From Microbacterium salitolerans (lineage in GTDB: Bacteria > Actinomycetota > Actinomycetes > Actinomycetales > Microbacteriaceae), in the NCBI RefSeq assembly GCF_019720895.1, contig NZ_JAHKSH010000004.1, forward strand, positions 1 to 64,000: DNA of 64,000 nt, read 5' to 3'. Position 1 is the stretch's first letter. The number at the start of each line of letters is the position of its first letter. Under the pieces are notes generated by a model, which saw nothing but the letters and a program-made list of their open reading frames with translations, ran no database searches and was not told the DNA's origin. The translations under genes and the position numbers were made by a program. Shown here piece by piece: positions 1 through 64,000 of the stretch.

Positions 1-1
1 C

Positions 2-34
2 GCGGCGGCGTCCCCTCGCGGGACCCCCCGCCGC
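2..34 (-). terminator. Hairpin downstream of the MHS transporter gene
   Basis: GCGGCGG at 2-8 pairs with CCGCCGC at 28-34, and an inner GTCCC (10-14) pairs with GGGAC (20-24). The hairpin starts 15 bases after the stop codon of the minus-strand transporter gene. There is no clear U-tract in the visible bases, so the terminator role is inferred from position and stem strength. Confidence 0.55.
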
Positions 35-49
35 TCTCTCATCGACAGG

Positions 50-1402
50 TCAGAGCCCGCGGGCCTTCGCCGCACGCCGGGCCGCGACCACGTCGACGCT
101 CTGGGTGTCGAGCGGGACGCCGCGCGTCTCCTTGACGACCGACACGGCCACGAAGGAGATCACGGTGATCGCCAGTATGTAGACGCCGATGTGCCAGGAG
201 ATCCCAGAGCGCTCGAGGATGAGCTGCGCGATCAGCGGGGCGAACGCGCCGCCGAGGATCGCGCCGAACGCGTATCCGATGGAGACGCCCGAGTAGCGCA
301 CGTCGGCCGGGAACATCTCGGCGTAGAGCGCCGACTGCGGCCCGTAGGACAGGCCGAGCCCGACCGTGAGCACGAACAGGGCGATGAAGAACAGGAACTG
401 GTCACCCGTATCGATGAGGAACCACATCGGGACCGCCCAGATGCCGACGATCGCGTAGCCGATCTGGAACGTGCGCACGCGGCCGATCTTGTCGGACACC
501 CAGCCGCCGAGCATCGTGAAGATCAGCCACCCGAAGGCCGAGAAGGTCGTCATGAGGAGCGCGTCGCCGCGCGGCATACCGACGACCGTCGAGACGTACG
601 TCGCGAAGAAGGCGATGAGCAGGTACCCGGCCGCATTGTTCGCGATGAAGATGAGCATCGTGAGCGCGACGTTCTTGCCGTGATGGCGGAAGAGCGTGCC
701 CAGCGGCGCCGACGACTCAGCGCGGCGCTGCTGGAGCTCGAGGAAGATGGGCGATTCCTCGACGGCGCGGCGGATGAGGTAGCCGACCACGATCAGCACG
801 ATCGAGAACAGGAACGGGATCCTCCAGCCCCAGGCGAGGAACTGCTCCTCTGTGAGGCTCGTCGTGATGACCCACATCGTCGCGGTCGCGAGGATCATGC
901 CGACCGGGACGCCGATCTGCGGGTATGCACCGAAGAAGCCTCGGCGGTTCTTGGGCGCGTGCTCGACCGACATGAGCGCGGCCCCGCCCCATTCGCCGCC
1001 GGCCGAGAAGCCCTGCAGAACGCGCAGCAGGACGAGCATGATCGTCGCTCCGATGCCGATCTGCTCGTACGTCGGGAGCACGCCGATGAGCGCGGTCGCC
1101 GCCCCCATCAGAATGAGCGTGAAGACGAGCATGCGCTTGCGGCCGAGCTTGTCGCCGAGATGGCCCGCCACGACCGCGCCGAGCGGGCGGAAGAGGAACG
1201 AGATGCCGAGCGAGGCCCACGAGGCGATCTGTGCGCCGACCTCGCCGAGCGGTGCGAAGTACAGGCTCGCGAACACGAGGCCCGCCGCCTGCGCGTAGAT
1301 GAAGAAGTCGTACCACTCGATCGTGGTGCCGACGAGGGTCCCCGCCAGGACGCGCCGCTCTTCGCGCCGCCGATCGAGGGTGGGACGGGCGTTGTCTGCC
1401 AT
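50..1402 (-). CDS. paaT: MFS transporter, metabolite:H+ symporter (MHS) family, probable phenylacetate uptake
   Basis: This is a 450-residue, 12-helix MFS permease. The motif GTTIEWYDFFIYAQ near the N-terminus is typical of the metabolite:H+ symporter group (ShiA, ProP, KgtP), followed by the MFS loop motif GDKLGRKRM. The ATG at 1402 (MADNARPT) was chosen over an upstream start at 1492 because a GGAG lies 9 bases before it and because the upstream codons run through the promoter and operator. A PaaR-type palindrome (1445-1462) sits in its promoter and the gene diverges from the phenylacetate operon. Import of phenylacetate or a related aromatic acid is therefore likely but inferred; substrates of MHS proteins cannot be read from sequence. 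Confidence 0.85.
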   Translation of the reverse strand: MADNARPTLDRRREERRVLAGTLVGTTIEWYDFFIYAQAAGLVFASLYFAPLGEVGAQIASWASLGISFLFRPLGAVVAGHLGDKLGRKRMLVFTLILMGAATALIGVLPTYEQIGIGATIMLVLLRVLQGFSAGGEWGGAALMSVEHAPKNRRGFFGAYPQIGVPVGMILATATMWVITTSLTEEQFLAWGWRIPFLFSIVLIVVGYLIRRAVEESPIFLELQQRRAESSAPLGTLFRHHGKNVALTMLIFIANNAAGYLLIAFFATYVSTVVGMPRGDALLMTTFSAFGWLIFTMLGGWVSDKIGRVRTFQIGYAIVGIWAVPMWFLIDTGDQFLFFIALFVLTVGLGLSYGPQSALYAEMFPADVRYSGVSIGYAFGAILGGAFAPLIAQLILERSGISWHIGVYILAITVISFVAVSVVKETRGVPLDTQSVDVVAARRAAKARGL

Positions 1403-1444
1403 GGTGATGAACTCCGTTGTTCGGGTAGCCGGTCTGCGTTCTTC

Positions 1445-1462
1445 ACTGAACGTTCGGTCAGT
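1445..1462. promoter_or_regulatory. PaaR-type operator, site 1
   Basis: The 18-bp sequence ACTGAACGTTCGGTCAGT is an imperfect palindrome (half-sites ACTGAmCG / CGkTCAGT). It lies just downstream of the putative transporter promoter, where a bound TetR repressor would block transcription. Near-identical copies occur at 1555-1572 and 9132-9149, all in front of phenylacetate genes. It resembles the palindromic PaaR operator described in Corynebacterium. Confidence 0.8.
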
Positions 1463-1470
1463 AATCGGGA

Positions 1471-1499
1471 ATAGTACACGCCTCGGCGCCACCCCGTCA
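1471..1499 (-). promoter_or_regulatory. Putative promoter of the MHS transporter gene
   Basis: On the minus strand a TGACGG -35 box (1499-1494) and a TACTAT -10 box (1476-1471) are separated by 17 bases. The predicted start at about 1464 falls at the edge of operator site 1. Confidence 0.5.
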
Positions 1500-1515
1500 C
1501 CCGCGGCTCGAATGT

Positions 1516-1545
1516 TTGCGCTCGCGCCGGCACGGCGTCTATTCT
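1516..1545 (+). promoter_or_regulatory. Putative promoter of the paaJ-F-H-Z operon
   Basis: A TTGCGC -35-like box (1516-1521) and a TATTCT -10 box (1540-1545) are separated by 18 bases. The predicted transcription start is about 1552, a few bases before operator site 2. Confidence 0.5.
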
Positions 1546-1554
1546 GACTTCATT

Positions 1555-1572
1555 ACCGACCGTTCGGTCATG
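1555..1572. promoter_or_regulatory. PaaR-type operator, site 2
   Basis: ACCGACCGTTCGGTCATG shares the core GACCGTTCGGTC with the other two sites, but its outer bases are less symmetric. It lies between the predicted start of transcription and the thiolase start codon. Confidence 0.75.
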
Positions 1573-1607
1573 AATTGCGAGCGGCGGCGTCGACGAGGAG
1601 GTCACCG

Positions 1608-2807
1608 ATGCCCGACGCATATCTCGTGGGAGGCGCGCGCACGCCCGTCGGGCGCTACGGCGGCGCGCTCGCCGCGTCCCGGCCCGACGACCTGGCCGCG
1701 CTCGTCCTCCGCGCAGCCGCAGCCCGCTCCGGTGCGCCCGACGACGCGTTCGACGAGGTGATCCTCGGTGCCGCGAATCAGGCCGGCGAAGACAACCGCA
1801 ACGTCGCGCGCCTCTCGACGCTCCTCGCGGGGCTCCCCGACGACCTTCCCGGGTACACCGTCAACCGGCTCTGCGCCTCCGGCATGACGGCTGTCGCCGG
1901 CGCCTCGCAGGCCGTGCGCGCGGGCGACGCCGACCTCATCATCGCCGGCGGCGTCGAGTCGATGACACGTGCCCCCTGGGTGCAGGCGAAGCCCTCCCGG
2001 GCCTGGGCGAAGCCGGGCGATCAGTTCGACACGTCGATCGGATGGCGCTTCACGAATCCGGTGCTCGCCGCGCGCGACAAGGCGACCTTCTCGATGCCCG
2101 AGACCGCGGAGGAGGTCGCGCGCCTCGACAGCATCTCGCGCGAGGACGCCGACGCGTTCGCCGTGCGCAGCCACGCGCGTGCCGTCGCGGCGATCGACGC
2201 CGGCCGCTTCGCGGACGAGATCATCGCGGTCGATGTGGACCTCGGCCGCGGCCGCCGCGCCACCGTCACGACCGACGAAGGACCCCGCCGCGACACGAAC
2301 CTCGAGACGCTTGCGGGACTCCGCCCCGTCGTTCCGGGCGGGGAGGTCGTCACGGCCGGCAACTCGTCCACGCTCAACGACGGAGCGAGCGCCCTGGTCG
2401 TCGCGAGCGCCGCGGCGATCGAGCGCTACGGTCTCACGCCGCGCGCCCGCATCGTCTCGCACTCCTCCGCGGCGCTCGCGCCCGAGATCATGGGGCTCGG
2501 CCCGGTCCCCGCCTCCGAGAAGGCGCTCGCCCGCGCCGGTCTCACCGCCGACGACATCGGATCGGTCGAGCTCAACGAGGCGTTCGCGACGCAGTCGCTC
2601 GCGACGATCCGTCGCCTCGGTCTCGACGAAGAGCGCGTCAACGCCGACGGCGGCGCGATCGCGCTCGGTCACCCGCTCGGATCCTCGGGATCCCGCCTGC
2701 TCGTGACGCTCCTCGGCCGCATGGAGCGCGAGAGCTCCCGCTACGGCCTCGCGACGATGTGCGTGGGCGTCGGCCAGGGCACCGCGATGATCCTCGAGAG
2801 GGTGTGA
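1608..2807 (+). CDS. paaJ: Thiolase (3-oxoadipyl-CoA/3-oxo-5,6-dehydrosuberyl-CoA thiolase)
   Basis: This 399-residue thiolase cleaves the beta-keto acyl-CoA intermediates at the end of phenylacetate degradation to release acetyl-CoA. The nucleophilic cysteine is in NRLCASGM (Cys89). The C-terminal catalytic pair is GHPLG (His355) and CVGVGQG (Cys385), and length and motif spacing are normal for the family. AGGAGG at 1596-1601 sets the ATG at 1608. It is the first gene of a tightly packed operon with the enoyl-CoA hydratase (1-base overlap), the dehydrogenase and PaaZ, and has a PaaR-type operator in its leader. Assignment to the phenylacetate pathway rather than general fatty-acid thiolysis rests on this context. 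Confidence 0.88.
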   Translation: MPDAYLVGGARTPVGRYGGALAASRPDDLAALVLRAAAARSGAPDDAFDEVILGAANQAGEDNRNVARLSTLLAGLPDDLPGYTVNRLCASGMTAVAGASQAVRAGDADLIIAGGVESMTRAPWVQAKPSRAWAKPGDQFDTSIGWRFTNPVLAARDKATFSMPETAEEVARLDSISREDADAFAVRSHARAVAAIDAGRFADEIIAVDVDLGRGRRATVTTDEGPRRDTNLETLAGLRPVVPGGEVVTAGNSSTLNDGASALVVASAAAIERYGLTPRARIVSHSSAALAPEIMGLGPVPASEKALARAGLTADDIGSVELNEAFATQSLATIRRLGLDEERVNADGGAIALGHPLGSSGSRLLVTLLGRMERESSRYGLATMCVGVGQGTAMILERV

Positions 2808-3556
2808 TGAACGTGACGGAATCCCTCCGCATCGCCGAACACGACACCCACATCGTGGCGACGCTCGACCGCCCGGAAAAGCGCAACGCCATCGACCAGG
2901 AGCTGATCGACAGCCTCCACACGCTGTGCAGCCGTCTCGAACAGGACCCGCGTACCCTCATCCTGCTCGGTGCGGGCGGCACGTTCGCCGCCGGCGCCGA
3001 CATCGCCCAGCTGCGCGCGCGACGCGCCGAGGACGCGCGCGCCGGCATCAACACCCACTGCTTCGCGCGCATCCGCCGCCTGCCGATGCCCGTCATCGCC
3101 GTCCTCGACGGCTATGCGCTGGGCGGCGGCGCGGAGCTGGCCTACGCCGCCGACATCCGCATCGGCACGCCGACGCTCAAGATCGGCAACCCGGAGACCG
3201 GTCTCGGCATCATCGCGGCGGCGGGAGCCACCTGGCGTCTGCGCGACATCGTCGGCGAGCCCCTCGCGGCCGAGATCCTGCTCACGGGGCGCGTCCTGAA
3301 CGCCGACGAGGCGCTCGCCGCCGGGCTCATCACGCACCTGCACGAGCCCGACGAGGCCCGTGCGCTCGCCGAGAGGATGGCGGCGTCCGTCGCACGCCTG
3401 GATCCCGCCGCCACCCGCGCGACCAAGCGTGCGCTGAACGCCCCCGCCGGAGCACACCCCGCGATCGAGCTCGCAGAGCAGGCGGCACTCTTCGAGAGCC
3501 CTGAGAAGATGCGCCGCATGACGGAGTTCCTCGAGAGAAAGCAGGCGAAGAAGTGA
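2807..3556 (+). CDS. paaF: Enoyl-CoA hydratase, PaaF-type
   Basis: This is a 249-residue crotonase-fold protein. Both catalytic glutamates of true hydratases are present: Glu110 in GGGAE and Glu130 in NPE. The oxyanion-hole segment AAGADIAQL is also visible. The usual PGAGGTQRL segment is altered to AAAGATWRL, which is unusual but keeps the fold. The ATG overlaps the thiolase stop by one base (TGATG). It is expected to hydrate 2,3-dehydroadipyl-CoA and acts between the epoxidase-derived CoA thioesters and the PaaH dehydrogenase. Confidence 0.83.
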   Translation: MNVTESLRIAEHDTHIVATLDRPEKRNAIDQELIDSLHTLCSRLEQDPRTLILLGAGGTFAAGADIAQLRARRAEDARAGINTHCFARIRRLPMPVIAVLDGYALGGGAELAYAADIRIGTPTLKIGNPETGLGIIAAAGATWRLRDIVGEPLAAEILLTGRVLNADEALAAGLITHLHEPDEARALAERMAASVARLDPAATRATKRALNAPAGAHPAIELAEQAALFESPEKMRRMTEFLERKQAKK

Positions 3557-4422
3557 CCGACGCCGACCTCGCCGCCCCCGCACGCGTCGGCGTGCTCGGC
3601 GGCGGCCGCATGGGGGCCGGAATCGCCCATGCCTTCCTGCTCGCCGGATCCCACGTCACGATCGTCGAGCGCGACGATGATGCCGCCGCCGGCGCGCGAG
3701 AGCGCGTCTCCCGGAGCATCGACCAATCGGTGTCCCGCGGCACGATCGCCGCGGCCGAACCCGCGCAGGGGCGCCTCGAGGTCACGGCCGAGATCGACGC
3801 CTTCGCCGACCGCGCCCTCGTCGTGGAGGCCGTCCCCGAGGACCTCGAGCTCAAAGCCGCCGCGCTCGCCCGCGTCGAACGGCAGATCGCCGGCGACGCC
3901 GTGATCGCGTCGAACACTTCGTCGATCCCGCTCGATCGCCTGGCGGACGCGCTGGAGCGCCCCGAGCGCCTCATCGGGCTGCACTTCTTCAACCCCGTCC
4001 CGGCGTCGAGTCTCGTCGAGATCGTCGTCGGCGCGCGCACGTCCGCCGAGCTCCCGGCCTCGGCCCACCGGTGGGTCGAGGCGCTCGGCAAGACGCCGAT
4101 CACGGTCTCCGACTCCCCCGGATTCGCATCGAGCCGCCTCGGGGTCGCGATCGCCCTCGAGGCGATCCGGATGGTCGAGGAGGGCGTCGCCTCGGCCGCC
4201 GACATCGACCTCGCGATGGAGCTGGGCTACCGTCATCCGTCCGGCCCACTCCGGACGAGCGACATCGTCGGGCTCGACGTGCGTCTCGGCATCGCCGAGC
4301 AGCTCGAGCGCGACCTCGGCGAGCGATTCTCTCCCCCGCAGCTTCTCCGCGACATGGTCGAGGACGGCCGTCTCGGCCGGAAAAGCGGTCGGGGCTTCTA
4401 CGACTGGACCACGAGCGCATGA
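3553..4422 (+). CDS. paaH: 3-hydroxyacyl-CoA dehydrogenase
   Basis: This is a 289-residue NAD-dependent dehydrogenase of the short 3-hydroxybutyryl-CoA dehydrogenase type. The N-terminal Rossmann motif GGGRMGAG is intact, as is the catalytic histidine segment HFFNPVP. The C-terminal domain ends in SGRGFYDW, typical of the family. The GTG start overlaps the hydratase stop by four bases (GTGA). It oxidises 3-hydroxyadipyl-CoA to 3-oxoadipyl-CoA, which the adjacent thiolase cleaves. Its single-domain length (no fused hydratase) agrees with PaaH. Confidence 0.87.
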   Translation: MTDADLAAPARVGVLGGGRMGAGIAHAFLLAGSHVTIVERDDDAAAGARERVSRSIDQSVSRGTIAAAEPAQGRLEVTAEIDAFADRALVVEAVPEDLELKAAALARVERQIAGDAVIASNTSSIPLDRLADALERPERLIGLHFFNPVPASSLVEIVVGARTSAELPASAHRWVEALGKTPITVSDSPGFASSRLGVAIALEAIRMVEEGVASAADIDLAMELGYRHPSGPLRTSDIVGLDVRLGIAEQLERDLGERFSPPQLLRDMVEDGRLGRKSGRGFYDWTTSA

Positions 4423-4470
4423 CCGCTCGCTTCGCGCCGGCCGGCGGCCGCGCAGACAAGGAGACGATCG

Positions 4471-6507
4471 ATGACCCGCACGCTTGACAGCTACGTCGCA
4501 GATGCCTGGTGGACTCCCTCCCCGGCCGCCGTCGGAACCGAGGTCCGCGACGCGTCGACCGACGACGTGGTCGCGACGGTCTCGAGCGAGGGCCTCGACC
4601 TCGGCGTCGTCCTGTCGCACGCGCGCACGGTCGGCCAGAAGAGCCTCTCGCGGCTGACCTTCCACCAGCGCGGCGTGCTCCTGAAGCAGCTCGCGCTCGC
4701 CCTCCAGGAGCGCAAGGACGAGCTCTACGAGCTCTCCTTCCGCACGGGAGCGACGAAGACCGATTCATGGGTTGACATCGACGGCGGCATCGGCGTCCTG
4801 TTCACTTACTCGGGCAAGGGACGCCGCGAGCTGCCCAACTCGACGGTGCAGCTCGACGGCCCCCTCGAGGTCCTCGCGAAGGACGGCTCGTTCCTCGGTC
4901 GCCACATCCGCACGACCCTCCCCGGCGCCGCCGTGCAGATCAACGCCTTCAACTTCCCGGTCTGGGGCCCGCTCGAGAAGTTCGCTCCCGCGTTCCTCGC
5001 CGGCATGCCGACCGTCATCAAGCCCGCGACGCCGTCTGCCTATCTCACGGAGCACATGGTGCGGATCCTCGTCGAGTCGGGTCTCCTGCCCGACGGATCC
5101 CTGCAGCTCGTCTCGGGGTCCGTGCGCGAGCTGTTCGCGCACACGGTCCTCGGCGATGTCGTCTCGTTCACGGGATCCGCCACGACGGCCGACCTCCTGC
5201 GTCGCCACGACGCCGTCCAGACGGGCGGCGTCATCTTCAACGCCGAGACCGACTCGATCAACGCCTCCGTGCTGGGTCCGGACGCGACTCCGGATACTCC
5301 GGAGTTCGCGGGCTACGTGCGCCAGCTCGTCGCCGAGATGACGACGAAGGCCGGGCAGAAGTGCACGGCGATCCGCCGCGCGATCGTGCCGGAGTCGCTC
5401 GCCGACGACGTCGTCGAGGCGGTGCGCGACCGCATCGCGGCCAAGACGGTCGTGGGCGATCCTCGGACGGAGGGCGCGACGATGGGCGCTCTCGCATCGA
5501 CCGAGCAGCGCGACGAGGTGCTGCGTCAGGTCGGGAAGCTCGTCCACGGGGGCGGAGAGATCGTCGTGGGGTCGACGGACGTGCCCACCGGCCCCGGTGC
5601 CTTCCTCGAGCCGATCCTGCTGCGCTTCGCCGACTCCCGCGCGGAGCGCGTGCACGACACGGAGGCCTTCGGCCCGGTGTCGTCGATCCTCACGTATGCG
5701 GACGCCGACGACGCCGCCGACCTCGTCATCCGCGGCGGCGGCTCCCTCGTCACGAGCGTGGCGTCGGCGGATCCAGCCTTCGTGGCGCCGCTCACCCGAC
5801 GCGTGGCGTCCGCGAACGGACGCATCCTCCTCCTCGACCGCGAGAACACGCGCACGTCGACGGGACACGGATCCCCGCTGCCGATGCTGGTGCACGGCGG
5901 ACCGGGTCGCGCGGGCGGCGGCGAGGAGCTCGGCGGCGTGCGCAGCGTGTTCCACCACATGCAGCGCACCGCGGTGCAGGGCAGCCCCGAGATGCTGACG
6001 GCCGTCACCGGCGTGTGGCACACGGGGGCGCGGGCGAACGCCGCGGGTGTGCACCCGTTCCGCAAGGCGCTCGACGAGCTCGTGATCGGCGACCAGATCG
6101 TGTCCGAGGAACGCGAGATCACCCTGGAGGACATCGAGCACTTCGCCGAGTTCACCGGCGACACGTTCTACGCCCACATGGACGAGGAGGCCGCAGCGGC
6201 GAACCCGTTCTTCCCCGGACGCGTCGCCCACGGCTACCTGCTCGTCTCGTTCGCGGCGGGGCTCTTCGTCTCGCCGGAGCCCGGCCCGGTGCTCGCGAAC
6301 TACGGCCTCGAGAATCTGCGCTTCGTCACGCCGGTCTCACCCGGCGACCGGGTGCGCGTCACGCTGACGGCCAAGCAGATCGTCCCCCGCGAGACGGACG
6401 ACTACGGCGAGGTTCACTGGGACGCCGTCCTGACGAACCAGGACGACGAGCAGGTCGCGACCTACGACGTGCTGACGCTCGTGTCGAAGTCGGCGGCCGT
6501 GGCGTGA
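4471..6507 (+). CDS. paaZ: Bifunctional oxepin-CoA hydrolase / 3-oxo-5,6-dehydrosuberyl-CoA semialdehyde dehydrogenase
   Basis: The protein has 678 residues, matching the usual PaaZ fusion. Residues 1 to about 520 form an aldehyde dehydrogenase with the NFPVWGP/VIKPA cofactor region and catalytic Cys298 in GQKCTAIRR. Residues from about 530 form an R-specific hydratase (MaoC-like) domain with the motif GDTFYAH (Asp564, His569) followed by NPFFPGRVAHGYL. It opens the oxepin-CoA ring and oxidises the resulting aldehyde, keeping the reactive semialdehyde within one enzyme. AAGGAG at 4458-4463 precedes the ATG by 7 bases. It ends the operon and converges on paaR. Confidence 0.93.
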   Translation: MTRTLDSYVADAWWTPSPAAVGTEVRDASTDDVVATVSSEGLDLGVVLSHARTVGQKSLSRLTFHQRGVLLKQLALALQERKDELYELSFRTGATKTDSWVDIDGGIGVLFTYSGKGRRELPNSTVQLDGPLEVLAKDGSFLGRHIRTTLPGAAVQINAFNFPVWGPLEKFAPAFLAGMPTVIKPATPSAYLTEHMVRILVESGLLPDGSLQLVSGSVRELFAHTVLGDVVSFTGSATTADLLRRHDAVQTGGVIFNAETDSINASVLGPDATPDTPEFAGYVRQLVAEMTTKAGQKCTAIRRAIVPESLADDVVEAVRDRIAAKTVVGDPRTEGATMGALASTEQRDEVLRQVGKLVHGGGEIVVGSTDVPTGPGAFLEPILLRFADSRAERVHDTEAFGPVSSILTYADADDAADLVIRGGGSLVTSVASADPAFVAPLTRRVASANGRILLLDRENTRTSTGHGSPLPMLVHGGPGRAGGGEELGGVRSVFHHMQRTAVQGSPEMLTAVTGVWHTGARANAAGVHPFRKALDELVIGDQIVSEEREITLEDIEHFAEFTGDTFYAHMDEEAAAANPFFPGRVAHGYLLVSFAAGLFVSPEPGPVLANYGLENLRFVTPVSPGDRVRVTLTAKQIVPRETDDYGEVHWDAVLTNQDDEQVATYDVLTLVSKSAAVA

Positions 6508-6508
6508 C

Positions 6509-6526
6509 CTGACGCGCCGGCGTCAG
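6509..6526. terminator. Hairpin between convergent paaZ and paaR
   Basis: CTGACGC (6509-6515) pairs with GCGTCAG (6520-6526) around a four-base loop. It lies just after the paaZ stop and contains the paaR stop. There is no U-tract, so a bidirectional terminator role is only likely. Confidence 0.45.
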
Positions 6527-7173
6527 CTGCCCGTCGGGCGGCTTCCCCCGCGGAAGTCGCCCGTCTCGCTCACTCGGACGCCGCTGCGCACGAACGCGAC
6601 GACGGTGTCGGCGAGCTCGTCGGGGGTGAACCGCCCCTCGGGCCGATACCACTCCACGATCGAGTTGACGAGACCGAACGTGAGGCGCTCGGCGAGACCG
6701 GGGTCGATGTCGTCGCGCAGGGACCCCTCCTCCCGTGCCTCTTCGAACAGGCGGCGCAGCCGCAGGTCGAGTTCGCGGCGACGCTCGACCGCGCGGCGCT
6801 CGATCTCGGTGTTCCCGCGCAGGCGCAGCAGAAGGGTCAGATAGGGCAGCTGCTCGCACGCGACGAGAACGGCGCCGCGCAGGACGAACCGGATCCGCAG
6901 CTCGAGCGGGCCCGTGGTCGCTTCGGGAGCCTCGAAGACGTCGGAGAGCGCACCCAGGGCCTTCTCGAGCGCGAGCTCGAGCATCTGCTCCTTCGAGGTG
7001 AAGTGGTGGTACACCGCCGACTTCGACAGCCCGAGGCGCTGCGCGATGATGCCCAGCGACGTCGCGTCGTACCCGTGGTCGTTGAAGGCGGCGACGATGA
7101 CCTCGAGCATTCCGTCGCGGTCGTATCCGGGCCTGCCGCGCCGCGGACTCGTCGTGTCTGTCGTCGAGGTCAC
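6523..7173 (-). CDS. paaR: TetR-family regulator of phenylacetate genes
   Basis: This is a 216-residue TetR regulator with an N-terminal helix-turn-helix (ATSLGIIAQRLGLSKSAVYHHF) and a helical ligand domain. It most likely represses the cluster by binding the three 18-bp palindromes at 1445, 1555 and 9132, with phenylacetyl-CoA as the expected inducer by analogy with known PaaR proteins. The GTG at 7173 is preferred because AGGAGG (7188-7183) lies 9 bases upstream. The ATG at 7182 touches that Shine-Dalgarno sequence, and the GTG at 7197 lies inside a strong hairpin. It follows paaK on the same strand, so it probably belongs to the paaI-paaK unit. Confidence 0.87.
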   Translation of the reverse strand: MTSTTDTTSPRRGRPGYDRDGMLEVIVAAFNDHGYDATSLGIIAQRLGLSKSAVYHHFTSKEQMLELALEKALGALSDVFEAPEATTGPLELRIRFVLRGAVLVACEQLPYLTLLLRLRGNTEIERRAVERRRELDLRLRRLFEEAREEGSLRDDIDPGLAERLTFGLVNSIVEWYRPEGRFTPDELADTVVAFVRSGVRVSETGDFRGGSRPTGS

Positions 7174-7194
7174 GGTGCCCATCCTCCTATATCG

Positions 7195-7226
7195 CACGGG
7201 CGCCGCGTTCCTCCGCGGCGCCCGTG
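7195..7226 (-). terminator. Strong hairpin between paaK and paaR
   Basis: A perfect 13-bp stem (CACGGGCGCCGCG at 7195-7207 with its complement at 7214-7226) has a six-base loop. It lies between the paaK stop and the paaR Shine-Dalgarno sequence. It may reduce read-through so that the regulator is made at a lower level than the enzymes. Confidence 0.6.
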
Positions 7227-7242
7227 ACGTCGTGTCGTGGGA

Positions 7243-8565
7243 CTACGCGGTCTTCTCGCGCAGGTCGTACAGGCGCTTGTACTTGCCCTCTGAACGCGGA
7301 AGGGATCCCGGAGCGACGATCTCGACGCCGATGGAGGTGCCGATCCGCTCCTTGACCCTCAGCTGCAGGATCTGCGCAGCGGCCTGGGAGGTCTCCGCGC
7401 CGACGCCGGGGGTGCATTCGATCTTCACGACGAGGTCGTCCATACGTCCCTGTCGCGTCAGCTCGAGGATGAAGTGCGGTGTCAGGTGCTCGATCGCGAG
7501 CGCGATCTCCTCGATCTGGCTCGGGAACAGGTTCACGCCGCGCAGGATGATCATGTCGTCGTTCCGGCCCGTGATCTTCTCGATGCGACGCATCGCCGGG
7601 GCCGCGGATCCGGGGAGGAGGCGGGTGAGGTCGCGTGTGCGATATCGGATGACGGGGAACGCCTCCTTCGTGAGGGTCGTGAAGACGAGCTCCCCCATCG
7701 CGCCTTCGGCGGCCGGCTGCAGGTCGTCGTCCAGGACCTCCGGGAGGAAGTGGTCCTCCCAGATGTGCGGGCCGTCCTGCGTCTCGACGAACTCGTTGCC
7801 GACGCCGGGCCCCATGACCTCGGACAGCCCGTAGATGTCGACCGCCTTGATGTCGAATCGGCGCTCGAGCTCGGCGCGCATCTCGTTCGTCCACGGCTCG
7901 GCGCCGCAGATCGCGACCTTGAGGGTGGTCCCGCGAGGATCCAGCCCCTGCGCGTCGAACGCGTCGGCGATCGTGAGGAGATAGCTCGGCGTGCACATGA
8001 TGGCGTCGGGCTCGAAGTCGCGGATGAGCTGCACCTGGCGGGCCGTCTGACCGCCCGACACGGGGATCACCGTGCACCCGAGGCGCTCGATTCCCGCGTG
8101 GGCGCCCTGGCCGCCCGTGAACAGGCCGTAGCCGTAGGCGTTGTGCACCTTCCAGCCCGGCTCCACGCCCGACGCGCGCAGCGAGCGCGCGATGAGGTCG
8201 GCCCAGCGGTCGAGGTCTCCCTGCGTGTACCCGACGACGGTGGGACGCCCGGTCGTTCCGGACGATGCGTGCACGCGGCGCACGTCGGCCATCGGGACGG
8301 CGAACATGCCGAACGGATAGTTCTGTCGCAGATCCTCCTTCGTCGTGAAGGGCAGCTTCACGATGTCGGCGAGGGTCCGGATGTCGTCCGGCGAGACGCC
8401 TGCGTCGTCGAACTTCTTCCGATAGAACTCGACGTTCTCGTACGCGTGGCGCACCGACCACTGCAGGCGCTCGAGCTGGAGACGCTCGAGAGCCGCTCGA
8501 TCGAGCGACAGGGCGTCAGCAGGCGCGTCGGGTGGGGCGGTGCGGGTCGTCAGGGTGTCCGTCAT
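7243..8565 (-). CDS. paaK: Phenylacetate-CoA ligase
   Basis: This 440-residue adenylate-forming enzyme activates phenylacetate with ATP and CoA to phenylacetyl-CoA, the first step of the pathway. The P-loop-like motif SSGTTGRPT, the adenylation region YGLSEVMGPG and the C-terminal lid domain beginning near KITGRNDDM are all present, and length matches PaaK. AAGGAG lies 6 bases before the ATG. It is 14 bases downstream of the PaaI thioesterase gene and is read from the divergent promoter shared with paaA. Confidence 0.94.
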   Translation of the reverse strand: MTDTLTTRTAPPDAPADALSLDRAALERLQLERLQWSVRHAYENVEFYRKKFDDAGVSPDDIRTLADIVKLPFTTKEDLRQNYPFGMFAVPMADVRRVHASSGTTGRPTVVGYTQGDLDRWADLIARSLRASGVEPGWKVHNAYGYGLFTGGQGAHAGIERLGCTVIPVSGGQTARQVQLIRDFEPDAIMCTPSYLLTIADAFDAQGLDPRGTTLKVAICGAEPWTNEMRAELERRFDIKAVDIYGLSEVMGPGVGNEFVETQDGPHIWEDHFLPEVLDDDLQPAAEGAMGELVFTTLTKEAFPVIRYRTRDLTRLLPGSAAPAMRRIEKITGRNDDMIILRGVNLFPSQIEEIALAIEHLTPHFILELTRQGRMDDLVVKIECTPGVGAETSQAAAQILQLRVKERIGTSIGVEIVAPGSLPRSEGKYKRLYDLREKTA

Positions 8566-8579
8566 GAGTGGCTCCTTCG

Positions 8580-9044
8580 TCAGCTCTGGGGGGTCTGGGC
8601 GAGAGCGCGCGAGCGTCCTCGGAATTCGGCCACGACGTCGCCGTCGGGGCCCGTGATGGTCACGTCATAGAGGCCGCTGCGGCCGGCCAGCCAGCGCCGC
8701 TCAGCCGTGGCGACGAGGCGATCGCCCGCGCGGCTCGCCTTCGCGAAGGTGATGTCTGCACCCTGCGCGACGACCATGCGGTCGCCCTCGTTGCACGCGT
8801 AGGCGAACGCCGTGTCGGCGAGAGTGAAGACCGCTCCCCCGTGCGTGATCCCGAAGCCGTTCGCCATCTCGTCGCGAACGGTCATCGACAGCACGGCGCG
8901 TCCGCGCTCGAGTTCGTCGATGCGGATCCCGAAGCTCTGCTTCGTGTAGTCCGTCGGCGGCATCGTGGTGGCTCGCCAGGTCGGATCCGGTGTGATCGTG
9001 TCCTCGAAGGCCGTGGCCTCGGGCGTCACGGGCTCTGCGGTCAT
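8580..9044 (-). CDS. paaI: Hydroxyphenylacetyl-CoA thioesterase
   Basis: This 154-residue hotdog-fold thioesterase has the PaaI signature THGGAVFTLADTAFA, with the catalytic Asp77 after His68-Gly69-Gly70. PaaI hydrolyses ring-hydroxylated phenylacetyl-CoA or stalled intermediates and frees CoA when the pathway jams. The ATG at 9044 (MTAEPVTPE) is preceded by a GGAG. A start at 9227 would run through the divergent promoter and is rejected. It is the first gene of the leftward paaI-paaK-paaR unit. Confidence 0.88.
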   Translation of the reverse strand: MTAEPVTPEATAFEDTITPDPTWRATTMPPTDYTKQSFGIRIDELERGRAVLSMTVRDEMANGFGITHGGAVFTLADTAFAYACNEGDRMVVAQGADITFAKASRAGDRLVATAERRWLAGRSGLYDVTITGPDGDVVAEFRGRSRALAQTPQS

Positions 9045-9102
9045 GAGCGCTCCATCGCGTCGTTGCGGTCCCACGACAGTCTGCTCGTCTGTGAGTCGTC
9101 TG

Positions 9103-9152
9103 TTGCGGGCTGACGAGCACTGAGTATACTCACTGAATGTTCGGTCAGTTAA
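9103..9152. promoter_or_regulatory. Divergent paaI/paaA promoter region with PaaR-type operator, site 3
   Basis: A perfect palindrome TGAGTATACTCA (9121-9132) supplies a TATACT -10 box on both strands. Rightward, a TTGCGG -35 (9103-9108) lies 16 bases upstream. Leftward, a TTAACT -35 (9152-9147) lies 18 bases upstream. The operator ACTGAATGTTCGGTCAGT spans 9132-9149, so one repressor would cover both promoters. Confidence 0.7.
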
Positions 9153-9207
9153 TATGTGCAGGCGAGATCGCTCACCGAACCCGTCACTCGAGGCAGGGAG
9201 GCCGCAG

Positions 9208-10170
9208 ATGACCACCACCGTCGACATCGACGAGCAGCAGGCGCAGGCCTATTTCGACGCGATCATCGACGCGGATCAGCGCATCGAACCGCGCGACTGG
9301 ATGCCCGAGAAGTACCGCCGCTCGCTCATCCGCCAGATCTCGCAGCACGCGCACTCCGAGATCATCGGCATGCAGCCCGAGGCGAACTGGATCACCCGCG
9401 CGCCGAGCCTCAAGCGCAAGTCGATCCTGATGGCGAAGGTGCAGGACGAGGCCGGCCATGGCCTCTACCTCTATTCGGCGGCGCAGACGCTCGGCATCAC
9501 GCGCGACGAGATGACGGAGCAGCTCATCGAGGGCCGCGCGCGGTACTCATCGATCTTCAACTACCCCACGCCGACGTGGGCGGACATGGGCGCGATCGGC
9601 TGGCTCGTCGACGGCGCGGCGATCTGCAATCAGGTTCCGCTCTGCCGCGCCTCGTACGGCCCATACGGCCGCGCGATGGTCCGCGTCTGCAAGGAGGAGT
9701 CCTTCCACCAGCGCCAGGGATTCGAGATCCTCCTCGAGCTCGCGCAGGGGACGCCGGAGCAGAAGCAGATGGCACAGGACGCCGTCGATCGCTGGTACTG
9801 GCCGTCGATCATGATGTTCGGCCCGTCCGACGACAACTCCCCCAACTCGGCGCAGTCGATGGCCTGGAAGATCAAGCGCTTCTCGAACGACGAGCTGCGA
9901 CAGCGCTTCGTCGGCATGCTCGTGCCGCAGTTCGAAGCACTCGGACTCGAGTGCCCGGACAAGGACGTGCGCTTCGACGAGGAGTCGGGCACGTGGAAGA
10001 CGGGGACCATCGACTGGGACGAATTCGACGCGATCCTCGACGGCCGCGGCCCCGCCAACGCGCACCGACTGCGGCACCGGCGCGAGGCGCACGAGAGCGG
10101 CGCGTGGGTGCGAGAAGCCGCGACCGAATACGCCCGCAAGCAGTCCGAGAAGAAGCGCTTCGCGGCCTGA
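9208..10170 (+). CDS. paaA: 1,2-phenylacetyl-CoA epoxidase, catalytic subunit
   Basis: This is the 320-residue di-iron oxygenase subunit of the PaaABCE complex, which epoxidises the aromatic ring of phenylacetyl-CoA. The iron-binding carboxylates and histidines are seen as HSEIIG (Glu51), DEAGH (Glu81, His84) and CKEESFH (Glu164, His167). AGGGAGG at 9195-9201 sets the ATG at 9208. It starts the paaABCDE-paaG-thioesterase operon, which runs to 14233 with short gaps or overlaps. Confidence 0.95.
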
Positions 10171-10196
10171 GCCGCGCTGCCTCGAAGGAGACGACG

Positions 10197-10502
10197 ATGT
10201 CGACACCCGGCGAATCCGCCCGCGAATCCTGGCCCCTGTGGGAGGTCTTCGTCCGCGCCAACCGCGGCCTGAGCCACGTGCATGTCGGGTCGCTGCACGC
10301 GCCCGACGAGACGATGGCGCTGCAGAACGCCCGCGACCTCTACACGCGCCGAGGCGAGGGCGTCTCGATCTGGGTGGTCCCCGCGGCCGCGATCACGACG
10401 ACCGATCCCGACGCGAAGGGCGAGTTCTTCACGTCGCCCGCGGGCAAGAACTACCGCCACGCGACCTACTACACGCGCGCCGAGGGGGTGAAGCACCTGT
10501 GA
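10197..10502 (+). CDS. paaB: 1,2-phenylacetyl-CoA epoxidase subunit B
   Basis: This is a 101-residue small structural subunit of the epoxidase. The characteristic opening WPLWEVFVRANRGLSHVHVG and the central ENARDLYTRR-like segment (here QNARDLYTRRGEGVSIWVV) identify PaaB. AAGGAG lies just upstream of the ATG. Its stop overlaps the GTG start of paaC by four bases, indicating translational coupling. PaaB bridges PaaAC heterodimers in known complexes. Confidence 0.95.
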   Translation: MSTPGESARESWPLWEVFVRANRGLSHVHVGSLHAPDETMALQNARDLYTRRGEGVSIWVVPAAAITTTDPDAKGEFFTSPAGKNYRHATYYTRAEGVKHL

Positions 10503-11332
10503 GCACCTCCCACGCGACCGACGATGTCCACGGAGACGTCGACGTCGACGAGGTCGAACTCGACATCGAGCTCCCCGGCGCCGAGCAGACCGCATCGGAC
10601 GAGGTCGCGGAGTACGCGCTCCGCCTCGGCGACGACGCGCTGATCCTCTCGCAGCAGCTCGGCTGGTGGATCGCCCGCGCTCCCGAGCTCGAGGAGGACC
10701 TGGCGCTCGGCAACATCGCGCTCGACCTGCTGGGGCACGCCCGCGCGCTCCTGCGCTATGCAGGATCCGCCCGCGGGAAGACCGAAGACGACCTCGCCTA
10801 CTGGCGGGACGAGCACGAGTTCCGATGCGTATGGATCGTCGAGCAGCCGAACGGCGACTTCGCCGACACGCTCGCGAGGCAGCTGCTGTTCTCGTCGTAC
10901 CAGGTCGAGCTCTACGTCGCACTCGCGGGCAGCGGCGACGCGGGGCTGCAGGCGATCGCCGACAAGGCGGCACGCGAAGTCGCGTATCACCGCGACCACG
11001 CCGTGCAGTGGACGCTGCGACTGGCCGGCGGCACCGACGAGTCGCGTCGCCGATTCCTCCGGGCTCTCGGCGACCTCTGGCCGTACGTCGACGAGCTGTT
11101 CGTCGACGACGAACTGACCGAGCGGCTCTCCGGTGTCGTGCCCGCGCCGTCGTCGCTGCGCGCCGGGTTCGATGAGACCCTGGCGCAGGTGTTCGCCGAG
11201 GCCGAGATCGAGACGCCGTCGGCGAAGCCCGCCATGGCGAAGGGGCGCACGGGCGGCCACACGTCGCACCTCGGCTATCTCCTCGCCGAGATGCAGTGGC
11301 TCACCCGACGTCACCCGGGCGCACGATGGTGA
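10499..11332 (+). CDS. paaC: 1,2-phenylacetyl-CoA epoxidase, structural subunit C
   Basis: This is a 277-residue ferritin-like subunit paralogous to PaaA that holds the catalytic subunit in shape. The segments LGDDALILSQQLGWW and DLLGHAR, and the C-terminal HLGYLLAEMQWLTR, are typical of PaaC. It starts at a GTG within the paaB stop. About 40 residues of Asp/Glu-rich sequence precede the conserved domain, which is longer than in many homologues. It overlaps paaD by a few bases. Confidence 0.93.
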   Translation: MSTSHATDDVHGDVDVDEVELDIELPGAEQTASDEVAEYALRLGDDALILSQQLGWWIARAPELEEDLALGNIALDLLGHARALLRYAGSARGKTEDDLAYWRDEHEFRCVWIVEQPNGDFADTLARQLLFSSYQVELYVALAGSGDAGLQAIADKAAREVAYHRDHAVQWTLRLAGGTDESRRRFLRALGDLWPYVDELFVDDELTERLSGVVPAPSSLRAGFDETLAQVFAEAEIETPSAKPAMAKGRTGGHTSHLGYLLAEMQWLTRRHPGARW

Positions 11333-11847
11333 TGCAGACGGCGCATGCGCAGCGACCGACCGACCACGCGTCGGCGACGGCCTGGGACATCGCCGCGCAG
11401 GTGACGGATCCCGAGGTCCCCGTCCTCACGATCGAGGATCTCGGTGTCCTCCGCCGGGTCGTCGCGACTCCCGACCACGTCCGCGTCGTGCTGACGCCGA
11501 CATACTCGGGCTGCCCCGCGATCGAGCAGATGCGCGACGACGTGATGCTGCAGCTCACGGCCGCGGGCTACGGCGATGTGCGCGTCGACTTCACGCTGTC
11601 GCCGTCGTGGACGACCGACTGGATGAGCGACGAGGGGCGCCGCAAGCTCGAGGAGTACGGCATCGCACCGCCGAACGGATCCGCCCCCGTGCGTCGCGGT
11701 CCCCTGCCCGTACAGCTCGCCGTCAAGTGCCCGCGATGCGGATCTCTGCGCACACGCGAGGTCTCGCGATACGGCTCGACGGCGTGCAAGGCCCACTACG
11801 AGTGCCTCGCCTGCCTCGAGCCGTTCGACTTCTTCAAGGTGCACTGA
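11326..11847 (+). CDS. paaD: PaaD-like protein, maturation of the phenylacetyl-CoA epoxidase
   Basis: This 173-residue protein has a MIP18/DUF59 domain (residues about 20-105, with the segment PTYSGCPAIE) and a C-terminal cysteine-rich knuckle (KCPRCGS, then TACKAHYECLACLEPFDFFKVH). PaaD is required for epoxidase activity and is thought to help metal or cluster assembly. Possible starts are ATG at 11326, GTG at 11329 and ATG at 11332. The last overlaps the paaC stop (TGATG) and is equally plausible. No clear Shine-Dalgarno sequence separates them. Confidence 0.9.
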   Translation: MVMQTAHAQRPTDHASATAWDIAAQVTDPEVPVLTIEDLGVLRRVVATPDHVRVVLTPTYSGCPAIEQMRDDVMLQLTAAGYGDVRVDFTLSPSWTTDWMSDEGRRKLEEYGIAPPNGSAPVRRGPLPVQLAVKCPRCGSLRTREVSRYGSTACKAHYECLACLEPFDFFKVH

Positions 11848-11877
11848 CCACCCGCACGACCCCGGAAAGGAGCGGAC

Positions 11878-12990
11878 ATGGCCGCCACCAACATCGCCGC
11901 GAAGAAGCGCGCCGCATTCCATACCCTGCGCGTCGCCGACGTCCGGCGGCTGACCGACTCCAGCGTCGAGGTCACCTTCGACGTGCCCGAGGAGCTTCAC
12001 GCCGACTACGAGTACTTCGCCGGCCAGTACCTGGCGCTGCGCGCCACGATCGACGGCGAGGAGGTGCGCCGCTCGTACTCGATCTGCCGTCCGCCGACAC
12101 CCGGCCGGATCAGCGTCGCGGTCAAGCGCGATGACCAGGGCGTGTTCTCCGTGTGGGCGAACGAGAAGCTCCAGGTCGGCGGCACGCTCGACGTGATGGG
12201 CCCACAGGGGACGTTCACGTCCCGACTCGACGAGATCGAGGGCAAGCACGTCGTGGGCATCGCGGCCGGCTCGGGCATCACCCCTGTCATCACGATGGCG
12301 CACCGCGTGCTCGACGACAGCGAGACGGGACGCTTCACGCTCCTCTACACGAATCGCTCCTCGCTCGACGTCATGTTCGTCGAGGAGCTCGCCGACCTCA
12401 AGGACCGCTATCCAGCGCGGCTGACGCTCCACCACGTGCTCTCCCGCGAGCAGCGCACGGCCCCCGTCCTCTCCGGGCGCCTCGACGAAGACAAGCTCCG
12501 CACGATCCTCGACACGCTCCTCCCGACCTCGATCGTCGACGAGTGGGCCCTGTGCGGCCCGTTCGAGCTCGTGCAGCTCTGCCGGGACCTGCTCGCCGAG
12601 AAGGGCGTCGACGCATCGCACGTGCGCTACGAGCTGTTCCAATCCGGCGACGGATCCCGGAAGGAAGCCGCGCGCGGCCGTCCTGTCTCGGTCCGGAAGG
12701 GCGAGAAGACCTTCACGATCGACTTCTCCCTCGACGGCACGTCGACATCGGTCGAGAGCCCGGTGAACGCGAACGAGAGCGTGCTCAACGCGGCGCTGCG
12801 CGCACGTCCCGACGTGCCCTTCGCCTGCGCCGGCGGGGTCTGCGGCACCTGCCGCGCCCGCATCGTCGAGGGAAGCGTGACGATGAGCGAGAACTACGCG
12901 CTCGAGCCCGACGAGATCGAGCGCGGCTACGTGCTCACGTGCCAATCGCACCCGACGAGCGACCGGATCCTCGTCGACTACGACGTCTGA
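11878..12990 (+). CDS. paaE: 1,2-phenylacetyl-CoA epoxidase reductase
   Basis: This 370-residue electron-transfer subunit passes electrons from NADPH to the di-iron centre. The N-terminal flavin-binding barrel has RRSYSICRPP, followed by a nucleotide-binding domain with AAGSGITPVI. A plant-type [2Fe-2S] domain at the C-terminus has Cys317, Cys322, Cys325 and Cys355 (CAGGVCGTC, then LTCQ). AAGGAG precedes the ATG. Domain order and length match PaaE. Confidence 0.95.
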   Translation: MAATNIAAKKRAAFHTLRVADVRRLTDSSVEVTFDVPEELHADYEYFAGQYLALRATIDGEEVRRSYSICRPPTPGRISVAVKRDDQGVFSVWANEKLQVGGTLDVMGPQGTFTSRLDEIEGKHVVGIAAGSGITPVITMAHRVLDDSETGRFTLLYTNRSSLDVMFVEELADLKDRYPARLTLHHVLSREQRTAPVLSGRLDEDKLRTILDTLLPTSIVDEWALCGPFELVQLCRDLLAEKGVDASHVRYELFQSGDGSRKEAARGRPVSVRKGEKTFTIDFSLDGTSTSVESPVNANESVLNAALRARPDVPFACAGGVCGTCRARIVEGSVTMSENYALEPDEIERGYVLTCQSHPTSDRILVDYDV

Positions 12991-13010
12991 CCGACAGGAA
13001 GCAGGACGAG

Positions 13011-13784
13011 ATGGCCACGCTCACGATCGCCCACGACGTCGCCGAGATCGCACTTGACGCCCCCGATCGCCTCAACGCGCTGGCACCGGACGACATCGAC
13101 GAGCTCGCCCGGGCGTACGCCGATGCCGAGGCCGCCGGCGTGCGCGCCCTGGTGCTGCGCGGAGAGGGTCGCGCGTTCTGCGCGGGGCGGGACATCAGCG
13201 CCGTGGATCCGGCCGACGACGACGTCATCGGCTACCTCGGCGACCGTGTGCAGCCGCTCCTCGAGCGCATGAGCTCCTTCCCCGCGCCGACGTTCGCCGT
13301 CGCGCACGGCGCCTGCCTGGGCGTCGGGCTGGGGCTCCTCATCGCGACCGACGTCGTCTACGTCTCGGAGAGGGCCAAGATCGGCAGCCCGTTCGCGAAC
13401 CTCGGCGCCACGCTCGACTCGGGTGGGCACGCGCTGTTCACCGAGCGCCTCGGTGCGCACCGCACGCTCGATCTCATCTACACCGGGCGCCTGATGTCGG
13501 GAGCCGAGGCGGTGAGCGCCGGACTGTTCTCGCAGGTCCTGCCCGATGACGAGGTCCTCGACCGCACGCGGCAGGCGGCCGCACGGGCGGCACAGGGGGC
13601 CACGCAGGCATTCCTCGCGTCGAAGCGACTCGTCGCGCAGATCCGCGACGACCGTCTCGGACTCTGGGCGTCGATGGCCGACGAGAACCGCGCGCAGGCC
13701 GCCCTGTGCGACACCGCCGACTACCGCGAGGGATTCGCCGCCTTCCAGCAGAAGCGCACCCCGCAGTTCACCGGCCGGGCGTGA
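13011..13784 (+). CDS. paaG: Ring-1,2-epoxyphenylacetyl-CoA isomerase, PaaG-type
   Basis: This is a 257-residue crotonase-family protein. It lacks the two hydratase glutamates (GVGLGL replaces GGGxE) but keeps an aspartate in LGATLDSGG at residue 136, the position of the catalytic Asp of Escherichia coli PaaG. That pattern indicates an isomerase, converting the ring epoxide to oxepin-CoA and shifting the double bond later in the pathway. It lies 20 bases after paaE in the same operon. With the hydratase at 2807 this gives one hydratase and one isomerase, the expected pair. Confidence 0.87.
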   Translation: MATLTIAHDVAEIALDAPDRLNALAPDDIDELARAYADAEAAGVRALVLRGEGRAFCAGRDISAVDPADDDVIGYLGDRVQPLLERMSSFPAPTFAVAHGACLGVGLGLLIATDVVYVSERAKIGSPFANLGATLDSGGHALFTERLGAHRTLDLIYTGRLMSGAEAVSAGLFSQVLPDDEVLDRTRQAAARAAQGATQAFLASKRLVAQIRDDRLGLWASMADENRAQAALCDTADYREGFAAFQQKRTPQFTGRA

Positions 13785-13798
13785 GCGAGGAGACAGAC

Positions 13799-14233
13799 AT
13801 GACGAATGCACAGCGCACGACGCTCGACGGCGCGCACGTGATCGAGAACGGCGCGGGAGAGCTCGCCGACACGATGGGGATCCGCTTCACGGAGCTGACG
13901 GCCGAGCGCGCCGTTGCGACCATGCCCGTCGTCGGCAATCGCCAGACCGTCGGCTTCGTGCACGGAGGCGCCTACGTGGTGCTCGGCGAGACGCTCGGCT
14001 CCCTCGCCGCCAACCTCGCGGCGGGCCCCGGCCGCCTGGCGGTGGGCGTCGACCTCTCGGCGACGCACACCCGCTCGGCGACCGCCGGCCATGTCACGGG
14101 GACCTGCACTCCCCTCCACGTCGGCCGGTCGATCGCCGTGCACGAGATCGTCGTGACCGACGACGAGGGCCGGCGCTGCTCGACGATCCGCATCACGAAC
14201 CACATCAAGGATGCGCCGACGTCGCACCGTTGA
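13799..14233 (+). CDS. Hotdog-fold thioesterase (second thioesterase of the paa cluster)
   Basis: This is a 144-residue hotdog thioesterase with the active-site motif FVHGGAYVVLGETLGS (His55-Gly-Gly, Glu64). A glutamate replaces the aspartate of PaaI, placing it nearer the 4-hydroxybenzoyl-CoA/EntH-like group. GAGGAG precedes the ATG, and it follows paaG by 14 bases as the last gene of the operon. It probably releases CoA from stalled aromatic or ring-opened thioesters, complementing the separate PaaI at 8580. The exact substrate is unknown. Confidence 0.8.
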   Translation: MTNAQRTTLDGAHVIENGAGELADTMGIRFTELTAERAVATMPVVGNRQTVGFVHGGAYVVLGETLGSLAANLAAGPGRLAVGVDLSATHTRSATAGHVTGTCTPLHVGRSIAVHEIVVTDDEGRRCSTIRITNHIKDAPTSHR

Positions 14234-14316
14234 GGGAATGCCCTCGGTCGGCCCGGGGTTAGGCTGGACGGCGGCCCATTTCTGGACCGCGTCCACCGTC
14301 ATCGTCAAGGGGATCC

Positions 14317-15951
14317 ATGCGCCTGCTCCGCCGAGCCCTTCCCGCCGCCGCTCTCGCCTCGCTCCTGGCCCTCGCGGCCGGGTGCGCCGCATCCGATGAG
14401 AGCGGCTCCGCCTCTGAGTCAATCGAGGGCGGCACCCTCGTCTACGCGACGGGCGACGCCGAGCCCACATGCCTCGATCCCCACGTCGGCGGCAACTACC
14501 CGCAGGGGCTCATCTCGACGCAGTATCTCGAGCCGCTGTTCGGCCGCACGGCGGACGGAGAGATCGTTCCGTGGCTCGCCGTATCGGGCGAGGCCTCCGA
14601 GGACGGCCACTCGTGGGACATCACGCTGCGCGACGACATCACGTTCACCGACGGCACGCCGTTCGATGCCGAGGCCGTCAAGACCAATATCGAGCATCTG
14701 CAGAATCCCGACACCGCCTCGTCGACGGGCTACCTCGCGGTCGAGCAGGTCGAGCGCGTCGAGGTCGTCGACGAGACGCACGTGACGCTGCACCTCTCGA
14801 CGCCGAAGTCCGCGATGCTCGAGGTCCTCAGCCAGCAGTGGGCGGCGATGCAGTCGCCGGCGGGCATCGCACGCGGCATGGACGAGAACTGCCAGGCGCC
14901 GATCGGCACGGGTCCGTTCGTCGTCGAGAACTGGGCCCCGCAAGAGGCGGTCACGCTGACGCGCAACGACGACTACGTGGCGACGAATCCTGAGATCGAC
15001 CACGAGGGTCCGGCGCACGTCGAGACGATCGAGTGGCGCTTCATCCCCGACGCCGCAACGCGTCAGGCCGCGCTCGCCTCCGGGGAGGTGCACGTCATCG
15101 ACAATCCTCTGCCGACCGACATCGCCGCAGCCGAGGGCCTCGGCCTGGGACACATCGATGCCCCGCGTCCCGCCTCCTCGAACCGTATCGAGCTCAACAC
15201 GAGCCAGACTCCCTTCGACGACGACCTGGTGCGCGAGGCGTTCCTGCGGTCCGCGGATCCGAGCCCCGGAATCGACACGCTCTTCTCGGGGACGACGATC
15301 CGCTCGCATTCCGTTCTCTCGAGCGTCGAGCCCTTCGGCGTCTCCGACGAGGCTCTGTTCGAGACCGACGCCGATGGGGCCGACGCGCTCCTCGAGGAGG
15401 CGGGCTGGACCGAGCGCGCCGACGACGGCACCCGCATGAGGGACGGCGAGCGGCTGACGGTGCGCTTCCCGGTCTCGACCAATCAGTCGACGGCCGCCGA
15501 GCAGTCGCTCTTCGAGCAGATCCAGCAGAACACCGCCGCCGTGGGCTTCGACGTGGTGCTCGAGCCCATGGACCTGTCGAGCTGGTACGGCGCGCTCGCC
15601 GCGCACGAGTACGAGGCCGTCTCGGCCCCCTATACGACCGTCGGCCCCGACGTGCTCCGGATCCTGTACCACTCCGAGGGCACCGTGCCGGCGCCGTCCG
15701 GCTACTTCGCCAACAACGCGCAGCTCACGATCGACGAGCTCGACGCGCTCCTCGACGAGGCACTCGCGACGACGGACCCCGCGACGCGCGAGCAGCTCTA
15801 CCGCGAGGCGCAGGAGATCATCCTGGGCACGCACGCCGTGCTGCCGCTCTACGACCAGCAGAACCACTTCCTCACAAACGGCGTGGAGGGCGTGACCACG
15901 ATCCACACGATCTCCACGCCCACGTTCGTGAACGCTCAGCTCACGGAATGA
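14317..15951 (+). CDS. ABC transporter substrate-binding lipoprotein, peptide/nickel family
   Basis: This 544-residue family 5 extracellular binding protein begins with a lipoprotein signal peptide (RR near the N-terminus, hydrophobic core, lipobox LAAGC with Cys23). The SBP_bac_5 pattern follows, including FTDGTPFDAEAV and a late region with ALATTDPATREQLY. A TAGGCT -10-like box at 14260-14265 suggests its own promoter in the 83-base gap after the phenylacetate operon. It heads a four-gene importer whose later genes overlap by four bases each. The substrate is unknown: oligopeptides, nickel chelates or another small ligand. Confidence 0.88.
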   Translation: MRLLRRALPAAALASLLALAAGCAASDESGSASESIEGGTLVYATGDAEPTCLDPHVGGNYPQGLISTQYLEPLFGRTADGEIVPWLAVSGEASEDGHSWDITLRDDITFTDGTPFDAEAVKTNIEHLQNPDTASSTGYLAVEQVERVEVVDETHVTLHLSTPKSAMLEVLSQQWAAMQSPAGIARGMDENCQAPIGTGPFVVENWAPQEAVTLTRNDDYVATNPEIDHEGPAHVETIEWRFIPDAATRQAALASGEVHVIDNPLPTDIAAAEGLGLGHIDAPRPASSNRIELNTSQTPFDDDLVREAFLRSADPSPGIDTLFSGTTIRSHSVLSSVEPFGVSDEALFETDADGADALLEEAGWTERADDGTRMRDGERLTVRFPVSTNQSTAAEQSLFEQIQQNTAAVGFDVVLEPMDLSSWYGALAAHEYEAVSAPYTTVGPDVLRILYHSEGTVPAPSGYFANNAQLTIDELDALLDEALATTDPATREQLYREAQEIILGTHAVLPLYDQQNHFLTNGVEGVTTIHTISTPTFVNAQLTE

Positions 15952-16964
15952 CACCCGCCCGCACGGCGCGGGGGTGGCGCGCGCCCGCACGATGGATCGC
16001 GGCGAAGCTCGGCGCCGCGGTCCTCGTCGTGTGGGTCGTCGCGACCGTCGTCTTCTTCGCCCTGCGCGCCACGGGCGATCCCCTCGAGGCGATCCTCGGC
16101 GGACCGGGGTCGCAGGCCGGCCCCGAGACCGTGCAGGCGGCGATCGACCGCTACGCGCTCGATCAGCCCCTCATCGTGCAGTACCTCCTGCAGCTGCGAG
16201 ACATCGCGACGCTGCAGCTCGGCGACTCGTATGCCCGGCGCCAGCCGGTGAACGACCTCCTCGAGGCGCAGCTGCCGTCGACGCTACTGCTCGCGGTGCT
16301 CGCCCTCGCGCTCGCCTGGATCCTCACGGTCGCGAGCGCACTCATCCAGGCGCTGTCGCGCGGCCGGATCGGATCCGCCGTCGGCTCGGCGATGCGCGGC
16401 CTCGAGATCGTCGCAAGCGTCAGCCCGCAGTTCTGGCTCGGCGCCGTCCTCATCATGGTGTTCGCGTCGTCGCTGGGCTGGCTGCCCGCCACCAGCGCGG
16501 GCTCCTCCCCCGCCACGCTGGTGCTCCCCGTCGTCACCCTCGCGATCCCCATCGCCGGGTTCCTCTCGCAGGTGTCGCGTGATGCTCTGGTCGAGGCTGA
16601 CGAGGCGCCGTTCGCGACATCGGCGCGCGCACGCGGCGCCAGCGAAGCGCGCGTCCTGCTCCATCACACGCTGCGCCATGCGGCGCTTCCGGCGCTCGCG
16701 CTGTCGGGGTGGGCCCTCGGGAGCCTGCTGTCGGGCGCCGTCGTCGTCGAGGTCCTGTTCGCCCGCCCCGGACTCGGCCGGCTCCTGCAGGAGGCGGCGC
16801 TGCAGCGCGACGTGCCGGTCGTCATCGGCGCCGTCGCGGTCATCGCGCTGATCTACGTCGCCGTCGTGATCCTCACCGACCTCGTCGAGCTCGCCGTGGA
16901 CCCCCGTCTGCGACGCCGCGCGCGCCCGCCGCAGCCCGAGGCCGAGACGGAGGCGGGCCGGTGA
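15948..16964 (+). CDS. ABC transporter permease, DppB-like
   Basis: This is a 338-residue inner-membrane permease of the DppB/NikB type, with an N-terminal helix (about residues 18-38) and five further helices. The cytoplasmic coupling segment is FATSARARGASEARVLLHHTLRHAALP, a variant of the EAA loop. The ATG overlaps the binding-protein stop as ATGA, and its own stop overlaps the next permease. It pairs with the DppC-like subunit to form the channel. Confidence 0.88.
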   Translation: MTPARTARGWRAPARWIAAKLGAAVLVVWVVATVVFFALRATGDPLEAILGGPGSQAGPETVQAAIDRYALDQPLIVQYLLQLRDIATLQLGDSYARRQPVNDLLEAQLPSTLLLAVLALALAWILTVASALIQALSRGRIGSAVGSAMRGLEIVASVSPQFWLGAVLIMVFASSLGWLPATSAGSSPATLVLPVVTLAIPIAGFLSQVSRDALVEADEAPFATSARARGASEARVLLHHTLRHAALPALALSGWALGSLLSGAVVVEVLFARPGLGRLLQEAALQRDVPVVIGAVAVIALIYVAVVILTDLVELAVDPRLRRRARPPQPEAETEAGR

Positions 16965-17776
16965 TCGCGGAGCGCCTGCGCGCGCTCGGCGCCTCGGGTG
17001 CGTGCGCGGCGATCGCGACGGCGGCGATCGTCGTCGCGGTCCTGTGGCCCGGCTTCCTCGCCCCCGGCGATCCGCTCGCCATCGCGCCGGCGGAGGGCTT
17101 CCAGCCGCCGTCGGCGCGCCACCTCCTGGGAACAGACGAGTCGGGGCGCGACGTCCTCACGCGCATCGTGCACGGCGCTCGCGCGTCGGCGGGCATCGGC
17201 CTCGCCGCCACGGCGCTGGGCGTCGGCGCCGGCATCGTCCTGGGGTTCGCCTCCGGCCTCGGGCCGCGACTCCTCGACCGGGCACTCACCCGCGTCGTCG
17301 AGGTGCTCTACGCCCTGCCGACCCTCGTGATGGCGCTGCTGTTCGTCGCGATCATCGGCGCGGGCCCCCGCAGCTCGATTCTGGCGATCGGCCTCGCGAC
17401 GGCGCCCGGCTACGCGCGCATCATCCGCGCCCGTGTGCGGCAGGTGGCCCGCAGCGACTACGTCGCCTACGCGCGCCACGAAGGCGTCTCTCGAGGCCGG
17501 GCGCTCACGCGCCACATCGTCCCCAACACGCTGTGGCCGCTCATCGCGATGGTGACGCTCGGCATCGGACAGGCGATCGTGTGGGTCGCCGCGCTCAGCT
17601 TCCTCGGCCTGGGCGCGGAGCCGCCCAGCCCCGAGTGGGGGTCCATGCTCAACGCAGGGCGCCCGTACATCCAGACCGCGTGGTGGATGACGCTCTTCCC
17701 CGGCCTCGCGATCGTCGTCGCCGCGACGGCCCTCACAGTGCTCGGTCGGGGTCTCTCGAGAGGATCCTCCGTATGA
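16961..17776 (+). CDS. ABC transporter permease, DppC-like
   Basis: This is a 271-residue second permease. The family segment LLGTDESGRDVLTRIVHGAR (here HLLGTDESGRDVLTRIVHGA) near the N-terminus and the coupling loop YARHEGVSRGRALTRHIVPN identify it as DppC/NikC type. It uses a GTG start within the stop of the upstream permease and overlaps the ATPase by four bases. Confidence 0.88.
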   Translation: MIAERLRALGASGACAAIATAAIVVAVLWPGFLAPGDPLAIAPAEGFQPPSARHLLGTDESGRDVLTRIVHGARASAGIGLAATALGVGAGIVLGFASGLGPRLLDRALTRVVEVLYALPTLVMALLFVAIIGAGPRSSILAIGLATAPGYARIIRARVRQVARSDYVAYARHEGVSRGRALTRHIVPNTLWPLIAMVTLGIGQAIVWVAALSFLGLGAEPPSPEWGSMLNAGRPYIQTAWWMTLFPGLAIVVAATALTVLGRGLSRGSSV

Positions 17777-19284
17777 CCTCCCTGCTCTCGCTCCGCGACC
17801 TGCGCGTCGATCTCCCCGGAACCGGACGAGTGCTCGACGACGTGTCGATCGATGTCCGCGCCGGCGAGATCCTCGGCGTCGTGGGCGCGTCCGGCGCCGG
17901 CAAATCCGTGCTCGCCCGCACCCTGCTGGGCCTGACCCAGGACGACCCGTCCGCCCGCGTCGCGGCCGAGCGCTTCACGTTCGACGGGCGCGACCTGCGC
18001 CGCACGCCGCGACGGACGTGGCGTCGACTCCGCGGCGCGCAGATCGGACTGGTGCTGCAGGACGCCCTGCAGTCGCTCGATCCCCTGCGCACCGTCGAGG
18101 CCGAGGTCGGTGAGACGCTGCGGATCCAGCGCGTCCCGCGACGCGACCGGAGAGAGCGGATCCTCGCCGCCCTCGAGCAGGCAGGGCTTCCGCACGCCGC
18201 CGGCCACCTCCGGCAGCGCTCGGGCGATCTGTCGGGCGGCATGCGACAGCGCGTCCTGATCGCGTCGGCGATCGTCGGCGGAACCAGACTCATCGTCGCC
18301 GACGAGCCCACGACGGCGCTCGACGCGACGACCGCCGTGCACGTACTCGACCTGCTCGGCCGGCTGCGCGACGACGGCGCCGCGATCGTCCTCATCACGC
18401 ACGACATCCACGCGGTGCGTCGCGCCGCCGACCGTCTCGCGGTGCTCGATCGGGGGCGGATCGTCGAACAGGGGACGATGGGCGACGTCCTCGGGACTCC
18501 CGCGCACGCGGTGACGCGATCCCTCGTCGCCGCTGTCCCGAGCGGGCCGAAGCCCGCGCCGCGCCGCGAATCGCTCGCCGCTCCCGACGATGCGCACCGG
18601 CCGCCCGCAGAGCTCGTCGCCGCCGTCCGCGTGACGAAGCGCTACCGCGACGTCACGGCCGTCGACGGCGTCGACCTCGCCCTCTCCCCCGGCGAGACGC
18701 TCGGCGTCGTCGGAGAGTCCGGATCCGGGAAGACCACTCTCGCGCGGATCCTCATCGGCGCCGAGTCTCCCGACGAGGGGACCGTCGAGCGCGCCGACCG
18801 CACGATGCGACTCGTGCCGCAGGATCCGCTCGGCTCCTTCGATCCGCGCCACACGGTCGAGCGGATCCTCCGCACGGCCCGGAGAGGCGACGCGCCGGAG
18901 CCCGTCGAGCTGCTGCGGCGCGTGGGCCTCGACGCAGCGCTGCTGCTACGGCGCCCCGCGCGGCTCTCGGGCGGTCAGCGCCAGCGGGTCGCGATCGCAC
19001 GCGCCCTCGCGGCGCGTCCCGATGTGCTCGTGTGCGACGAACCGGTCTCGGCCCTCGATGTGACGACGCAGGCGGGGATCCTCGACCTGCTGCTGACCCT
19101 GCAGCGCGACGAGGGGCTGGCGATGGTCTTCATCTCGCACGACCTCGCGGTCGTGCGCCGCGTGTCCGACCGACTGCTCGTCATGCAGGCCGGCCGCGTC
19201 GTCGACCGCGGCGCGACCGAGGACGTCTATGCGCGACCGGCGAGCGCGTTCACGCGCGACCTCATCGCCGCGTCGGGCGCGTGA
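17773..19284 (+). CDS. ABC transporter ATP-binding protein with two fused ATPase domains
   Basis: This 503-residue protein joins DppD- and DppF-like ATPases. The first has Walker A GASGAGKS, signature LSGGMRQR and Walker B LIVADEP. The second (from about residue 280) has GESGSGKT, LSGGQRQR and LVCDEP. One polypeptide thus supplies both nucleotide-binding domains. The stop shares the palindrome TGATCA with the stop of the convergent next gene, so the two coding regions abut with no gap. Confidence 0.9.
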   Translation: MTSLLSLRDLRVDLPGTGRVLDDVSIDVRAGEILGVVGASGAGKSVLARTLLGLTQDDPSARVAAERFTFDGRDLRRTPRRTWRRLRGAQIGLVLQDALQSLDPLRTVEAEVGETLRIQRVPRRDRRERILAALEQAGLPHAAGHLRQRSGDLSGGMRQRVLIASAIVGGTRLIVADEPTTALDATTAVHVLDLLGRLRDDGAAIVLITHDIHAVRRAADRLAVLDRGRIVEQGTMGDVLGTPAHAVTRSLVAAVPSGPKPAPRRESLAAPDDAHRPPAELVAAVRVTKRYRDVTAVDGVDLALSPGETLGVVGESGSGKTTLARILIGAESPDEGTVERADRTMRLVPQDPLGSFDPRHTVERILRTARRGDAPEPVELLRRVGLDAALLLRRPARLSGGQRQRVAIARALAARPDVLVCDEPVSALDVTTQAGILDLLLTLQRDEGLAMVFISHDLAVVRRVSDRLLVMQAGRVVDRGATEDVYARPASAFTRDLIAASGA

Positions 19285-19785
19285 TCAGTCGGCGCTCGTC
19301 ACCGACTGCACCGTGCCGTCGCTCGCGAAGTTGACGAGCAGCACGTCGTCGGTCTCATCGGGATCGAGCGCGTACTCGAGGACGGCGAAGGGATCGGAGC
19401 CGCCATGCTCGTCGGCGAGGATCGTCATGCTCATGAGCTCGAGCGACCGGATGACGTCGACCGGCGCATCACCCGACACGTCGACCAGGACCTCAGGCAG
19501 CTCGTCGCCATAGCGATCGGTCATCATGAGGATGAACTCGGTGACGTCGGACGCGCGGTTGTCGACCTCCCCCAGCATCGCTCGACGCGCGCGGTCGTCG
19601 ATCTCGTCGATCGCCGTCACGAGCGAGGCGGCCGCGTCGAGGGCGTCGATCGTCACATCGTCCTGGTCAGGTGCAGTGAGGTCGACTGTCACTCGCATGT
19701 CGCCGAGGTCGACGTTCTCCGACCAGAAGATCGCGCCGTCGGGTCCCGACTCGAGGAGCCCGAAGTAGTCGTGTTCGATCGCCAT
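19285..19785 (-). CDS. Acidic protein of unknown function, resembling DUF2004
   Basis: This is a 166-residue, strongly acidic, soluble protein with no signal peptide or membrane helix. The opening HDYFGLLES and the alternating strand/helix pattern resemble the DUF2004 family; this is recollection of the family, not a search. The ATG at 19785 was chosen over a TTG at 19797. It lies 44 bases after ftsY on the same strand and may be the last gene of the smc-ftsY unit. No function can be given. Confidence 0.7.
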   Translation of the reverse strand: MAIEHDYFGLLESGPDGAIFWSENVDLGDMRVTVDLTAPDQDDVTIDALDAAASLVTAIDEIDDRARRAMLGEVDNRASDVTEFILMMTDRYGDELPEVLVDVSGDAPVDVIRSLELMSMTILADEHGGSDPFAVLEYALDPDETDDVLLVNFASDGTVQSVTSAD

Positions 19786-19829
19786 GTGCTTACTCAATCA
19801 CGTCGGACGGACGGTGTGGGCGCGGCGTG

Positions 19830-20699
19830 TCAGCCGACGAGCTGCGCCGCGAAGGCGTGCGGCGTGAAGCCCGTCAGATCGCCGATGCCCTCGCCCTCGC
19901 CGAGCAGCTTGACGGGGATCCCGGTGCGCTCCTGCACCGCGAGCACGAACCCGCCCTTGGCCGACCCGTCGAGCTTCGTGATGACCAGGCCGGTGACGCC
20001 CGCGTGCTCGAGAAAGGCCTGCGCCTGCACGACGCCGTTCTGCCCCGTCGTCGCGTCGAGCACGAGCAGCACCTCGCTGATGGGCGCCTGCTTCTCGATG
20101 ACGCGTCGCACCTTGCCGAGCTCGTCCATGAGACCGGCCTTCGTGTGCAGACGGCCGGCCGTGTCGACGAGCACGATCTCGGTGCCCGTGCGCTTGGCGT
20201 AGTCGATCGTCTGGAAGGCCACGGACGCCGGATCCTGCCCCTCCTTCTCGGGGCGGACGATCGCAGCTCCCCCGCGCTCGGCCCACGTGGCGAGCTGCTC
20301 GACGGCGGCCGCGCGGAACGTGTCGGCGGCGCCCACGACGATCGACCGGCCGTAGCGCTTCAGGAAGTTCGCGAACTTGCCGATCGTCGTCGTCTTGCCG
20401 ACGCCGTTGACACCCACGACGAGGACCACGGCGGGACGCTCCGTGAGCTTGAGCGTCGTGTCGAAGCGCGCGAAGCGCTCCTCGATGCTCTCGACCAGCA
20501 TGCGCTTGAGGTCCTTGGGATCCTCGGTGTGGAAACGTGCGACCTTCTCGCGCAGATCCTCGACGATCTCCTCGGTGATGTCGGGTCCGAAGTCGGCGGT
20601 GATGAGCGCCGTCTCGAGATCGTCCCACGTGTTCTCGTCGATCGTCTCTTTCACGAACATGCCGCGCAGCGCGCGACCGAGGGACCACTTCTCCGCCAT
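19830..20699 (-). CDS. ftsY: Signal recognition particle receptor FtsY
   Basis: This 289-residue SRP GTPase receives ribosome-nascent-chain complexes at the membrane. The N domain occupies residues 1-85. The G domain has G1 GVNGVGKTTT, the insertion-box motif AADTFRAAAVEQL, G3 DTAGR and G4 TKLDG. It lacks the long acidic A domain of Escherichia coli FtsY, as usual in short Gram-positive forms. The smc-methyltransferase-ftsY order on one strand is a common actinobacterial arrangement. Confidence 0.96.
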   Translation of the reverse strand: MAEKWSLGRALRGMFVKETIDENTWDDLETALITADFGPDITEEIVEDLREKVARFHTEDPKDLKRMLVESIEERFARFDTTLKLTERPAVVLVVGVNGVGKTTTIGKFANFLKRYGRSIVVGAADTFRAAAVEQLATWAERGGAAIVRPEKEGQDPASVAFQTIDYAKRTGTEIVLVDTAGRLHTKAGLMDELGKVRRVIEKQAPISEVLLVLDATTGQNGVVQAQAFLEHAGVTGLVITKLDGSAKGGFVLAVQERTGIPVKLLGEGEGIGDLTGFTPHAFAAQLVG

Positions 20700-20726
20700 G
20701 CCCTCCAGCCTAGCCGCGTGCCGGGT

Positions 20727-21869
20727 TCACGAACGCCGAGAGGCCGTCACCGTGAACGTGCGATTGCGGCCGATCTGGCGCGTCTCCCCCACGATCCGCT
20801 GGAGCTGCGAGCGGTAGCGCAGGTGGCTGTTCCACACCGTCCAGAGCTCGCCGCCGGGGCGCAGAACGCGCGCAGCGTGCGCGAACAGCCGCGGCGCGAT
20901 CGCATCGGTCACAGCGGAACCGGAGTGAAACGGCGGGTTGAGCAGCACGAGGTCGGCGGACGCATCGGGCTGCGACGCGAGGCCGTCGTCGCGCACGACC
21001 TCGACGCGGTCGGCGACGCCATTGGCCCGCATCGTCGCGCGCGCCGAGGCGACCGCGGCGCTCGACCGATCGGTCGCGATGAGGTGCGCGCTCGGGCGCG
21101 CCGCGGCGTATGCGGCGGCGATCGCGCCCGTTCCGCAGCCGAGATCGATCGCAGATGCGGCATGCGGCATATCCGGCAGGAAGCCGAGCAGGAAGCGGGT
21201 GCCGATGTCGAGCGATGCTCCCGCGAACGCCCCTCCGTGCGCGCAGAGGGTGATGCCGACGTCCTCGTGGCGCTCCGCGCGCGGCCACCGATCGGTCGCC
21301 CCGCGCACGGGCGCTGTCGCGTGGAGCACCCGCGACTTCGAGACGCCGCGGCTCGCGCGGAGGGTGCCGAAGTGCGCCGCCAGCACGTCGCTCATCGAGT
21401 GCGTCATGTGCTTGACGCGACCGCCGGCGACGACGCGCGCCGACGGCTCCGCGTGATCCGCGATCGCCCCGGCGATCTCGTCGAGCGCATCGAGACCACG
21501 CGGGAGCTGCAGCAGGACGAGCTCCGCGCCGGCCGTGAGCGACGCGTCGAGGTCGTGCCAGGTGATCCGCTCGGTCACGTCGACGCCGAGCCGCTCGGCG
21601 TTCGCCGCCACGGCGCGCTCCCCGGTCAGAGCATCCTGGTGCATCCGAACCCGGACCCCGGGATCCGCCCGCAGCACCGACAGCGCGAGGGCCCCGTATC
21701 GATCGCCGATGACGACGACGTCTCGCGGGAGCTCTCCGGCCTCGGCCAGGATCAGCCGATCGCTCGCGTCGGCCGCCACGAGATCGTGCGCCTCGACGTC
21801 CGGCCACCGACGGAGCCGGGGCGCGATCGCATCGTACGCCTCGGACGGCGCGAGGGCGGGATCGCTCAT
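20727..21869 (-). CDS. Class I SAM-dependent methyltransferase, RsmC/RlmG-like
   Basis: This 380-residue protein has two domains. The N-terminal half is a degenerate methyltransferase-like domain. The C-terminal half has the SAM motif AIDLGCGTGAIAAA and the catalytic NPPFH, characteristic of the RsmC/RlmG guanine-N2 rRNA methyltransferases. The ATG overlaps the smc stop as ATGA, so it is translationally coupled to smc. Whether it methylates 16S or 23S rRNA cannot be told from sequence. Confidence 0.85.
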   Translation of the reverse strand: MSDPALAPSEAYDAIAPRLRRWPDVEAHDLVAADASDRLILAEAGELPRDVVVIGDRYGALALSVLRADPGVRVRMHQDALTGERAVAANAERLGVDVTERITWHDLDASLTAGAELVLLQLPRGLDALDEIAGAIADHAEPSARVVAGGRVKHMTHSMSDVLAAHFGTLRASRGVSKSRVLHATAPVRGATDRWPRAERHEDVGITLCAHGGAFAGASLDIGTRFLLGFLPDMPHAASAIDLGCGTGAIAAAYAAARPSAHLIATDRSSAAVASARATMRANGVADRVEVVRDDGLASQPDASADLVLLNPPFHSGSAVTDAIAPRLFAHAARVLRPGGELWTVWNSHLRYRSQLQRIVGETRQIGRNRTFTVTASRRS

Positions 21870-24800
21870 GCGGTCGCAGCTTCGCTGATCCGCTGGCCGA
21901 CGACGGCCGAGACGCCGTCCTGGCGCATCGAGACGCCGTAGAGCGCGTCGGCGACCTCCATCGTGCGCTTCTGGTGCGTGATGATCAGCAGCTGGCTGTT
22001 CTCGCGCAGCTTCTCGAACACCCCCAGCAGACGTCCGAGGTTCGCATCATCGAGCGCCGCCTCGACCTCGTCGAGGATGTAGAACGGGCTCGGACGCGCC
22101 TTGAAGATCGCGGTCAGCAGCGCGACCGCCGCAAGGGAGCGCTCGCCGCCCGACAGCAGCGAGAGCCGCTCGATCTTCTTGCCCGCCGGCCTGACCGCGA
22201 CGTCGATGCCCGTCGTCAGCATGTCGTCGGGGTTCGTGAGCGAGATGGAGCCCGCTCCGCCCGGGAACAGGATCGGGAACATCTCCCCGAAGGCGACCCT
22301 CGTGTCCTCGAACGCCTCGGCGAAGATCGTCTCCATGCGCTCGTCGAGGTCGCCGATGATGGTCTGCAGGTCCTTGCGCGTCTGCACGAGGTCGTCGAGC
22401 TGCTCCGTGAGGAACCTGTGCCGCTGCTCGAGCGATTCGAACTCCTCCAGCGCGAGCGGATTGACGCGGCCGAGCTGCGACAGCTTGCGTTCGGCGGCAC
22501 GCAGGCGCTTCTCCTGCTGGGCGCGATCGTAGGCGACAGCAGGCTGCTCCGCACCAGCGGCGGTCGGGTCCTCCTGCGGATCCGCCTCCTCGTCGGGGGT
22601 CGCGGATCCCTCGGCCATCACCTGCTCCACGAGCACTTCGTCGAGAGGAACCGGCTGGTCGGGGCCGTACTCGTCGACGAGGATCGTCTCGCCCATGCCG
22701 AGTTCGGATTGCACGCGCTCGGTGAGGCTCGCGAGGTGCAGCTTCTTCTCGTGGATCTGCAGCTCGAGCCCGTGCACGCTCTCCGTCAGCCCGGCGAGCC
22801 GCTCGCGGATCCGGCTGTCCTGCTCGCGGAGCTGCCGCAGCTCTCCCGACACGGCGCTGCGTGCGCGCTCGGCCTCGCTCAGCGCCATGCGCGCCTCGGA
22901 GACGGACCGGTCGATCGAGTCGAGCACCGGGGGGATCTCGCCGGAGACTCCCTGCGCGATCTCCCTCTGCCGGCGTCGCAGCACCGCGCGGCGAGCCGCC
23001 TGCTGCGCGGCCTCCTGCTCGCGTGCGCGCTGGCGCTCGAGACCCGCCGCGTGCGACTCGGCGGCCCTCACGCGCTCGCGCGTCGTCTCGACTTCGAGCC
23101 TGGCGGACATCTCGGCCTCGCGGGCCTTCTCGAGGTCGTCGAGGAGGCCATCCCGCGCCGAGGCATCGAGGATCGGGCGCGGCTCCTCGAGCGCCCGCGT
23201 GAGGTCGGTGTCCGCGCGCACGGCGCGCTGCTCGGAGTCGGCGACGGCCGCCTTCGCCTTCTCGAGGTCTGCCGTGAGGCGTTCGCACTCGGCGATGGCC
23301 GCCTCGTGCCGCACGGTGACGCGGTTGACGTGCTCGGCCTGCTGCGCCAGCTGCGCGTCGTGCGCGCGGAGCGCCTGCAGCGCGTCCTTCTGCACACGCC
23401 GCATCGTCTGCACGCGCTCCGTCGCGTCCTCGCGTTCCGTGCCGAGCCGCTCCACGCCCGCGCGCACCTCCGCGAGCCGATCGATCGCCTGGTCGCGCTC
23501 GGCCTGCAGGGCCAGACGCGACTGGCCGCCGCCGGAGCCCGCGCGGATCGTCCGGGCCGTCACGATCTCGCCGGTGCGGGTGACGACCGTCGCGCGCTCG
23601 AGGTCGGTCCCGCTCAGGGAGCCGGCCGCCTGCCGCGCCGCGTCGAGGTCCTCGGCGATGAGCACGGAGCGCAGGATCCCGCGGATCCCCGGCGGCGCCG
23701 TCACGACGTCCACCGCGCGCTCGAGCCCGCCTCCGACCGCGGGGATCGGGACGCCCTCCGGCGCGTCGGCGATCACGACATCGACGGTGCCCGCGTCCCC
23801 GGTCGACGAGGCGATCCGGAACGCGGCGTCGCGGTCATCGGCGAGCACCCCTTCGGCGAGCGGCCCGAGAACGGACTCGATCGCCTGCTCGAAGCCCGGG
23901 CGCACGTGAACCGCCTCGCTCACGAGACCGGCGATGCCCTCCTCGCCGCGCGCGATGATCTCGCCCGCGGCGTTCTTGACGTCGAGCGCCGAGGTGAGGG
24001 CGGCCGATTTCGCCGCGAGGGCGTCGGCTTCGCGCTCGGCGTCGCGGTGACGACCGCGGATCTCCTCGAGCATCTTCTCGGCCGTCGAGACGTCCCGCTG
24101 CGCCGCCTCGTACGCCTCCTGGTGCTGCGCCGCCGTGCTCTCGGACGCCTCGGCGGTCTCGAGCCTCTCGAAGGCGGCCGCCGCCTCGAGCCGTCTTTCG
24201 TCTGCCGCATCGAGAGCGGCCTGCTGTCGGACGACGCCGCCGCGCACGGCTTCGAGGGTCTGCTGCGCCGCCTCGGCTGCGCCGCGCAGCGTGTTGATCC
24301 TCATGTCGTACGCGGACACGAGAGCGCTCTGCTCCGCGATGTCGGCGTCCAGGGCATCGAGCTCTGCGCGCGCCTGCACGACCTCGCGCGACGCCGCCTG
24401 CACGGCGTCCTCCGCGTCACCGATGCTGTCGGACAGCCGCGTGACGTCCTCGCGCGCCGCATCGATCGCCTGCTGCGACACCGTGACGTGCGCCTGCTGA
24501 TCCTCCTCGTCCTGACCGAGCAGCGAGAGGCGCTGATTCGCGAGCGTGAACAGCCCCCTCAGACGCTCCTGCACCTGTTCGAGGCCGAAGAGCACGCGTT
24601 GGGCCTCGTCCACGGCCTTCGCGGTCTGCTCCCGCTCGAGCTGCGAGATCCGCAGCTGAACCCCCTGCTTCTGCTCCTCGAGCGCGACGCGCTCCGTATG
24701 CCGTTCCTGCTCACCGCGCGCGTGCTCGGCGAGCGCCTCCCGCAGCTGCATGACGTCGTCGGCGTACAGGCGCGCCTTCGCGTCGCGCACCACGGCGGCG

Positions 24801-25453
24801 ATCGTCTGCGCCTGGCGCGCGATCTCGGCCTGCCGACCGAGGGGCTTCAGCTGTCGCCGGATCTCACCCGCGAGATCGCTGAGACGCGTGAGATTCTGCT
24901 CCATCGCGTCGAGCTTGCGGACCGTCTTCTCCTTGCGGCGACGATGCTTGAGGATCCCTGCGGCCTCCTCGATGAAGCCGCGTCGCTCCTCGGGGGTCGC
25001 ACGCAGGACCGTGTCGAGTCGCCCCTGACCGACGATGACGTGCATCTCGCGCCCGAGGCCCGAATCGCTGAGGAGCTCCTGCACATCGAGCAGACGGCAC
25101 GTCTCGCCGTTGATCGCGTACTCGCTCTGCCCGCTGCGGAACAGCGTGCGGCGAATCGACACCTCGCTGTACTCGATCGGCAGCGCACCGTCGGCGTTGT
25201 CGATCGTGAGCTGCACCTCAGCGCGGCCGAGAGGGCCGCGCGTCGACGTGCCGGCGAAGATGACGTCCTCCATCTTCCCGCCGCGAAGACTCTTGACGCC
25301 CTGCTCGCCCATGACCCACGCGAGCGCGTCGACCACGTTCGACTTGCCGGACCCGTTCGGTCCGACGATCGCCGTGACGCCGGGCTCGAGGACGAACGTC
25401 GTCGGCTTCGCGAACGACTTGAAGCCCTTGAGGGTGAGGCTCTTGAGATGCAT
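21866..25453 (-). CDS. smc: Chromosome segregation ATPase SMC
   Basis: This 1195-residue condensin subunit has the N-terminal ATPase half with GPNGSGKSNVVDAL, a first coiled coil (about 170-500), a hinge (about 510-650, with GYE-free segment EEGIAGLVSEAV), a second coiled coil (about 660-1000), and the C-terminal ATPase half with signature LSGGERSLAA and Walker B FYILDEVEAALDD. The ATG at 25453 (MHLKSLTLKGFKSF) is preceded by GGAGG 7 bases upstream. A start at 25501 would add 16 unconserved residues. It loads at parS-ParB and organises the chromosome with ScpA/ScpB, which are not in this window. Confidence 0.97.
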   Translation of the reverse strand: MHLKSLTLKGFKSFAKPTTFVLEPGVTAIVGPNGSGKSNVVDALAWVMGEQGVKSLRGGKMEDVIFAGTSTRGPLGRAEVQLTIDNADGALPIEYSEVSIRRTLFRSGQSEYAINGETCRLLDVQELLSDSGLGREMHVIVGQGRLDTVLRATPEERRGFIEEAAGILKHRRRKEKTVRKLDAMEQNLTRLSDLAGEIRRQLKPLGRQAEIARQAQTIAAVVRDAKARLYADDVMQLREALAEHARGEQERHTERVALEEQKQGVQLRISQLEREQTAKAVDEAQRVLFGLEQVQERLRGLFTLANQRLSLLGQDEEDQQAHVTVSQQAIDAAREDVTRLSDSIGDAEDAVQAASREVVQARAELDALDADIAEQSALVSAYDMRINTLRGAAEAAQQTLEAVRGGVVRQQAALDAADERRLEAAAAFERLETAEASESTAAQHQEAYEAAQRDVSTAEKMLEEIRGRHRDAEREADALAAKSAALTSALDVKNAAGEIIARGEEGIAGLVSEAVHVRPGFEQAIESVLGPLAEGVLADDRDAAFRIASSTGDAGTVDVVIADAPEGVPIPAVGGGLERAVDVVTAPPGIRGILRSVLIAEDLDAARQAAGSLSGTDLERATVVTRTGEIVTARTIRAGSGGGQSRLALQAERDQAIDRLAEVRAGVERLGTEREDATERVQTMRRVQKDALQALRAHDAQLAQQAEHVNRVTVRHEAAIAECERLTADLEKAKAAVADSEQRAVRADTDLTRALEEPRPILDASARDGLLDDLEKAREAEMSARLEVETTRERVRAAESHAAGLERQRAREQEAAQQAARRAVLRRRQREIAQGVSGEIPPVLDSIDRSVSEARMALSEAERARSAVSGELRQLREQDSRIRERLAGLTESVHGLELQIHEKKLHLASLTERVQSELGMGETILVDEYGPDQPVPLDEVLVEQVMAEGSATPDEEADPQEDPTAAGAEQPAVAYDRAQQEKRLRAAERKLSQLGRVNPLALEEFESLEQRHRFLTEQLDDLVQTRKDLQTIIGDLDERMETIFAEAFEDTRVAFGEMFPILFPGGAGSISLTNPDDMLTTGIDVAVRPAGKKIERLSLLSGGERSLAAVALLTAIFKARPSPFYILDEVEAALDDANLGRLLGVFEKLRENSQLLIITHQKRTMEVADALYGVSMRQDGVSAVVGQRISEAATA

Positions 25454-25568
25454 GCGGGTGCCTCCCCTCCCCTGTCTGCGGCTGCCGAAATGCTTCGTCA
25501 CACCCTATTCGGCGCCTGCCGCGCACCCCCTGAACGACGCGGGACACGCCGAGTTCCTGAGCGTTTCC

Positions 25569-25598
25569 TTGACGACATGCCCGAAGTGTGCGTAACGT
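25569..25598 (+). promoter_or_regulatory. Putative promoter of the small-ORF locus
   Basis: TTGACG (25569-25574) and TAACGT (25593-25598) are separated by 18 bases, a good sigma-70-like match. The predicted start near 25605 gives a leader of about 55 bases before a strong Shine-Dalgarno sequence. Confidence 0.6.
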
Positions 25599-25660
25599 CA
25601 GCGGAGCACACCGTACGTTCCGGGCCCATCGCCCGCAGAGGTCCGAGAGGAGGAAGTCAC

Positions 25661-25759
25661 ATGATGGTCATCGAGAAGAATCCATGGACTTCCGTCCCCG
25701 CCCTGCGAGATCTGCGACGCCGCGGCACGTCTGTGTTCGGGCCGGTCTTCGCTCGTTAG
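25661..25759 (+). CDS. 32-residue small protein or leader peptide
   Basis: An open reading frame of 32 codons starts with two consecutive ATGs (25661 and 25664). AGGAGG lies 7 bases before the first, and a good promoter lies at 25569-25598. The peptide begins MMVIEKNPW, is basic in its middle (LRDLRRR) and ends SVFGPVFAR. It has no signal peptide, cysteines or run of one amino acid, so it is not an obvious amino-acid attenuator leader. A 250-base stretch without a convincing gene separates it from the 100-residue protein downstream. Function unknown; the initiation signals are the main evidence that it is real. Confidence 0.6.
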   Translation: MMVIEKNPWTSVPALRDLRRRGTSVFGPVFAR

Positions 25760-26009
25760 AGCGTCGCCAGCTCGTCGCGCCCGAACGACACTGTCGGCGG
25801 CGCAGTCTCGCCTGACTCGGCTACATCGAGTCCAGCCCTCCGGCGACATCGCCGCGCGCCTCATCTGACGGCACGCGTCGTCGCCTCCCTCCGGAACCGC
25901 CTCCGCAGCACGCTGCCGGACGCTTCCGGGGTCCCTTCCGTGCGCCCTCCCCTTCGGAGCGGCGACGTCTGATGCAGTTCATCCCCTTCTTCTTCACAGG
26001 AGCTCACTC

Positions 26010-26312
26010 GTGAATCTCACGCTTCCCACCCGTCCGCCCTCTGCTCAGCGGCCTGACGCGCAGTCGTCGCCGGTCGCCGCGTCAGTCCTGCAGGATCGTG
26101 CGCCGCGCACGGCCCTGTTCGACCGCCTCGCGATGCGGGTCGGCCTGGCACTGCTCATCTGGGGCACGCGCCCCACGCGACAGGCCGCGCCCCGTGTCGA
26201 TGGATTCCGCGCGGATCCCCGTGCCGCGGCGCATGCCCGGCGTGCCGCCGAGGAATCCCTCGCCCGCCATGGCCTCCTTCACGGAGTACCGGCCCACCCG
26301 TTCTGCCGATGA
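26010..26312 (+). CDS. Hypothetical 100-residue protein
   Basis: This gene starts with GTG, with AGGAG 9 bases upstream. The 100-residue product has a Pro/Ser/Gln-rich N-terminus, a short amphipathic or hydrophobic helix (DRLAMRVGLALLIWG, about residues 38-52) and an Ala/Arg-rich C-terminal helix. The segment resembles short proteins I remember from other Microbacteriaceae, but no function is known to me. It lies in the same direction as the 32-residue peptide and the two acetyltransferase genes. A strong hairpin just after its stop separates it from the latter. Confidence 0.6.
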   Translation: MNLTLPTRPPSAQRPDAQSSPVAASVLQDRAPRTALFDRLAMRVGLALLIWGTRPTRQAAPRVDGFRADPRAAAHARRAAEESLARHGLLHGVPAHPFCR

Positions 26313-26323
26313 GCGCCGACACC

Positions 26324-26358
26324 GCGCAGGGGCGGGCGATCACCGCTCGCCCCTGCGC
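26324..26358 (+). terminator. Hairpin between the 100-residue protein and the first GNAT gene
   Basis: GCGCAGGGGCG (26324-26334) pairs perfectly with 26348-26358, with an inner GCG/CGC. It starts 12 bases after the stop codon. No U-run follows, so it may be a terminator or a partial attenuator before the acetyltransferase pair. Confidence 0.5.
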
Positions 26359-26374
26359 CTCCCCGAAAGAGAAC

Positions 26375-27460
26375 ATGACCCTCAGGATCGAACCGCTGCA
26401 CGTTCCCGCCTCCGTCGATGCGCCCGACGCCGGGGACTGGCTCGCCTACGTCGACATCGTGCACGAGGTGCTCGAGTTCGACTCGGGAACCGACTGGTTC
26501 AGCACGCCGGCCGACGAATGGCTCGTCGGCATGCACAACACGAGATACGTCGCGCGTGAGGCGTTCGTCGCGCGCGACGGCACGCGGATCGTCGGCATCG
26601 GGAAGCTCGAGTACGAGCGCGAGGCCGGATCCGACAGCAACATCGACATCGCGATCCGCGTCGATGCCCGCGGCACGGGCGTCGACGATGCCCTCCTCGC
26701 CCACCTCGAGCGGATCGCGCAGGAGCGAGGCCGCCGCCGGTCGAGCACCTTCGCCTTCGTGCGCCCCGAGGAGATGGCGACCGCCGAAGCCGCGCTTCTG
26801 CGACCGACGTCCGGATTCGGCGCCGTCCCGCGAGACGCGTATATGACGGACTTCTTCCTCCGTCACGGCTATGCGCTCGGACAGGTCGAGCGCGTCAGCG
26901 CGTTCGACCTGCAGGGCTCGTACGAGCAGACCGAGCGCATGCTCGATGCCGCGCTCGCGAAGGCCGGACCCGACTACGAGCCGGTCTGGTGGCAGACGCC
27001 GACGCCCGACGAGTACGCCGACGGGTACGCCGCCGCGATCACGCGCATGAACACCGACGTCCCGAGCGGTGACCTCACCTGGGATGAGGAGCCGTGGGAC
27101 GGCGACCGCGTGCGCTACCGCGAGGGCATCAAGCAGCAGGCGGGACAGATCATGGCCGTCACGGGCGTGATCCATCGCCCGACGGGCGAGTTCGTCGCGT
27201 TCAGCGAGCTCGTCATCGGACGCGACCGCTCCCGCGTGACCGAGACCTACGGGACTCTCGTGCTGCAGGAGCACCGCGGTCACCGCCTCGGCACGATCGT
27301 GAAGTGCCTCGGCCTCCTGCGCTGGCACGAGCTCGTTCCCGACTCTCCTGTCGTGCAGACGTTCAATGCGGAGGAGAACCGCTTCATGCTCGACGTCAAC
27401 GAGGCAGTCGGCTTCCGCCCCGTGTGCTGGTCGGGAGAATGGCAGAAGGAGCTGACATGA
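26375..27460 (+). CDS. GNAT-family acetyltransferase (tandem paralogue 1)
   Basis: This 361-residue protein has two GNAT-like halves. Acetyl-CoA-binding-type segments are clearest in the C-terminal half (TLVLQEHRGHRLGTIVKC, matching the Q/RxxGxG/A loop in a relaxed form). It ends with the conserved NAEENRFMLDVNEAVGF. The start at 26375 has only a weak AAAGAG upstream. It is the upstream member of a tandem duplication, and its stop overlaps the next start (ATGA). The substrate is unknown; such double-GNAT proteins in actinobacteria are often near antibiotic or amine-modifying genes, but no such neighbour is present. Confidence 0.78.
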   Translation: MTLRIEPLHVPASVDAPDAGDWLAYVDIVHEVLEFDSGTDWFSTPADEWLVGMHNTRYVAREAFVARDGTRIVGIGKLEYEREAGSDSNIDIAIRVDARGTGVDDALLAHLERIAQERGRRRSSTFAFVRPEEMATAEAALLRPTSGFGAVPRDAYMTDFFLRHGYALGQVERVSAFDLQGSYEQTERMLDAALAKAGPDYEPVWWQTPTPDEYADGYAAAITRMNTDVPSGDLTWDEEPWDGDRVRYREGIKQQAGQIMAVTGVIHRPTGEFVAFSELVIGRDRSRVTETYGTLVLQEHRGHRLGTIVKCLGLLRWHELVPDSPVVQTFNAEENRFMLDVNEAVGFRPVCWSGEWQKELT

Positions 27461-28545
27461 GCATCGAGTACGTCTCGATCCGCATCCCGGAGACGCTCGA
27501 GGCCGCCGATGCCGGGCCGTTCCGCGAGATGGTGCGGATCCTCAACGCCTCCTGTCGCCGCACGACGGGGACCGACCTGTTCGACGAGGATCCGGTCGAC
27601 CTGCTCGCGCGCTTCCGCAACACGAGGTACTGGACGATCGCGTGCATCGCAGCGCGTGCCGGGGACGAGATCCTCGGCGTCGCGACCGTCGCCTACGAGA
27701 AGCAGACCGAACGGACGGCCGAGCTCGATGTCGCGCTCGCGAGCGCGGACGTCGACGAGCGCATCGCGGACGCGCTGCTCGCGCAGGTCGAGACGATCGC
27801 ACGCGTCGGCGGGCGGACGGCCGCCCAGCTCTGGACCGTGCATCCGACCTCGACCGACGGCGCCCTGCTCGCCTCTCCGACGGGCGCGGGGTCCGTGCCG
27901 CGCGATGATGTCCAGACGCAGCGCTTCCTGCGTCGCGGCTATGCGCTCGGCCAGGTCGAGCGCGCGAGTGTGCTCGACCTGGGCGGTCCGCTCGCGGGCG
28001 TGCACACCCTGTACGATGACGCACGCGCCGCCGCCGGAACGGAGTACCGCGTGGTGAGCTGGGCTGGAGAGACGCCACCGGAGCACGCCGCGGGCTACGC
28101 CGCCGGCATCACGCGCATGACGACCGACGTCCCGTTGGGCGACCTCTCCGAGGATGTCTCGGTGTGGGACGCGGAGCGGGTCTTCGATCGCGATCGGCGT
28201 CACGCGGCGCATGGCACGCTCATCGGCGTCACCATCGCTGTGCATGAGCCGACGCAGGAGGTCGCGGCGTTCACGGAGTTCTTCATCGGCACGGATCGCA
28301 CGAGCACCACGCACCAGTGGGGCACGCTCGTCCTGCCGGAGCATCGCGGCCGGCGTCTCGGATCCCTCGTGAAGTGCGCGAATCTCCTCAACTGGCGCGA
28401 GATCGTCCCCGACTCGCCCCGTATCGTCACGTTCAATGCGGAGGAGAACCGCCACATGCTCGATGTGAACGAGCGCGTCGGGTTCGTGCCGGCCGGCTCC
28501 GTCGGCGCATGGGAGAAGGCACTTGACGCGACGCCCCTCGCGTAG
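27457..28545 (+). CDS. GNAT-family acetyltransferase (tandem paralogue 2)
   Basis: This is a 362-residue paralogue of the preceding gene. Shared segments include RYGALGQVER-like RGYALGQVER, ITRMTTDVP, GTLVLPEHRGRRLG and NAEENRHMLDVNERVGF, so the two arose by duplication and have since diverged, mostly in the N-terminal half. AAGGAG precedes the overlapping ATG, so the pair is co-translated. Substrate unknown. Confidence 0.78.
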   Translation: MSIEYVSIRIPETLEAADAGPFREMVRILNASCRRTTGTDLFDEDPVDLLARFRNTRYWTIACIAARAGDEILGVATVAYEKQTERTAELDVALASADVDERIADALLAQVETIARVGGRTAAQLWTVHPTSTDGALLASPTGAGSVPRDDVQTQRFLRRGYALGQVERASVLDLGGPLAGVHTLYDDARAAAGTEYRVVSWAGETPPEHAAGYAAGITRMTTDVPLGDLSEDVSVWDAERVFDRDRRHAAHGTLIGVTIAVHEPTQEVAAFTEFFIGTDRTSTTHQWGTLVLPEHRGRRLGSLVKCANLLNWREIVPDSPRIVTFNAEENRHMLDVNERVGFVPAGSVGAWEKALDATPLA

Positions 28546-28552
28546 CGCATAC

Positions 28553-28677
28553 GGCCCTTCCCGCGCAGATCAAGGGTCACAGGCGTTACGCGAACGGACC
28601 CGGCGACTCCGGGCGCGCTTCAGGTAACGCGCAAGACCCTTCCCCGCGGATCAAGGGTCGGAAGGGTCACGCGAGCG
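28553..28677. repeat. Two-copy intergenic repeat with hairpin potential
   Basis: Two related units of about 42 bases (from 28553 and from 28635) share CCCTTCCC, GATCAAGGGTC and a final ACGCGAxCGG. Each can fold CCCTT against AAGGG. GCGTTAC (28583-28589) can also pair with GTAACGC (28624-28630). The element fills most of the gap between the GNAT pair and cofD. Confidence 0.5.
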
Positions 28678-28706
28678 GCGGCGCCGCGCGCCGATACGCT
28701 GAACGG

Positions 28707-29672
28707 ATGCGCATCGTGGTGATCGGGGGCGGCGTCGGCTGCGCCCGCTTCGTACTGGGACTTCGCGAGCACGTCGCTCGCACGGGCGGACGCGACTCGA
28801 TCGAGGTGATCGTCAACACGGGCGACGACTGGTGGGTGTCGGGCCTGCGCATCTCGCCCGATCACGACAGCCTGCTCTACGCTCTCGCCGGTGTGAACGA
28901 CATCGAGCGCGGCTGGGGTCGCGCGGGCGAGAGCGAGCGCGTCTCGGCCGAGCTCGCCACGTGGGGCACGGCACCCGACTGGTTCACCCTCGGAGACCTC
29001 GACCTGGGCACCCACATCGCGCGCACCGCGTGGCTGCGTGGCGGCGCGACCGTGAGCGACGTCTACGCGCGACTCGGCTCCCGCTGGAACCTCGGTGCGA
29101 CCCTGCACCCCGCAACCGACGACGAGGTCGACACGCACGTCGAGACGCCCGAGGGATGGATCCACTTCCAGGAGTGGTGGGTGCGGCACCGCTCGCAGCT
29201 TCCCGCACGGAGGTTCTCGCAGAACGACATCGATCAGGCGCGCCCGTCGGACGGCGCGCGCGAGGCGCTCGAGAACGCCGATCTGATCGTCCTCGCCCCG
29301 TCGAACCCCGTCGTCTCGATCGGCCCCGTGCTCGCTGTTCCCGGCATGCGCGAGCTGGTCCGCGGATCCGCCGCTCCGGTCGTCGGCGTCTCGGGGATCA
29401 TCGACGGATCCGTCGTGCGCGGCATGGCCGACGCCTGCCTCACGGCGATCGGCGTCGAGACATCGGCCCGCGCCGTCGCCGAGCACTATGGCGCGCGCGA
29501 CGCGGGCGGCCTCCTCGACGGCTGGCTGGTGGACGAGAGCGATGCGCGATCCGTGGGTCCGCTCGCCTCGCAGGGGATCCGTGCGCACGCGGTCCCGCTG
29601 TGGATGCGGGATCCGGATTCATCGGCGCAGGTCGCACGCGACGCCCTCGACCTCGCGCGCTCGCTGGGCTGA
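28707..29672 (+). CDS. cofD: CofD/FbiA-like phospholactate transferase (coenzyme F420 biosynthesis)
   Basis: This is a 321-residue protein of the CofD family, with the opening IVVIGGGVGCARF and the conserved segments NTGDDWWVSGLRISPDHDS (here NTGDDWWVSGLRI) and LAPSNPVVSIGP. The enzyme transfers the phospholactyl or phosphoenolpyruvyl group from the activated GDP form to the deazaflavin Fo, giving the F420-0 precursor. In actinobacteria the glutamate ligase FbiB usually sits next to it. Here the next gene is an unrelated YccF protein, so the rest of the pathway must lie elsewhere. A TACGCT box only 8 bases before the ATG suggests a leaderless or very short leader. Confidence 0.9.
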   Translation: MRIVVIGGGVGCARFVLGLREHVARTGGRDSIEVIVNTGDDWWVSGLRISPDHDSLLYALAGVNDIERGWGRAGESERVSAELATWGTAPDWFTLGDLDLGTHIARTAWLRGGATVSDVYARLGSRWNLGATLHPATDDEVDTHVETPEGWIHFQEWWVRHRSQLPARRFSQNDIDQARPSDGAREALENADLIVLAPSNPVVSIGPVLAVPGMRELVRGSAAPVVGVSGIIDGSVVRGMADACLTAIGVETSARAVAEHYGARDAGGLLDGWLVDESDARSVGPLASQGIRAHAVPLWMRDPDSSAQVARDALDLARSLG

Positions 29673-29692
29673 CGGGCCCCGCCCGTCCGGCC

Positions 29693-30082
29693 TCAGACGG
29701 GCTGAAGGGTGCGGGAGTCGACGATCTCCTTACCGAGGGGCATGAGCGACACCGGCACGAGCTTGACGCTCGCGATGCCGAGTGGGATCCCCACGATCGT
29801 GATCATCATGGCGACGCCGGTGATGATGTGCCCGATCGCGAGCCACCATCCGGCGAGGATCACCCACACGACATTGCCGAGGAACGACGCGACTCCTGCC
29901 CTGGGCTTGTCGACGATCGTGCGACCGAACGGCCACAGCGCGTACACGCCGATGCGGAACGAGGCGATGCCCCACGGGATGGTGACGATGAGGACGCACA
30001 GCACCACGCCCGCAAGCAGATACCCGAGGAACATCCAGAAGCCCGAGAGGACGAGCCAGATGATGTTGAGGAGTGTGCGCAT
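29693..30082 (-). CDS. YccF domain membrane protein
   Basis: This is a 129-residue integral membrane protein made of two tandem YccF units. Each has hydrophobic helices followed by IPWGIASFRIGVYALWPFGR and IPLGIASVKLVPVSLMPLGK respectively. The family is widespread and of unknown function. It is convergent with cofD, with a 20-base gap. Confidence 0.88.
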   Translation of the reverse strand: MRTLLNIIWLVLSGFWMFLGYLLAGVVLCVLIVTIPWGIASFRIGVYALWPFGRTIVDKPRAGVASFLGNVVWVILAGWWLAIGHIITGVAMMITIVGIPLGIASVKLVPVSLMPLGKEIVDSRTLQPV

Positions 30083-30160
30083 GGCTCCATTCTGGCCTGC
30101 GCTCCGAGGAAAGCGCTGTGCGGCACCGATCCTCCGCGGGGCGACGCCGTTGCGCGCGCG

Positions 30161-30805
30161 TCAGCTGGGCTGATCGCCCGCGAGCCCCGCCATGCCCTCG
30201 CGGAGGGCGCGGATGATCGGCTTGTTGATGAGCTGCGAGACCGCGGCCTGCGAGATCCCCTCGCGCTCGGCGACATCTTTCTGGTATTCGCCGTGCCAGA
30301 TCGCGAAGGTCACGTTGCGAGCACGGTCGCTCATCCCCGAGACGACCTCGTCGCGCAGCCGCAGGTACGCGTTCACGACTCCCGCGGTCTGTTCCGCGTC
30401 GCGCCCCGCCGTCTCGTGCGGGGCGAACCACGTGCGGGCGTCCCCGGGGCGGCCGACCTCCTCGGCGCGCTCGACGGCCGCACGCGCGGACCACCAGCCG
30501 GGCCCGTCCTCGATCTCATCGGCGAGGGACGATTCGACCGGATGCACCTCGCCCATGCCGATGCCGAACCGACAGGCCGACCCCTCCGGCAGCGCGAGCT
30601 GAATCGCGAGGGTCGCGACAAGGGCGTCGGCGAGCGAACCATAGACGGCCTGGAACTCGTCGCCGGCCGTCGCCCGCCACCCGCGCTTCGCGCGCGGTCG
30701 CACCTTCTCGACGAGCCCTGCCGCGCGCTCGATGTCGCCCTGCACGGCGTCGCGGTCGGCGGCGTCGCGCGAAGCGACGATGTCGGCGATGATCGGCACG
30801 TCCAT
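30161..30805 (-). CDS. SatD-family protein with C-terminal helix-turn-helix
   Basis: This 214-residue protein begins IIADIVASRDAADRDAVQ, typical of SatD-like proteins. The domain runs to about residue 170 and is followed by a helix-turn-helix (QKDVAEREGISQAAVSQLIN). SatD takes its name from an acid-tolerance locus in Streptococcus; its biochemical role is not settled. The ATG at 30805 was chosen by family; there is no good Shine-Dalgarno sequence, so a start up to 12 codons upstream is possible. Two 20-bp palindromes 32-82 bases upstream suggest that the protein represses its own gene. Confidence 0.75.
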   Translation of the reverse strand: MDVPIIADIVASRDAADRDAVQGDIERAAGLVEKVRPRAKRGWRATAGDEFQAVYGSLADALVATLAIQLALPEGSACRFGIGMGEVHPVESSLADEIEDGPGWWSARAAVERAEEVGRPGDARTWFAPHETAGRDAEQTAGVVNAYLRLRDEVVSGMSDRARNVTFAIWHGEYQKDVAEREGISQAAVSQLINKPIIRALREGMAGLAGDQPS

Positions 30806-30836
30806 ACAGGACAGGGTCGCACCAACTTCCCGTCGA

Positions 30837-30886
30837 TACAAGTTCTAGCGCTTATATCTTGCCATGTATAAGCGTCTGAACTTATA
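30837..30886 (-). promoter_or_regulatory. Operator pair and promoter of the satD-like gene
   Basis: Two 20-bp elements lie at 30837-30856 (TACAAGTTCTAGCGCTTATA) and 30867-30886 (TATAAGCGTCTGAACTTATA), inverted relative to each other and separated by 10 bases. On the minus strand a TTCAGA -35 lies in the upstream element and a TATAAG -10 in the downstream one, 18 bases apart, so bound protein would cover the promoter. The AT-rich sequence stands out from the GC-rich surroundings. Confidence 0.65.
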
Positions 30887-30910
30887 GCCAGTCCCGAAGA
30901 ACCTCGGAGC

Positions 30911-31846
30911 TTATCGTTGCTCGCGCTTCGCTCGCGGAGTCTGCCTCCGCTGACACCGCGGACAGAAGTGACTCGACCGGTTCGTGAACGCGTCACGCCG
31001 GATCGTCCCGCCGCATCGCAGGCAGGGCTCGCCGCCCCGCCCGTACGCATTCAGCGAATGAGTGAAGTAGCCCGCCTGGCCGTTGACGTTCACGTACTGC
31101 GCGTCGAAGCTGGTGCCCCCTTCCGCCAGCGCCTTTCCGAGCACGAGACGCACCTCATCGAGGAGCGTGCGCACGCGGCGCACCGACAGCGCCTGGGCGG
31201 GCGTCTCGGGATGCACGCGGGCCGCCCACAGCGCCTCGTCTGCGTAGATGTTGCCGATGCCGCTCACGACGCGCTGATCGAGGAGCACGCGCTTCACGGC
31301 CGAGCGCGACGCGTGCAGCGCGCGGACGAACGCCGCATCGTCGAAGGCGGGATCCAGCGGGTCACGCGCGATGTGCGCGGCCTGAGCCGACACCACGGCG
31401 CGCGCGTCGCCGAAGCCGCCCGCCGCGCGATCGGGCGTCGGCACGAGACGATCGATCGCCAGCGATCCGAAGGTGCGCTGGTCTGCGAACACGACGACCA
31501 GCTCACCGTGCTGCGGATGGTCGATCGCGAGGCGGATCCGCTCGTGGCGCTCGCGCAGTGCGCCCGGCGCCCGCAGCAGCATCTGCCCGCTCATGCCGAG
31601 ATGCGCGATGATCGCACCGTCCGCGAGGTCGAGAGGGAACCAGAGGAACTTGCCGCGGCGCACCGCGGAGCGGACCTCCCGCCCGACGAGCCGGATCTCG
31701 AAGTCTGCCCCCGGCCGCATGCCCGACCGCGCCACGTGACGCGTGAGCGCGCGCTCGTCTCTCACCTCGACGCCCGTGATGCGCGCACCGACGAGCGCCG
31801 GGGCGAGGCCGGCGCGCACGACCTCGACCTCGGGCAGCTCAGGCAC
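30911..31846 (-). CDS. mutM: Formamidopyrimidine-DNA glycosylase
   Basis: This 311-residue base-excision enzyme removes 8-oxoguanine and formamidopyrimidines. After removal of the initiator residue the protein begins PELPEVEVVRAGL, exposing the catalytic proline and Glu3. The conserved Lys66 is in RRGKFLWF. The helix-two-turns-helix region includes SGIGNIYADEALWAA, and the C-terminal zinc finger has CLRCGG and CPRCQ. The GTG start overlaps the end of rnc by 8 bases, the usual rnc-mutM coupling. Confidence 0.96.
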   Translation of the reverse strand: MPELPEVEVVRAGLAPALVGARITGVEVRDERALTRHVARSGMRPGADFEIRLVGREVRSAVRRGKFLWFPLDLADGAIIAHLGMSGQMLLRAPGALRERHERIRLAIDHPQHGELVVVFADQRTFGSLAIDRLVPTPDRAAGGFGDARAVVSAQAAHIARDPLDPAFDDAAFVRALHASRSAVKRVLLDQRVVSGIGNIYADEALWAARVHPETPAQALSVRRVRTLLDEVRLVLGKALAEGGTSFDAQYVNVNGQAGYFTHSLNAYGRGGEPCLRCGGTIRRDAFTNRSSHFCPRCQRRQTPRAKREQR

Positions 31847-32543
31847 TGCTGGACGACTGGATCGCGCGCCACAGCGTGAGCGCTGCGGCCATCTCGGCAT
31901 GCTTCTTGCTCGTGCCCGCACCGGATGCCGAGTGCTCACCGACCCTGACGACGGCCGTGAAGCGGCGACTGTGATCGGGGCCCTCGCTCGTGATCTCGTA
32001 TGAGGGCGGATCGACGCCGAGGCGCGCCGCGAGCTCCTGGACACTCGTCTTCGGGTCGACCGCCGCGCCGTAGCGCGCCGGGTCGTCGACGAGCGGCATG
32101 ATGAGCCGCAGCACGAGGGCGTCGGCGTCGGACCGGCCCGCGGAGAGGAAGGCCGCACCGAAGACGGCCTCCATCGCGTCGGCGAGGATCGAGTCCTTGT
32201 CCCGACCTCCCGTCTGCTCCTCGCCGCGGCCGAGCTTGACGTGGTCGCCGAGGCCGATCGAGCGCGCGACGTCGGCGAGCGCAAGGGTCGACACGACGCT
32301 CGCGCGTCGCTTGGCGAGGTCCCCCTCGTCGACGTCGGGGAACCTCTCGTAGAGCATCGCGGTGACCGCGAGGCCGAGCACGGAGTCCCCGAGGAACTCG
32401 AGTCGCTCGTTGTGCGGGGTCCCGCCGTTCTCGTAGGCGTAGGAGCGGTGCGTCAGCGCCAATGCGAGAAGCTCGGCGTCGATCTCGACGCCGAGCTTCT
32501 CGGTAAGCGTGGACTGCGCGCTCTCAGGCATGCGCAGTGTCAT
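31839..32543 (-). CDS. rnc: Ribonuclease III
   Basis: This is a 234-residue double-strand-specific endoribonuclease that processes rRNA precursors and structured mRNAs. The signature HNERLEFLGDSVLGL lies near residue 44, and a second acidic site is in DAMEAVFGA. A C-terminal double-stranded-RNA-binding domain follows (about 165-230). The ATG at 32543 is 7 bases after rpmF. An ATG four codons later is also possible. The gene lies in the conserved yceD-rpmF-rnc-mutM order. Confidence 0.96.
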   Translation of the reverse strand: MTLRMPESAQSTLTEKLGVEIDAELLALALTHRSYAYENGGTPHNERLEFLGDSVLGLAVTAMLYERFPDVDEGDLAKRRASVVSTLALADVARSIGLGDHVKLGRGEEQTGGRDKDSILADAMEAVFGAAFLSAGRSDADALVLRLIMPLVDDPARYGAAVDPKTSVQELAARLGVDPPSYEITSEGPDHSRRFTAVVRVGEHSASGAGTSKKHAEMAAALTLWRAIQSSSSA

Positions 32544-32550
32544 CGAGCCC

Positions 32551-32760
32551 TCAGGCGTCGGCGACCTTGCGGCCCTTGTACTCGAGGAACAGCTCGGTGC
32601 CCTGCGAGTCGGTGACGACCTTGGCCTGGTGCGGACGGCTGTACGTGACCTTGCCGTTCTCGACCGTCTTGACGAGCGCGGGTGCCTCGGCCTTCCACTG
32701 CGAACGACGCGAACGCGTGTTGGAGCGGGAGACCCGGCGCTTCGGGGGGTTACCTGCCAT
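32551..32760 (-). CDS. rpmF: Ribosomal protein L32
   Basis: This is the 69-residue large-subunit protein L32, with the typical basic opening [20 protein letters not shown]. It has no cysteines, so it is the zinc-free form. It is 2 bases downstream of the yceD stop, and the two are almost always adjacent in bacteria. Confidence 0.95.
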
Positions 32761-32762
32761 GA

Positions 32763-33317
32763 CTAGCTCTCTTCTCTGCTCTGGACGGCGTCTGACGCCG
32801 ACTCGGTTTCGGTGAGTTCCTGGAGCGCGGCCCACCGGGGATCGATGGGGTCCTGCGCCACGCCGGAAGAATCTGTCCGCAGGTCGCCCGTGGCGGGATC
32901 AAGACCCGGGCATTCCGGCCGACAGACCGGCTGAAACGGAAGCGACAGTACAATCGCATCCCTGACCAGAGTTTCAAGATCCACGTGGTCGTCTTGAAGC
33001 TCGAAGTCAGCAGTTTCCCCTCCAGGATACTCGAAAAGCTCCTGGAACTCGACTTCGACGGGCTGGGAGATCGCTCGCAGACATCGACTGCACTCGCCGT
33101 CGTACTCCGCATCGGCGGTGCCGCTGATGAGGATGCCCTCATGCACGGACTCCAGCCGCACATCGAGAGCGAGCTGCCCGCCCTTCGCGACGGACACGAT
33201 CCCCTCGCCCCACTGTTCGGGGACGGAGATCGTGTACGAGTGCTCGCGCATCTCGCCCGGTTGCCGCACGATGTCGCGCACGGGCAGGACGAACGGTCCG
33301 GAGAGTCGGTTCTTCAC
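32763..33317 (-). CDS. YceD family protein (DUF177)
   Basis: This 184-residue protein is of the YceD/DUF177 family, linked to 23S rRNA accumulation in plants and bacteria and found next to rpmF. Conserved features are WGEGIVSV, the CSRCLR pair and a second pair in VCRPECPGL, a likely metal-binding site. The GTG at 33317 (giving [15 protein letters not shown]) was chosen by family resemblance. A GTG at 33341 also exists. Confidence 0.88.
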
Positions 33318-33364
33318 GCCCTCCAGCCTACGGGCCCGCACCCGGAGAGGTGCGAACCGCGCGC

Positions 33365-33865
33365 TCAGAAGTCGCTGGGCGTGGACTGCGCGAGGTAGCG
33401 CGCGACGGCCGGAGGAACGTAAGGCGAGACATCTCCCCCGAGGCCGGCGACCTGGCGGACGAGAGAACTCGAGACGACGGAGTTGGCGGGGTTCGCCAGG
33501 AGGAACACCGTCTCGACGCTCGCGAGGTGCGTGTTGACGACGGCCATCGGCGTCTCATACGAGACGTCCTGCTGAGAGCGGATCCCCTTGACGAGGACAC
33601 CCGCGCCGACCTCCTGCGCGTAGTCGACGAGGAGCCCGACGCTCCAGGACCCCACGACGACCTTGCCCCGGATCCCCGCCTCCTCGATCGACTGCTCGAG
33701 GAGCTGAAGGCGCAGCGCGATCGGCAGCATGCCCTCTTTGTCGGGGTTGTGCACGACGAGGACGTGGATCTCGTCGTAGAGAGCGGCTGCACGACGGATG
33801 ACGTCGAGATGACCGAGCGTGGGCGGGTCGAACGATCCAGGGACGACGGCGATCCGGTTGCTCAT
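33365..33865 (-). CDS. coaD: Phosphopantetheine adenylyltransferase
   Basis: This 166-residue enzyme makes dephospho-CoA from ATP and 4'-phosphopantetheine, the penultimate step of CoA synthesis. The nucleotidyltransferase motif [10 protein letters not shown] lies at the N-terminus and the C-terminal nucleotide-binding segment is VVSSSLVR. The ATG at 33865 matches the family start. Confidence 0.96.
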
Positions 33866-33919
33866 GATCTCAGCGTAGCGAGTCGATTCCTCCCTCGGCC
33901 GCACGAGCAGCACACCGAC

Positions 33920-36100
33920 TCAGTTCTTCCGGAGGGCGGCGCGCTCCTCCGTTCCGATGCGCGCATCGAGGATCGCCGCGAGTCCGGGGTGCGCCGCGAG
34001 CGTGGGATCCTCCGAGAGCACGCGCTCGGCCAGGCCGCGGGCCTTCTCGATGAGCGAAGCGTCCTTGATGACGCGCAGGAGGCGCAGGGAGGAGCGCGAG
34101 CCCGACTGCGAACCGCCGAGCACGTCGCCTTCTCCGCGGAGTTCGAGGTCGACTTCGGCGAGCTCGAAGCCGTCGAGGGTGGCGGCGACCGCGTCGACGC
34201 GCTCGCGTGCCGGTGTGCCCTCGAGCGCCTCCGTCACCAGCAGGCAGAGTCCGGGCACCCCGCCGCGCCCGACGCGGCCTCGCAGCTGGTGCAGCTGCGA
34301 GACGCCGAACCGGTCGGCGTCGAGGATGATCATGGCGGACGCGTTCGGCACGTCGACGCCGACCTCGATCACAGTCGTCGCGACGATCACGTCGATGTCG
34401 CCGCCGGCGAAGGCGCGCATGATCGCGTCCTTCTCCTCCCCCGGCATGCGCCCGTGGAGCGCGCGGATCCGCAGCGCCGCGGTGGCGGGGTCGCGCGACA
34501 GCGTCTCGGCGACCTGCGTGACCCCGTAACGCGGGCCGCGGCGCTCCTCTTCGGGATCGCCCGGGAGCTCATCGATCTCGACATCGTCCACCACCGCCGT
34601 GCCCGCCGCCTGATCGGCATCGATCGCGGCGCACACGACGAAGACCTGGTGCCCTTTCTGCACCTCCTCCGACGCGCGCTGCCAGACGCGCGCGAACCAG
34701 CCGGGCTTCTCGGCGATCGGCGCGACGAACGTCTCGATGCCCGCGCGCCCCGCCGGCATCGTGCGGATCGTCGACACGTCGAGATCGCCGAACACCGTCA
34801 TCGCGACCGTGCGCGGGATCGGCGTCGCCGTGAGCACCACGACGTGCGGGTTGCGCCCCTTCGCGCGCAGAGTCTCGCGCTGCTCGACGCCGAAGCGGTG
34901 CTGCTCGTCGACGACGACGAGCCCGAGATCCGCGAACGTCGTCTTGTCGCTGAGGAGCGCGTGCGTGCCGACGACGATGCGCGCCTGCCCCGAGGCGACG
35001 CGAAGGGCGGCCCGGCGCCGATCCGCGGCCGGCATCTGGCCTGTCAAGAGCGTGGGCATGAGCTCGGCCTGCAGCGACGGGCCGAGCATCTTCGCGATGG
35101 AGCGCAGGTGCTGGCCTGCCAGCACCTCGGTCGGCGCGATGAGCGCGCTCTGCCCGCCGGACTCGGCGACCTGCAGCATCGCCCGCAGCGCGACGAGCGT
35201 CTTGCCGGACCCGACCTCGCCCTGAACGAGCCGGTTCATGGGAGCACCTGCCACGAGGTCCTCGGAGATGCGCCCCCCGACCGTCTGCTGATCGGGCGTG
35301 AGGTCGTATGGGAGAGAGCTGTCGAAGACCTCGAGCAGACCGCCCCGCTGCGCGGCGCGCGGGGTCGCCGGGAGCTCGTTCACCGCTTGGCGCTGCTGCA
35401 GGAGCGCGGTCTGCATGACGAGCGCCTCGTGCACGCGGAGCGTGTGGCGCGCCCGATGCACTTCTGCGTCGGTGCGGGGACGATGCACCTTCTCGAGTGC
35501 CTCCCGCGCCGACATGACCTTCAGCTCGGCGCGCATGTCGTCTGTCACCGGATCCGGCACGTCGCCCAGCTGATCGAGGAGCGCGGCGATGATGCTCTGC
35601 AGCTTCCACGTCGGCAGCGTCGCCGTCGCGGGATAGAACGGCAGCGGCCGCTCGGCGTACTCCTCGGCGCTCTCGCGCGCGGCCTCTTCGTCGTCGAACA
35701 GCTGGTAGTCGGGGTGCGAGAACTGCAGCTGGTCGCGATAGGCCCCCACCTTGCCCGAGAACACCCCGCGCGCGCCCGGCACGAGCTCCTTCTCGCGCCA
35801 CGCCTGGCCGAAGAAGGTCAGCGACATCTCGCCTACGCCGTCGCCGATCACGACCTCGAGAAGGGTGCCCCGCCGCTGCCGCATCGGGCGGGACTGCGCG
35901 CTCTTCACCTCGGCCACGATCGTTGCCGGCTGGCCGATCGGCAGCTCGCGGATCGGCGTGAGATCGCCGCGCTTCGCATAGCGTCGCGGGTAGTGCCCCA
36001 CGAGATCGCCGACCGTCGTCATCTCGAACGCCCGCGCCAGCGACTTCGCCAGCTTCTCCCCGAGGGCATCGACGAGCGGAGTGTCCAGCGAGAACGTCAT
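33920..36100 (-). CDS. recG: ATP-dependent DNA helicase RecG
   Basis: This 726-residue helicase remodels stalled replication forks and Holliday junctions. The N-terminal wedge domain (from HYPRRYAKRG) is followed by Walker A GEVGSGKT, DEQHRFGVEQRE (motif II region), motif TATPIPRT, and the C-terminal helicase motifs QLRGRVGRG. The ATG at 36100 (MTFSLDTPL) was chosen from family resemblance; ATGs at 36112 and a start at 36130 are also in frame and none has a strong Shine-Dalgarno sequence. It diverges from rsmD. Confidence 0.95.
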   Translation of the reverse strand: MTFSLDTPLVDALGEKLAKSLARAFEMTTVGDLVGHYPRRYAKRGDLTPIRELPIGQPATIVAEVKSAQSRPMRQRRGTLLEVVIGDGVGEMSLTFFGQAWREKELVPGARGVFSGKVGAYRDQLQFSHPDYQLFDDEEAARESAEEYAERPLPFYPATATLPTWKLQSIIAALLDQLGDVPDPVTDDMRAELKVMSAREALEKVHRPRTDAEVHRARHTLRVHEALVMQTALLQQRQAVNELPATPRAAQRGGLLEVFDSSLPYDLTPDQQTVGGRISEDLVAGAPMNRLVQGEVGSGKTLVALRAMLQVAESGGQSALIAPTEVLAGQHLRSIAKMLGPSLQAELMPTLLTGQMPAADRRRAALRVASGQARIVVGTHALLSDKTTFADLGLVVVDEQHRFGVEQRETLRAKGRNPHVVVLTATPIPRTVAMTVFGDLDVSTIRTMPAGRAGIETFVAPIAEKPGWFARVWQRASEEVQKGHQVFVVCAAIDADQAAGTAVVDDVEIDELPGDPEEERRGPRYGVTQVAETLSRDPATAALRIRALHGRMPGEEKDAIMRAFAGGDIDVIVATTVIEVGVDVPNASAMIILDADRFGVSQLHQLRGRVGRGGVPGLCLLVTEALEGTPARERVDAVAATLDGFELAEVDLELRGEGDVLGGSQSGSRSSLRLLRVIKDASLIEKARGLAERVLSEDPTLAAHPGLAAILDARIGTEERAALRKN

Positions 36101-36162
36101 GCGTTCGATCATAGTTTCGATGCCCGACATTCCTTCACGTGCGTCTGGATACTGTGGATGAC

Positions 36163-36729
36163 GTGACGAGAATCATCGCGGGACGTGCGGGGGGCGTGCG
36201 CCTCGACGTCCCTCCCGCCGGCACCAGGCCGACGAGCGACCGCGTGCGCGAGTCGCTCTTCGGCGCGCTCGAGAGCACCGGCCTGCTCGACGGCACGGTC
36301 GTCGTCGACCTCTACGCCGGATCCGGCGCCCTCGGTCTCGAGGCCCTGAGTCGCGGCGCCTCCCATTGCGATCTCGTCGAGAAGGGGCAGAAGGCGGCCC
36401 AGATCGTCCGCCGCAACGCCGCCCGAGTCGAGAAGGCGTCCGGCGCGGTCGCCCGCACTCATCAGACGTCGGTGCAGCCCTTCCTCCGGGCGTCGCAGCG
36501 CACGTACGACCTCGCGTTCGTCGACCCGCCCTACGATCTCGACGGATCCGTCCTCGCGGATGATCTCCGCGCCCTGGCGCCGCTCTTGGCGCCCGACGCG
36601 ATCGTCATCGTCGAGCGGGCGACCCGGTCGGGCGAACCCGACTGGCAGTCGGCCGGGCTCGTCGCGCTGCGAGCGAAAGGCTACGGCGACACGACGCTGT
36701 GGTGGGGTGAGCCCCCTCAGGACGCCTGA
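36163..36729 (+). CDS. rsmD: 16S rRNA (guanine(966)-N2)-methyltransferase
   Basis: This 188-residue rRNA methyltransferase begins with the family start TRIIAGRAGG and contains RPTSDRVRESLF, the SAM site DLYAGSGALGLEAL and the catalytic FVDPPYD. The GTG at 36163 was chosen because conserved sequence begins there; two upstream GTGs are in frame. Its last 13 bases overlap the end of thiL on the opposite strand. Confidence 0.92.
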   Translation: MTRIIAGRAGGVRLDVPPAGTRPTSDRVRESLFGALESTGLLDGTVVVDLYAGSGALGLEALSRGASHCDLVEKGQKAAQIVRRNAARVEKASGAVARTHQTSVQPFLRASQRTYDLAFVDPPYDLDGSVLADDLRALAPLLAPDAIVIVERATRSGEPDWQSAGLVALRAKGYGDTTLWWGEPPQDA

Positions 36730-37700
36730 CCGTCCCAGTCCCGATACGGATCCCATCCGCCCGCGCCGTCGGAGACGGACCCGTCGACGAGGACCGGCTG
36801 CGCGCCGCGCGCCCGCACGCGACCGATCTCGCGGAACCCCGGAGGCAGCTCCGTCTCCGAGAACGTCGCGAGCAGGGCGTGGTCCTCGCCTCCCGACAGC
36901 GCGCGATCGGGATCCGCGCCCAGCCTCGCCCTGTCCAGGTCGAGCGTGACATCAGACGCATCGGCGAGGCGGCTCGCATCGAGCGCGAGACCATCGGACA
37001 CGTCCATCATCGCGGTCGCGCCGCCGAGCGCCGCCACGACGCCCAGACCGATCGGCGGCTGCGGGCGGAGCTGCATGTCGATCGCGCGCAGATCGTCGTC
37101 GAGGAGGCGGCTGCGATCGATGGGGAGCGCGTGGCCCTCGCCGTCGCGGAATCGTGAGAACAGCAGATCGAGCCCGCGCGCGGCCACTCCCATCTCGCCG
37201 GCGATCGCCACGACATCCCCCATACGAGCACCGGATCGGAGCACGGGCTCCCGCCCCTCGGTATCGCCGAGCGCCGTCACGGCGACCGTCAGCACGGCCG
37301 ACTGCGTGAGGTCGCCGCCGACGACAGCGCAGCCGGGCGCCAGCGAGTCGCACGCGTCGCGCAAACCGTCTGCCAGCTGCTCGACGAAGGAGATGTCGGT
37401 GTCGTTCGGCATCGCGAGTGCGACGAGCAGCGCGGTGGGACGTGCCCCCATCGCCGCGACGTCGGCGAGGTTGACGGCCGCGGACTTCCACCCCAGGTCG
37501 TATCCGCTCGTCCACGCGCGGCGGAAGTCGGGTCCGTCGACGAGCGTGTCGGTCGTCGCGATGACCGACCCGGACGTGCGGATCACGGCGGCGTCGTCGC
37601 CGGGTCCGACCGTCGCGGCCTGCGCCGTTCCCGTGCGCGCGGCGATGCGCCGCAGGATCTCGCGCTCTGCCAGCTGTCCGACCGTCGTGGGTTCATGCAT
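36717..37700 (-). CDS. thiL: Thiamine-monophosphate kinase
   Basis: This is a 327-residue kinase that makes thiamine diphosphate from thiamine monophosphate. The conserved GPGDDAAV, TTDTLVDGPDF, KSAAVNLADVAAMGA and the GGDL region match ThiL, with the C-terminal SGGEDHALLATF. It converges on rsmD with a 13-base overlap and diverges from the lipoprotein gene at 37732. Confidence 0.94.
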   Translation of the reverse strand: MHEPTTVGQLAEREILRRIAARTGTAQAATVGPGDDAAVIRTSGSVIATTDTLVDGPDFRRAWTSGYDLGWKSAAVNLADVAAMGARPTALLVALAMPNDTDISFVEQLADGLRDACDSLAPGCAVVGGDLTQSAVLTVAVTALGDTEGREPVLRSGARMGDVVAIAGEMGVAARGLDLLFSRFRDGEGHALPIDRSRLLDDDLRAIDMQLRPQPPIGLGVVAALGGATAMMDVSDGLALDASRLADASDVTLDLDRARLGADPDRALSGGEDHALLATFSETELPPGFREIGRVRARGAQPVLVDGSVSDGAGGWDPYRDWDGQAS

Positions 37701-37731
37701 CCGTCCAGAGTATGGCGAATAGGCTGGAGCG

Positions 37732-38220
37732 GTGATCCGCCGTCTTCTCGCCCTCTGCGCGCTCGGGGCCGCCGTGGCTCTCGCCGGATGCACGCCGACC
37801 GTACATCTCGAACCCGCGGCGCACGCCGAGGATCCCCTCTGCGCCGACGTCAGCGTGCGCGTTCCGGAGGCGCTCGGCGACGTCTCCCGCGTCTGGACCG
37901 ACGCGCAGGCGACCGCCGCATGGGGCGACCCCAGCGTCGTACTGCTCCGCTGCGGGCTCGAGCCGCCCGCGCCCTCGACACTGCAGTGCGTGACGGTCGG
38001 CGGCGTCGACTGGCTCGTCGACGAGACCGACTTCCCGAACCTGCGCATGACGACATACGGCCGCACCCCTGCCGCGCAGGTGTACGTGGACACCGATTCG
38101 ATCAGCAGCAACGATGTGCTGTCTGCTCTCGCGAACGCCGTCGGCCAGCTGCCGCGTGACAGCCGCTGCCTGGATCCCGACGAGGCGCAGGAGGACTCCG
38201 CACCACAGACGGGCACCTGA
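37732..38220 (+). CDS. DUF3515 lipoprotein
   Basis: This 162-residue secreted lipoprotein has a GTG start, basic N-terminus and lipobox ALAGC (Cys20). The mature part has two cysteine-containing segments (LRCGLEPPAPSTLQC) typical of the DUF3515 family, which is common next to thiL or ddl in actinobacteria. Function unknown; probably an envelope protein. Confidence 0.85.
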   Translation: MIRRLLALCALGAAVALAGCTPTVHLEPAAHAEDPLCADVSVRVPEALGDVSRVWTDAQATAAWGDPSVVLLRCGLEPPAPSTLQCVTVGGVDWLVDETDFPNLRMTTYGRTPAAQVYVDTDSISSNDVLSALANAVGQLPRDSRCLDPDEAQEDSAPQTGT

Positions 38221-38260
38221 CGCGCGCCGACGCCGACGCGGCGGGCGCGAGGAGGCCGCG

Positions 38261-39349
38261 CTATCCCGCGCGACCGAGCTCGATGAGCTCGGTGATGAGG
38301 TCGGCGTAGCTCAGCCCTGACGCAACCCAGCACTTCGGATACATCGAGATGGGCGTGAAGCCCGGCATCGTGTTGAGCTCGTTGACGATGATGTCTCCGT
38401 CTTCCGTGAGGAAGACATCGACGCGCGCGAGCCCCCGCCCTTCGACGGCGTCGAAGGCCCGCGCTCCGAGCGCGCGGATGCGCGCCATCTCGTCGTCGGC
38501 GAGATCGGCGGGGCACACGACCTCGGCCCCGTCTCCGCCCAGGTACTTGCCTTCGAAGTCGTAGAACTCACGCGAGGTCAGCACGATCTCGCCCGGCAGC
38601 GACGCACGCGTCGGCGCGCCGTCGCGCCCCGCGAGCACGGCGACCTCGATCTCGCGACCGACGACCGCCCGCTCCACGAGCACCTTGTCGTCCTCGTCGA
38701 GCGCCGTGCGCATCGCCTGATCGAGCTCGCTCGCGTCATGAGCCTTCGAGACGCCCACGCTCGACCCGGCGCGCGCGGGCTTCACGAACACGGGATACCC
38801 GAGACCGTCGACCTCGGCGCGCACGTCGCCGTCATGCGATTCCCAGCGCGTCCGCCGCACGGTGATGCCCGGAGCGACGGGGATCCCGTCGGCCTGGAGC
38901 GCGATCTTCATGAAGTGCTTGTCCATGCAGATCGCGGAGTCGATCACCCCTCCGCCCGCGTACGGGACCTCGAGGATGTCGAGGAAGCCCTGGATCGTGC
39001 CGTCCTCGCCGTGCAGACCGTGCAGGATCGGCAGCACGGCGTCGATCTCGCCGAGCGAATCGATCGTTCCGTCCGCGCGCGCGACGCGCAGCTCGCGCGA
39101 CCCGCCGGGCATCGGCCACAGGATCCGCGTGCCGTTGTCGACGACCTCCGGCAGCCTGTCGGCGTCGAGCCGGAAGCGGCCCGGATCGTCCTGCTCGAGC
39201 ACGAAGACGCCGTCGCGCGTGATCCCGACGGGAATCACGCGATAGCGGTCGCGATCAATCGCGCTGAGCACGCCGCCCGCCGTCGCCGAGGAGATCTCGT
39301 GCTCGCTCGAACGCCCGCCGAAGAGGACCGCCACGGTCGCTGGTGCCAT
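38261..39349 (-). CDS. ddl: D-alanine--D-alanine ligase
   Basis: This is a 362-residue ATP-grasp enzyme making the D-Ala-D-Ala dipeptide of peptidoglycan. The N-terminal VLFGGRSSEHEIS fixes the start at 39349. The ATP-grasp core and the C-terminal ARVDVFLTEDGDIIVNELNTMPGF carry the metal ligands. Its first 95 bases lie within the 3' end of gpsA, an unusually long same-strand overlap. Confidence 0.96.
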   Translation of the reverse strand: MAPATVAVLFGGRSSEHEISSATAGGVLSAIDRDRYRVIPVGITRDGVFVLEQDDPGRFRLDADRLPEVVDNGTRILWPMPGGSRELRVARADGTIDSLGEIDAVLPILHGLHGEDGTIQGFLDILEVPYAGGGVIDSAICMDKHFMKIALQADGIPVAPGITVRRTRWESHDGDVRAEVDGLGYPVFVKPARAGSSVGVSKAHDASELDQAMRTALDEDDKVLVERAVVGREIEVAVLAGRDGAPTRASLPGEIVLTSREFYDFEGKYLGGDGAEVVCPADLADDEMARIRALGARAFDAVEGRGLARVDVFLTEDGDIIVNELNTMPGFTPISMYPKCWVASGLSYADLITELIELGRAG

Positions 39350-40361
39350 ACTGCGTCTCCTCCTGCGGAGTGTCGTCGTCGGTGGTGAGATGGGGGGCGA
39401 TATCGCGAGGCTCCATCGTGCCGTCCAGCACCATCTTCACCTGCTCGACGATGGGCATGTCCACGCCCTTCGCCTTCGCGAGCTGGAGGATCGGGGCGAC
39501 GGATCCGAGCCCCTCCGCCGTCTGCTCCATGTGCGAGACGACGTCCTGGAGCGTATACCCCTGCCCCAGGAGCCGGCCCGCCGTGTTGTTGCGGCTGAGC
39601 GGCGACTGGCACGTAGCGATGAGATCGCCGAGGCCGGCCAGCCCCTGCATCGTCTCGGGCTGCGCGCCGTACGCCACCGCGAAATCGGTCATCTCGACGA
39701 GACCACGTGTGATGATCGATGCTTTCGTGTTCTCGCCGTATCCGACGCCGTCGACGATCCCGATCGCGACGGCGATGAGGTTCTTCAGCACGCCGCCGAA
39801 CTCGGTGCCCGCGACGTCGGTGTTCACGAACGTGCGGAAGTAGCGGTTCGACGCGGTGCGGGCGACGGCAGCCGCGGTCTCAGCGCTCTGCGACGACATG
39901 ACCGCGGCGGTCGGCTGCTCCTTCGCGATCTCGAGCGCGAGATTCGGCCCGCTCGCGACGGCGATGCGCGCGGGATCGCAGGCGAGCACCTCGGCGATGA
40001 CCTGGCTCATGCGCAGGCCGCTCTTCTTCTCGACGCCCTTCATGAGGCTCACGATCGGCGCGTCGGTCTGCGCGAGGATCGGTCGCAGCTGCTTGAGAGT
40101 GTCGCGCGCAGACTTGCTCGGCACCGACAGGAAGATCTGGTCGGCGCCGTCGAGCGCCGCCGCGATCCGGTGCGTCGCGCGCATCGAGCGCGGCAGGTTG
40201 ATGCCCGGGAGATACTGCGAGTTGCGCTTCGCCTCGTCGATCTCGTGCGCGAGCTCGGGCCGACGCGCCCACATCGTCACGCGGGATCCGCCGTCGGCGA
40301 GGATCTTGCCGAAGGTCGTCCCCCAGCTCCCCGCGCCGAGGACCGTGACGCGGGCCGTCAC
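39255..40361 (-). CDS. gpsA: Glycerol-3-phosphate dehydrogenase [NAD(P)+]
   Basis: This 368-residue enzyme makes sn-glycerol-3-phosphate for phospholipids. The N-terminal Rossmann motif GAGSWGTTFG and the catalytic region GGVLKNLIAVAIGIVDG are present. The conserved part ends near residue 325. The last ~40 residues are charged and look unconserved, and their coding sequence overlaps ddl by 95 bases. The GTG start overlaps the acyltransferase stop by four bases. Confidence 0.94.
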   Translation of the reverse strand: MTARVTVLGAGSWGTTFGKILADGGSRVTMWARRPELAHEIDEAKRNSQYLPGINLPRSMRATHRIAAALDGADQIFLSVPSKSARDTLKQLRPILAQTDAPIVSLMKGVEKKSGLRMSQVIAEVLACDPARIAVASGPNLALEIAKEQPTAAVMSSQSAETAAAVARTASNRYFRTFVNTDVAGTEFGGVLKNLIAVAIGIVDGVGYGENTKASIITRGLVEMTDFAVAYGAQPETMQGLAGLGDLIATCQSPLSRNNTAGRLLGQGYTLQDVVSHMEQTAEGLGSVAPILQLAKAKGVDMPIVEQVKMVLDGTMEPRDIAPHLTTDDDTPQEETQYGTSDRGGPLRRAFERARDLLGDGGRRAQRD

Positions 40362-41107
40362 AGGCGCCCCGTCTCGCTCTGACCGTTCTTCACGGGATCC
40401 CATCGATCGGTGGGCGCGGTCTCCCCACGGAGCTCCTCGACGCCCGATGTGATGGCCTGCATCACGCGATCGGTGGCCTCGGTGTAGACGCCCTTCTCGT
40501 GTTCGCGCCCCCTCAGATCGGACAGGTCGACGGGGTCGCCCAGAACGACGGTCACGCGACGCCGCGGCGGGAGCAGCCGCAGCCGCCCGTAGCGGGGCAT
40601 GAACTGCTGCTCGCCCCAGTGCGCCAGCGGAATGAGCGGGATGTCGCCGGCCATCGCGAGTCGCACAGCGCCGGACTTGCCGCGCATCGGCCAGAGATCA
40701 GGGTCGCGCGTGAGCGTTCCCTCGGGGTAGACGATGAGACCGCGCGCATGCTCGACGAGACTCGTCGCCTGCTGGAACGACTGAGAGGCACCGTTCTTTC
40801 CTCGCCCGCTGCGGGACACCGGCACCATGCCGGTCGCGCGCAGAGCCGCCCCGAGGACCGGAATGCGGAAGAGGCTCTCCTTCGCCATGAAACGCGGAGC
40901 ACGTCCGATCCGCCACACCGCGGCGGCGACCGTCAGCGGATCGATCTCGCTGTGATGATTCGGAGCGAGGACGAAGGCGCCCTCGCGCGGGAGCTTCTCC
41001 GCCCCGCGGATCTCGATCTTCGCGAACCAGCCCACGAGGGGCACGATGATGACCGCGAGCGGCCAGAACATGCTCGGGCGGGTCTTCTCCCGCGAGGCCT
41101 TCGCCAC
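40358..41107 (-). CDS. plsC: 1-acyl-sn-glycerol-3-phosphate acyltransferase
   Basis: This 249-residue membrane-associated acyltransferase has an N-terminal hydrophobic helix (MFWPLAVIIVPLVGW). The PlsC motifs are NHHSEIDP (HX4D) and VYPEGTLTRD. It adds the second acyl chain to lysophosphatidic acid. The GTG start is two bases after the murA stop, and the stop overlaps gpsA, so murA, plsC, gpsA and ddl form one unit. Confidence 0.9.
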   Translation of the reverse strand: MAKASREKTRPSMFWPLAVIIVPLVGWFAKIEIRGAEKLPREGAFVLAPNHHSEIDPLTVAAAVWRIGRAPRFMAKESLFRIPVLGAALRATGMVPVSRSGRGKNGASQSFQQATSLVEHARGLIVYPEGTLTRDPDLWPMRGKSGAVRLAMAGDIPLIPLAHWGEQQFMPRYGRLRLLPPRRRVTVVLGDPVDLSDLRGREHEKGVYTEATDRVMQAITSGVEELRGETAPTDRWDPVKNGQSETGRL

Positions 41108-41109
41108 GC

Positions 41110-42471
41110 TCAGCCCACAATGTCGAAGTCGGCGCCGAGAGCCGTGAGCTTGTCGAAGAACTTCTCGTAGCCGCGGCGGATGATGCCGACGTTCGAGACG
41201 CGCGACGTGCCCTCGGCCGCGAGAGCGGCGATGACGTAGGCGTACCCGCCACGGAGGTCGGGGACGACGATGTCGGCGCCGTGCAGCGGCGTCGGCCCGG
41301 TGATGACCGCGGCCTGCTCGAGCTCGCGACGCGCGACGCGCCGGTACGCGCCGTCGAGCCCCTTCGGGTGCACGACGATGTCGGCGCCCATCTGACCCAG
41401 CGCGTGTGTGAAGCCCAGACGGTTCTCGTACACGGTCTCGTGGACGATCGAGACGCCCTCGGCCTGCGTGAGGGCGACGATGAGCGGCTGCTGCCAGTCG
41501 GTCATGAAGCCGGGGTGCACGTCGGTCTCGACCATGACGGGCTTGAGCGGCTTCGCCGCGCGACGGAACCAGATCCCTTCGTCGGTGATGTCGAAGGATC
41601 CGCCGACCTTGCGGAACACGTTGAGGAACGTGAGCATCTCGTACTGGCGCGCGCCCTTGACGAAGATCTCGCCGTCGGTCGCGAGCGCAGCGCACGCCCA
41701 GGACGCGGCCTCGTTGCGGTCGAACAGGCTGCGGTGGTCGTAGCCGTGGAGCTCGTCGACGCCCTCGATGAAGATGACGCGGTTCGGCTCGTACGAGATG
41801 ATCGCGCCCATCTTCTGGAGCACGCCGATGAGATCCATGATCTCGGGCTCGATCGCCGCGTTCCGGAGCTCGGTGACGCCCTTCGCGCGCACGGCGGTGA
41901 GCAGCACCTGCTCAGTCGCGCCGACACTCGGATACGGCAGCTCGATGCTGGCGCCATGCAGCCCGTCGGGGGCCGACAGACGAATGCCGTTCGGCTCCTT
42001 GTCGACGACCGCGCCGAAGTTGCGGAGCGCATCGAGGTGGAAGTCGATCGGACGGTCGCCGATGCGGCAGCCGCCGAGGTCGGGGATGAACGCCTGACCG
42101 AGGAGGTGCAGGAGCGGACCGCAGAAGAGGATCGGAATGCGACTCGACCCCGCGTGCGCATCGATCTCCTCGAAGTTGGCCGACTTGGCCTGCGCGGTGT
42201 CGAACACGAGCGAGCCCGGTTCGTCGCCCTCCGAGACGGAGACGCCGTGGACCTCGAGAAGCGATCGCACCACCTCGACGTCGCGGATCTCGGGAACGTC
42301 GCGCAGGGTCGACGGCGTCTCTCCGAGCAGAGAGGCCACCATCGCCTTCGTCGCAAGGTTCTTCGCGCCCTTGACGTCGACCTGACCCGTGAGCGGCCTG
42401 CCGCCGCGGATCTCGAGAACGTCACCCAGCGTCGAAGACGATGTCGCCTGTGCACTGCCTACGAGCGTCAT
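41110..42471 (-). CDS. murA: UDP-N-acetylglucosamine 1-carboxyvinyltransferase
   Basis: This 453-residue enzyme carries out the first committed step of peptidoglycan synthesis. The substrate-binding GAKNLATKAMVASLL lies near the N-terminus, and the active-site loop GGCRIGDRPIDFH keeps the catalytic cysteine, so fosfomycin sensitivity at this residue would be expected. About 20 residues precede the usual start. It follows leuD after a strong hairpin. Confidence 0.95.
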   Translation of the reverse strand: MTLVGSAQATSSSTLGDVLEIRGGRPLTGQVDVKGAKNLATKAMVASLLGETPSTLRDVPEIRDVEVVRSLLEVHGVSVSEGDEPGSLVFDTAQAKSANFEEIDAHAGSSRIPILFCGPLLHLLGQAFIPDLGGCRIGDRPIDFHLDALRNFGAVVDKEPNGIRLSAPDGLHGASIELPYPSVGATEQVLLTAVRAKGVTELRNAAIEPEIMDLIGVLQKMGAIISYEPNRVIFIEGVDELHGYDHRSLFDRNEAASWACAALATDGEIFVKGARQYEMLTFLNVFRKVGGSFDITDEGIWFRRAAKPLKPVMVETDVHPGFMTDWQQPLIVALTQAEGVSIVHETVYENRLGFTHALGQMGADIVVHPKGLDGAYRRVARRELEQAAVITGPTPLHGADIVVPDLRGGYAYVIAALAAEGTSRVSNVGIIRRGYEKFFDKLTALGADFDIVG

Positions 42472-42504
42472 TCCAGTGAAGCCTCACTTACTTCCGCCGA
42501 ACCG

Positions 42505-42525
42505 TCCTCCCCGCGGTGGGGAGGA
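42505..42525 (-). terminator. Hairpin between leuD and murA
   Basis: TCCTCCCC (42505-42512) pairs with GGGGAGGA (42518-42525) around a five-base loop, just after the leuD stop. It probably separates the leucine genes from the murA operon. There is no obvious U-run. Confidence 0.5.
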
Positions 42526-42533
42526 TCCTCAGC

Positions 42534-43130
42534 TCACGGAACCGGGAGGGTCCGTGGCCGCCACGCCTCGCGGCGGGCCTCGAACTGCGTGATCTCGTCC
42601 TGATGACGCAGGGTGAGCCCGATGTCATCGAGCCCTTCGAGGAGCCGCCACCTAGTGTAATCGTCGATCTCGAAACCGGCCGTGAAGTCGCCGACCGTGG
42701 CGGTGCGTTCGACGAGGTCCACCGTCATCTGCGTGCCGGGATTCTGATCGATCGCCTCCCAGAACCTCTCGAGCGCGTCTTCAGAGATCGTCGCGGCAAC
42801 GAGGCCCTGCTTACCCGAGTTGCCGCGGAAGATGTCGCCGAAGCGCGTGGACAGGACGACGCGGAAGCCGTAGTCGCGCAGCGCCCACACCGCGTGCTCG
42901 CGGCTGGATCCCGTGCCGAAGTCGCGTCCGGCGACGAGGATCGACGCGTTCCGGAAAGGCTCCTGGTTGAGGACGAAGTCGTCATCCTGGCGCCAGGAGG
43001 AGAAGAGCGCGTCGTCGAAGCCCGTCTTCGTGACGCGCTTCAGGAAGACCGCGGGAATGATCTGGTCGGTGTCGACGTCGGTGCGCTTGAGCGGCGCGGC
43101 GACTCCGGTGTGGGTCGTGAACTTCTGCAT
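42534..43130 (-). CDS. leuD: 3-isopropylmalate dehydratase small subunit
   Basis: This 198-residue subunit pairs with LeuC to isomerise 2- to 3-isopropylmalate. The conserved opening [11 protein letters not shown] and the motif [10 protein letters not shown] are intact. Its ATG is one base after the leuC stop. Confidence 0.96.
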
Positions 43131-43131
43131 G

Positions 43132-44637
43132 TCAGGCCTCCGCTCCCGTCAGCGCGGGCTCGTCGATCGAATCGAGGTCGCTGGGGCTCGACAGCGTGCC
43201 GCGCACCGCCGTCGCCGCCGCCACGAGGGGCGACACGAGGTGCGTGCGCCCGCCCTTGCCCTGACGGCCCTCGAAGTTGCGGTTGCTCGTGGAGGCGCAG
43301 CGCTCCCCCGGCGCGAGCTGGTCGGGGTTCATGCCGAGACACATCGAGCATCCGGCGAAGCGCCACTCCGCACCGAAATCGGTGACGACCTTGTCGATCC
43401 CCTCCGCTTCGGCCTGCAGGCGCACACGGGCGGATCCCGGCACGACCATGACGCGCACGCCATCGGCCTTCTGGCGCCCCTCGATGATCGAGGCGAAGGC
43501 CCGCAGATCCTCGATGCGACTGTTCGTGCACGAGCCCATGAAGACGGCGTCGACGGCGATCTGCTTCATCGGGGTGCCGGGCTCGAGATCCATGTACTGG
43601 CAGGCCCGTTCGGCCGCGGCGCGCGCGTCGGGATCCTCGAACGACTCGGGCAGGGGAACGGACTCGCTGAGCGAGACGCCCTGGCCCGGGTTCGTGCCCC
43701 ACGTCGCGAACGGCTCGAGCTCGCCGGCGTCGAGGAACACCTCGGCGTCGAACACGGCACCCTCGTCGGTCGGAAGCGATCTCCAGTACGCGACGGCGTC
43801 GTCCCAGTCGGCGCCCGTCGGAGCGTGCGGACGGCCCTTGACGTACTTGAACGTCGTCTCGTCGGGTGCGACCATGCCGGCGCGGGCACCCGCCTCGATC
43901 GACATGTTGCAGACGGTCATGCGCCCCTCCATCGAGAGGGCGCGGATCGCGCTGCCGCGGAACTCGAGGACATACCCCTGGCCGCCCCCCGTGCCGATCT
44001 TCGCGATGACGGCGAGGACGATGTCCTTGGCGGTGACGCCCGGCTTCAGGTCGCCCTCGACGGTGATCGCCATCGTCTTGAACGGCTTCAGCGAGAGGGT
44101 CTGCGTGGCGAGGACATGCTCGACCTCGCTCGTGCCGATGCCGAAGGCGAGGGCGCCGAACGCCCCGTGCGTCGACGTGTGGCTGTCGCCGCACACGACG
44201 GTGACGCCCGGCATCGTGAGCCCCAGCTGCGGGCCGACGACGTGGACGATGCCCTGTTCTGCATCGCCCAGCGAGTGCAGACGCACGCCGAACTCCGCGG
44301 CGTTCCTGCGCAGCGTGTCGACCTGCGTGCGGCTCGTGAGGTCGGCGATCGGCTTGTCGATGTCGAGCGTCGGAGTGTTGTGGTCCTCCGTCGCGATCGT
44401 GAGATCGAGGCGACGGGGCTCTCGACCCTCCTCCCGCAGGCCGTCGAACGCCTGGGGGCTCGTCACCTCGTGGACGAGATGGAGGTCGATGTAGATGAGG
44501 TCGGGTTCGCCGTTCTCACCGCGGACGACGACATGGTCATCCCACAGCTTCTCGGCCAGAGTGCGGGGGCGATCCGGGATCGAATTCGGGGTGGACATGC
44601 TCAGCGTCAGCTCCTTCGCGTCGTGGGTGTCGGCCAT
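43132..44637 (-). CDS. leuC: 3-isopropylmalate dehydratase large subunit
   Basis: This 501-residue aconitase-family subunit binds a [4Fe-4S] cluster through cysteines in GSCTNSR and CSMCLG. The ATG at 44637 has GGAG 7 bases upstream and was chosen over an ATG at 44598, whose AAGGAG is 12 bases away. The chosen Shine-Dalgarno sequence is partly within the hairpin 44647-44686, which fits the attenuation model. It is followed by leuD. Confidence 0.94.
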
Positions 44638-44646
44638 CGACTGACT

Positions 44647-44686
44647 CCGCGACGGGGAGGCCTACTGCAGCGTGATCCCGTCGCGG
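44647..44686 (-). promoter_or_regulatory. Hairpin over the leuC Shine-Dalgarno sequence (attenuator)
   Basis: CCGCGACGGG (44647-44656) pairs perfectly with CCCGTCGCGG (44677-44686) around a 20-base loop. On the minus-strand RNA the 5' arm is inside leader codons 10-13 and the 3' arm ends within the leuC GGAG. Stalling of a ribosome at the leader's Leu codons would cover the 5' arm and free the start. Confidence 0.65.
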
Positions 44687-44715
44687 CAGCTAAGGAGGAG
44701 CCTGGCGAACCGCAC
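44662..44715 (-). CDS. Leucine-rich leader peptide of leuCD
   Basis: A 17-codon open frame starts with GTG at 44715 and reads MRFARLLLSCRDGITLQ, ending at a TAG inside the hairpin loop. Codons 6-8 are three consecutive leucines (CTC CTC CTT at 44700-44692). A TACTCT -10 box lies 6 bases before the GTG, so the message is probably leaderless. The position of the Leu triplet, just before the attenuator stem, argues that it senses leucyl-tRNA. Confidence 0.65.
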   Translation of the reverse strand: MRFARLLLSCRDGITLQ

Positions 44716-44721
44716 CCGTCG

Positions 44722-44752
44722 AGAGTACCAGAATGCTCAGCCCCGACCGTCA
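44722..44752 (-). promoter_or_regulatory. Putative promoter of leuCD
   Basis: On the minus strand TGACGG (44752-44747) and TACTCT (44727-44722) are separated by 19 bases. The -35 box lies inside the loop of the upstream terminator. Transcription would begin at or near the GTG of the leader peptide. Confidence 0.45.
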
Positions 44753-44775
44753 CGTGACGATCGGGGCTGAGCATT
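44732..44775 (-). terminator. Terminator downstream of the TerC gene
   Basis: A perfect 15-bp stem (AATGCTCAGCCCCGA at 44732-44746 with 44761-44775) encloses a loop that is itself palindromic (CGTCACGTGACG). It starts 27 bases after the TerC stop and separates TerC from leuCD. Confidence 0.75.
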
Positions 44776-44802
44776 GTGCGTGGATCACACCGTGCGCACC
44801 TG

Positions 44803-45807
44803 TCAGTTCTCGGAGATCTCCTCCGAGGGCACCTTCTTCTTGCGCACCGCGGTCGCGATGAGGCTCGCCCCGGTCGCGACGACGATCGACGCCACGATGA
44901 CGCCGAGGGACGTCCAGTTGCTGATCTCGGGCGCCCACTCGACATGCTCGCCGCCGTTGATGAACGGCAGCTCGTTGACGTGCAGGGCATGGAAGAACAG
45001 CTTCGCGCCGATGAACGCGAGGATGAACGCGACGCCGTACTTGAGGTACTGGAGCCGGTCGAGCAGGTCTCCCAGGAGGAAGTACAGCTGACGCAGCCCC
45101 ATGAGGGCGAACAGGTTCGCGGCGAAGACGATGAACGGATCCTGCGTGATGCCGAAGATCGCCGGGATCGAGTCGATCGCGAAGATGAGGTCGGTGACGC
45201 CGATCGACAGGAAGACGATGAGCATCGGCGTGAGGATCTTCTTCCCGTTCACGACCGTGGTCAGCTTGGCGCCGTCGTACGTGTCGTGGATCGGAATGAA
45301 GCGGCGCAGGAGCCGCACCAGGAAGGTCTCCTTCTTCGCGTCCTCCTGATGCTCGTTCTCGAACACCTGCCGGGCGGCGGTGTATACGAGGAACGCGCCG
45401 AAGATGTAGAAGATCCAGCTGAAGTTCTCGATGAGGGCCGCGCCCACCAGAATGAAGGCCGCGCGCAGGATGAGCGCGATGATGATGCCCACCATCAGCA
45501 CCTCCTGCTGATACTTCCGCGGCACCGAGAACTGGGTCATGATCAGGACGAAGACGAACAGATTGTCGATCGACAGGCTGTATTCCGTGAGCCAGCCGCT
45601 CACGAACTCGACTGCGTGATCGGGGTCGCCGATCATCCAGAGCACGGCCGCGAAGATGAGGGCGAGCGTGACGTAGAAGCCGACCCAGAGGGCCGACTCT
45701 CGCGTGGAGGGGATGTGAGGCCGCTTCAGGATGAGCAGCAGGTCGCCGATGAGGATGAGGACGAGCACGATGAGCGCGCCGACCTCGAATGCGACGGGGA
45801 TGTCCAA
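44803..45807 (-). CDS. TerC-family integral membrane protein
   Basis: This 334-residue membrane protein has about nine helices and the TerC features EYSLSIDNLFVFVLI and FAIDSIPAIFGITQDPF, each carrying an acidic residue within a helix that may bind a divalent metal. The TTG start at 45807 is supported by AAGGA 7 bases upstream and by the family start (DIPVAFEVG). TerC/Alx proteins are linked to Mn(II) export and to metal loading of secreted proteins. A candidate Mn(II) riboswitch in its leader supports a manganese role. Confidence 0.9.
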   Translation of the reverse strand: MDIPVAFEVGALIVLVLILIGDLLLILKRPHIPSTRESALWVGFYVTLALIFAAVLWMIGDPDHAVEFVSGWLTEYSLSIDNLFVFVLIMTQFSVPRKYQQEVLMVGIIIALILRAAFILVGAALIENFSWIFYIFGAFLVYTAARQVFENEHQEDAKKETFLVRLLRRFIPIHDTYDGAKLTTVVNGKKILTPMLIVFLSIGVTDLIFAIDSIPAIFGITQDPFIVFAANLFALMGLRQLYFLLGDLLDRLQYLKYGVAFILAFIGAKLFFHALHVNELPFINGGEHVEWAPEISNWTSLGVIVASIVVATGASLIATAVRKKKVPSEEISEN

Positions 45808-45830
45808 GCGGAGTCCTTTCGGGGTGCGAT

Positions 45831-45935
45831 GGAGGACGAAAGTCTCTCCCCCGCACAACCGGCGGTGCGCGCCCGGAGCCACACCGACGAGGCCCGTACT
45901 GACGAAGCGCGCAAGAACGGGATACTCCCTCTCGC
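45831..45935 (-). ncRNA. Candidate yybP-ykoY (Mn2+) riboswitch
   Basis: The leader of the TerC gene carries, in order on the minus strand, GAGAGGGAGTATCCCG (45933-45918), CGTCAGTACGGGCC (45904-45891) and a final hairpin GGGAGAGACTTTCGTCCTCC (45850-45831). The GGGAGTA and TCAGTACG segments resemble the two metal-binding loops of the yybP-ykoY family, which commonly precedes TerC genes. Boundaries are approximate and no covariance search was possible. Confidence 0.5.
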
Positions 45936-45995
45936 AGCACTCAGCTTACAAGCCCCGCGCGAGGATCCCACCGCGAGACTCCTGCGGAAACGCAG

Positions 45996-46023
45996 AACGC
46001 CCGGATCCGAAGATCCGGGCGTT
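45996..46023 (-). terminator. Terminator downstream of tRNA-Glu
   Basis: A perfect 12-bp stem (AACGCCCGGATC at 45996-46007 with 46012-46023) closes on the stable tetraloop TTCG (minus strand). It lies 10 bases after the 3' end of the tRNA. Confidence 0.8.
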
Positions 46024-46033
46024 CTGACTGCGG

Positions 46034-46106
46034 TGACCCCAGCGGGATTCGAACCCGCGTTACCGGCGTGAGAGGCCAGCGTACTAGGCCGCTATACGAT
46101 GGGGCC
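46034..46106 (-). tRNA. tRNA-Glu (anticodon CUC)
   Basis: A 73-base cloverleaf on the minus strand has acceptor GGCCCCA/TGGGGTC, T-loop GTTCGAATC and anticodon loop CUCUCAC, giving anticodon CUC (codon GAG). The discriminator base is A and the CCA end is not encoded (CCG follows). Confidence 0.95.
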
Positions 46107-46155
46107 GCATCTGTTCTGTTGCTTTTCGTTCCCGCTCTGCCGCGGCAACTAGATC

Positions 46156-46184
46156 ACTGTACATCGTTTCTGAGCGCGCGGCAA
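46156..46184 (-). promoter_or_regulatory. Putative promoter of tRNA-Glu
   Basis: On the minus strand TTGCCG (46184-46179) and TACAGT (46161-46156) are separated by 17 bases, giving a start about 43 bases before the mature tRNA. Confidence 0.5.
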
Positions 46185-46286
46185 AATCGGGCCACGCTTT
46201 GCGCGCCGCCCGGGCGTGTCTCGTCGCGGAGAAGCCTATTCGCGGAAGCGGTCGAACGGAACCCCGCACGGTGGCATGCTCGGAGC

Positions 46287-46922
46287 ATGCGCGTCACGAA
46301 GCACGAACATGCCTACCTGACCATCGAGAACTCCGGCGAGACGCTCGTGATCGACCCCGGCGGGTTCGTGCCCGATCTCGGGGAGCTCGACAACGTCACG
46401 GCGGTCGTCATCACGCACGAGCATCCGGATCACTGGACGCCGGCGCATCTCGAACGCCTCGCCGCGGACTTCCCCGGCGTTCCGATGTTCACGACGGCCG
46501 CGACTGCGGACAAGGCGTCCGTCGACATGACCGTCGTCGCACCCGGAGACGCGGTGACGGCAGGTTCCTTCCGCCTGCGATTCTTCGGTGGCACGCACAA
46601 CGAGATCCACTCGTCGATACCACTCATCGACAACATCGGAGTGCTCGTCGACGACCAGCTGTACTACCCGGGCGACTCCTACGCGGTGCCGGAGGGCATC
46701 GAGGTCCCGATGCTCGCGGCACCGATCGGCGCCCCCTGGCTGAAGATCGGCGAGGCCATGGACTTCGTGCTCGCCGTCTCGCCGGGTCAGGCGTTCGGCA
46801 CGCACGACATGCCGCTGTCGGCCGTTGGCCTGAAGATGCACCGAGAGCGCCTGCGCTGGGCGACGGCACAGGGCGGCGGCACGTTCCACGAACTCGATGC
46901 GGGCGACACAATCGAGCTCTGA
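46287..46922 (+). CDS. Metallo-beta-lactamase fold hydrolase, UlaG-like
   Basis: This 211-residue protein has a metallo-beta-lactamase fold. The metal-binding motif is THEHPDHWTP (HxHxDH) and later ligands are in PGDSYAVP and GTHDMP. The arrangement resembles the UlaG-like, sugar-phosphate or cyclic-ester hydrolase branch. The ATG at 46287 sits in a 17-base palindrome (46274-46290) that also includes the GGAG. Substrate unknown. It diverges from tRNA-Glu. Confidence 0.83.
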   Translation: MRVTKHEHAYLTIENSGETLVIDPGGFVPDLGELDNVTAVVITHEHPDHWTPAHLERLAADFPGVPMFTTAATADKASVDMTVVAPGDAVTAGSFRLRFFGGTHNEIHSSIPLIDNIGVLVDDQLYYPGDSYAVPEGIEVPMLAAPIGAPWLKIGEAMDFVLAVSPGQAFGTHDMPLSAVGLKMHRERLRWATAQGGGTFHELDAGDTIEL

Positions 46923-46932
46923 CGCCGGCGGC

Positions 46933-48243
46933 TCAGAACAGCGAGCCGATCCAGGAGAACAGCTGGCCGACGTCGCGGAAGAACTCCATCGCCATCCCCC
47001 AGATCCCCCAGGCGCCGATGCCGATCAGCACGACGGCGACGATGATGCCGAAGACGGCGGTCGCGCTGGGCGCGAATCGCAACCTGCGACCACCGCCCGC
47101 CGCTCCGCGCTGCGGCGTCGGAAGCGCCCGACCGGACGCGCGACGCTCGGCGTCGACGTGCCGCTCGTCGCGCCAGCGCCCCCAGCTCTCGATCCGCGTG
47201 GCGAGCGCGCCGAGCGTCTCGTTCATCGCCTTCCAGTCGTCCGGCTCCGTCGTGCCGAGGCGCCTCTTCGAGTACACGACGAGCCAGTCGTCGACGATCT
47301 CGACGTCGTAGCGCGCGACGCGGTCGATCAGGTGCTCCATGACATCGGGCGAGAACAGATACAGCGCGTCGGTTTCATAGCCCTCGGGGCAGTAGAGCGT
47401 GAAGTGTCGGTCGAATCCGCCTTCGAGCCCGAGGCGCTGACTGCCGTGCGGCTCCGAGATCCCGGGCAGACTCGACGAGAGCAGACCGTTCGATCCGCGC
47501 GCGTCGAGGAGGATGTGCGGCAACCCCGTCGGCAGGCGCAGCGCCGCGAATCCCCATCGAGCGCGCGCATTCCCCACACCCGTGCCCTCGAGGTCTCCGC
47601 CGATCACGCCGGCCTCGAACGGACCGGCGCCACGGCGGCGGACGCGATGAAGGGAGCCGGAGAGCGTCTCGGGCCTGCTGTCTCCGCGAGAGGAGCGGAA
47701 CCGCGCGCTGTACTGCATTCCATTCGCCCCGGCGAGGCGCTCGAAGGCGACCCCGCGTCGCACCTCGCGGCGCTGACGGCGCACGGGGCGCCACACGCCG
47801 CCGAGCAGCAGCCCTGCCCCCACGAGGACGATCGGCAGCGTCACCAGCCACCCCTCGCCGACGACCCCTTCGGTGCCGGCCACAAGCATGAAGCCGACGT
47901 CGAGGAGCGCGAGCACCGCGAAGGCGAACGCGAGGACGACGAGCAGGAACGCGGCGGCGAGACCGACGGCCGTGAGCGCGAGCGCGATGACGACACTCGG
48001 CACGAAGAGCACCGCGCGCCGCCACCCCCGCTTCCCCCTGCTCCATCCGAGCACGTGTGCGACCAGCCCCCAGCGGGTGAGCGGCGCCAACAGGGCGTCG
48101 ATCACCGCGTCCTTGAGGCCGAGGCGCTCAGCGCGCTCGATGTGGTGGCGCTCGAGGTACGCGCTCTCGTCCTCGCGGGTGATCGTCTCGCCGAGCACGT
48201 CCGTCCTCAGCGACGGCCAGGCGGTGCCGCGTTCTCGCTCCAC
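46933..48243 (-). CDS. Membrane protein of unknown function with N-terminal TREDE motif
   Basis: This 436-residue protein starts at GTG 48243 with AAGGA upstream. Residues 20-60 form a charged helical domain (TREDESAYLERHHIERAERLGLK) that is repeated in the small protein encoded just upstream. Two or three helices follow (about 80-150), then a soluble domain (about 160-370) and a final helix ending WIGSLF. The soluble domain contains LYLFSPDVMEHLIDRVARYDVEIVDDWLVVYSK. I do not recognise the family. Confidence 0.7.
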   Translation of the reverse strand: MERERGTAWPSLRTDVLGETITREDESAYLERHHIERAERLGLKDAVIDALLAPLTRWGLVAHVLGWSRGKRGWRRAVLFVPSVVIALALTAVGLAAAFLLVVLAFAFAVLALLDVGFMLVAGTEGVVGEGWLVTLPIVLVGAGLLLGGVWRPVRRQRREVRRGVAFERLAGANGMQYSARFRSSRGDSRPETLSGSLHRVRRRGAGPFEAGVIGGDLEGTGVGNARARWGFAALRLPTGLPHILLDARGSNGLLSSSLPGISEPHGSQRLGLEGGFDRHFTLYCPEGYETDALYLFSPDVMEHLIDRVARYDVEIVDDWLVVYSKRRLGTTEPDDWKAMNETLGALATRIESWGRWRDERHVDAERRASGRALPTPQRGAAGGGRRLRFAPSATAVFGIIVAVVLIGIGAWGIWGMAMEFFRDVGQLFSWIGSLF

Positions 48244-48244
48244 G

Positions 48245-48565
48245 TCAGCGTCCTTCCCCGATGACGATCGCGCGTGTCGCGACGCGCATCAGAAAAGGGA
48301 ACCGATCGCAGCGAGGACTCCGTCCACGACTGCGAGAATCCCTCCCAGCAGCCCCGGCTTTCCCACTCCCTCGGCGGATCATGCCGAACTGCACGCGGGC
48401 GATCGGCGAGAGTGCGTTGTAGGCGGCCGCTTTGACGTCCATGCGCGGTGCCGGATCGATATCGTGTCGCTCGCGGTACGCCTCCTCGTCCTCGCGCGTG
48501 ACCGCGCGGTCCGTGGGCGGTGAGACATCCAGCGGGTGCCAGATGCCGGCGTGAGCGTGTGCCAT
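48245..48565 (-). CDS. Small paralogue of the 436-residue protein, probably frameshifted
   Basis: The ATG at 48565 has GGAGG closely upstream. The first ~75 residues (TREDEEAYRERHDIDPAPRMDVKAAAYNAL) match the N-terminal domain of the neighbour. As read, the frame then becomes Arg/Ser-rich and runs to 48245 (106 residues). In the +1 frame the same region encodes GKPGLLGGILAVVDGVLAAIGSLF-like sequence ending at a stop at 48289, whose last residues IGSLF equal the neighbour's end. The shift would occur between about 48350 and 48375, in a G-rich run. It is thus either a broken gene, a sequencing error or programmed frameshifting. Confidence 0.6.
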   Translation of the reverse strand: MAHAHAGIWHPLDVSPPTDRAVTREDEEAYRERHDIDPAPRMDVKAAAYNALSPIARVQFGMIRRGSGKAGAAGRDSRSRGRSPRCDRFPFLMRVATRAIVIGEGR

Positions 48566-48683
48566 GTTCCTCCCCCGAGCGCGAACTGTCGCGACATCCC
48601 ATCTTGTCATTCCGCTCTGCCCCGGCCCGTCCGCGACGGCAGGTGCCCTCGCGGGTATACCACCGGCGACGTAGCCTGACCGC

Positions 48684-49934
48684 ATGAGCGTGACGATCCG
48701 CCGCTGGTGGCGCGGCCCGCTCGACGTCGAGTCGCTCGCGATCTCGTCCGTCGAGCAGGTCGCGCGAGAAGTGGATCGCGTCTCGGCGGCGCGCGGTCGT
48801 CCCGTCGCCGCCGAGACGACCGCCGAGCTCCTGCGCGCGGCGTTCGGTGCGTTCGCGCACCTGCGTGTCGACGGTCACGCGGTGAACCCGTGGGCGCCGA
48901 TGTCCGGGTTCATCCGCGCGTCCGACGGGCACGTGCGCGTCCATGCGAACTACCCGCACCATGCCGATGCGATCGCCCGCGCGACGGGCGCGACGGACCG
49001 CCCCGCTCTCGATCGCGCCGCCGCGACGATGACGGCCGACGAGCTCGAGTCCGTCGTCGTCGACGCGGGCGGGATCGCGGCGCGCGTGCGCACGGAGCAC
49101 GAGTGGCGCGACCACTCTCACGGCGCGGCGACGGCAGGCGATGCATGGATCGACGTCGTTCCTGCGGCCGCGTGCCCCGTGACGCCGACCGACGACGCTC
49201 CGCTCGCCGGGATCCGCGTGCTCGACCTCACACGCGTGCTCGCGGGCCCCTCGTGCTCGCAGCTCCTGGCCTGTCTCGGCGCGGACGTGCTGCGCGTGGA
49301 TCCGCCGCACCTCCCGGAGCTCATCGATCAGCACCTCGTGACGGGGATGGGAAAACGTTCGGCAGTCGCCGACCTCGGCGCGCACCTCGCGTCCGTGCGT
49401 CAGCTCGTCGCGTCGGCCGACGTCGTCCTCATCGGGTATCGTCCCGGTTCCCTGGACCGCTTCGGCCTCTCGCCTGCGGCGCTCGCACATGACCGCCCGG
49501 ATCTCGTCGTCGCCTCGCTCTCGGCGTGGGGCGAACACGGCCCGTGGGGAGATCGCGCGGGGTTCGACTCGATCGTTCAGGCCGCCTCCGGCATCGCCGA
49601 CGTCTGCGCATCCGACGACGGTTCGCCGGGGGCCCTCCCCGTCCAGGCGCTCGACTACAGCACGGGCGCCCTCCTCGCCGCGCGCATCCTGCGACTGCTC
49701 TCCGACGGCTGCGGCGGCACCGTGCGCGCGAGCCTCCTCGGCGCAGCCCGCACACTGCTCGCCGCCGAACGCGTGCCGCACGACACGGAGGAGCCCCTCG
49801 GCGTGCCGCTCGTCACGGTGGCATCACCGCACGGCGACCTGCTCTCCGTCCCGCCTCCGATCCTCGTCGATGGGCGAACGATCGAGCACGACGTCGGCGG
49901 GTACGGCGCGGCGTCCCTCACCTGGGCGCGCTGA
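48684..49934 (+). CDS. CoA-transferase family III (CaiB/BaiF) protein
   Basis: This 416-residue protein has two regions. The N-terminal half (to about residue 165) is divergent. The C-terminal half carries the family III pattern: GIRVLDLTRVLAGPSCSQLLACLGADVLRVDPP, then KRSAVADL, VLIGYRPGSLDRFGL and SAWGEHGPWGDRAGFDSIVQAASG. Such enzymes move CoA between short carboxylic acids. No partner or pathway gene is adjacent, so the substrate is open. It diverges from the frameshifted small gene. Confidence 0.83.
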   Translation: MSVTIRRWWRGPLDVESLAISSVEQVAREVDRVSAARGRPVAAETTAELLRAAFGAFAHLRVDGHAVNPWAPMSGFIRASDGHVRVHANYPHHADAIARATGATDRPALDRAAATMTADELESVVVDAGGIAARVRTEHEWRDHSHGAATAGDAWIDVVPAAACPVTPTDDAPLAGIRVLDLTRVLAGPSCSQLLACLGADVLRVDPPHLPELIDQHLVTGMGKRSAVADLGAHLASVRQLVASADVVLIGYRPGSLDRFGLSPAALAHDRPDLVVASLSAWGEHGPWGDRAGFDSIVQAASGIADVCASDDGSPGALPVQALDYSTGALLAARILRLLSDGCGGTVRASLLGAARTLLAAERVPHDTEEPLGVPLVTVASPHGDLLSVPPPILVDGRTIEHDVGGYGAASLTWAR

Positions 49935-49969
49935 GCGCGCCTCCGCGACGACGAGAGAGCGCCGCGCCC

Positions 49970-50308
49970 TCACGGCGTCGGAGACGCGTCGACGTGCACG
50001 ACGGTCAGCCGGATCCGCACCTTGTCGTCCGCCGTCGCGCGACGGACCGCATCGTACGCCGCGCGCGCCGTCTCGGACGTCGATGCCCCCACGCCGACGC
50101 CGATCGACGCCTCGACCACCAGATCGTCGCCGTCGCGGCCGACGCGCACCAACGGCGCGCCCGCCCCACGGAGGCCGATGAGTCGGGCTCCCGCCTCCGT
50201 CGCCTGCGCGACGACGCCCCCGGTCGCGAAGAGCGTCGCCACACCGTTCGTGTCGCGCAGCGCCGCTTCAATGCGGGAGGCCGTCGCCGCGTCGTCCATC
50301 TCGTTCAT
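49970..50308 (-). CDS. Small Asp23/Gls24-like protein
   Basis: This 112-residue protein starts at an ATG overlapping the previous stop (ATGA), with GGAGG upstream. The segment DLVVEASIGVGVG and the C-terminal VRIRLTVVHVDA follow the strand pattern of Asp23/Gls24 domains, but similarity is weak. It is the last gene of the sigma-factor operon. Confidence 0.65.
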   Translation of the reverse strand: MNEMDDAATASRIEAALRDTNGVATLFATGGVVAQATEAGARLIGLRGAGAPLVRVGRDGDDLVVEASIGVGVGASTSETARAAYDAVRRATADDKVRIRLTVVHVDASPTP

Positions 50309-50928
50309 CGGTCCTCCTCCGCGGCCCGCGGCAGCGCCTGGATGTCGTGGATCGTGATGTCGACCGCCGTGATGTCGAGGTCGACGTGCGCGGCGAGATC
50401 GCGCGAGATCGCGTCACGCAGCGCGCGCGCGGCGTCCGGGAGCGGCTGACCGTACGGCACGCTCGCGTCGACGCGGATGCGCACGGGCGCCCCGACGGCC
50501 TCGACGTCTCCGTCGAGGCGGCACCGGCCGATGACCACGCCGGGAACCGCGCGCTCCGCCGCCCGGATGACACCGCGCAGGGCGCCCTCGGTGATGGCGA
50601 GGTCGGCGTCCGCGGTCGGCTCACCGATCGGGATGCGGCGCCCCGATCGCACGTCGAGCGCGATCCCCTCGAGGATTCGGTGCACCCAGGCGTCGTCGGC
50701 GGCAGGCTCCGCGGCGGTGTCGTGCGCCTGCAGATCAGCCGAGAGCCCATGGAGCCGCTCGAGCGCGTCGAGGGCGATCCGACAACCCGCGGATTCTTCG
50801 ATCGAACGATCGACGGGCGAGCGCCCCGCCTCCAGATAGTCGGTCAGCTCTTCCAGCGTGTGGCCGTCGAGGTCTTCCTTCTCGAACCTCAGCGGATCAG
50901 GTCGTGGATCGCGGTGATCGGAGTTCAT
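50305..50928 (-). CDS. Anti-sigma-like N-terminus fused to an Asp23/Gls24 domain
   Basis: This 207-residue protein has two parts. Residues 20-65 (GHTLEELTDYLEAGRSPVDR, then ESAGCRIALDALERL) resemble the helical, sigma-binding domain of anti-sigma factors, although the HxxxCxxC zinc motif is absent. Residues about 85-205 match the Asp23/Gls24 pattern (DLAITEGALRGVIRAAERAVPGV, then IRVDASVPYGQPLP and VDLDITAVDITIHDI). The ATG overlaps the sigma-factor stop. The gene pair suggests a sigma/anti-sigma couple tied to the envelope-stress proteins; this is inference. Confidence 0.75.
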   Translation of the reverse strand: MNSDHRDPRPDPLRFEKEDLDGHTLEELTDYLEAGRSPVDRSIEESAGCRIALDALERLHGLSADLQAHDTAAEPAADDAWVHRILEGIALDVRSGRRIPIGEPTADADLAITEGALRGVIRAAERAVPGVVIGRCRLDGDVEAVGAPVRIRVDASVPYGQPLPDAARALRDAISRDLAAHVDLDITAVDITIHDIQALPRAAEEDR

Positions 50929-51488
50929 CGCCACTCCTCCATCCGAACGATGATGTGCTGTCGTGCGCGCGCGAGCAGCCCGCGCACGGTGGTGGTCCTG
51001 ATGCCCAGCTCGTCGGCGATCTCGTCGTACGAGCAGCCGCCGAACTCGCGCAGCACCCAGCACTGTCGCTGGGCATCCGGGAGCTCGGCGAGGACCTGGC
51101 CGAGCGCCTCGATCCCCGCGCGCGCCTCCGTGACGCGCGTGGGCGAGGTGCTCTCGGGCGTCGGCGGCTCGACCACGAGGTCGGCGCTCGGGCGCGTCGC
51201 CCGAATCCGGTCGATCGCTCGTCTGCTCACGATGCGCATGAGCCAGCTCTTGAGGCGAGACGGCTCCTCCAGCTCCGGCAGGCGCTGCCACGCGGTGATG
51301 AACGCCTCCTGCACGACGTCGTCGACGTCGGCGCTCCCCGGCATGATGCGACGCGTGTAGGCGCGCATCATCGGCGTATACCTTCGGACGAGGACCGCGA
51401 ACGCCGCGGTGTCGCCATCGGCGGCGCGTCCCGCGACGATGTGATCGTCGGCTTCCTCCAGCGCACCGCGCACGCGATCATCCGTCAT
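50925..51488 (-). CDS. ECF-type RNA polymerase sigma factor
   Basis: This 187-residue sigma-70 family factor has region 2 (DVDDVVQEAFITAWQRLPELEEPSRLKSWLMRI, the -10 recognition helix near SRRAIDRIRAT) and region 4 (LPDAQRQCWVLREFGGCSYDEIADELGIRTTTVRGLLARARQ). GAGGAGGGG precedes the ATG. It lies between the GlsB gene and the anti-sigma-like gene and probably controls this stress locus. Confidence 0.88.
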   Translation of the reverse strand: MTDDRVRGALEEADDHIVAGRAADGDTAAFAVLVRRYTPMMRAYTRRIMPGSADVDDVVQEAFITAWQRLPELEEPSRLKSWLMRIVSRRAIDRIRATRPSADLVVEPPTPESTSPTRVTEARAGIEALGQVLAELPDAQRQCWVLREFGGCSYDEIADELGIRTTTVRGLLARARQHIIVRMEEWR

Positions 51489-51513
51489 TCCCCATCCCCT
51501 CCTCGCGCGTCCC

Positions 51514-51555
51514 GCGCCCGAGCCCGACCGTCACGCGTCGGCCGGGCTCGGGCGC
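51514..51555 (-). terminator. Hairpin between the GlsB gene and the sigma factor
   Basis: A perfect 13-bp stem (GCGCCCGAGCCCG at 51514-51526 with 51543-51555) follows the GlsB stop. It probably limits read-through from the Asp23/CsbD/GlsB genes into the sigma factor. Confidence 0.6.
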
Positions 51556-51560
51556 GCCGA

Positions 51561-51827
51561 TCACTTCTTGCCGCGCCGTCCCGTCAGCGCCCCGTAGATC
51601 AGCAGCACGATGAGCGAGCCGCCGATCGCCAGCAGCCAGCTCGAGAGCGAGAAGAACGACTCGAGCCCGACGTCGAAGATCACCGATCCGAGCCACCCGC
51701 CGAGCATCGCTCCGACGACGCCGAGCAGGAGCGTGATGAACCACCCGCCCGCCTGCTTGCCGGGGAGGATGAGCTTCGCGATGGCCCCGGCGATCAGGCC
51801 GAGGACGAGGAATCCGAGAAAACCCAT
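51561..51827 (-). CDS. GlsB/YeaQ/YmgE stress response membrane protein
   Basis: This 88-residue protein has three hydrophobic helices and the family opening GFLGFLVLGLIAGAIAKLI with the central LLLGVVGAMLGGWLG. Transglycosylase-associated/GlsB proteins are common in envelope-stress loci. Confidence 0.92.
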   Translation of the reverse strand: MGFLGFLVLGLIAGAIAKLILPGKQAGGWFITLLLGVVGAMLGGWLGSVIFDVGLESFFSLSSWLLAIGGSLIVLLIYGALTGRRGKK

Positions 51828-51891
51828 GTGCGTGTCCTTTCGTAGAGAGTCGAGACGGCGGGGCGGGCAGGAGCACCCTCCGCGCCCCGTG

Positions 51892-52080
51892 TCATTTGGT
51901 GCCGGCGTCGCGGACGTCGCTCACGGCGTCCTTGACGTTCTCGGCCGCGTTCTTGAGCTTGCCCTTCGCCTGGTCGGCCTTGCCCTCGGCCACGAGCTCA
52001 TCGTCGCCTGTGACGCGACCGGTCGCCTCCTTCGCGGTGCCCTTGAGCTTGTCGGCCGCAGCCTCTGCCTTGCTGTTCAT
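51892..52080 (-). CDS. CsbD family protein
   Basis: This 62-residue, Lys/Glu/Ala-rich helical protein has the CsbD pattern DKLKGTAKEATGRVTGDDELVAEGKADQAKGK. CsbD-like proteins are made under general stress; the mechanism is unknown. Confidence 0.93.
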   Translation of the reverse strand: MNSKAEAAADKLKGTAKEATGRVTGDDELVAEGKADQAKGKLKNAAENVKDAVSDVRDAGTK

Positions 52081-52125
52081 GTCGTCCCCTTCCCTGTGAG
52101 CCGGGCCCGGTCGGGTCCGGCGTCT

Positions 52126-52143
52126 GACGGCGCCTGCGCCGTC
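52126..52143 (-). terminator. Hairpin downstream of the Asp23 operon
   Basis: GACGGCGC (52126-52133) pairs with GCGCCGTC (52136-52143) just after the end of the AmaP-like gene. A second stem (GCCGGGCCC/GGGTCCGGC) lies next to it at about 52100-52121. Together they may separate the Asp23 genes from CsbD. Confidence 0.45.
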
Positions 52144-52161
52144 GGTCTCATTCCAGGCGCC

Positions 52162-52764
52162 TCAGCGCACCCGGACGTCGGCTCTCCACGTGCTCCACCA
52201 TCCTCGGTCGGAGAGGTGGACCACAATGGGCATGTGTGTGCCCGCGAGCGCATCCCACTCGCTCACGGCGCTGTCGATGGTCGCCAGGACGCGCGACAGC
52301 GACGCCCCTCGGCGGACCGTGACGGCCAGACGGATCGCGGGCGCCCGCTGGATGCGGTACACGGTCGTCCGCGCGGCGAGGATCTCCGGTCGCACGCGCA
52401 GCGGCTCCGTCAGAAGCGCCTCCGCGACGTCGTCGTCGACGATCGTGTCTCCGCCGCGACCGGCGAGATGGACGACGGTCGTCATCCGCCCACCGCCGCG
52501 TGTCGCGAGGAACGCGATGAGCCCCGCCCCGATGAGGGCTGCGGCGCCGAAGCCGACCGCGGCCAGCGTGGACATCGCTCCGACGACCGGCACGTCGACG
52601 GTGCGCTGCGCGAGCGACGCCGCCCACGAACCGGCGGCGTCGACGACCGTGACCCCCCACGCAGGGCGGGTGGCGACGATGATCGCCGCCGTTCCGGCCG
52701 CGAGGAGGATCACGCCCGTCACGAGCAGAAGCGCCCGGTTCGCGATCCGGTTGGTCGCATTCAC
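52162..52764 (-). CDS. Alkaline shock response membrane anchor AmaP-like / DUF6286
   Basis: This 200-residue protein has two N-terminal helices (about 10-32 and 62-87) and a soluble domain like those of AmaP/DUF6286 proteins. The GTG overlaps the upstream stop (GTGA). AmaP anchors Asp23 at the membrane in Firmicutes; the same role here is inferred from gene order. Confidence 0.72.
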   Translation of the reverse strand: MNATNRIANRALLLVTGVILLAAGTAAIIVATRPAWGVTVVDAAGSWAASLAQRTVDVPVVGAMSTLAAVGFGAAALIGAGLIAFLATRGGGRMTTVVHLAGRGGDTIVDDDVAEALLTEPLRVRPEILAARTTVYRIQRAPAIRLAVTVRRGASLSRVLATIDSAVSEWDALAGTHMPIVVHLSDRGWWSTWRADVRVR

Positions 52765-53327
52765 GAGACAACTCCCTTCTCCGCCACCGTCACGGAGACC
52801 TCCGCATCGAAGCCGATCTCGTCGAGGACCTCCCTGGCCGCACGGCTGGGCAGGGCGTCGTCCACCGGCACGCCGCTGGTCGGGACGATGCGGACACGGA
52901 CGCGACGGCGACCGATCGTCGCCGAGGTCCGCGCACGATCGAGTCCACACCGTGCGCTGACGGCATCCGCCACGATGTCGGCGATCACGCCGTCGTCGAC
53001 CACCAGTGCGGTGCGGCCTCGCACCCGCGCGTGACGGCCCCGCCGCCCGGGGACGATCGACGCCGCGACGAGAAGGACTCCTGCGCCCCCCAGCGACGCT
53101 CCCGCGCCGATCGCCAGCGTGCCGGCATCGATGCGCTCGCCGAACTCCGACACTGCTCCCCGGAGTCCGTCGCGCAGATCGGGATCAAGAAGCGTCCCCA
53201 CCGCGACCACCGCTCCGGCAGCCAGGAGGGCGAGCACGGTCAGTGCGACGATGACGGCCGGCGCAGTCCGCGCAGCCTGTGTCTCACGCCGGACCACGCG
53301 GCGATAGACCGGGTCCACGATGGTCAT
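52761..53327 (-). CDS. DUF6286-like membrane protein
   Basis: This 188-residue protein has two helices (about 23-48 and 70-92) and a C-terminal domain resembling the preceding one (RVRVRIVPTSGVPVDDALPSRAAREVLDEIG). ATG and stop codons overlap neighbours on both sides, indicating co-translation. Confidence 0.72.
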   Translation of the reverse strand: MTIVDPVYRRVVRRETQAARTAPAVIVALTVLALLAAGAVVAVGTLLDPDLRDGLRGAVSEFGERIDAGTLAIGAGASLGGAGVLLVAASIVPGRRGRHARVRGRTALVVDDGVIADIVADAVSARCGLDRARTSATIGRRRVRVRIVPTSGVPVDDALPSRAAREVLDEIGFDAEVSVTVAEKGVVS

Positions 53328-53665
53328 CGCACCCTCCCCTCCTGCGGCCTCAGCGCGCGAGTGAAACGGATGTCGACGGCGTCGATCCGCCGTCCGGAGA
53401 GCTCGCCGAAGGTGTCTGTCACGGCGGATCGCACGCTGTCGGCGCGCTCGACGATGGTCGCGTGCCGCCCGGTGGCCAGCGCGACGGGCACCTCGACGGA
53501 CGCGCGCAGGCCGCGACGGTCATCGGCGAGTCGCACCGAGACGGCCTCCGTCGAGACACCGGCCGCCTCGCGGACGACGCCGACAGCGAGGCTCACGAGG
53601 GCGCGCTCCGTGATCGTGGTCCGTCCCGGGATCGTCACCTCGTCTGCTCCCCGCGCGGCGGTCAT
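53324..53665 (-). CDS. Asp23/Gls24 family envelope stress protein
   Basis: This 113-residue protein has the Asp23/Gls24 pattern: IPGRTTITERALVSLAVGVVREAAGV, a central strand SVEVPVALA and a C-terminal VDIRFTRAL. It lies in the middle of the operon, overlapping both neighbours by four bases. Shorter than the canonical family because it lacks the C-terminal tail. Confidence 0.8.
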   Translation of the reverse strand: MTAARGADEVTIPGRTTITERALVSLAVGVVREAAGVSTEAVSVRLADDRRGLRASVEVPVALATGRHATIVERADSVRSAVTDTFGELSGRRIDAVDIRFTRALRPQEGRVR

Positions 53666-53853
53666 GAGGAGGTGCGTCTTCCGCGGAGCGCATCGACGAG
53701 AGCGCGCACGTCGACGCGACCGTCCATGATCCGACCGACGACACCGCCGACGAGCATGGCGAGCGCCACGACCACTACGGCCCAGAAGCCGAGCACGATC
53801 CAGGTCACCGCCAGCACTGCGCCGACGCCGGCGCCCATCACGGTGGTGGTCAC
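53662..53853 (-). CDS. Small membrane protein, DUF2273-like
   Basis: This 63-residue protein has two hydrophobic segments (about 4-24 and 27-42) and a basic tail. In Firmicutes a DUF2273 protein of this size sits beside AmaP and Asp23. The match is by size, topology and place. Confidence 0.72.
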   Translation of the reverse strand: MTTTVMGAGVGAVLAVTWIVLGFWAVVVVALAMLVGGVVGRIMDGRVDVRALVDALRGRRTSS

Positions 53854-54299
53854 CGGACTCGCGCCTCCTGGCTCCGCTCCTCGTCATCGTCATCAGACGG
53901 GATGTGGACGTCGTTGACGGTTACGTTGACCTCGGCGACCTCCATGCCGACGAGCTCCTGCATGGCCCGGTAGATCGCTGCCCGCACGTCATCCGCAACC
54001 TTCTGGAGCGACACGGGGTACTCGGCCATGACGGTCACATCGACGGCCACCTGCTTCTCGCCGACCTCGACGCTGATGCCCTGCCCGAGATCAGTCGAGT
54101 TGAGCGCATCTCGGATCGCCCCCACGACCCGCGTGGCACCGCCCCCGAGCGCGTACACGCCGGTGACCTCTCGGGCGGCGATGCCGGCGATCTTCGCGAC
54201 GACGCCGTCGTCGATGGTCGTCTTCCCGGCGAGGCCCCCCTCGACGCGCCCGCTCGACGGTGTCGCGATCTGCTTCTCGGCTCCGGATCCGTTCGCCAT
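53850..54299 (-). CDS. Asp23/Gls24 family envelope stress protein
   Basis: This 149-residue protein is the clearest Asp23/Gls24 member: GKTTIDDGVVAKIAGIAAREVTGVYALGGG, VAVDVTVMAEYPVSLQKVADDVRAAIYRAMQELVGMEVAEVNVTVNDVHI. The acidic tail (PSDDDDEE) follows. It is the first gene of the operon. Confidence 0.93.
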   Translation of the reverse strand: MANGSGAEKQIATPSSGRVEGGLAGKTTIDDGVVAKIAGIAAREVTGVYALGGGATRVVGAIRDALNSTDLGQGISVEVGEKQVAVDVTVMAEYPVSLQKVADDVRAAIYRAMQELVGMEVAEVNVTVNDVHIPSDDDDEERSQEARVR

Positions 54300-54402
54300 G
54301 ATGATTCCCTCGGTCGTCCTGTCCCGCACGTGGCGTGCGGGGCCGCCGAATGCGGCGACACCACCAAGACGCATGATCCGGCGCACTCGTCACAATATTC
54401 CG

Positions 54403-54415
54403 GGAAGAACTTTCC
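54403..54415. promoter_or_regulatory. Inverted repeat upstream of the Asp23 operon
   Basis: GGAA-N5-TTCC lies 104 bases upstream of the first Asp23 gene. The following CCGGAATATTG (minus strand) resembles a stress-sigma -35 element. The 173-base gap 54300-54472 must hold the operon promoter, but no single match is convincing. Confidence 0.3.
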
Positions 54416-54472
54416 GACCCTCCCCCGGCGACGCGGCAGCGCGGGCCATTCCGCACGGCGACCTCACGGCGC

Positions 54473-55090
54473 TCACTCGTCGAGAATGGGCTTCCGCACG
54501 GCGTGCGGGGCGCTCCAGCGGAATCGCAGCGACAGCAGTCGCAGGGCGAACACGAGCGCGGCGACGGCCAGCGCCACCCAGGAGGAATGCCAGCCGACGC
54601 TCCAGAACACCGTGATGAGCACAGCACCGAGCATCGCCGGGAGCGCGTAGATGTCACGCGGATCGAACAGCTGAGGGTCGCGGTTGGCGACGACGTCACG
54701 TATCAGCCCTCCGCCCACACCGGTCATGACGCCGAGCAGCACGGCGGCGACGGGGTTCATGCCGTGTTCGAGCGCCTTGACGGCGCCCGTCGTGCAGAAC
54801 AGCCCGAGCCCCGCCGCGTCGCAGACGAGGAGAGGGCGCAGGAGCCTCTGCATCCGGACGTGAAGGACGTAGACGATCCCGGCCGCGATGAGCGGAGGCA
54901 GGAGATGGATCGGCTGATCGAACGCGGTCGGGCGCACGCCCAGGACGAGATCGCGCACGACTCCTCCCCCGAGCCCCGTCAGGGAGCCGAGCAGCAGGGA
55001 TCCGACGATGTCGAACCCTCGTCGTGCCGCGAGAAGCGATCCGGAGAGCGCGAAGAAGAACGTGCCGAAGAGATCGAGCGTCAGCGCCAT
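54473..55090 (-). CDS. TRIC-family cation channel protein
   Basis: This 205-residue membrane protein has seven helices in two repeats. Both repeats carry the TRIC/YadS signature: LTGLGGGVVRDLVLG and MTGVGGGLIRDVVAN. It likely forms a trimeric cation channel. The ATG at 55090 has AAGGGGA upstream. It follows tRNA-Gln but is separated from it by a terminator. Confidence 0.9.
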   Translation of the reverse strand: MALTLDLFGTFFFALSGSLLAARRGFDIVGSLLLGSLTGLGGGVVRDLVLGVRPTAFDQPIHLLPPLIAAGIVYVLHVRMQRLLRPLLVCDAAGLGLFCTTGAVKALEHGMNPVAAVLLGVMTGVGGGLIRDVVANRDPQLFDPRDIYALPAMLGAVLITVFWSVGWHSSWVALAVAALVFALRLLSLRFRWSAPHAVRKPILDE

Positions 55091-55145
55091 GTGAGATCCC
55101 CTTCTCGGCGTGCCACAGCGAGCACACGGTCCGCCACACAGAAGA

Positions 55146-55170
55146 AGACCCCCGGCAGTGCCGGGGGTCT
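55146..55170 (-). terminator. Terminator downstream of tRNA-Gln
   Basis: An 11-bp stem (AGACCCCCGGC at 55146-55156 with 55160-55170) is followed on the minus strand by TTCTTCTG, a fair U-rich tail. It lies 9 bases after the tRNA. Confidence 0.8.
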
Positions 55171-55179
55171 TTCTGAAAG

Positions 55180-55251
55180 CTGGGGTACCTGGACTCGAAC
55201 CAAGAACAACGGTACCAGAAACCGCCGTGTTGCCAATTACACCATACCCCA
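55180..55251 (-). tRNA. tRNA-Gln (anticodon CUG)
   Basis: A 72-base cloverleaf on the minus strand has acceptor TGGGGTA/TACCCCA, T-loop GTTCGAGTC and anticodon loop UUCUGGU, giving CUG (codon CAG). The discriminator is G and CCA is not encoded. It lies directly downstream of gltX. Confidence 0.95.
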
Positions 55252-55284
55252 AGGGCGCTCCGGCTCACGCCGTCACAAGTGACT

Positions 55285-55314
55285 AGCTTACCCGAAGGTC
55301 ACACACGGTGCCAA
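55285..55314 (-). promoter_or_regulatory. Putative promoter of tRNA-Gln
   Basis: On the minus strand TTGGCA (55314-55309) and TAAGCT (55290-55285) are separated by 18 bases, giving a start about 27 bases before the mature tRNA. Confidence 0.55.
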
Positions 55315-55343
55315 TTCGGGCGTGCAGCCGGGGCGTGTCGCAC

Positions 55344-56864
55344 CTACGCCCGCGACGCCAGCAGGTCGACGAGCGCCTGCAGACGCGCGATCGTGCGCTC
55401 CCTGCCGAGCAGCTCCATCGACTCGAACAGCGGCGGCGAGACCTGACGGCCGGAGACCGCCACGCGCGGCGGACCGTATGCGACGCGCGGCTTGAGCTCC
55501 ATACCCTCGATGAGGGCCGTCGCGAGCGCGTCCTGGATCCGCTCCGCACGGAAGTCTGCGTCGTCGACGAGCTGCAGGGCGGCGATCGACGCGTTCAGCA
55601 CCTCGGGGGCGTCGTCCTTCAGCTTCTCCACCGCCTTCTCGTCGTAGGAGATGTCATCGCGGAAAAGGAAGCCGAGCATGTCCCCCGCATCGCCGAGCAG
55701 CTGCATCCGCTCCTGCACGAGCGGCGCGGCGGCGTTCAGGAGCGCCCTCTCGTCGTCCGACGGCTGCGCGCCCAGAACCTCGGCCTGCTGCAGGTACGGC
55801 ACGAGTCGCTCGGCGAAGTCATCGGCCTCGAGCCTGCGGACGTGATCGCCGTTGATCGACTCGGCCTTCTTCTGGTCGAAGCGCGCCGGGTTCGGGTTGA
55901 CGTTCTCGATCTCGAACGCCTTCACGAACTCGTCGAGCGAGAACACGTCGCGGTCGGGAGCGATCGACCATCCGAGCAGCGCGAGGTAGTTGAGGAGCCC
56001 CTCGCGGATGAATCCCTTGTCGCGCTGCAGGAAGAGGTCGGCGCGCGGGTCGCGCTTCGACAGCTTCTTGTTGCCGTCGCCGAGCACGAGGGGCATGTGA
56101 CCGAAGCGCGGGATGAAGGTCGTCACGCTCGCCTCGATGAGCGCGCGATACAGCACGATCTGGCGCGCCGTCGACGGCATGAGGTCTTCTCCGCGGAGCA
56201 CGTGCGTGATCCCCATGAGCGCGTCGTCGACGGGATTGACGAAGGTGTACAGCGGGATGCCGTTGGGGCGGACGATCACGAAGTCGGGGAAGGAGCCCGC
56301 CGGGAACGTCACCTCGCCGCGGATGAGGTCATCGTACGTGATGTCCTCATCGGGGACCTTGAGTCGGAGCGCCGGCTGGCGCCCCTCGGCACGGAACGCC
56401 GCCTTCTGCTCCTCGGTGAGGTCGCGGTCGAAGTTGTCGTACCCCTGCTGCTTCGGCCGGCCGTTCGCCTCGTTGCGGGCGTCGATCTCCTCTGCCGTCG
56501 AGAAGCTCTCGTACACCAGGCCCTTCTCGATGAGGGTGTCGAGCACCTGGCGATGCAGGTCGTGTCGCTGGGACTGTCGATACGGCGCGTGCGGGCCGCC
56601 GACCTCGACGCCCTCGTCCCAGTCGATCTCGAGCCACGAGAGCGCGTCGATCAGCTGCGCGTAGCTCTCTTCGCTGTCGCGCGCGGCGTCGGTGTCTTCG
56701 ATGCGGAACACGAGCGTGCCGCCGTGGTGGCGTGCGAACGCCCAGTTGAACAGCGCCGTGCGGATGAGACCGACGTGCGGGAGGCCGGTCGGCGACGGGC
56801 AGAAGCGCACGCGCACATCGCTGCCGGTGGCCTGAGTGGTCTGGAGATCGGGTGCAGAAGACAT
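55344..56864 (-). CDS. gltX: Glutamyl-tRNA synthetase
   Basis: This 506-residue class I aminoacyl-tRNA synthetase has the signature [10 protein letters not shown] (HIGH-type) and [10 protein letters not shown] (KMSKS-type). The zinc-like knuckle is absent. In organisms without glutaminyl-tRNA synthetase it also charges tRNA-Gln with Glu for later amidation. Its position next to tRNA-Gln, with tRNA-Glu elsewhere in the window, fits that role. The ATG at 56864 matches the family start. Confidence 0.96.
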
Positions 56865-56895
56865 CGTCCTCGATCCTAGTTGTGCGGCGTCCTCT

Positions 56896-58107
56896 TCACC
56901 TGCGTCCCAGCGGAGAGAGCACGGCGACGACGCCGACGATGACGAGCGCGACGAGCGCGAGACCGCCGTAGCCGATCCATACGAGGATCCCGCCCGCCGC
57001 GATCGCGCCGCCCGCACCGACCAGGTTCATCGTGAGATCGCTTCGTCCCTGCCGCCCCGTGCGCAGAACGGGCGTCGTCGCCTCCGTGAGGAGAGAGGCG
57101 CCCGCGACCGTCGACGCGCTCCAGCCGAGGCCGAGCAGCACGAGCGCGGTGGTCACGGCGGCCGCGCTGTCCTGCCCGAACGCGGCGGTGACCAGCGACG
57201 CGGCGAGCAGGCCCTGGCCGACGAGGATGGTCGCCACGCGGCCGATCCGATCGGCGAGGATCCCGAACACGGGCGACAGGCCGTACATCCCCGCGATGTG
57301 CAGGCTGATCGTGAACCCGATGATGCTGAGCGAGGCCCCGTGCTGCTCGAGATGCACGGGAGTCATCGCCATCACCGCGACCATCGTGCCGTGGGATCCC
57401 GCGACGGCGATGATCGCGTACCGGGCCGCGACGGGCCGGTCGGCGCGCGGAGCGGGACCGCCGGCAGGGCGCGACGCCTCCAGCTGCGCCGCGACCCTCA
57501 GCGGGTCCGGACGCAGGAAGAGCCCGTAGAGGACGAGCGCCGCGACCTGCGCCGCGATGGCGAACACGTACGGACCCGTGAGGGGCGGCATACCGAGGAC
57601 CTCGCCGATCGCCTCACCGGGCCCCGTGAGGTTCGGTCCGAGGACGGATCCGACAGTCGTCGCCCACACGACGAGTGAGAGGTCGCGCCCGCGCGTGGCG
57701 TCGGCCGCGAGATCGGCCGCGGCGAAGCGCGACTGCAGGTTCGAGGCCTGACCCGCGCCGATCAGGGCGAAGCCGGTGAGGAGCAGCCAGAACGCCCCCA
57801 TTGCCGTCGCCTGGACGACGACGGCGATGCCGAGGAGGGCGACGAGCATGCCCGCGGTCAGGGAGATGCGCCGTCCGCTGCGGCGCGCGGCGGCCGCGAG
57901 CGGCACGGCGAGAAGTGCGGCGCCGAGCGTCAGCCCGGCGGTCGCCAGGCCCGACAGCCCGTCGAAGCCGGACACCTGCGCCGCGAGGAGCGCACCCAGG
58001 GACACGGTGACGCCCATGGCGATGCCGCCGAGGATCTGTCCGATTCCCAGGACGACGACGGTGCGTCGCTGGATCGCTGCGACGCGCACCGCCGTCAGGT
58101 CGGTCAT
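56896..58107 (-). CDS. MFS transporter
   Basis: This 403-residue, 12-helix permease is of the major facilitator superfamily. The N-terminal half has [17 protein letters not shown] and the second half [15 protein letters not shown] as loop-2-like motifs. It starts one base after the FAH-family gene stop, so it may export or import the same compound. No substrate can be assigned. Confidence 0.85.
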
Positions 58108-58108
58108 G

Positions 58109-58876
58109 TCAGCCGGCGTCGCGCACGGGATTGCGGAGGATTCCGATGCCGGGCACCTCGACCTCGACGACGTCGCCCGCGGCGAACGGGCCGACGCCCG
58201 CCGGCGTGCCCGTGAGGATGATGTCGCCCGGCAGCAGCGTGAACGCCGCCGAGACGTACTCAATGATGGCCGGAATGTCGAAGATCATGTCGCGGAAGGA
58301 TCCGCGCTGCTTCTCTTCGCCGTTCAGTCGGGTGATGACCTCGCCCGCCGCGACGTCGAAGTCGGTCTCGATGGCCGGGCCGATCGGGCAGAACGTGTCC
58401 ATGCCCTTCGCTCGCGCCCACTGGCCGTCTGCCGCCTGAAGATCGCGAGCCGTGACGTCGTTCGCGACCGTATAGCCGAACACGACACTGTGCGCGTCGG
58501 CCGCCTTCACGTTCTTCGCGATGCGCCCGACGACGACGGCGAGCTCACCCTCCCACTGGGTGTCGGCGGACTGCGGAGGACGCACGATCGCGTCGCCGGG
58601 ACCGATGACCGATGTGTTCGGCTTGAAGAAGAGCAGCGGCTCCTTCGGCACGTCGTTGCCGAACTCAGCCGCGTGGTCACGGTAGTTGCGCCCGACGCAC
58701 ACCACCTTCGATCGCGGGATCACCGGCGTCAGCAGCGCGACGTCGCGGATCGATATCCGCTCCCCCGTCGTGTCGAACCCGGCGAGCATCGGATCGCCTT
58801 CGAGCACGACGAGCTCGGCGTCGTCGACGATTCCGTACTTGATGGCGTCATTGTGGCTGAAGCGCGCGATTCTCAC
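58109..58876 (-). CDS. Fumarylacetoacetate hydrolase family protein
   Basis: This 255-residue protein is of the FAH fold. Metal ligands are in the segment EGELAVVVG, and the conserved VGRNYRDHAAEF, KPNTSVIGPGD and FGYTVANDVTARDLQ are present. GTG start. Members include acylpyruvate hydrolases and oxaloacetate decarboxylases; the family in this position is often an acylpyruvate hydrolase-like enzyme. Gene neighbours do not settle the substrate. Confidence 0.86.
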   Translation of the reverse strand: MRIARFSHNDAIKYGIVDDAELVVLEGDPMLAGFDTTGERISIRDVALLTPVIPRSKVVCVGRNYRDHAAEFGNDVPKEPLLFFKPNTSVIGPGDAIVRPPQSADTQWEGELAVVVGRIAKNVKAADAHSVVFGYTVANDVTARDLQAADGQWARAKGMDTFCPIGPAIETDFDVAAGEVITRLNGEEKQRGSFRDMIFDIPAIIEYVSAAFTLLPGDIILTGTPAGVGPFAAGDVVEVEVPGIGILRNPVRDAG

Positions 58877-58892
58877 TCACCCACCCTAACGA

Positions 58893-58929
58893 CCGGACGC
58901 CCCCTCTGGCTTGCAGAGGTGGCGTCCGG
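58893..58929 (-). terminator. Terminator downstream of ilvE
   Basis: CCGGACGCC (58893-58901) pairs with GGCGTCCGG (58921-58929) and, inside it, CCTCTG (58903-58908) pairs with CAGAGG (58914-58919). It is 12 bases after the ilvE stop. Confidence 0.7.
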
Positions 58930-58941
58930 TGCCGCGCGGGA

Positions 58942-60039
58942 TCAGGCGTCCAGGCGGTGCAGCCAGCCGTGCCGATCCTCGCGGCGACCGTACTGGATGT
59001 CCGTCAGCTCCTCCCGGAGCGAGGACGCGAGGGAGCCCTGCGGCTGCTCGTCGGAGAATCCATCGGCCTTCAGCACGCCGATCGGCGTGATCACCGCGGC
59101 CGTTCCACAGGCGAACGCCTCGACGATCTCGCCCGACGCGACCCCGTCGCGCCACTCCGACAGCGGGACCGCACGGCGCTCGATCGTGTGCCCGCGATCG
59201 GCCGCGAGCTGGAGAACCGAGTCGCGGGTGATGCCCTCGAGGATCGTGTCGGAGTCCGGCGTGACCAGCGTGCCGTCCTTCTTCACGAACACGATGTTCA
59301 TGCCGCCGAGCTCTTCGATGCTGCCGGTCGCGTCGAGGAACACCACCTGGTCGCATCCCTGCTCGGCGGCCTCTGCCTGCGGAAGGAGGCTCGCGGCATA
59401 GTTGCCGCCCGTCTTCGCCGCGCCGGTGCCGCCCTTCGCCGCGCGCGCGTAGCGCTCGCTGAGCCAGATGGAAACAGGCTTCACACCGCCGGGGAAATAG
59501 CTGCCGGCGGGGCTGGCGATCACGTAGAAGCCGTACTTGTTCGCGGGGCGCACGCCGAGGAACGCCTCCTTCGCGAACATGAACGGACGCAGGTAGAGGC
59601 TCTGGTCGGCCTGCGTCGGCACCCAGTCCCCATCGACCGCGATGAGCTCATGCAGGGCCTGGATGAAGAACTGCTCGGGCAGCTCGGGCATCGACAGACG
59701 GCGGGCGCTGCGATTGAAGCGCTTCGCATTCTGCTCGGGCCGGAACGTGTAGATGCCGCCATCGGCATGGCGATACGCCTTCATTCCCTCGAAGACCTCC
59801 TGCGCGTAGTGCAGGACGGCCGCGGCGGGGTCGAGCGAGATCGGGCCGTACGGCTGCACCCTCGGACGGTGCCAGCCGCCCTTCGCCGACCAGCAGATGT
59901 CGACCATGTGGTCGGTGAAGAAGCTGCCGAATCCCGGATCCGCGAGGATCTGGTCGCGATCAGCAGACGACTTCGCCGCGAGATTGCGCGTGACCTGAAA
60001 GGCCAGACGCTCGGGGGTGGGGGTCTCTGTGGAGGTCAT
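58942..60039 (-). CDS. ilvE: Branched-chain amino acid aminotransferase
   Basis: This 365-residue fold-type IV PLP enzyme makes leucine, isoleucine and valine from their keto acids. It has the QEVFEGMKAYR and PASPAGSYFPGG regions, the PLP lysine in KTGGNYAASLLPQ and the ELGGMNIVF segment. The ATG at 60039 has AGGAAG upstream. It is 45 bases after leuB on the same strand. Confidence 0.95.
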   Translation of the reverse strand: MTSTETPTPERLAFQVTRNLAAKSSADRDQILADPGFGSFFTDHMVDICWSAKGGWHRPRVQPYGPISLDPAAAVLHYAQEVFEGMKAYRHADGGIYTFRPEQNAKRFNRSARRLSMPELPEQFFIQALHELIAVDGDWVPTQADQSLYLRPFMFAKEAFLGVRPANKYGFYVIASPAGSYFPGGVKPVSIWLSERYARAAKGGTGAAKTGGNYAASLLPQAEAAEQGCDQVVFLDATGSIEELGGMNIVFVKKDGTLVTPDSDTILEGITRDSVLQLAADRGHTIERRAVPLSEWRDGVASGEIVEAFACGTAAVITPIGVLKADGFSDEQPQGSLASSLREELTDIQYGRREDRHGWLHRLDA

Positions 60040-60084
60040 GCGGTTCTTCCTGTCTGCGCGGTGTCTCACACGGAATCAGTTGTC

Positions 60085-61137
60085 TCAGGCCGTGAGGCGC
60101 GCCACGATGGCGTCGCCGATCTCGGCTGTCGTGCGGTTCTCGCCCGTTCGTGAGGCGATGTCGTCTTCTGTCGCGCGGGTCACGCGCGCGGCCTCGTCGG
60201 CGAGCCCGAGGTGCTCGAGCATGAGCGAGACCGAACCGATCGCGGCCGTGGGGTCGGCCTTCTGAAGGCCCGCAATATCGGGCGCCGAACCGTGCACGGG
60301 CTCGAACATCGACGGGAATTCGCCGGACGGGTTCAGGTTTCCCGATGCGGCGAGTCCGATGCCGCCGGTGATCGCCCCGGCGAGGTCGGTGAGGATGTCT
60401 CCGAAGAGGTTGTCGGTGACGATCACATCGAAGCGGGCGGGGTCGGAGACCATGTGGATCGTCGCCGCGTCGACGTGCATGTAGTCGACGTCGACATCCG
60501 GGTGGCGCTGCGAGGCCTCCGCCGTGATGCGGTTCCACAGGCCGCCCGCGTGGACGAGCACGTTCGTCTTGTGCACGAGCGTGAGCTTCCCGCGCCGGGC
60601 ACCGGCGAGCTCGAACGCGTAGTCGACGACCCGCGCGACGCCGTGCGCGGTGTTGACGCTCACCTCGTTCGCGATCTCGTGAGGCGTGCCCACGCGCAGG
60701 GATCCGCCGTTGCCGACGTACGAGCCCTCCGTCCCCTCTCGCACCACGACGAAGTCGACCTCGCCCGGATGCGACAGCGGGCCGGGCACACTCGGGAACA
60801 GCTTGGAGGGGCGCAGGTTCACGTAGTGGTCGAGAGCGAACCGGAGGCCGAGCAGCAGCGTGCGCTCGATGTTCGCCCCCGCGAGGCGCGGATCGTTCGG
60901 CACGCCGCCGACGGCGCCGAGCAGGATCGCGTCGTGCGACGCGATCGCCTGCAGGTCGTGGTCGGTGAGGACATCGCCCGTCGCGAGGAACCGGTCGGCG
61001 CCGAGCGAGAAGCGCGTCTTCTCGAACTGCACGTCGCTCGCGGCCGTGGCCGCGTCGAGGACCTTCTCGGCCTCTGCGATGACTTCCGGTCCGATGCCGT
61101 CACCCGGGATGACGGCCAGCTTCACGACGCGCGACAT
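60085..61137 (-). CDS. leuB: 3-isopropylmalate dehydrogenase
   Basis: This 350-residue NAD-dependent dehydrogenase is the third step of leucine synthesis. It has PGDGIGPEV at the N-terminus, the substrate arginines in [13 protein letters not shown] and the metal site [18 protein letters not shown] lies 4 bases before the ATG. The protein is of the short actinobacterial LeuB type. Confidence 0.95.
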
Positions 61138-61178
61138 GGCACTCCTTGCTCTGTGGCTCTGACAGCCGGGACGCCGCG

Positions 61179-62708
61179 TCAGCGCGACGCCGTCTTCCGG
61201 CTTCGTCCCAGCGTAGCCGCCGCGACCACCGCCGCGAGGATCAGAAGCCCGGCGCCGATGAGCGACGTGACCGCGATGCCGCCGTCGAACGCGATCGCCG
61301 CCGCCTCGCGCAGCTCGTCGCCGAGAGCGCCCCCCACGATCTCCGCCTCGTTCATCGCGCCGGCGAGCGTCTCGCGCGCGTGATCCGCGGACCCCGTCGG
61401 CAGTCCTTCTGGCAGGACCAGCGCCGCGCGGTACCAGGCGGTAAGGATCCCGCCGAGGATCGACGTGCCCAGCACGGCGCCGAACTCGTAGGCGGTCTCG
61501 CTGATCGCGCTCGCGGCCCCCGCCTTCTCCGGCGGCGCCGACGAGATGATCAGCTCGCCGGAGACCGTCTGCGCGGCACCCGCTCCCCCGCCCATCAGCA
61601 CGAACGCGATCACCAGCATCCAGACGTCCTCGGCGCCGGCGACCGCGACGAGCACGAGCCCGGCGACGGCGACCATCAGGACGACGGGCACGACGCGCGA
61701 GGCGGGGAAGCGACGGGCGAACGGCGTCACGAGGAAGCCGCTCGCGATCGACATGACCGCGCCCGGGATCAGGGCGATGCCCGCGATCATCGGACTCAGC
61801 CCGACGATCATCTGCAGGTGCTGCGACACGAAGTACAGGAACCCGATGTACGCCATGATGCAGCAGAGATTCACGACGAGCGAGCCCGAGAACTTCGGGC
61901 GCTCGAACAGCGTGAGGTCGAGCATCGGGTGCGCGATCCGCTTCTGGCGTCGGATGAAGAGCCACCCGAATGCGACGCCGACGGCGATCGGAACGAGCCC
62001 GATGGCGCCCGCGACCGCGAGCTCCTTGATGCCGTAGGCGAGCGGGGCGAGCGCCAGCATCGACAGGAGGATCCCCCACCCGTCGATCGGCCCCGGCCGC
62101 GGGTCCCTGCTCTCCCGGACGAAGAACGGCGCGAGCACCAGCATGAGCAGCAGCATCGGCACGGCGAGCAGGAAGACGCTCTGCCAGGGAAAGTGCTCGA
62201 TGAGGAAGCCGCCGACGATCGGGCCGAGTGCGCCGCCTGCCGCGAAGGCACCCGACCACGCGGCGATCGCAATGCGCCGCTGGTCGCGCTGGCGGAAGGT
62301 CGAGCGCAGAAGCGACATGGTCGACGGCATGAGCGCGGCGCCGAATACTCCCATGAGCGCACGGGCCGCGATGAGCCAGCCGGCGGTCGGAGCGAACGCC
62401 GCCGCGACCGAGACGAGCGTGAATCCGATCGCCCCGAGGAGGAGCACGCGCCGCCGCCCGAAGCGGTCGCCCAGGCTGCCCGCCGTCACGAGGAGGCCCG
62501 CGAGAACGAGCGAGTAGGCGTCGATGATCCAGAGCTGCTCGACGCTCGACGGCTCGAGATCGCGGGCGATCGCCGGCAGCGCGAAGTTGAGGATCGTGTT
62601 GTCGATGGATACGAGGAGCACCGGCAGCATCAGCACGCAGAGGGCAGCCCAGCCGCGCCAGTCGGCACGGGGGCCGTCAGTCGCGATCGCATCGGTCGAC
62701 AGGCTCAT
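61179..62708 (-). CDS. DHA2-family (14-helix) MFS efflux transporter
   Basis: This 509-residue protein has the QacA/EmrB-type features: [15 protein letters not shown] (motif D1), [17 protein letters not shown] (motif A) and [22 protein letters not shown] (motif C). The 14-helix topology and the length fit DHA2 drug:H+ antiporters. It is 41 bases upstream of leuB. Confidence 0.9.
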
Positions 62709-62764
62709 GGGCTCGATTCTCGTGGATTCCCCTGGGCGGGCCCAGGGCACATGGCGAAAGAGGG

Positions 62765-62800
62765 AACGCCCCGCTCGCCGTCGCGGGCGGGCGGGGCGTT
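62765..62800 (-). terminator. Terminator downstream of serA
   Basis: AACGCCCCGC (62765-62774) pairs with GCGGGGCGTT (62791-62800), and on the minus strand it is followed by CCCTCTTTCGCC. It is 12 bases after the serA stop. Confidence 0.7.
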
Positions 62801-62812
62801 CTGAGAGGTGCG

Positions 62813-64000
62813 TCAGTCCTCGACGATCTCGATCTGGCGGATGATCCGCGCGTCGATCGCGTCGCCGATGGCCTCGACGACCTCGTCGGGGACGCGAGAG
62901 TCGACCGTGACGACCGAGAGCGCCTCGTCGTTGATGCTGCGTGCGACCTGCAGGGCATCGATGTTGATGCCCTTCTCGCCGAACTGCTCGGCGTAGACCG
63001 CGACGATGCCCGGGCGATCCGTGTAGATCATGACCAGATGGTGCGCCGCGAGCGGCGCGTCGAGCTCGTATCCGTTGATGCCCACGAGCTTCTGCACCAT
63101 CCGCGTGCCCGCGAGCGTTCCCGCGACGCTCAGCACCGTGCCGTCTGCCAGCGTTCCCGTGAGCGTCGTGAGGTTGCGGAACTCGGGGCTCTCGTGCTCG
63201 ACCGTGAGGCGCGTCTCGATGCCGCGCTGCTCGGCGAGCACCGGCGCATTGACGTACGAGACCTTCTCGCTCACGACGCTCGTGAGGATCCCCTTGAGCG
63301 CCGCGAGCTTGTACACGCTGACGTCGTAGTCGGCGAGCTCGCCGCGCACGTCGACCTCGAGGCTCGTGAGGGCGCCGTGCGCGATCCCGCTGAACACCTG
63401 GCCGAGCCTCTCGACGAGGTCGATGCCGGGGCGCACGAACGGGTCGATGACCCCGCCCGCGACATTGACCGCGTCGGGCACGAGGTCGCCCTCGAGCGCG
63501 AGCTTGACGGACTTTGCGACGGAGACGCCCGCCTTCTCCTGCGCCTCCGACGTCGAGGCGCCGAGATGCGGCGTCACGACGGCACGCGGCTGCGCGGTGA
63601 GCGACGTGTCGGCCGGGGGCTCGCTCGTGAAGACGTCGATTCCGGCGCCCGCGATCTCGCCGGCGGCGAGGGCCTCCGTCAGAGCCTCCTCGTCGATGAG
63701 GCCGCCCCGTGCGACGTTGACGACGTAGGCCGTCGACTTCATCGCCTTGAGCTGCTCCGCGCCGATCATGCCGGTGGTCTCCGGCGTCTTGGGCATGTGG
63801 ATCGTGAGGAAGTCGGCCTGTTCGACGAGCTCGTCGAGCGTCAGGAGCTCGACGCCCAGCTGCTGCGCGCGCGCCGCGGTCACGTAGGGGTCGTATGCCA
63901 CGAGGCGCATGCCGAAGCCCTGCATGCGGGCGGCCACGAGCGCCCCGATGCGGCCGAGGCCGATGACGCCGAGCGTCTTCTCGTAGAGCTCGACTCCGGT
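62813..64000 (-). CDS. serA: Phosphoglycerate dehydrogenase, 5'-truncated by the window edge
   Basis: The last 395 codons of a 3-phosphoglycerate dehydrogenase gene are present; the start lies beyond 64000. The reading frame is open to the edge. The NAD-binding motif GVIGLGRIGALVA is visible at the start of the segment, catalytic region VNVARGGLIDEEAL follows, and a C-terminal ASB domain plus ACT domain (from about HLVMIYTDRPGIVAVYAEQFGEKGINIDALQVAR) give the long actinobacterial type, which is usually feedback-inhibited by serine. Confidence 0.95.
   Translation of the reverse strand, partial: TGVELYEKTLGVIGLGRIGALVAARMQGFGMRLVAYDPYVTAARAQQLGVELLTLDELVEQADFLTIHMPKTPETTGMIGAEQLKAMKSTAYVVNVARGGLIDEEALTEALAAGEIAGAGIDVFTSEPPADTSLTAQPRAVVTPHLGASTSEAQEKAGVSVAKSVKLALEGDLVPDAVNVAGGVIDPFVRPGIDLVERLGQVFSGIAHGALTSLEVDVRGELADYDVSVYKLAALKGILTSVVSEKVSYVNAPVLAEQRGIETRLTVEHESPEFRNLTTLTGTLADGTVLSVAGTLAGTRMVQKLVGINGYELDAPLAAHHLVMIYTDRPGIVAVYAEQFGEKGINIDALQVARSINDEALSVVTVDSRVPDEVVEAIGDAIDARIIRQIEIVED

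Follow-up and report, generated by a model that had tools for sequence, protein, structure and literature searches.

What is the short leucine-rich reading frame that lies ahead of leuCD in Microbacterium salitolerans, and how might it act on leuC? We addressed this question in a 64,000-nucleotide stretch of the genome, here called the window, for which a preliminary description had proposed a leader peptide that senses leucine and a hairpin that hides the leuC Shine-Dalgarno (SD) sequence. That observation was partly confirmed, and its interpretation partly supported.

Anatomy of the leuCD leader

The features of the locus, all on the minus strand, are as follows.

44722..44730 (-): candidate extended -10 element (TGG TACTCT), read from the sequence
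44662..44715 (-): leader open reading frame (ORF), GTG to TAG, MRFARLLLSCRDGITLQ, probably leaderless; from the sequence, a regular expression and covariance model R1
44692..44700 (-): Leu codons CTC CTC CTT, putative sensor codons and anti-SD; from codon counts
44689..44697 (-): P1 5' strand, CUCCUUAGC; inverted repeat I4, 8/9 complementary to the leuC SD region
44611..44619 (-): P1 3' strand, GCGAAGGAG, containing the likely leuC SD, AAGGAG (44616-44611); from the inverted repeat and pairing tests
44677..44686 (-): P2 5' arm, CCGCGACGGG; perfect inverted repeat, both-sided changes in alignment A2
44647..44656 (-): P2 3' arm, CCCGTCGCGG; perfect inverted repeat, both-sided changes in alignment A2
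44659..44662 (-): candidate pseudoknot strand 1, GGCC within the P2 loop; pairing limited to 4 bp in this copy
44632..44635 (-): candidate pseudoknot strand 2, GGCC; partner of strand 1
43132..44598 (-): leuC, revised start ATG 44598-44596; comparison with relatives and Pfam PF00330 (Aconitase family)
42534..43130 (-): leuD; Pfam PF00694

The leader frame (44715-44662, minus strand) has 17 codons and ends with TAG at 44664-44662. Its three Leu codons, CTC CTC CTT at 44700-44692, are followed shortly 3' by a perfect 10-bp inverted repeat (44686-44677 and 44656-44647). Both the 17-codon leader with three Leu codons and the perfect stem were as the preliminary description had them, and both the Leu run and the stem are conserved in relatives. 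The leaderless start that it proposed is probable: within the candidate extended -10, a TANNNT box at 44727-44722 is followed by six bases and then GTG, and this 6-nt spacing makes initiation at the first nucleotide plausible. A general sigma-70 scan of the window returned no promoter at the leader.

Covariance model R1, whose alignment rows included the window copy itself, matched 44715-44625 with 79.7 bits. Searches with Rfam 15 at gathering score returned only two tRNAs in the whole window and no family match at seven leuA and leuC loci; at E values up to 10, the interval 44560-44800 gave three sub-threshold matches, all on the upstream palindrome and none on the leader.

A gene for a TerC-family membrane protein (PF03741; 44803-45882) lies upstream on the same strand. 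At 44729-44778 there is a 25-nt inverted repeat, 92% complementary and without a spacer, that reaches into the leader -10. The ends of this repeat, CAGAATGCTCAG and CTGAGCATTCTG, resemble pairs of CAGAGTGCTCA and TGAGCACTCTG at the equivalent place in sister genomes. One copy of TGAGCACTCTG is present in the genome of the window, 61-71 nt ahead of the leuA leader, and another genome (G103) has two copies, both directly ahead of its leuC leader. The repeat is perhaps the operator of a leucine regulator, or else the terminator of the upstream terC gene; as a common operator pattern, TGAGCASTCTG was sampled in six genomes only.

Relation to the LEU element of leuA

Judged by its sequence, the window feature is a LEU element placed before leuCD, an identity that follows from a match to a model made solely from leuA leaders, from the published definition and from a leuA copy in the same genome. 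Model R2, built from 23 leuA leaders only, finds the window leader with 68 bits (E 3.1e-13), and it matches 17/80 named leuC loci and 30/30 leuC loci of the genus. The leuA gene of the window's own genome (contig C8) also has a leader ahead of it, MHQNRLLLLICRDETS*, accompanied by a similar stem. Seliverstov et al. (2005; PMC1262725) predicted the LEU element in front of actinobacterial leuA, and the defining passage of that paper gives it a leader peptide with a Leu run, a base stem formed by the Leu codons and the SD, a pseudoknot and an alternative hairpin. Its text speaks of leuA operons and of one transposase, and the word "leuC" is absent from it. In the window we found the Leu-run ORF, complementarity between the Leu run and an SD, and homology to leuA leaders; the location departs from the definition, the element being upstream of leuCD and not of leuA. 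We still assign it to the LEU elements because structure and homology define membership and location was how the element was found. The preliminary description missed both this identity, described for leuA, and the leuA copy in the same genome.

The start and Shine-Dalgarno sequence of leuC

The preliminary description placed the leuC start at 44637 and took as its SD the GGAG with which the P2 3' arm ends (44648-44645), hidden by that arm. The stem and the GGAG are indeed present, and GGAG follows the arm in 45/46 aligned leuC leaders. Only the window (L081) and L083, which share MADTHD, keep the frame from 44637 open into leuC, and an extended start may be used in these two. However, ATG is found at the equivalent place in just 4/46 leuC leaders (L015, L081, L083, and L104; TTG in four more), and in L015 and L104 the frame from it soon runs into a stop. 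The near relative L082 has ACG there, with a spacing that breaks the frame, and GGAG follows the arm in only 16/29 leuA leaders. The start common to the relatives lies downstream, at ATG 44598-44596, with the SD AAGGAG at 44616-44611. Thus, by comparison, leuC most likely begins at ATG 44598 and not at 44637, and the GGAG next to P2 is unlikely to be its SD, so that occlusion of the SD by the P2 3' arm is very unlikely. Some 30 nt beyond this GGAG is the likely SD, whose sequence complements the Leu codons.

Directly 3' of the P2 3' arm, AGT (44646-44644 in the window) is present in 44/46 leuC leaders and 2/29 leuA leaders; in the 29 leuA leaders this triplet is AGC in nine, CGC in seven and others in the remainder.

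Complementarity of the Leu codons to the leuC Shine-Dalgarno sequence

In the window, CUCCUUAGC (44697-44689) has the potential to pair with GCGAAGGAG (44619-44611) at eight of nine places, and sequence comparison makes this Leu-codon run the best-supported candidate for what hides the leuC SD. For the comparison we gathered 129 elements (100 leuC, 29 leuA; L090 was omitted as the same element as L001). A readable leader was present in 126 (L248, L299, and L316 were dropped) and a gene start was found for 120 (L272, L276, L282, L306, L308, and L314 were dropped), leaving 117 distinct elements, 89 at leuC and 28 at leuA; L012 and L252, identical in their leuC protein, may come from a single organism. 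All 126 usable leaders, leuC and leuA together, contain a run of at least two Leu codons.

Leu runs matched their own SD better than swapped ones. For the 89 distinct leuC leaders, the contiguous pairing score was 15.98 for own versus 14.78 for swapped pairs and the duplex energy was -9.86 versus -8.82 kcal/mol (0/2000 permutations for each), and the figures were weaker for the 28 leuA leaders (21/2000 and 45/2000 permutations); because the rows are related, these permutation figures, like the Fisher figures, overstate significance. The own score also exceeded that of a shuffled SD region in 81/89 leuC leaders, a control biased towards P1, since the SD windows had been picked for their anti-SD score.

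The codons of the run differ from leucine codons elsewhere. Counted over 110 distinct leader ORFs, 214/363 Leu codons inside runs and 1/49 outside them are CTT, compared with 11/496 in leuC itself at 14 named loci. This excess is what would be expected if CUU had been chosen as a slow or rare sensor codon, with SD complementarity as a by-product, but such an account does not explain why native pairs of Leu run and SD beat swapped ones, and CUC and CUU codons are normally read by one tRNA. We consider it unlikely. When run codons were redrawn synonymously from leuC usage, 27/91 leuC and 15/29 leuA leaders fell at 5% or below (mean for leuC leaders, -9.81 versus -8.13) and the window copy, at 0.41, did not pass; this energy test is weak because CUC also pairs well. 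In the leuC copies, the codons of the run look as if selected to pair with the SD, although relatedness among the rows inflates all of the pairing and codon figures given here.

The P2 hairpin, candidate pseudoknot, and alternative helix

The folding energy of the window region is by itself unremarkable (z scores of -1.64 and -1.06, equalled by 15/200 and 33/200 shuffles), and the stem is established as real by comparison of sequences across relatives, not by folding energy. In alignment A2, 99.6% of P2 cells are paired and 18 cells are changed on both sides, a number that 0/500 shuffles attained. All 10 pairs form in 113/117 distinct elements when arms are picked for best pairing. The preliminary description had proposed a search for compensatory changes in the stem; co-variation, however, is confined to two pairs, as many as 449/500 shuffles reach, and sliding P2 by -3 gives a covariation score of 0.146 versus 0.152 in register. 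Six of the ten pairs are invariant in A2. In the elements before leuA-like paralogs, another P2 pair, judged by eye, is A-U in place of G-C in 7/8.

For the candidate pseudoknot, own pairs scored 13.45 and swapped pairs 12.81 in the 89 leuC leaders (2/2000 permutations; 0/2000 across all 117 elements), and the score exceeded its own shuffled mean in 55/89 leuC and 26/28 leuA leaders. In the window this pairing is GGCC with GGCC, 4 bp only. An alternative helix between the 5' arm and a downstream repeat scored 17.31 in leuC leaders against 13.33 when shuffled and is weak in the window; we found no covariation in it (262/1000 permutations reach the value), though its sequence is conserved.

Two such folds could also be selected by a regulatory protein, in which case the LEU element would be a protein-binding RNA switch between pseudoknot and alternative hairpin. 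In the parts of PMC1262725 that deal with an earlier Streptomyces coelicolor study, mutations of the leuA leader are said in one place to have some effect inconsistent with classical attenuation and elsewhere, for the Leu codons, to be without influence on regulation, and a protein ligand is proposed there because the outcome of mutating those codons departed from what classical attenuation predicts. The six invariant P2 pairs, beyond what pairing alone needs, are compatible with a protein site. However, conservation extends to the leader ORF, to its start, to the Leu run and to the spacing of the promoter, none of which a pure protein site needs. The S. coelicolor mutations, moreover, would decide neither for nor against attenuation if the Leu codons are also the anti-SD, since sensor and effector would then have been altered together. 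We think a protein switch improbable, to about the same degree as the slow-codon account above.

The preliminary description was right that no U-tract follows the stem: the window scan gave no terminator-like site at P2, and the terminator hairpin with U-tract of a classical transcription attenuator was not found there. Leader translation might still set Rho-dependent or pausing-based attenuation of transcription, as leader peptides of this general class do elsewhere; the relevant part of PMC13236596 describes a leader peptide of Mycobacterium tuberculosis ilvB1 that acts on transcription. At the window stem, though, there is no intrinsic terminator, the 8 nt that follow the arm contain at most four T residues in 114/117 elements, and control of transcription would leave the SD-complementary Leu codons unexplained. 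We hold it to be quite unlikely, somewhat more so than a protein switch.

Predicted accessibility and a model for leuC control

We predicted SD accessibility with a model that allows nested folding only and takes the ribosome footprint as -12 to +16 from the P site. For 89 leuC leaders, the mean predicted unpaired probability of the SD was 0.20 in the free leader, 0.42 when a ribosome occupied the last Leu codon and 0.23 for one at the stop codon, and stalled exceeded stop in 74/89 in silico. The corresponding predictions for 28 leuA leaders were 0.32, 0.43, and 0.34, with stalled above stop in 17/28. In the window the predicted value increases modestly, from 0.16 to 0.32, and the close relative L083 has 0.18 when free and 0.16 when stalled, with no rise. 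A ribosome with its A-site anywhere from about five codons before the last Leu codon to about five after it (-5 to +5) gives the rise, which is thus not specific to the Leu codons. The predicted pattern fits translation attenuation.

The comparison, which shows homology to leuA leaders, a conserved ORF, promoter spacing and P2, and co-varying complementarity between Leu run and SD, points to a LEU element at leuCD in which the Leu run serves as anti-SD and pausing of the leader ribosome frees leuC; we put the probability of this reading at about 0.68. Transcription would start at the GTG. With ample charged tRNA-Leu, the leader ribosome would reach the stop codon in the P2 loop and so expose the Leu codons, which would pair with an SD brought close by P2 and, in many relatives, by the pseudoknot, giving low leuC translation. 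When Leu-tRNA is scarce, the ribosome would pause on the Leu codons and cover the anti-SD, and leuCD would be translated. Leucine starvation, which the preliminary description named as the signal that opens leuC, is thus retained as the likely inducer, but the SD that is freed would be the one complementary to the Leu codons and not one in the P2 3' arm.

Distribution of the element

We examined 80 named leuC loci and the best 30 genus loci of 149 genomes. A regular expression found a leader of the same anatomy at 47/110 of these loci (17/80 named, all Microbacteriaceae, and 30/30 of the genus), and R1 gave the identical 17/80 named loci. Sampling the Microbacteriaceae at nearly one genome per genus (86 genomes, 85 genera), we found leuC in 83 genomes and read 84 leuC-upstream loci (30 search loci and 54 stretches). 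The element is carried by 55/84, the window included, so the conservation in relatives on which the preliminary description depended was found in much of the family; the remaining 29/84 had no model match, and there was none at the named leuC loci of Curtobacterium (L011), Agrococcus (L016, L021), and Salinibacterium (L017). The leuC-like copies in G199, G209, G211, and G223 stand outside the family count. When matches were counted regardless of gene, R1 matched at least once in 149/149 and at least twice in 145/149 genomes of the genus; in the family it matched in 153/160 genomes and 83/85 genera. The phylum-wide count of 31/296, among which L229 looks false, is a lower bound because the filters were strict and the model was trained within one order.

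On a tree of 64 leuC proteins, presence of the element requires eight changes, two of them forced by well-supported branches, and its history at leuC appears patchy; one gain with losses and several gains are inseparable on this tree.

A TANNNT box lies 5 to 8 nt ahead of the leader start in 50/54 model-found leuC leaders versus 72/31885 other positions in the same loci. The count was made on model-found leaders because the regular expression itself demanded a -10 box; in the four misses (L248, L299, L308, and L316), the model start was mostly off the codon.

At leuA, the regular expression found leaders in 29/30 loci, the exception (L132) lacking one because the locus is cut by a contig end. 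Eight genomes of the genus have three or four R1 matches, and in seven of these one or two matches lie before a leuA-like paralog (eight loci). Three of the eight paralog proteins were checked, and all were 2-isopropylmalate synthases by NF002991 and all below the TIGR00970 cut-off. The extra match of G037 and a fourth match of G057 were judged false. Elements L168 and L170 (E about 1e-3) were rejected by eye, since no leucine gene follows and they have the look of coding sequence.

Elements before leuA-like paralogs are L161 to L167 and L169, and also L205, L217, and L264. By eye, seven of L161 to L167 and L169 have the stem CCACG..CGTGG instead of CCGCG/CGCGG, and L163 and L166 have a long GACCGGC/GCCGGUC loop pairing. 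LEU-like hairpins with leaders rich in Val, Ile and Leu also occur 333 to 414 nt upstream of leuB, at L260 (MRKQLVVIACRGGAS; G533:C1:1505618), L262 (MRQLVILSSRGEFR; G404:C2:337293), and L263 (MRHALILRCRGGA; G149:C1:863400); in all three, the nearby leuB scores above the cut-off of NF002898, 3-isopropylmalate dehydrogenase.

Discussion

The mechanism of the LEU element was left open in 2005, partly because the reported outcome of changing the Leu codons was at odds with attenuation. With the leuC copies there is a second, separate set in which its codon choice can be examined, and because their Leu codons look chosen for SD pairing, the question of attenuation becomes testable by synonymous changes. 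The element at leuCD would guard a second step of the leucine pathway, beside leuA, and the two would be linked under one kind of switch across much of Microbacteriaceae. A broader proposal, to which we give even odds, is that CUY codons were selected both as sensors of Leu-tRNA and as an anti-SD resembling that of 16S rRNA (CUCCUU), so that nine bases would be sensor and effector at once, and that the same Microbacteriaceae cassette at leuA, leuA-like paralogs and leuCD would form one translational switch at several leucine-pathway loci.

The closest known system is the LEU element of leuA, which likewise has a Leu-run peptide, pairing of Leu codons with the SD, a hairpin, a candidate pseudoknot and no terminator; the window copy differs in that it guards leuCD and its pseudoknot is weak. 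Canestrari reportedly described, in 2020, leaderless poly-Cys attenuator ORFs in mycobacteria. These, to go by their title, are alike in being short leaderless ORFs with a run of end-product codons before a biosynthetic operon, the codons there being for Cys. In the transcription attenuators of ilv and leu operons, such as M. tuberculosis ilvB1 and Escherichia coli leu, leader codons sense the end product in the same way, but an intrinsic terminator is used, and there is none at the leuCD stem. The section of PMC4046766 on Corynebacterium glutamicum leuA discusses as transcriptional attenuation a presumed leader with four consecutive Leu codons; the Leu-codon run is common to both, and the C. 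glutamicum leader is upstream of leuA. In Streptomyces lividans, leuL1, as presented in the pertinent part of PMC8079986, encodes the leader MRFGLLLLSCRGEGL*, is leaderless, and lies upstream of leuA without a typical Rho-independent terminator; the window peptide is MRFARLLLSCRDGITLQ and stands before leuCD. Searches of the open-licence PMC literature turned up neither a LEU element nor a Leu leader described at leuC, and the leuCD copy is a known element at a gene new for it.
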